Shown here piece by piece: positions 1-16,206 of a stretch of DNA of 16,206 nucleotides (positions within the stretch are counted from its first letter, which is position 1; every line of letters starts with the position of its first letter). The translations under genes and the position numbers were made by a program. The DNA is from Thiotrichaceae bacterium. GTDB taxonomy: Bacteria > Pseudomonadota > Gammaproteobacteria > Thiotrichales > Thiotrichaceae. Below the pieces are notes generated by a model that saw only the letters and a program-made list of their open reading frames with translations, was not told where the DNA came from and did not search any database. The DNA lies in contig JALVRY010000187.1 of the NCBI GenBank assembly GCA_027024625.1, positions 1 through 16,206 of the forward strand. The letters are read 5' to 3'.

Positions 1-958
1 CCAGTTTCTGAGCTTTTTTATGGTCGACATTTTTTTGAGCATCCTCAACTAAACTGAGAATATCGCCCATACCCAAAATACGAGATGCCATACGTTCAGG
101 GTGGAAAGCTTCCAAGGCATCAATTTTTTCACCAACACCAATGAATTTGATGGGTTTCCCTGTTATTTGACGGACAGATAGTGTTGCACCACCACGAGCA
201 TCACCGTCTGCTTTGGTTAGAATAACGCCAGTTAAGGGTAAAGTGTCATTAAACGCTTTTGCTGTATTTGCGGCATCTTGTCCTGTCATTGCGTCAACAA
301 CGAACAGCGTTTCAACAGGGTTTGATACTTTATGGATGTCTTGAATTTCATCCATCATGTCGCTATCGACATGTAAACGTCCCGCTGTATCAATGATCAG
401 CACATCGGCGTAGGATTTTTTAGCTGCTTTTAGTGCAATTTTGGCAATTTTAGCGGGTTTGTGTTTTGGGTTGCTGTCAATGAATGTTGCACCCGCTTGA
501 GCTGCAATAGTTTCAAGCTGCTTGATTGCGGCAGGGCGGTAAACGTCACAACTAACGACTGAGACGCTTTTCTTTTCTTGCTCGATAAGTAGTTTTGCAA
601 GCTTGCCGGCTGTGGTTGTTTTACCAGCACCTTGCAAGCCTGCCATTAAAATTACGGCTGGTGGTTGAGCTTTTAAATTCAGTGATTCATTCGCTTGCCC
701 CATTATCTCGACAAGCTCGGTATCAACGACTTTAATTAAGGCTTGACCGGGGGTTAAACTTTGCAGAACCTCTTGACCAATTGCACGCTCACGAATACGG
801 TTGATGAGTTCTTTAACGACAGGGAGAGCGACATCAGCTTCGAGAAGAGCCATGCGGACTTCGCGTAAGGAATCCTTGATGTTTTCATCGGTTAATCTGG
901 CTTGGCCGCGTAATTTTTTTATTGTACCTGAGAGGCGATCGCTTAAATTTTCAAACAT
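1..958 (-). CDS. ffh: Signal recognition particle protein Ffh (SRP54), 3' end beyond window
   Basis: SRP GTPase that, with 4.5S RNA, binds signal sequences on translating ribosomes and delivers them to FtsY at the inner membrane. The window holds the first 319 codons, beginning MFENLSDRLSGTIKKLRGQA. Visible are the N-domain helical bundle (about 1-90) and the G domain: P-loop GLQGAGKT at 107-114, DTAGR at 190-194, TKAD at 248-251 and the GVGEKIDALEAF segment near 274-285. The methionine-rich M domain, which binds RNA and signal peptide, lies outside, so integrity of the C-terminus cannot be judged. The start is the ATG complementary to 956-958, with AAGGA about 11 bases upstream. It is divergent from ypjD, the usual gammaproteobacterial arrangement. 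Identification is secure from the motifs and from the neighbours. Confidence 0.97.
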   Translation of the reverse strand, partial: MFENLSDRLSGTIKKLRGQARLTDENIKDSLREVRMALLEADVALPVVKELINRIRERAIGQEVLQSLTPGQALIKVVDTELVEIMGQANESLNLKAQPPAVILMAGLQGAGKTTTAGKLAKLLIEQEKKSVSVVSCDVYRPAAIKQLETIAAQAGATFIDSNPKHKPAKIAKIALKAAKKSYADVLIIDTAGRLHVDSDMMDEIQDIHKVSNPVETLFVVDAMTGQDAANTAKAFNDTLPLTGVILTKADGDARGGATLSVRQITGKPIKFIGVGEKIDALEAFHPERMASRILGMGDILSLVEDAQKNVDHKKAQKL

Positions 959-980
959 ATTTTCGTGTTTCCTTGCCCAC

Positions 981-989
981 TGTTATAAT
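981..989 (+). promoter_or_regulatory. Extended -10 promoter element for ypjD-yfjD
   Basis: In the 76-base gap between divergent ffh and ypjD, the plus strand reads TGTTATAAT, a perfect TATAAT at 984-989 preceded by the TG of an extended -10. No good -35 is seen at 17 bases, which extended -10 promoters tolerate. Transcription would begin near 996 and give a leader of about 40 bases before the ypjD ATG at 1035. This is inference from consensus only. Confidence 0.5.
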
Positions 990-1034
990 ATGGTGTCTAT
1001 TGTGATTTATTATCGAGAAAGAAGCTAATCAAAA

Positions 1035-1838
1035 ATGATAACAATACTTAGCATTTTAGCAATTATTGCTTATATAACGACATTTGTATTAATTGTTGTC
1101 CGCTTTCGTGGGCAATTGCATCATACTCAGCATAAAAGTACCGTTTTTTTAAAGTTGGCATGGGGAGCAGGAATACTTTTACATGCTCTTATTCTATACA
1201 CAACTTTTATGCAGGTGGGGAGCGTAAACTTTGGTTTAACCTCGGTGATTTCACATGTCTCATGGCTGATCTCTTTATTGCTTTTTTATACGATATTTAA
1301 GTGCAAAATAGAAACACTAGGTCTGTTTATTATTCCGATGGTCGTTATCAGTATTGCCTTACCTTTATTAGTTCCTGAGACGATTGATGAGGTGCATTTT
1401 TCTGGTGGCTTGGGTTTTCATATTTTGATTTCATTGCTTGCTTATAGTGTCCTGATGTTTGCAACAGTGCAGTCACTATTATTAGCTCATCAAAATCGGA
1501 ATTTACACAAACGAAAAACATCTGGATTAATTTCTACACTGCCCGCTTTGCAAGATATGGAAGCATTACTGTTTCGTTTAATAAAGCTAGGTGTAATATT
1601 GCTTACCGTAGCCATTTTGAGTGGTGTTGTTTTCTTGGATGGTTCTTTTCAGCGGGGCCTAATTCATAAAACAGTTTTTTCAATTGTTGCTTGGCTTGTT
1701 TTCTCCGCTTTGCTTTATGGACATATTCGCTATGGTTGGCGTGGAAGAGTTGCAGTCCGATGGACATTGATAGGTTCAACTTTCTTATTACTCGCTTTTT
1801 TTGGTAGTAAATTTGTTCTTGAGTATTTGATTACTTGA
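1035..1838 (+). CDS. ypjD: YpjD, CcsA/CcmC-type inner membrane protein
   Basis: Polytopic inner membrane protein of the cytochrome c assembly (CcsA/CcmC/HemX-like) family; its precise function is not established. At 267 residues it has the usual YpjD length. About eight hydrophobic spans are visible, near residues 3-23, 39-56, 68-88, 94-114, 126-150, 181-202, 212-229 and 242-264. Histidines in or next to the spans (H50, H74, H129, H211, H230) could ligate heme, but that is inference. The C-terminal stretch GWRGRVAVRWTLIGS followed by FFGSKFVLEYL is characteristic of the family. The gene is divergent from ffh and one base upstream of the yfjD homologue, the same order as ffh-ypjD-yfjD in enterobacteria. 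Its Shine-Dalgarno is weak (a GAAAGAAG stretch about 10 bases upstream). Confidence 0.9.
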   Translation: MITILSILAIIAYITTFVLIVVRFRGQLHHTQHKSTVFLKLAWGAGILLHALILYTTFMQVGSVNFGLTSVISHVSWLISLLLFYTIFKCKIETLGLFIIPMVVISIALPLLVPETIDEVHFSGGLGFHILISLLAYSVLMFATVQSLLLAHQNRNLHKRKTSGLISTLPALQDMEALLFRLIKLGVILLTVAILSGVVFLDGSFQRGLIHKTVFSIVAWLVFSALLYGHIRYGWRGRVAVRWTLIGSTFLLLAFFGSKFVLEYLIT

Positions 1839-1839
1839 T

Positions 1840-3099
1840 ATGGAAACTGAATCGTCGTTAGGTATTTACTTCGTCATACTATTCATTCTTTTTTTACTGT
1901 CTGCATTCTTTTCTAGTTCAGAAACAGCATTGATGGCTTTAGATCGTCATCGCCTTAAACATTTGGCAGAAAAAAAGTTCACGGGAGCGGTACTTGCTCA
2001 AAAATTATTAGATAAGCCAGATAGGTTGATCAGTTTAATTTTATTGGGTAATAATTTTGTAAATATCTTAATTACTCAAGTGGCTTCCTTTATTGGTTTT
2101 CAGTTATCGGGTGATTTGGGAATAGCGATTGCAACGGGTGTGCTAACTATCTTTTTGTTAGTTTTTGCCGAAATAGTCCCAAAAACATTTGCCGTATTAA
2201 AGCCTGAGCGGGTTGCTTTTCCTGCTGCATTTTTGTTGACGTATTTATCTAAAGTACTTTCTCCGGTTGTATGGCTAATTAATTTATTTTCCAATGGGTT
2301 ATTGCGCTTACTTAAAGAAGATCCTGAGTCAATAAATGCGTCACTAATGGATTATGATGAGCTTAAAAGCATTGTTTCATCAGGAGCATCCATTCGAAAA
2401 AATCATCAAGAAATGTTGCTGAGTGTATTGAGCCTGCAAACTGCTACGGTTGAAGATATTATGATTCCTCGAGTAGATATATCTGGAATTGACTTAGAGG
2501 ATGATTGGAATGAAGTTGAGGAGCAATTATTACGCAGTAATTTTACTCGACTCTTAGTGTATCGAGGATCATTGGATAATATTTTAGGCTTTATTCATTT
2601 GCGTAAATTATTACCAATATTTCGTGAGGGTAAGTTAAATTTAAAACGCTTAGAGGAGTCTATTCGCCCAACGTATTTTACGCCAGAATTTACAACGCTT
2701 GCCCAGCAATTATTAAATTTTCAACGTGAAAAGCGGCGTATAGCTTTAGTTGTTGATGAATATGGAGAAATCTTAGGATTAGTTACCTTGGAAGATATTC
2801 TAGAGGATATTGTTGGTGAATTCTCTACTGCTCCGAGCAGCCAAACGAAGAAAATTACGGTAAAAAAGGATGGCAGTGCGTGGATGGAAGGGGCAATTCA
2901 TGTTAGAGAGGTGAATAAGAAGTTAGGTATTAAACTGCCGACGAAAAAGGGAAAAACCATGAATGGGTTGATTCTAGAGCATCTTGAGTCTATCCCTGTT
3001 GCAAATATGTGCTTGAAGATTAATGGATATCCGATAGAAGTCTGTAAAACACAGAATAATGCGGTAAAAACATTGGTAATTTATCCTAATAAACAGTAG
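1840..3099 (+). CDS. yfjD: YfjD-like CNNM/CBS/CorC membrane protein
   Basis: Member of the HlyC/CorC (CNNM, UPF0053) family of inner membrane proteins linked to divalent-cation, mainly Mg2+/Co2+, transport or homeostasis. Domains in order: a CNNM (DUF21) transmembrane region with spans near 7-24, 62-86, 96-118 and 127-150, carrying SSSETALMAL (25-34), GNNFVNI (70-76) and AEIVPKTFA (110-118); a cytoplasmic CBS pair at about 205-328, with VVDEYGEILGLVTLEDIL and then EDIVGEF in the second repeat; and a C-terminal CorC_HlyC domain at about 334-417. The length of 419 residues is normal for YfjD. The ATG at 1840 is one base after the ypjD TGA, and no separate Shine-Dalgarno is evident, so translation is probably coupled to ypjD. 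The symbol rests on homology and on the ffh-ypjD context. Confidence 0.88.
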   Translation: METESSLGIYFVILFILFLLSAFFSSSETALMALDRHRLKHLAEKKFTGAVLAQKLLDKPDRLISLILLGNNFVNILITQVASFIGFQLSGDLGIAIATGVLTIFLLVFAEIVPKTFAVLKPERVAFPAAFLLTYLSKVLSPVVWLINLFSNGLLRLLKEDPESINASLMDYDELKSIVSSGASIRKNHQEMLLSVLSLQTATVEDIMIPRVDISGIDLEDDWNEVEEQLLRSNFTRLLVYRGSLDNILGFIHLRKLLPIFREGKLNLKRLEESIRPTYFTPEFTTLAQQLLNFQREKRRIALVVDEYGEILGLVTLEDILEDIVGEFSTAPSSQTKKITVKKDGSAWMEGAIHVREVNKKLGIKLPTKKGKTMNGLILEHLESIPVANMCLKINGYPIEVCKTQNNAVKTLVIYPNKQ

Positions 3100-3148
3100 T
3101 AGGGGGATGAGGAGGAGGGCAATACCACCAAATACTACTATAAGTTAC

Positions 3149-3179
3149 TCTATGAGTAATTTCATGAATTACTCATAGA
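3149..3179. terminator. Perfect 13-bp hairpin between convergent genes
   Basis: TCTATGAGTAATT (3149-3161) and its exact reverse complement (3167-3179) flank a 5-base loop in the short gap between convergent yfjD and the PEPCK candidate. The position suits a bidirectional terminator. The stem is AT-rich and lacks a clean downstream U-tract on either strand, so a protein-binding palindrome is an alternative. Confidence 0.4.
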
Positions 3180-3192
3180 ATATTTTGCTTGA

Positions 3193-3234
3193 TAGATATT
3201 GCGAGATACTACATAGATATTGCGAGATACTACA
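3193..3234. repeat. Perfect 21-bp tandem duplication over a stop codon
   Basis: The unit starting TAGATATTGCGAGATACT (21 bp, ending ACA) occurs at 3193-3213 and is repeated without change at 3214-3234. The right copy contains the complement of the TAG stop (3230-3232) and the last base pairs of the minus-strand gene that follows; the left copy lies just downstream of that gene. It looks like a recent slippage duplication of the gene end. Confidence 0.85.
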
Positions 3235-6200
3235 GTGGTTTACTTGTGCAGGCTGCTAATGTATCCGCTCCAATTGTCCCCTCTAAGCTTGCTAGATAGC
3301 TAGTTTGCTTCACTGTTTCTAAGCGAATTTTAGCTCGATCTAATCGCCCTTGAATATCCAGCGTTTTAGCAATATCTTCATGTCCTTCAAGATCAAGGAA
3401 GTTTTTAAGATTCTCGCAGTGCTTTTCCCATAAAACGATGTCACGCTGTTGTTTAGTCTCTAGGCGTTTTTGATACCAATCTGAAGCTAGCATTGCATCA
3501 CGGTCAAATAATGCTCTAATTTCTGGATCATGTTCCGTTTTTCCTTGATACTTACCTGTTGCCATAATGTAGAGGATAGCTTTGAGGGGAGGGCAGGCAT
3601 CTTCGATACTGCCATCATCAAGGTATCTTTGCGCAACTGTTTGTTGTGCTTCAACAATATTATTAACGCCATCGATGTACTCATCCATATTTTGTGATTC
3701 TGGCTTCAATATTTTCTCATCAAAAACAACAGCAGGATTGTCGAAGATTTTTCCAAGATAGGCAGAAATAAAGCGATCTGTTATACGATAACCGAGTCGG
3801 CTTTGCTGGACTGTTTTACCTTTATGTTCGAAATCTTCTAGCTTTTCGAGGTAATTATTTTCAATCATGTGAGCTGGGTCTCTCTCATGCTCTTTTAAGC
3901 GTGCCCATATTTCAGGTATCAATAAGCTAATATCATGATCAACACGAATATTGGGACCAATATACCCCGCTGCACTTGAGAAGCCGGCGTAGCCTGTAAT
4001 AATAAAGGAAACTAAAGTGTTGTTGAGGTCAGCTGTAGTGCGTAGGGCGTTAAAAGCACCCTTGGTTAATGCACCTTCGCTGCCTGCACCTGTAGTAGAG
4101 GGTGATTTGCCTGTAACACTACAAATGAAGTCCATAAATAATTCAGGAAGTTCTTGATAATGAATGGGATTATAGACAGCGAGTGGACGTATTCCTTTTT
4201 CTGCTGGATTATTGCGGCGACCGGTTAGAACGGCGTTAACAGGAGAAACAACAGGTTGGGATAATCCTATCCCACGATTAATTCGTGCCCCCATTTCTGC
4301 GATATATGTTCTTGCAGGCTGTTGTAAATCGGGTCTTAGTTGTAAGTAACGTGGGTTTTTACTTGGTTCGCCATTGATAATGCGCGGGTTGGCGGATGAA
4401 ACAACATATTGATCACCCTTATCATAAGCTGCTTGTAAAAGATTCCTCATAGGGGGAGTATATTTTTGGAACTCTACAACATCTTCAACAATGGCCTCTA
4501 GGCTATCACCAATGAGCGGTTCATAGTTGGCAATAAAATTATTTGGCTGAGCCATATCGAATTCAGTTTGTGTATCAAAACCGCGATGTATTGCCTCATC
4601 TGGTCGCTGGAATAAACGGTATTCGCAGTTTTTTACAAGCTTAACACTTGGATTAGATGATTTTGGTGATGTGTTCGGTAATTTGTCAGCACTGACAACA
4701 ACAGATGCACTAATGTCATCCTCCATTTGCACTTTTTCAGTTGCAATGAAATCTTGGCGGACTTTGTAGGTATGCCATACTCCTTTTTTATCTAAACCAA
4801 CACGTAAATAAGAGGCAACGAGATCTCGTCCATCATATTTTAGTGCATGTCCTGGTTTTCCATTGATGATGTCAACATAAAAATGCTCACGCCAGTTTTT
4901 ACCCCACTCTGGTCGATACATGCGTTTAATAATAAAGGCTTGGGATAAAATGCGTGGAGGAATGCTTGCCAGCCAATCTTCGTACTCTGGTGTATTGCTG
5001 GTTGATGGGGTGAGTAGACGGATGACCGAGCCTAAGCTACGTCTTATATCCAGTGGTTTTCGTGTTGGGTCGGAGTCTTCATTAGCAAACTCAGGTTTCA
5101 AGTGATCGCTGTAATCTTTCTGGAAGATTTGCTCGACTTGATTCATGTCTTCATCAAAGTCTTGGACATATACAGCGCCATAAATGACCGCATCGTTGAT
5201 GGATTTTGATATTTCGGATTTACCGCCGCCTGAAACAGTACAAGGTTTATGGCAAAAAACACCTTCTGGATCTGTACCAATTAATCGCCATGATGGAGCA
5301 TGAGGGTGTTTCATCATTTCGATTTTATAGCCATTGGGTTGCATGTAAACTTTGTTTGGTTGCAACTTTATTTTTTGTTCTTTTCCATCTTTTTGCCAGC
5401 TAATGGTCTGTGTTTGCAGATTCATTTGCATGTGAAGGGGGATATAAATAAGGCTTGGATGTTTTTTGTCGATGGCATGTCCTTCGGGTTGGACATCCAT
5501 AACATCTCCAAACTGCTTAATGAGGTTCTCCATATTGAAGCGTTCAGGGTGGCGGTGTGCTTTGCTATCAATACCGTATTCTTCACCATGATTGCGACGA
5601 CGGAAAGCAAGTGCCCCGCCTGCATGCTCTTCTTCTGTTAAGCCAAATAAATTTGTGGCATAGCTGAGCTGTGTTTTGACTTCTTTTTTGCAATAGCCGT
5701 AGTAATTATCTGCCAGTATGGTAACGATAACTCCTTTTTCGTTACGGGTTGTGATTTTGAAGGCGTGTCCATCATTATATTTTTCATCTTCTGATGTCCA
5801 ACACATACCATCAGCTTTTTGTCGTTCGCTTGCCTCATCATAGTGTGGTAAACCTAGTTCTTTCTTTGTAAATTGGGTCAAGTGAGGAGCAAGAATGACG
5901 CAACCTGTGTGTCCAGACCAATGGCGTGTGTCCAAAGCCGCATCGTGTTCTGCAAGATAAGGGTTACCTGCGTTACCAAAAATACTTTCAACAAAATCAA
6001 GGTTGCTGACAAGATTGCCTGGTGCAAAGAAGCGTATCTCCATTGTTTTTTCAGGTGATACGGTTGGGATTTCTGGGCAAACAATAGGACGAAGTAGTAA
6101 AGACACAAATAATTTAGCTTGTTCCTTTTCATCTGTCGTAAATGGTAGCTGTAATAGTTCTTTAGGTGGGTTAAGAGCTTCTTTTAGTAGACGAGAAAAG

Positions 6201-6703
6201 ACAATTCTAGGTACGGCCTTTTTATCTCCAGGGATGGGTAAGCCACCCTCTGTCACATGAAATGATCCTTTAGTCGTTCTCCTGTCATTCGCTGGGTTGT
6301 GTAGGACGCCTTGGCGTATTCGGTAACTTGAAACGATGTCTGATGTGAATTTGTCCGTTGTTGATGGAATCGAGAGCTCTCGAGCGATTCCGTATCGATC
6401 AAGGACTAAGGTATTTGATGGAAGTTTTGGAGTACTATCACCGCAGTCCTTTAGGTACTCGTTTAAAAAATCTTGGATGCGTTCATCAGCAGGGCATTGG
6501 TAGCCATGTAAACGTCGATTTTTTTCTCGATAAGATTTCAGTAAATCATCTGCTGTTTCCATGAATTTTTCATCAACAGAGTGACTAAATGGCTGCCCTG
6601 TAGAGGCTAGTTTAAGATTAATATAGAGTTGTAGATGTTTACGTTCATCCTCGGGATTTTTTAAATTTCTATTTATACCAAGTGATTGTTCAATGTTTTT
6701 CAT
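3230..6703 (-). CDS. Probable PPi-dependent phosphoenolpyruvate carboxykinase
   Basis: Large soluble protein of 1157 residues. Size and several long stretches match my recollection of the pyrophosphate-type PEP carboxykinases (EC 4.1.1.38) known from Entamoeba and propionibacteria, which interconvert PEP, CO2 and Pi with oxaloacetate and PPi. Diagnostic-looking segments are QGVLHNPANDRRTTKGSFHV (131-150), SNLDFVESIFGNAGNPYL (233-250), HTGCVILAPHL (265-275), ADNYYGYCKKEVKTQLSY (331-348) and EEEHAGGALAF (357-367). TVSGGGKSEI at 489-498 resembles a phosphate-binding loop, and a second Gly/Ser-rich segment, TGKSPSTTGAGSEGALTKG, lies at 864-882. No signal peptide or membrane span is seen, so it is probably cytoplasmic. 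The start is the ATG complementary to 6701-6703, with CAGG about 8 bases upstream. The gene stands alone, convergent with yfjD, and its upstream side is full of inverted-repeat elements. The family call is from memory; the frame is intact. Confidence 0.68.
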   Translation of the reverse strand: MKNIEQSLGINRNLKNPEDERKHLQLYINLKLASTGQPFSHSVDEKFMETADDLLKSYREKNRRLHGYQCPADERIQDFLNEYLKDCGDSTPKLPSNTLVLDRYGIARELSIPSTTDKFTSDIVSSYRIRQGVLHNPANDRRTTKGSFHVTEGGLPIPGDKKAVPRIVFSRLLKEALNPPKELLQLPFTTDEKEQAKLFVSLLLRPIVCPEIPTVSPEKTMEIRFFAPGNLVSNLDFVESIFGNAGNPYLAEHDAALDTRHWSGHTGCVILAPHLTQFTKKELGLPHYDEASERQKADGMCWTSEDEKYNDGHAFKITTRNEKGVIVTILADNYYGYCKKEVKTQLSYATNLFGLTEEEHAGGALAFRRRNHGEEYGIDSKAHRHPERFNMENLIKQFGDVMDVQPEGHAIDKKHPSLIYIPLHMQMNLQTQTISWQKDGKEQKIKLQPNKVYMQPNGYKIEMMKHPHAPSWRLIGTDPEGVFCHKPCTVSGGGKSEISKSINDAVIYGAVYVQDFDEDMNQVEQIFQKDYSDHLKPEFANEDSDPTRKPLDIRRSLGSVIRLLTPSTSNTPEYEDWLASIPPRILSQAFIIKRMYRPEWGKNWREHFYVDIINGKPGHALKYDGRDLVASYLRVGLDKKGVWHTYKVRQDFIATEKVQMEDDISASVVVSADKLPNTSPKSSNPSVKLVKNCEYRLFQRPDEAIHRGFDTQTEFDMAQPNNFIANYEPLIGDSLEAIVEDVVEFQKYTPPMRNLLQAAYDKGDQYVVSSANPRIINGEPSKNPRYLQLRPDLQQPARTYIAEMGARINRGIGLSQPVVSPVNAVLTGRRNNPAEKGIRPLAVYNPIHYQELPELFMDFICSVTGKSPSTTGAGSEGALTKGAFNALRTTADLNNTLVSFIITGYAGFSSAAGYIGPNIRVDHDISLLIPEIWARLKEHERDPAHMIENNYLEKLEDFEHKGKTVQQSRLGYRITDRFISAYLGKIFDNPAVVFDEKILKPESQNMDEYIDGVNNIVEAQQTVAQRYLDDGSIEDACPPLKAILYIMATGKYQGKTEHDPEIRALFDRDAMLASDWYQKRLETKQQRDIVLWEKHCENLKNFLDLEGHEDIAKTLDIQGRLDRAKIRLETVKQTSYLASLEGTIGADTLAACTSKPL

Positions 6704-6740
6704 TTAAAAACCTGTTTCCCAAGTGAGTTTTGTGAGGTGT

Positions 6741-6959
6741 GCTTCTTAAGGAAACTCTGATTAAGTAGGAAGTGAGGCTTTAGAGGCTGTGTAAGTATTC
6801 ATGGAACGCGAAAAGAATGGTTAAAATTTTTTCGCAGTTCCAGAATACTTGCACAGTCTCTTTAGCCTCGCCCGAAACAACAGTATTTCAATACCTTACA
6901 GGCGATACTAAAGTGTCGCTTCCAATGTTTTGGACTTAATCAAAGTTTCCTCAAAAAGC
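6741..6959. mobile_element. MITE-like element, nested inverted repeats
   Basis: The outer arms at 6741-6766 and 6934-6959 match as reverse complements at 23 of 26 positions; the core is GGAAACTCTGATTAAGT. Inside lies a second, longer inverted repeat: 6774-6814 pairs with 6829-6869 with a few mismatches and small bulges, leaving a loop of about 14 bases. No open frame is present. TTAA (6746-6749) before GGAAAC and TCAA (6951-6954) after GTTTCC could be a decayed 4-bp target duplication of IS5-family type. Asymmetry of the inner hairpin within the outer arms suggests either one non-autonomous element or one inserted into another. Confidence 0.65.
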
Positions 6960-6978
6960 TTTTATTCGTTGTTCAAGT

Positions 6979-7003
6979 AGCTTTGAATAGTGTATTCAAA
7001 GCT
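6979..7003. repeat. Perfect 11-bp hairpin
   Basis: AGCTTTGAATA and TATTCAAAGCT are exact reverse complements around a GTG loop. There is no U-tract on either strand, so it is not a convincing intrinsic terminator. It sits just outside the element at 6741-6959 and could be a remnant or a protein-binding site. Confidence 0.5.
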
Positions 7004-7259
7004 GCTGAGTTTGTCTGAAAGTATGAAATAAGCTACTACATCTTACAAATTAGGTGGATTTACAGTAGCGTATTTCGTTATTAGACAGCCTCATAGCGAA
7101 TACTGTTATTTATTGATAGCCCTAAGTATTTGCACAAACTGCCCCGAATCTAGCAATATTATCATTAGCTTTCTATATTCTTAATGGGGTGGTGGATCGA
7201 TTGTCTCTGTTTTCTGTTCAGCCAAATGACGGATGTTTAAAAGTAGACTAAGGAAATGG

Positions 7260-7425
7260 CTAGTACAGTGAACGGTAATTACAACTAATAATCTGACGGT
7301 CTAAATCCTTGATAACGGCGTTATCATTCCTCCCCATAGCTCTGCTATGACTCGTCATAATGCTTTGTTCTCAAAAATTTATTCTTGCCAGAATTATTTG
7401 CCGTAATTACCGTTCACTGTACTAG
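7260..7425. mobile_element. MITE-like element with CTAG flanks
   Basis: The terminal arms at 7260-7282 and 7403-7425 are perfect 23-bp reverse complements with core TACAGTGAACGGTAATTAC. Weaker pairing continues inward along most of the roughly 166-bp unit, centred on a small CATAGC-TCT-GCTATG hairpin (7335-7349). The four outermost bases on each side are CTAG, which reads as a 4-bp target duplication around an element at 7264-7421; CTAG is itself a palindrome, so it also counts as part of the inverted repeat. No coding capacity. IS5-family transposases typically duplicate such YTAR tetranucleotides, so mobilisation in trans by one is plausible. Confidence 0.75.
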
Positions 7426-7497
7426 GAGGTTCACATTCTTAGATGGCCTACGATGGGAATAACCGTTAATCAAAATTGTTGTAGTTGTGCAACGGTA

Positions 7498-7529
7498 ATA
7501 TGTTGACTTTTTACAACATATGTAATAAT
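7498..7529 (+). promoter_or_regulatory. Operator-like palindrome over a promoter candidate
   Basis: ATATGTTG (7498-7505) and CAACATAT (7514-7521) form an 8-bp dyad with an 8-base spacer. TTGACT (7503-7508) overlaps the left arm, and AATAAT (7524-7529), preceded by TG as in an extended -10, follows at 15-base spacing. A repressor bound to the dyad would cover the -35. A transcript starting near 7536 would have a leader of about 200 bases before the helicase-like gene. Consensus matching only. Confidence 0.35.
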
Positions 7530-7740
7530 TTTCGTACAAGTGTGACGCGGTATATGTGAGTATATATAAAATCATGGGTTTCTCAATGCGTCCAGTTTCT
7601 CGATAGTTATCAAGTACCTAAGTGTTAAAATTGGGTGCTGTTGGTTACCCCAAAGCCGTCTTAAATAAAATTTTATCAAATATAAAACGACGTGTTCATT
7701 AGGATTCTATTCCTTAGCGTCAGACGTGGAAGTTACGATC

Positions 7741-9363
7741 TTGTCATTTTCAGAATTAGACCTAAATAGCGAGTGTATCGCTACCTTAGAACAAGCAGGT
7801 TACAAAGAACCGACTGAGCTACAGCGGCGACTTATTCCCCTTATCAAGGAGAAGAAGAATGTCTTGGTAAAAAGTCAGTCTGCATCTGGTAAAACAGGAG
7901 CCTTTTTAATCCCCGCAATTAATTACGTTTTAGAGAATCCGTTGGAAGATTATCATGGTGCTAGAGTCATGATACTAACGTCTCGTAAAGATCGTGTTAA
8001 TCAGATTAAGTATACGGTCAAAAAACTAGCGACTAGCCAGAGCTTTCGTTTTGGGTTTATTGTTAGTGGTCGTCCGTATCAACCTCAGATGCGTTTACTT
8101 CGTCGTCCTTTGGATATTATGGTTGCGACACCTGGGCGTTTAAGTGACTTGTCTGATAATGGCAAGGCAGATTTTTCTCAGCTCGAAATGCTTATCGTTG
8201 ATGACCTTGCGTCAATATATCATAAAGAATTTCATGGACTTATTGATAAAATACTAAGTCAACGAACAAGAGAGTATCCTATTGTCTTGTTTGTGCGTGA
8301 TGATGAAAATGTATTAAGTTACGCTAACAGTTTAATTCCTGATGCTGTTGAGTTAGAAGTTGAAGAAGATAAACATCCGCTTGCAAAAATACCACAACGG
8401 CTACAACTGTGTGATGACTATACGCATAAAATCGCCATTATGGATTATCTTTTAGATGACTATCAGGGGGAGTCAACTCTGATTTTCACCTCAACAGATA
8501 AGTCGGCTGCAAACTTAGCAGATAACTTAGCTAACCATGGTCATACTGCTGATGTTGCTAAAGAGTTAACAGAGCAAGAGCAGACAGAAAGTACAGTTTT
8601 AATTGTGAGTGATGAAACCACAACAGCATTACAGTCGTATGATTTTCAACATATTTTACATTTTGAATTGCCCAAATTGACTGATAACTATGTTGCAAGG
8701 ATGGAAGGTAAGCATTGGGATACAAGAACTGAACCCGTTATTGCTTTACTTGGAATACAGGAAAGAGAGTCGCTTAAGCGTATAGAAGAGCTGTTAGGCA
8801 TAGAGATAGAAAAACAAACAATTCCAGGGCTTGAGTCTTTGAACCCGTTTATGACGTTCAAACCTGATTTCTCGTCGAGGAAGTCAAACACAAATAAAAA
8901 TAATAAATCTCATGGTAAACGTCGCAGCGCAGGGCAGTTTGGTAAACGGCGTGGTGGCGATAGAAATAAAAGAGATGCCTCAACAACAGATAGCCAGCGT
9001 AGAACGAAGAAAGGGCGTTTTGGGCGTTTGAGTGGGGGAATACATCGAAAGAGAGAGGAGACATCTTCCTCAGCTAAGCCAGTAAATGGCATAAAAAACA
9101 GAAGTAAATCTCAATCTGCAGGTAAAGCTGGAGCAGGTAAAGCGCGCTCTAATATAAAGACAACAAGCCCTAATAAGGGGTATACCGTTAGAACAAAACA
9201 GAAGAAGACCTTTAAATCACCCAGCGATAGCAACTGGAGTGGAGGTAGAGGTTCTGCCTTTCCAACGATAAAAGACCCACAGGATGCAGCGAAGGATAAA
9301 GATAGCAGTGCAAATGTTGTTATTCGTTATAAAGATAAAAAGCGTTTTTTAAAACAGGAATAG
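7741..9363 (+). CDS. Degenerate RhlE-type DEAD-box protein (pseudohelicase)
   Basis: RhlE-lineage DEAD-box protein, 540 residues from a TTG start. I prefer TTG at 7741 over GTG at 7726: the product then begins MSFSELDLNSE, like RhlE proteins, and GGAAG (7728-7732) lies 8 bases upstream. The Q motif GYKEPTELQ (20-28), Walker A SQSASGKTG (45-53) and TPGR (130-133) remain. Motif II DEAD reads DDLA (154-157). Motif III SAT is absent (LFVRDDEN near 183-190). Motif V, normally ARGLD, reads TTALQ (about 294-298). Motif VI HRIGRTGR is replaced by ARMEGKHW (319-326), and the QxxR region is deleted. RecA2 still ends with an RhlE-like IPGLE. Residues from about 380 to the end are a Lys/Arg/Ser-rich tail, probably RNA-binding. 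ATP-driven unwinding is unlikely; an RNA scaffold or antagonist role is inference. The frame is intact. Confidence 0.85.
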   Translation: MSFSELDLNSECIATLEQAGYKEPTELQRRLIPLIKEKKNVLVKSQSASGKTGAFLIPAINYVLENPLEDYHGARVMILTSRKDRVNQIKYTVKKLATSQSFRFGFIVSGRPYQPQMRLLRRPLDIMVATPGRLSDLSDNGKADFSQLEMLIVDDLASIYHKEFHGLIDKILSQRTREYPIVLFVRDDENVLSYANSLIPDAVELEVEEDKHPLAKIPQRLQLCDDYTHKIAIMDYLLDDYQGESTLIFTSTDKSAANLADNLANHGHTADVAKELTEQEQTESTVLIVSDETTTALQSYDFQHILHFELPKLTDNYVARMEGKHWDTRTEPVIALLGIQERESLKRIEELLGIEIEKQTIPGLESLNPFMTFKPDFSSRKSNTNKNNKSHGKRRSAGQFGKRRGGDRNKRDASTTDSQRRTKKGRFGRLSGGIHRKREETSSSAKPVNGIKNRSKSQSAGKAGAGKARSNIKTTSPNKGYTVRTKQKKTFKSPSDSNWSGGRGSAFPTIKDPQDAAKDKDSSANVVIRYKDKKRFLKQE

Positions 9364-9409
9364 TTTTCGAGGAAGTGTGCTCCCAATCAATCCACTCCTG
9401 ATGGTTTTC

Positions 9410-11101
9410 TTATTTCTGTCCACGCTTAGTCTCATTTCTAAACGTACGGTACTGTTCCAATAAGCCCTTAGTCGATGAATCATGCTGATAAATGTCATTG
9501 CCTGACTCTAGCTCTTCCAGTACTTTTTCTGTGAGGTGCTTGCCTAATTCAACACCCCATTGGTCATAAGAATTTAGATTCCAGATAATCCCTTGCACAA
9601 AGATTTTATGCTCATACATGGCGATAAGCGAGCCAAGTGTTCGGGGGGTTAGTTCTTTAAATATAATTGAGTTACTGGGCTGGTTTCCCTCAAATTCCAT
9701 ATGGGGAATTCGTTCTTCAACATCTTTTAATTTTACACCTGCTGCTTTGAGCTGTTGTCGCGTTTCCTCTTGGGATCGACCTATCATAAGGGCTTCTGTT
9801 TGAGCGAGAAAGTTTGAAACAAGAATATTTCGGTGGTGTTGATTGCAGGTTGCGTGAGTTGTCGCTCCGATGATGAAATCGGTAGGGATTAACTTTGTAC
9901 CTTGATGGATGAGTTGGTAGAAAGCGTGTTGTCCATTATTGCCTTCAGCTCCCCAAACGATAGATCCTGTAGAGTAATCTATGCGTCTACCCTCTCTATC
10001 AACAGATTTTCCATTGCTTTCCATGTCTGCTTGTTCAAGGTAGGCCGGAAATTCTCTTAAATAATAGTCGTAGGGTAAAACAGCACTGGATTCAGCTTTA
10101 AAAAAGTTGTTATACCAAATGCCGAGCAGCCCCATAATAACGGGAATATTTTTTTCTAAGGGAGCTTCTTGAAAGTGTTGATCCATTGCATGAGCACCTT
10201 CGAGCAATTCAATAAAATGCTTCATGCCAACGGCAAGTACAATGCTTAAACCGATAGCAGACCATAGTGAATATCGACCACCCACCCAATCCCAAAATTC
10301 AAACATATTGTCGGGGTCAATGCCAAATGCGGTGACTTCTTTTTTATTTGTTGATATTGCAACAAAGTGTTTTGCAACATCTTTTTCCGTAGCTCCCCAA
10401 TCTAAAAACCATTTTTTTGCAGTTAATGCATTTCGAAGTGTTTCTTGGGTGGTGAATGTTTTTGATGCAACAACAAATAATGTGGTTTCTGGATTAAGTT
10501 CTTCTCCTTTTAAGATGCTTTCCGCATGTGATGAATCAACATTAGAAAGAAAATGAATATTTAATCTTTCATGGTGGTATTGTGTCAATGCTCGACAGAC
10601 CATTTTAGGCCCTAAGTCTGATCCACCAATGCCAATATTGACAATATCGGTAATTCGTTCGCCTGTGTAGCCTTTCCAGTCACCTTGTCGTACTTTGCGA
10701 GCAAAGGTTTCCATTTTATCTAAAACAGCCTGTACCTTTGGCATGACATCTATACCATCAACATAAACAGGTGTGTTAGATCGATTTCTTAATGCGGTAT
10801 GGAGTGCAGCTCGTCCTTCTGTGTTGTTTATCTTTTCACCAGAAAACATCTTGTCACGCCATTGGGTAACATTACATTGTTTTGCCAAGGAGAGTAGATG
10901 TTGCATTGTCTCTTTAGTTATTCTGTTTTTTGAGTAATCAAATAGAATAGATTCAAAGTGTAGTGAAAACTTTGAGAATCTATCTTTATCTTCCGCAAAT
11001 AGTATTTTCATTTTTTTAGTATTGATTGCAGAATAATGCTGTTCAAGATTTATCCACGCAGGGCTAGATGTAAGTGTTGGTGTATCGTTACTTTGTGACA
11101 T
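9410..11101 (-). CDS. pgi: Glucose-6-phosphate isomerase
   Basis: Interconverts glucose 6-phosphate and fructose 6-phosphate in glycolysis and gluconeogenesis; cytoplasmic. The 563 residues are slightly longer than the 549 of E. coli. The two SIS sugar-phosphate-binding folds are recognisable, with [11 protein letters not shown] at 155-165. Both family signatures are present: [14 protein letters not shown] (271-284) and [11 protein letters not shown] (511-521). By alignment with the E. coli enzyme the active-site residues are Glu361 in MESNGKS, His392 in [12 protein letters not shown] and Lys521. The start is the ATG complementary to 11099-11101; the only Shine-Dalgarno candidate, GGGG, is about 14 bases upstream and weak. 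Convergent with the pseudohelicase across 46 bases. It lies downstream of dnaE, where accA is often found in related bacteria, separated by a MITE-like element. Confidence 0.98.
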
Positions 11102-11220
11102 TTAGTTTCATTTTCCCCAGTTTTGCATTCTTTTTTCTAAAAGAACCAAATATTAAACATGAGTCGTTACGGTATGCAGTAGCTTATTAGTTCTCGAGCA
11201 AGCTCCCAGTTTTATTATTA

Positions 11221-11382
11221 CCTGAGTCCGTGACTTCACTACGGCACAGTGAATAAGCTATTGATTCATCACGGGCTTAGAAAATGCCTACTTAACCTAA
11301 GGGTGAAGCTAAGATTTTTTAAAATCCCGTGCTAAACCAATATCTTATCCCCTGTTATCCGTATTGAAGTCACGGATTCAGG
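11221..11382. mobile_element. MITE-like element abutting the dnaE stop codon
   Basis: The terminal arms 11219-11244 and 11359-11384 are reverse complements at 24 of 26 positions; the ends are CCTGAGTCCGTGACTTCA on the left and the matching TGAAGTCACGGATTCAGG on the right. Pairing continues inward (ATAAGCTATTG against ATAAGATATTG, then CACGGG on both), so nearly the whole unit folds into one long imperfect hairpin. TATTA occurs directly on both sides (11216-11220 and 11383-11387), as expected for a 5-bp target duplication. The right copy overlaps the TAA of dnaE, whose reading frame is unaffected. It may now act as the dnaE transcription terminator. Confidence 0.72.
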
Positions 11383-11384
11383 TA

Positions 11385-14300
11385 TTAATATTCGATTTTA
11401 ATAGATGCGTTGCCAAAAAGATGTTTCACTTTTTTTAGACTCTCTTGTTGTAAGGGAGCCTGATAAGCTGATCCCAGTTGTAGACTTACTGATGATGATT
11501 TTGTTTTATAGTTAATAAAAATAGGACAACTTGCTTTGTCTTGCAAAGAAAGTAAGTCCTTAAAACTACTGTTTATTTCTGAAATAAATTTTGAGCTATT
11601 TCTTTGGTCAATATTGATAAGCAAGCGGCGAGCAAAAGCAGCTCTTGCACTATCTATATTATGTAATGTTTCAACCCTTAGTCGAGTATTTCCAGACCAA
11701 TCTGTATTTAATTTACCCTCGATAATGAGCACTTCGTCTTTGATAATGAGTTCTTCACTTTCACTTAATACATCATCAAAAATCATCAATTCATAATAGG
11801 CTGATTGGTCATCTAGCTTAATAAAAGCGCGTTTGCCGCGATCTGTAGATTGAAAACGAATATCAGAGACTAAGCCTGCAATTAAAACAGGAAGCTTATT
11901 ATATTTTTGCTGTCCATCATCTTCGACTAAATCAATGAGTCGGTGGGTTGTTATTTGTGAAAGCTCCGCTTTATATTCATTGATAGGGTGGCCTGTTAAG
12001 TATAAACCTAGGGCAATTTTTTCTAACTTTAAGCGCTCCCGTTCTGGCCATTCTTCTAATTCAGGGCAGACATGACTGTCATTTTCAATAGCCATAGCAC
12101 CACCAAAGAGATCTGCTTGGCCAATGCCTTGGTCTCGATGATGTTGGCTGGACATGCGTAAGGCCTCTGGCAGGAACTCCATTAAGCTATGACGATTAGC
12201 ACCTGTATTATCAAAAGCACCCGCTTTAATCAGTGTTTCAAGTATGCGTTTATTTATTTTTTGTGAATCAATACGTTCACATAAATTAGCTAAAGATTGA
12301 TAGTTTCCATTCTTGAGCCGTTCTTCGGTAATAAGATTTAGTATGCCTTCTCCCGCACCTTTGATTGCTCCCATTCCATAAACCACATGCCCCTTATCAT
12401 TGACAGTAAAGCGATATTCAGACTGATTAATGTCAGGAGGAACGATTGTTAAACCTAGCTGGCGGCAGTCATCAATCAGCATGACAACTTTTTCTGTGTT
12501 GTCCATATCAGCAGAAAGGACGGCTGCCATAAATTCAGCAGGATAATGTGCCTTGAGCCATGCGGTTTGATACGAGACGAGTGCATAAGCAGCGGAGTGA
12601 GATTTATTGAATCCGTAACCTGCAAATTTTTCCATTAAATCAAAAATGTAGGTAGCGACGGATTCTTCTACATTATTTTCTAAGGCTCCTTTCATAAAGA
12701 TAGAACGCTGCTTTTCCATCTCTTCTGCTTTCTTCTTTCCCATTGCTCGGCGTAGCAAGTCTGCTCCGCCAAGTGAGAAGTTACCAAGTACTTGGGCAAT
12801 TTGCATAACTTGTTCTTGGTAAAGTATGACCCCATAGGTAGGTTCAAGCACAGGTTCTAGGGCAGGGTGAGGGTATTCAACTTCAGCAATACCATGTTTA
12901 CGATTGACAAAGTCATCTACCATGCCAGAACCCAAAGGGCCTGGGCGATAAAGCGCAACCAAGGCAACAATATCTTCGAAAACATCAGGCTGTAATCGTT
13001 TGATCAACTCTTTCATCCCGCGTGATTCTAGTTGGAATACAGCGGTTGTTTTTTGGGCTTTTAATAAGTCGAAGGTAGCCGTATCTTCCAAACTAATACG
13101 TTCAATTTCTACGATTTCTTCATTGTTTTCTCGTTTCTTTTTATTGATGGTTTTTAATGCCCAGTCAATAATGGTGAGGTTTCTCAAGCCTAAGAAGTCA
13201 AACTTGACCAAGCCCACGGCTTCAACGTCATTTTTATCAAATTGAGAAACAACGCCAGAGCCATCTGCCTCACAATAAAGCGGGGTAAAGTCGGTTAGGT
13301 CAGAGGGGGATATTAGAACACCACCCGCGTGCTTTCCGACATTTCGGGAAAGTCCTTCAAGGCTGAGTCCCATGTCTAAAACGGCTTTAACTTCTTCGTC
13401 TGAATCGTAGGCCTCTTTTAATTCTTCTGATTCTTGTAGGGCTTTAGTCAATGTCATGCCAATTTCAAAAGGGATTTGCTTGGCGATACGGTCTACAAAG
13501 CCATAAGGGTGCCCGTAAACACGACCGACATCACGCACAACAGCTTTAGCTGCCATTGAACCATACGTGATAATTTGTGAGACTTTTTCTTTGCCGTAAT
13601 GTCGTGAGACATAATCAATAACTCGATCACGATTATCCATACAGAAATCAATGTCGAAGTCTGGCATGGATACCCGTTCAGGGTTTAGGAATCGCTCGAA
13701 TAGAAGATCATATTCTAATGGATCAAGGTCAGTTATTTTTAAGGCATAAGCAACCAAAGAACCTGCTCCAGAACCACGACCAGGCCCAACAGGAATATCA
13801 TTATCTTTTGACCATTGGATAAAATCAGCAACGATTAAGAAGTAACCGGGGAAGCCCATCTCATTAATAACGGCTAATTCAGTTTCTAGGCGTTCATCAT
13901 AAGGTTTGCGTTTTTCTGCAAAGTCATCAGCTTCTCTGTCTAATAAAAATGTCAGACGTTCTTCAAGGCCCTCTTTGGATAACTGGCAAAAGTATTCCGC
14001 CTCGGTTAAACCATCGGGGATGGGGAAGGCGGGTAGATAGTTTTTGCCTAGGGTAAGGCTAACATTACAGCGTTTAGCGATTTCTATTGTATTCTCAATG
14101 GCTTCTGGAATATCTGAAAATAATTCAGACATTTCCTCAGGCGTTTTGAGATATTGCTGATTGCTATAAATCTTAGGGCGATTAGGATCATCTAAGACAT
14201 AGCCATCAGAGATGCAAACACGGGCTTCGTGAGCTTCAAAGTCATCCTGCTCAAGAAAACGGACATCGTTGGTTGCAACGACAGGTGTTTCTGTTTCGTA

Positions 14301-14855
14301 AGCTAAGTCAATTGCGGCATGGAGATATTCTTCTTCTTTATCGCGTTGGGTGCGTTGTAACTCAATATAGAAGCGGTTAGGAAATACGCTGTTCCAATGT
14401 TGTAAGCAGTGTTTGGCATTTTCGTAATTATCAGCTAGTAGAGCTTGTCCAATATCGCCATCTCTCCCTGCTGATAGTGCGATGATGCCTTCGCTGTATT
14501 CTGCAACCCATTCTTTTGTAACTAATGGGGTATTATGAGCTTGCCCTTCTAAATAACTTTTTGAAATTAATTTGGTTAGGTTTCTATAACCAGTATTATT
14601 TTGACAAAGTAAAATGAGATGGTTGTAATCTGCACTTTTGCCTATTTGAACATGAATATCCGCACCAAAAATAGGTTTTAACCCTGCCCCCATCATGGTG
14701 TTATAAAACTTCACCATGGCGTACAAATTCATCCGATCTGTCATTGCAACAGCAGGCATATTGCTAGCTTTAGTTGCAGCCATTAAATTTTTTAGTCGAA
14801 TAGTACTGTCATTGAGTGAATATTCAGTATGAAGACGTAGATGCACGAAACTCAT
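11385..14855 (-). CDS. dnaE: DNA polymerase III alpha subunit
   Basis: Catalytic subunit of the replicative polymerase. At 1156 residues it is near-identical in length to the E. coli protein (1160). Domains: N-terminal PHP (about 1-270, beginning MSFVHLRLHTEYSL); palm and thumb with GPGRGSGAGS (357-366) and the metal-binding PDFDIDF, placing Asp401 and Asp403 at the E. coli positions, plus Asp553 in KFDFLGL as the third; fingers with GYGFNKSHSAAYA (746-758); a clamp-binding motif QADLF (913-917); an OB fold around 985-1065; and a tau-binding-type C-terminal tail. The start is the ATG complementary to 14853-14855, with a weak Shine-Dalgarno. It follows rnhB by 29 bases, so co-transcription is likely. 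The stop codon touches a MITE-like insertion. Confidence 0.98.
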   Translation of the reverse strand: MSFVHLRLHTEYSLNDSTIRLKNLMAATKASNMPAVAMTDRMNLYAMVKFYNTMMGAGLKPIFGADIHVQIGKSADYNHLILLCQNNTGYRNLTKLISKSYLEGQAHNTPLVTKEWVAEYSEGIIALSAGRDGDIGQALLADNYENAKHCLQHWNSVFPNRFYIELQRTQRDKEEEYLHAAIDLAYETETPVVATNDVRFLEQDDFEAHEARVCISDGYVLDDPNRPKIYSNQQYLKTPEEMSELFSDIPEAIENTIEIAKRCNVSLTLGKNYLPAFPIPDGLTEAEYFCQLSKEGLEERLTFLLDREADDFAEKRKPYDERLETELAVINEMGFPGYFLIVADFIQWSKDNDIPVGPGRGSGAGSLVAYALKITDLDPLEYDLLFERFLNPERVSMPDFDIDFCMDNRDRVIDYVSRHYGKEKVSQIITYGSMAAKAVVRDVGRVYGHPYGFVDRIAKQIPFEIGMTLTKALQESEELKEAYDSDEEVKAVLDMGLSLEGLSRNVGKHAGGVLISPSDLTDFTPLYCEADGSGVVSQFDKNDVEAVGLVKFDFLGLRNLTIIDWALKTINKKKRENNEEIVEIERISLEDTATFDLLKAQKTTAVFQLESRGMKELIKRLQPDVFEDIVALVALYRPGPLGSGMVDDFVNRKHGIAEVEYPHPALEPVLEPTYGVILYQEQVMQIAQVLGNFSLGGADLLRRAMGKKKAEEMEKQRSIFMKGALENNVEESVATYIFDLMEKFAGYGFNKSHSAAYALVSYQTAWLKAHYPAEFMAAVLSADMDNTEKVVMLIDDCRQLGLTIVPPDINQSEYRFTVNDKGHVVYGMGAIKGAGEGILNLITEERLKNGNYQSLANLCERIDSQKINKRILETLIKAGAFDNTGANRHSLMEFLPEALRMSSQHHRDQGIGQADLFGGAMAIENDSHVCPELEEWPERERLKLEKIALGLYLTGHPINEYKAELSQITTHRLIDLVEDDGQQKYNKLPVLIAGLVSDIRFQSTDRGKRAFIKLDDQSAYYELMIFDDVLSESEELIIKDEVLIIEGKLNTDWSGNTRLRVETLHNIDSARAAFARRLLINIDQRNSSKFISEINSSFKDLLSLQDKASCPIFINYKTKSSSVSLQLGSAYQAPLQQESLKKVKHLFGNASIKIEY

Positions 14856-14884
14856 ATTATTTGATTTCTCATCGAATTTAGGTG

Positions 14885-15448
14885 TTAGCCAAGCAACTTT
14901 TTAACTGGGGCAAAACTTTGTCTATGGAGTGGAGTAACGCCATATTTTTCAAGTGCTTCTTTATGCTTTTTGGTCGGATAGCCTTTATGTTTAGCAAAAC
15001 CATATTGTGGGTAAATCTTATCTAATTCTAGCATTTCCTGATCTCTGGCAACTTTTGCGATGATAGATGCTGCTCCAATTTCTGGAATAAGTGCATCACC
15101 CTTGATAATTGCTTCCATAGAATAGTCCATGTCTGGACATCGGTTACCATCAATTTGCACATGATCAGGGATTATGCTTAAACTTTCTACAGCCCGTTTC
15201 ATTGCAAGCAAACTTGCTTGAAGAATATTTATTTCATCGATCTCTTCAGCCTCTGCTCGCCCTAGACTCCAACTTAGTGCTTTTTCTTTGATTTCAGCAT
15301 TTAATAATATTCTCTTTTTTTCACTTAGTTTTTTTGAGTCTGTTAATCCTTCAATGGGATTATTGGGATCTAAGATAACAGCGGCAGCAACAACAGCTCC
15401 AACCAATGGTCCTCGTCCAACCTCATCGACTCCCGCAATATATTTCAT
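14885..15448 (-). CDS. rnhB: Ribonuclease HII
   Basis: Endonuclease that nicks the RNA strand of RNA-DNA hybrids and removes single misincorporated ribonucleotides. At 187 residues it is a compact but complete type 2 RNase H. The N-terminus [19 protein letters not shown] carries the DEVGRG signature; the expected metal-binding residues are Asp8, Glu9, Asp100 in QIDGNRCP and Asp118 in [21 protein letters not shown] (35-46) and the C-terminal [13 protein letters not shown] (154-166) and HRQSFAPVK (175-183) are also typical. The ATG complementary to 15446-15448 gives the canonical N-terminus; the Shine-Dalgarno is weak. First gene of rnhB-dnaE, a conserved gammaproteobacterial pair, but here the usual upstream lpxB is replaced by a divergent unrelated gene. 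Confidence 0.97.
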
Positions 15449-15648
15449 TATTGTCTACTCTGTTTTTTTGGTGAATGAATCATATTTTAAAGAGAGGTAA
15501 AAAACTATATTGCTTTCTTGTATATCGCGTAATCAATATTTTCGATATAATTAATAGTTGCATTAAGGGGTCTGGGTATTCATATGAGAATCTATTTTGG
15601 GATAAGTTTTCTAATTAAAATACGCCTTTAATGATGAGGAAAAAGTAT

Positions 15649-15667
15649 TATCAATTTATGATTGATA
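15649..15667. promoter_or_regulatory. Operator-like palindrome upstream of membrane protein gene
   Basis: TATCAAT and ATTGATA form a perfect 7-bp dyad around a 5-base spacer, ending about 33 bases before the ATG at 15701. It has no U-tract and lies within the likely promoter-leader region, so it could be a regulator site or simply a small leader hairpin. No convincing -35/-10 pair was found beside it. Confidence 0.25.
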
Positions 15668-15700
15668 GAGTTGTCCTTGTGCTACAAACACGGAGTAAGC

Positions 15701-16206
15701 ATGACGAAAGAAGTCAAAGATGATGTAAATCAGCAAGATGATGAGCTGAATGAAGCAATAGAGTCGTTTGAGACGCGTTGGAAATATGCCGTTTTTCCTG
15801 CAATGATTGCCTTTGTGATTTTAGCAGGATTTGGTTTTTATTTGATTTACGGTATGTTGCAGAGAATGGAAGACTTGGCTGAAGATATTAATGATATGTC
15901 AAAAGTGATGATTGAGTCTCTTCCTGTAATGCAGGGTGGTGTTGTTGGTATGTCTTCTCGTATGCAGTGGATAGGGGAAGATTTGCGAGGCATGCGTCAA
16001 GATGTAAGCAAGTTAAGTACAGTCATTCAGCAAACGATGCCGAATATGGAGGGTAAAGTGGGTGATATGTCGAAAAATATTAGTGATATGACTTACGCAA
16101 CTTCATCAATGGCAACGACAACGCAAAATATGGGACAAAACCTTTGGAATATGAATCGTAATTTCTCAAAGCCACTTTCTATGATGAGAAAAATGATGCC
16201 TTGGGG
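15701..16206 (+). CDS. Unrecognised single-span membrane protein with heptad methionines, 3' end beyond window
   Basis: I do not recognise this gene. The 168 codons present start at an ATG preceded by GGAG (15692-15695) at good spacing. An acidic N-terminus of about 27 residues (MTKEVKDDVNQQDDELNEAI) is followed by one strong hydrophobic span at about 29-52. After it comes a long, probably helical segment with methionines at exact seven-residue intervals: 70, 77, 84, 98 (Ile at 91, Leu at 105), then, after a phase shift, 116, 123, 130, 137, 144 and 151. Such spacing predicts a coiled coil with methionine in a core position. The segment ends with a Met-rich SMMRKMMPW at the window edge. No catalytic motif is visible. 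By topology it may be an anchored oligomeric protein; it resembles methyl-accepting-type helices only in being periodic. It is divergent from rnhB. Confidence 0.8.
   Translation, partial: MTKEVKDDVNQQDDELNEAIESFETRWKYAVFPAMIAFVILAGFGFYLIYGMLQRMEDLAEDINDMSKVMIESLPVMQGGVVGMSSRMQWIGEDLRGMRQDVSKLSTVIQQTMPNMEGKVGDMSKNISDMTYATSSMATTTQNMGQNLWNMNRNFSKPLSMMRKMMPW

Follow-up and report, generated by a model that had tools for sequence, protein, structure and literature searches.

Utp25/Def is a pseudohelicase of the eukaryotic SSU processome that is conserved from yeast to human (PMC9539457), and it is the described system to which we liken, by description, the bacterial protein family reported here. 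As set out in that source, Utp25/Def shares with our family a DEAD-box two-RecA fold, vestigial motifs, a disordered extension and the lack of a DEAD sequence, but its extension is N-terminal whereas the family carries a C-terminal tail, and Utp25 is reported to keep motif Ia and, in partial form, the Q motif and motifs IV, V and VI whereas the family keeps the Q motif, GKT and TPGR together with a changed motif II and a remodelled motif Ia; an essential role is reported there for Utp25 only (PMC9539457). The PriA pseudohelicase of Deinococcus radiodurans is, like our family, a bacterial helicase homologue whose activity was lost while the gene was retained (PMC4504706, PMC9539457), but it belongs to the PriA family of DNA replication restart, unlike the DEAD-box family described here (PMC4504706). 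We found no bacterial DEAD-box pseudohelicase in the literature searched, a limited collection queried with a limited set of terms.

The gene studied lies in a stretch of 16,206 nucleotides (the window) that makes up positions 1 to 16,206 of contig JALVRY010000187.1 of a Thiotrichaceae bacterium (GCA_027024625.1), a draft genome of 2.61 Mb in 490 contigs that is 83% complete with 6.6% contamination. Its frame is open from 7741 to 9363 on the forward strand without internal stops, as had been claimed in the original prediction, and encodes 540 amino acids from a TTG. The ORF listing reads it from a GTG (7726-9363, 545 amino acids), and our residue numbers follow that reading, which makes the TTG residue 6. 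We prefer the TTG at 7741 since every one of the 46 family loci has TTG there, while among these 46 the GTG at 7726 has a counterpart at the same place in only two other loci (L038 and L039, of the same genus). The Pfam DEAD model matched the window protein with E = 4.6e-24 and Helicase_C stayed under its cut-off; in the sources that name family proteins they are annotated as DEAD/DEAH box helicase or superfamily II helicase, which is misleading. The features discussed below are as follows.

7741..9363, + strand: pseudohelicase coding sequence with TTG start, 540 amino acids (ORF listing and start-codon comparison of family loci)
7727..7732, + strand: purine stretch TGGAAG, Shine-Dalgarno-like, ahead of the TTG (leader comparison)
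7741..7743, + strand: UUG start codon, TTG in 46/46 family loci (locus comparison)
7810..7827, + strand: Q motif region PTELQR (alignment)
7876..7902, + strand: modified Walker A, QSASGKTGA (alignment)
7975..7998, + strand: re-specialised motif Ia, LTSRKDRV in place of xxPTRELA (alignment)
8065..8073, + strand: GG motif changed to SGR (alignment)
8122..8142, + strand: intact motif Ib, VATPGRL (alignment)
8200..8211, + strand: motif II, DEAD changed to DDLA (alignment)
8293..8301, + strand: motif III, SAT changed to VRD (alignment)
8356..8850, + strand: RecA domain 2, net charge -18 (structure prediction, alignment)
8620..8634, + strand: motif V, ARGLD changed to TTALQ (alignment)
8695..8718, + strand: motif VI, HRIGRTGR changed to ARMEGKHW (alignment)
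8851..9360, + strand: disordered tail, basic with a net charge of +34; KKGRFGRLSGG and, at the C terminus, VVIRYKDK are conserved motifs (structure prediction, alignment)

Motif states were counted in an alignment of the best 120 of 341 matches (E <= 1e-20; 7,999 candidates scored), the window protein included. The losses first noticed in the single sequence, namely DEAD to DDLA, the loss of SAT (here VRD), ARGLD to TTALQ and HRIGRTGR to ARMEGKHW, were all confirmed by this alignment; in the QxxR region, the columns of GDLxQxxR have lost their conservation. Motif II reads DD[LM][STA] in all 120 sequences, so that the D-E-A-D of active DEAD-box helicases does not occur, and E160, D162, the SAT required of active DEAD-box RNA helicases, the RG of motif V and the arginine pair of motif VI (HRxGRxGR in active DEAD-box helicases) are each found in 0 of 120, a lone Arg328 being present in seven. 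The Q motif does survive as had been stated (Q33 in 119 of 119 ungapped sequences). The same claim made for Walker A stands for GKT, with K56 and T57 in 120/120, but not for the first P-loop glycine, which is alanine (G53A) throughout. Two further changes had been overlooked: PTRELA of motif Ia has become SR[RK]DRV (SRKDRV in the window) and the GG motif has become SG, each in 120/120. The invariant residues are A53, G55, K56, T57, S86, R87, D89, R90, V91, S114, G115, R116, D159, D160 and R325, the last being the first arginine of motif VI, and R191 is present in 114 sequences. Twenty-four columns (22 in domain 1) are conserved in the family and in the canonical group alike but as different residues; these positions have therefore been replaced, not left drifting. 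Domain 1 holds 70 invariant columns against 19 in domain 2, where columns 291-375 have a mean conservation of 0.57 in the family versus 0.79 in the canonical group.

Structure prediction returned a two-RecA DEAD-box core, the tandem fold of active DEAD-box helicases and of Utp25-type pseudohelicases alike and the one that had been anticipated from the sequence. Domain 2 is acidic, with a mean net charge of -15 in the family (range -23 to +7) versus +3 in canonical relatives, a trait that is thus not universal among family members. The Lys/Arg-rich tail, put at about 160 residues in the original prediction, measures 170 amino acids in the window protein and is 28% K+R.

Relatives at E <= 1e-50 were present in 60 of the 63 genomes of one Thiotrichales family group (the window's own genome included), as a single match in 59 of the 60 and as two matches on separate contigs in G423. 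Among the 46 genomes with a completeness of 90% or more and a contamination of 5% or less, 45 had a relative, and the 46th (G028) has a 131-amino-acid open frame at a contig end with 57% identity over query residues 4-102; in the other two genomes that gave no match, completeness is 89% and 80%. A contig scan with two peptide patterns of the family, which finds only proteins bearing these peptides and from which records very near the window's genome are possibly absent, gave 57 stretches and 46 confirmed relatives, 41 of them labelled Thiotrichaceae, Thiothrix, Leucothrix, Cocleimonas, Thiofilum or Thiolinea and the remaining five Proteobacteria (2), Gammaproteobacteria (2) and Aquificaceae (1). 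In the NCBI taxonomy these genera are spread over three families of Thiotrichales, namely Thiotrichaceae (Thiothrix, Leucothrix, Cocleimonas), Thiofilaceae (Thiofilum) and Thiolinaceae (Thiolinea); the genome collection we used treats them as one family. The locus labelled Aquificaceae bacterium (L043) carries a family member with Leucothrix-like neighbours, and its label probably reflects a mislabelled metagenome bin. A second, alignment-based protein search returned 368 matches and nothing further for the analysis.

The protein had at first been called an RhlE relative. Its core is of the DEAD-box type and does end, as had been noted, in TIPGLE, an IPGLE-like ending as in RhlE. The kinship as stated was not supported, as the best NCBIfam models for the window protein are those of SrmB/CsdA-type helicases (NF008394 and NF053636), SrmB with 189 bits and CsdA with 185 bits, against 163 bits for RhlE. 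All three scores are far below the cut-offs (507, 890 and 743, respectively), and unlike the family, the canonical SrmB/CsdA-type proteins have intact catalytic motifs. When we looked for a canonical rhlE elsewhere in the genome, as had been proposed, we found three canonical DEAD-box genes with intact motifs (L003 reading DEVD and TAT): L001 is DeaD by tree position (best score 662.8, PRK11634), and L002 (640.4, RhlE) and L003 (459.7, RhlE1) fall, in the same tree, on the side of RhlE. All three scores are under their cut-offs, L002 itself thus missing the one for RhlE, and one further PF00270 match in the genome is barely over its cut-off at 28.8 bits. In this tree of 73 rows, all 20 family members fall into a single clade (100/100), whose stem measures 2.37. 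The clade adjoins the canonical class group and stands apart from the RhlE, DeaD and RhlB proteins that the same genomes encode. The split joining the family with the class group has a support of 85/76, a placement that is biased because the class rows were picked as best matches to the window. A tree constrained to unite the family and RhlE is 14.1 log units worse, with a p-AU of 0.11, so that the AU test does not reject the RhlE grouping; the parent was most likely an active helicase of the SrmB/CsdA-like kind.

The class group itself comes from a class-wide sample of 369 genomes, of which 37 yielded a match at E <= 1e-45, three from the family group and 34 from outside it. The 27 of these 34 that were examined all have DEAD, SAT or TAT, ARGLD-type and HRIGRTGR motifs as well as GKT, and the best NCBIfam scores of the six that were scanned are also to SrmB/CsdA models. 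SrmB was over its cut-off in none of the 60 family genomes and in one of 14 control genomes, which is weak evidence of absence since the six scanned active relatives miss that cut-off too. The idea that the group lacks both SrmB and DbpA was dropped, as 35 of the 63 genomes have DbpA above its cut-off.

The start codon is a constant of the family. TTG fills the start column in all 46 loci with sequence there, with a Shine-Dalgarno-like stretch upstream, the 47th locus being cut by a contig end. In 30 of the 46 no rival ATG, GTG or TTG lies between the in-frame stop and the TTG, and the other 16 have an in-frame ATG further upstream (7) or a GTG or TTG (9, the window included). Among 18 leucine columns (Leu in at least 44 sequences) the start column is the sole one with a single codon, and we therefore read it as a start and not as an ordinary leucine. 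UUG makes up 4% of starts in 69 genomes (PMC11497404). For the neighbouring gene families, judged by candidate columns only, ATG predominates in the earliest column of candidate starts in 11 of 12, the CorC family having GTG in 4 of 12, and no candidate start column was found in the twelfth.

At the same place, the 27 active class relatives have 14 TTG, 8 GTG and 4 ATG, with one unresolved, but most of these TTG or GTG starts are ambiguous because only 7 of the 22 non-ATG ones have no rival candidate at a distance of up to 30 codons. From the window's family group 21 canonical genes were taken, and the 15 that could be placed all have ATG there or at most 13 codons upstream. Since the class relatives have TTG or GTG at this place and the group's other canonical genes ATG, the weak start is probably a trait inherited in the lineage of the family and its class relatives, and an ancestral translational control in the SrmB/CsdA-like lineage is possible. 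Several canonical relatives in other gammaproteobacterial families (L084-L110) share a purine-rich leader such as GGCGGANGAGG right before the likely start. A hairpin sequestering the Shine-Dalgarno stretch was rejected as a family-wide element, as RNAalifold found no pairs across the 46 leaders and Shine-Dalgarno pairing equalled that of shuffled controls (mean 0.67 vs 0.70). In L048, L073, L075, L080, L083 and others, short hairpins (CCCGUG..CACAGGGG, for example) were seen by eye some 30 bases ahead of the TTG; they seem to be limited to subclades and to overlap the ribosome-binding site.

We compared gene neighbourhoods in 47 loci, many of which are cut by contig ends, with the names ffh and RadA assigned from Pfam domains. 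Upstream genes in the Thiothrix-side loci and the window are SRP54 (ffh, 18), cytochrome c assembly (16) and CNNM/CorC (15); a RadA-like gene is found in 18 Thiothrix-side loci and not in the window. In many of these relatives its place corresponds to that of the window ORF at 3230-6703 (1157 amino acids), a PPi-dependent PEP carboxykinase by sequence (PDB 6k31, 8e1u) with no Pfam match at 0.001, for which an identity as glutamate dehydrogenase was ruled out by these matches. On the Leucothrix/Cocleimonas side, EF-Ts (18), S2 (18) and an M24 peptidase (20) lie upstream and a TPR protein (17) downstream. This order supports vertical descent and is weak as evidence for the function of the pseudohelicase. 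No gene order common to the family and its canonical class relatives was seen in 12 neighbourhoods of the latter (helicase located in 11, not in L157), where only two single genes, one in L147 and one in L153, resembled rare family neighbours. The window yielded no tRNAs or known RNA elements, and its segment 6704-7725, about 1 kb immediately 5′ of the pseudohelicase, is without a listed ORF of at least 80 amino acids, a tRNA or an Rfam match.

The roles of the individual DEAD-box motifs are well established. Judged by sequence, the family has lost SAT, motif V, the pair of arginine fingers and, through a change of E to D, the general base; it has kept the adenine- and phosphate-binding elements (F, Q, GKT and the first Asp of motif II) and TPGR, and it has gained new invariant basic residues in motif Ia. 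The protein is most likely a nucleotide-binding, non-hydrolysing RNA scaffold or cofactor. Domain 1 would bind ATP or ADP without productive hydrolysis and would grip RNA through its remodelled Ia/Ib face, the basic tail would anchor the protein on RNA, and the acidic domain 2, having lost RNA clamping, may dock a basic protein partner. On this view the protein would serve as an RNP scaffold or helicase cofactor that depends on nucleotide, ribosome assembly being the most plausible setting, and the weak UUG start would restrain its own synthesis. Against the core of this reading, the invariant D160 could in principle serve as a weak base, and G53A might impair nucleotide binding.

The start of rpsT (ribosomal protein S20) is UUG and that of infC (IF3) is AUU. 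Reportedly, going by the title of a 1988 study by Parsons that PMC7069363 cites, mutations in the leader and initiation codon of rpsT affect its autoregulation. The ribosome would be the likeliest site of action because of the analogy with Utp25 and with ribosomal genes whose unusual start codons have persisted, and the link draws on this UUG/AUU analogy and on housekeeping neighbours, which differ between the two subclades; a role in ribosome assembly is a tentative proposal, less likely than not. In E. coli, SrmB with DEAD changed to AAAD is cold-sensitive like the deletion (PMC6736130). SrmB thus needs its ATPase in vivo, and the job of the pseudohelicase must therefore differ from that of SrmB.

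The loss of five helicase motifs could also mark a pseudogene decaying in the source strain, and the original prediction, which argued for retained function, had named orthologues with intact motifs and a neutral dN/dS as the signs of such decay. We found the reverse: orthologues across the genus and the family share the same losses, identical in all 120 aligned sequences, and by NG86 on 47 coding sequences (some pairs being partial genes) dN/dS over the compared part was 0.036-0.119 in 21 of the 25 closest pairs, those with unsaturated dS. In the same pairs domain 1 has a dN/dS of 0.010-0.060 and the tail 0.039-0.523, and domain 2 equals the low level of domain 1 in some of them. For the window itself, comparison with L038 gave a dN of 0.197 and a dS of 2.4, near saturation, and dS with L039 was saturated; full-length identity to three other genera is 50-53% for the window protein versus 58-62% for RhlE- and DeaD-type genes. 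With the open frame carrying the full family consensus, the near-universal presence of the family and its constant TTG, we rejected decay, whose probability is next to nil. A lost helicase signature in a conserved gene, as in Utp25, is what the family displays, which suggests a repurposed RNA-handling protein and not a dying gene; on sequence evidence, we have good confidence that it is a Thiotrichales DEAD-box pseudohelicase kept by purifying selection.

A surviving ATPase would be cryptic, hydrolysing slowly with D160 as base and R191 or R325 standing in for the lost arginine fingers, and remodelling RNA in an altered manner. The conservation of K56, T57, D159, D160, R325 and, nearly throughout, R191 agrees with this, as do replacement residues that are themselves fixed and not drifting, but what domain 2 would contribute to finish the active site, namely RG in motif V and R328 with R331 as a pair, is missing from every aligned sequence, in columns that vary freely, and invariant columns are far fewer in domain 2 than in domain 1; we hold such an activity to be improbable. 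Somewhat less remote, though still unlikely, is that the protein pairs, as a dominant-negative or regulatory partner, with RhlE or DeaD as a canonical helicase of the same cell, in place of acting on RNA. RhlE-, DeaD- and RhlB-type genes do coexist with it in genomes G033, G003, G018 and G013, and pseudoenzymes with regulatory roles are known (PMC9539457), but a canonical helicase gene lies nearby in only one of the 47 neighbourhoods (L039), and the basic tail and TPGR suggest RNA contacts of the protein's own. Compared with these, the non-hydrolysing RNA scaffold or cofactor is the reading we prefer. Its fullest version, in which an unwinding motor became a nucleotide-gated, non-hydrolysing scaffold of ribosome assembly whose dose is set through an ancestral UUG, the state of ribosomes and initiation factors feeding back on its synthesis, is doubtful as a whole; S20 and IF3 have a synthesis feedback of a like manner.

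Bacterial DEAD-box proteins are usually seen as motors, and by its sequence the present family has given up the motor throughout a bacterial group. It would show the use of a helicase scaffold without ATP turnover, with the nucleotide pocket held and new surface residues fixed, and would be a bacterial counterpart of Utp25. Its constant UUG start poses a testable question, namely why a weak start codon has been retained.
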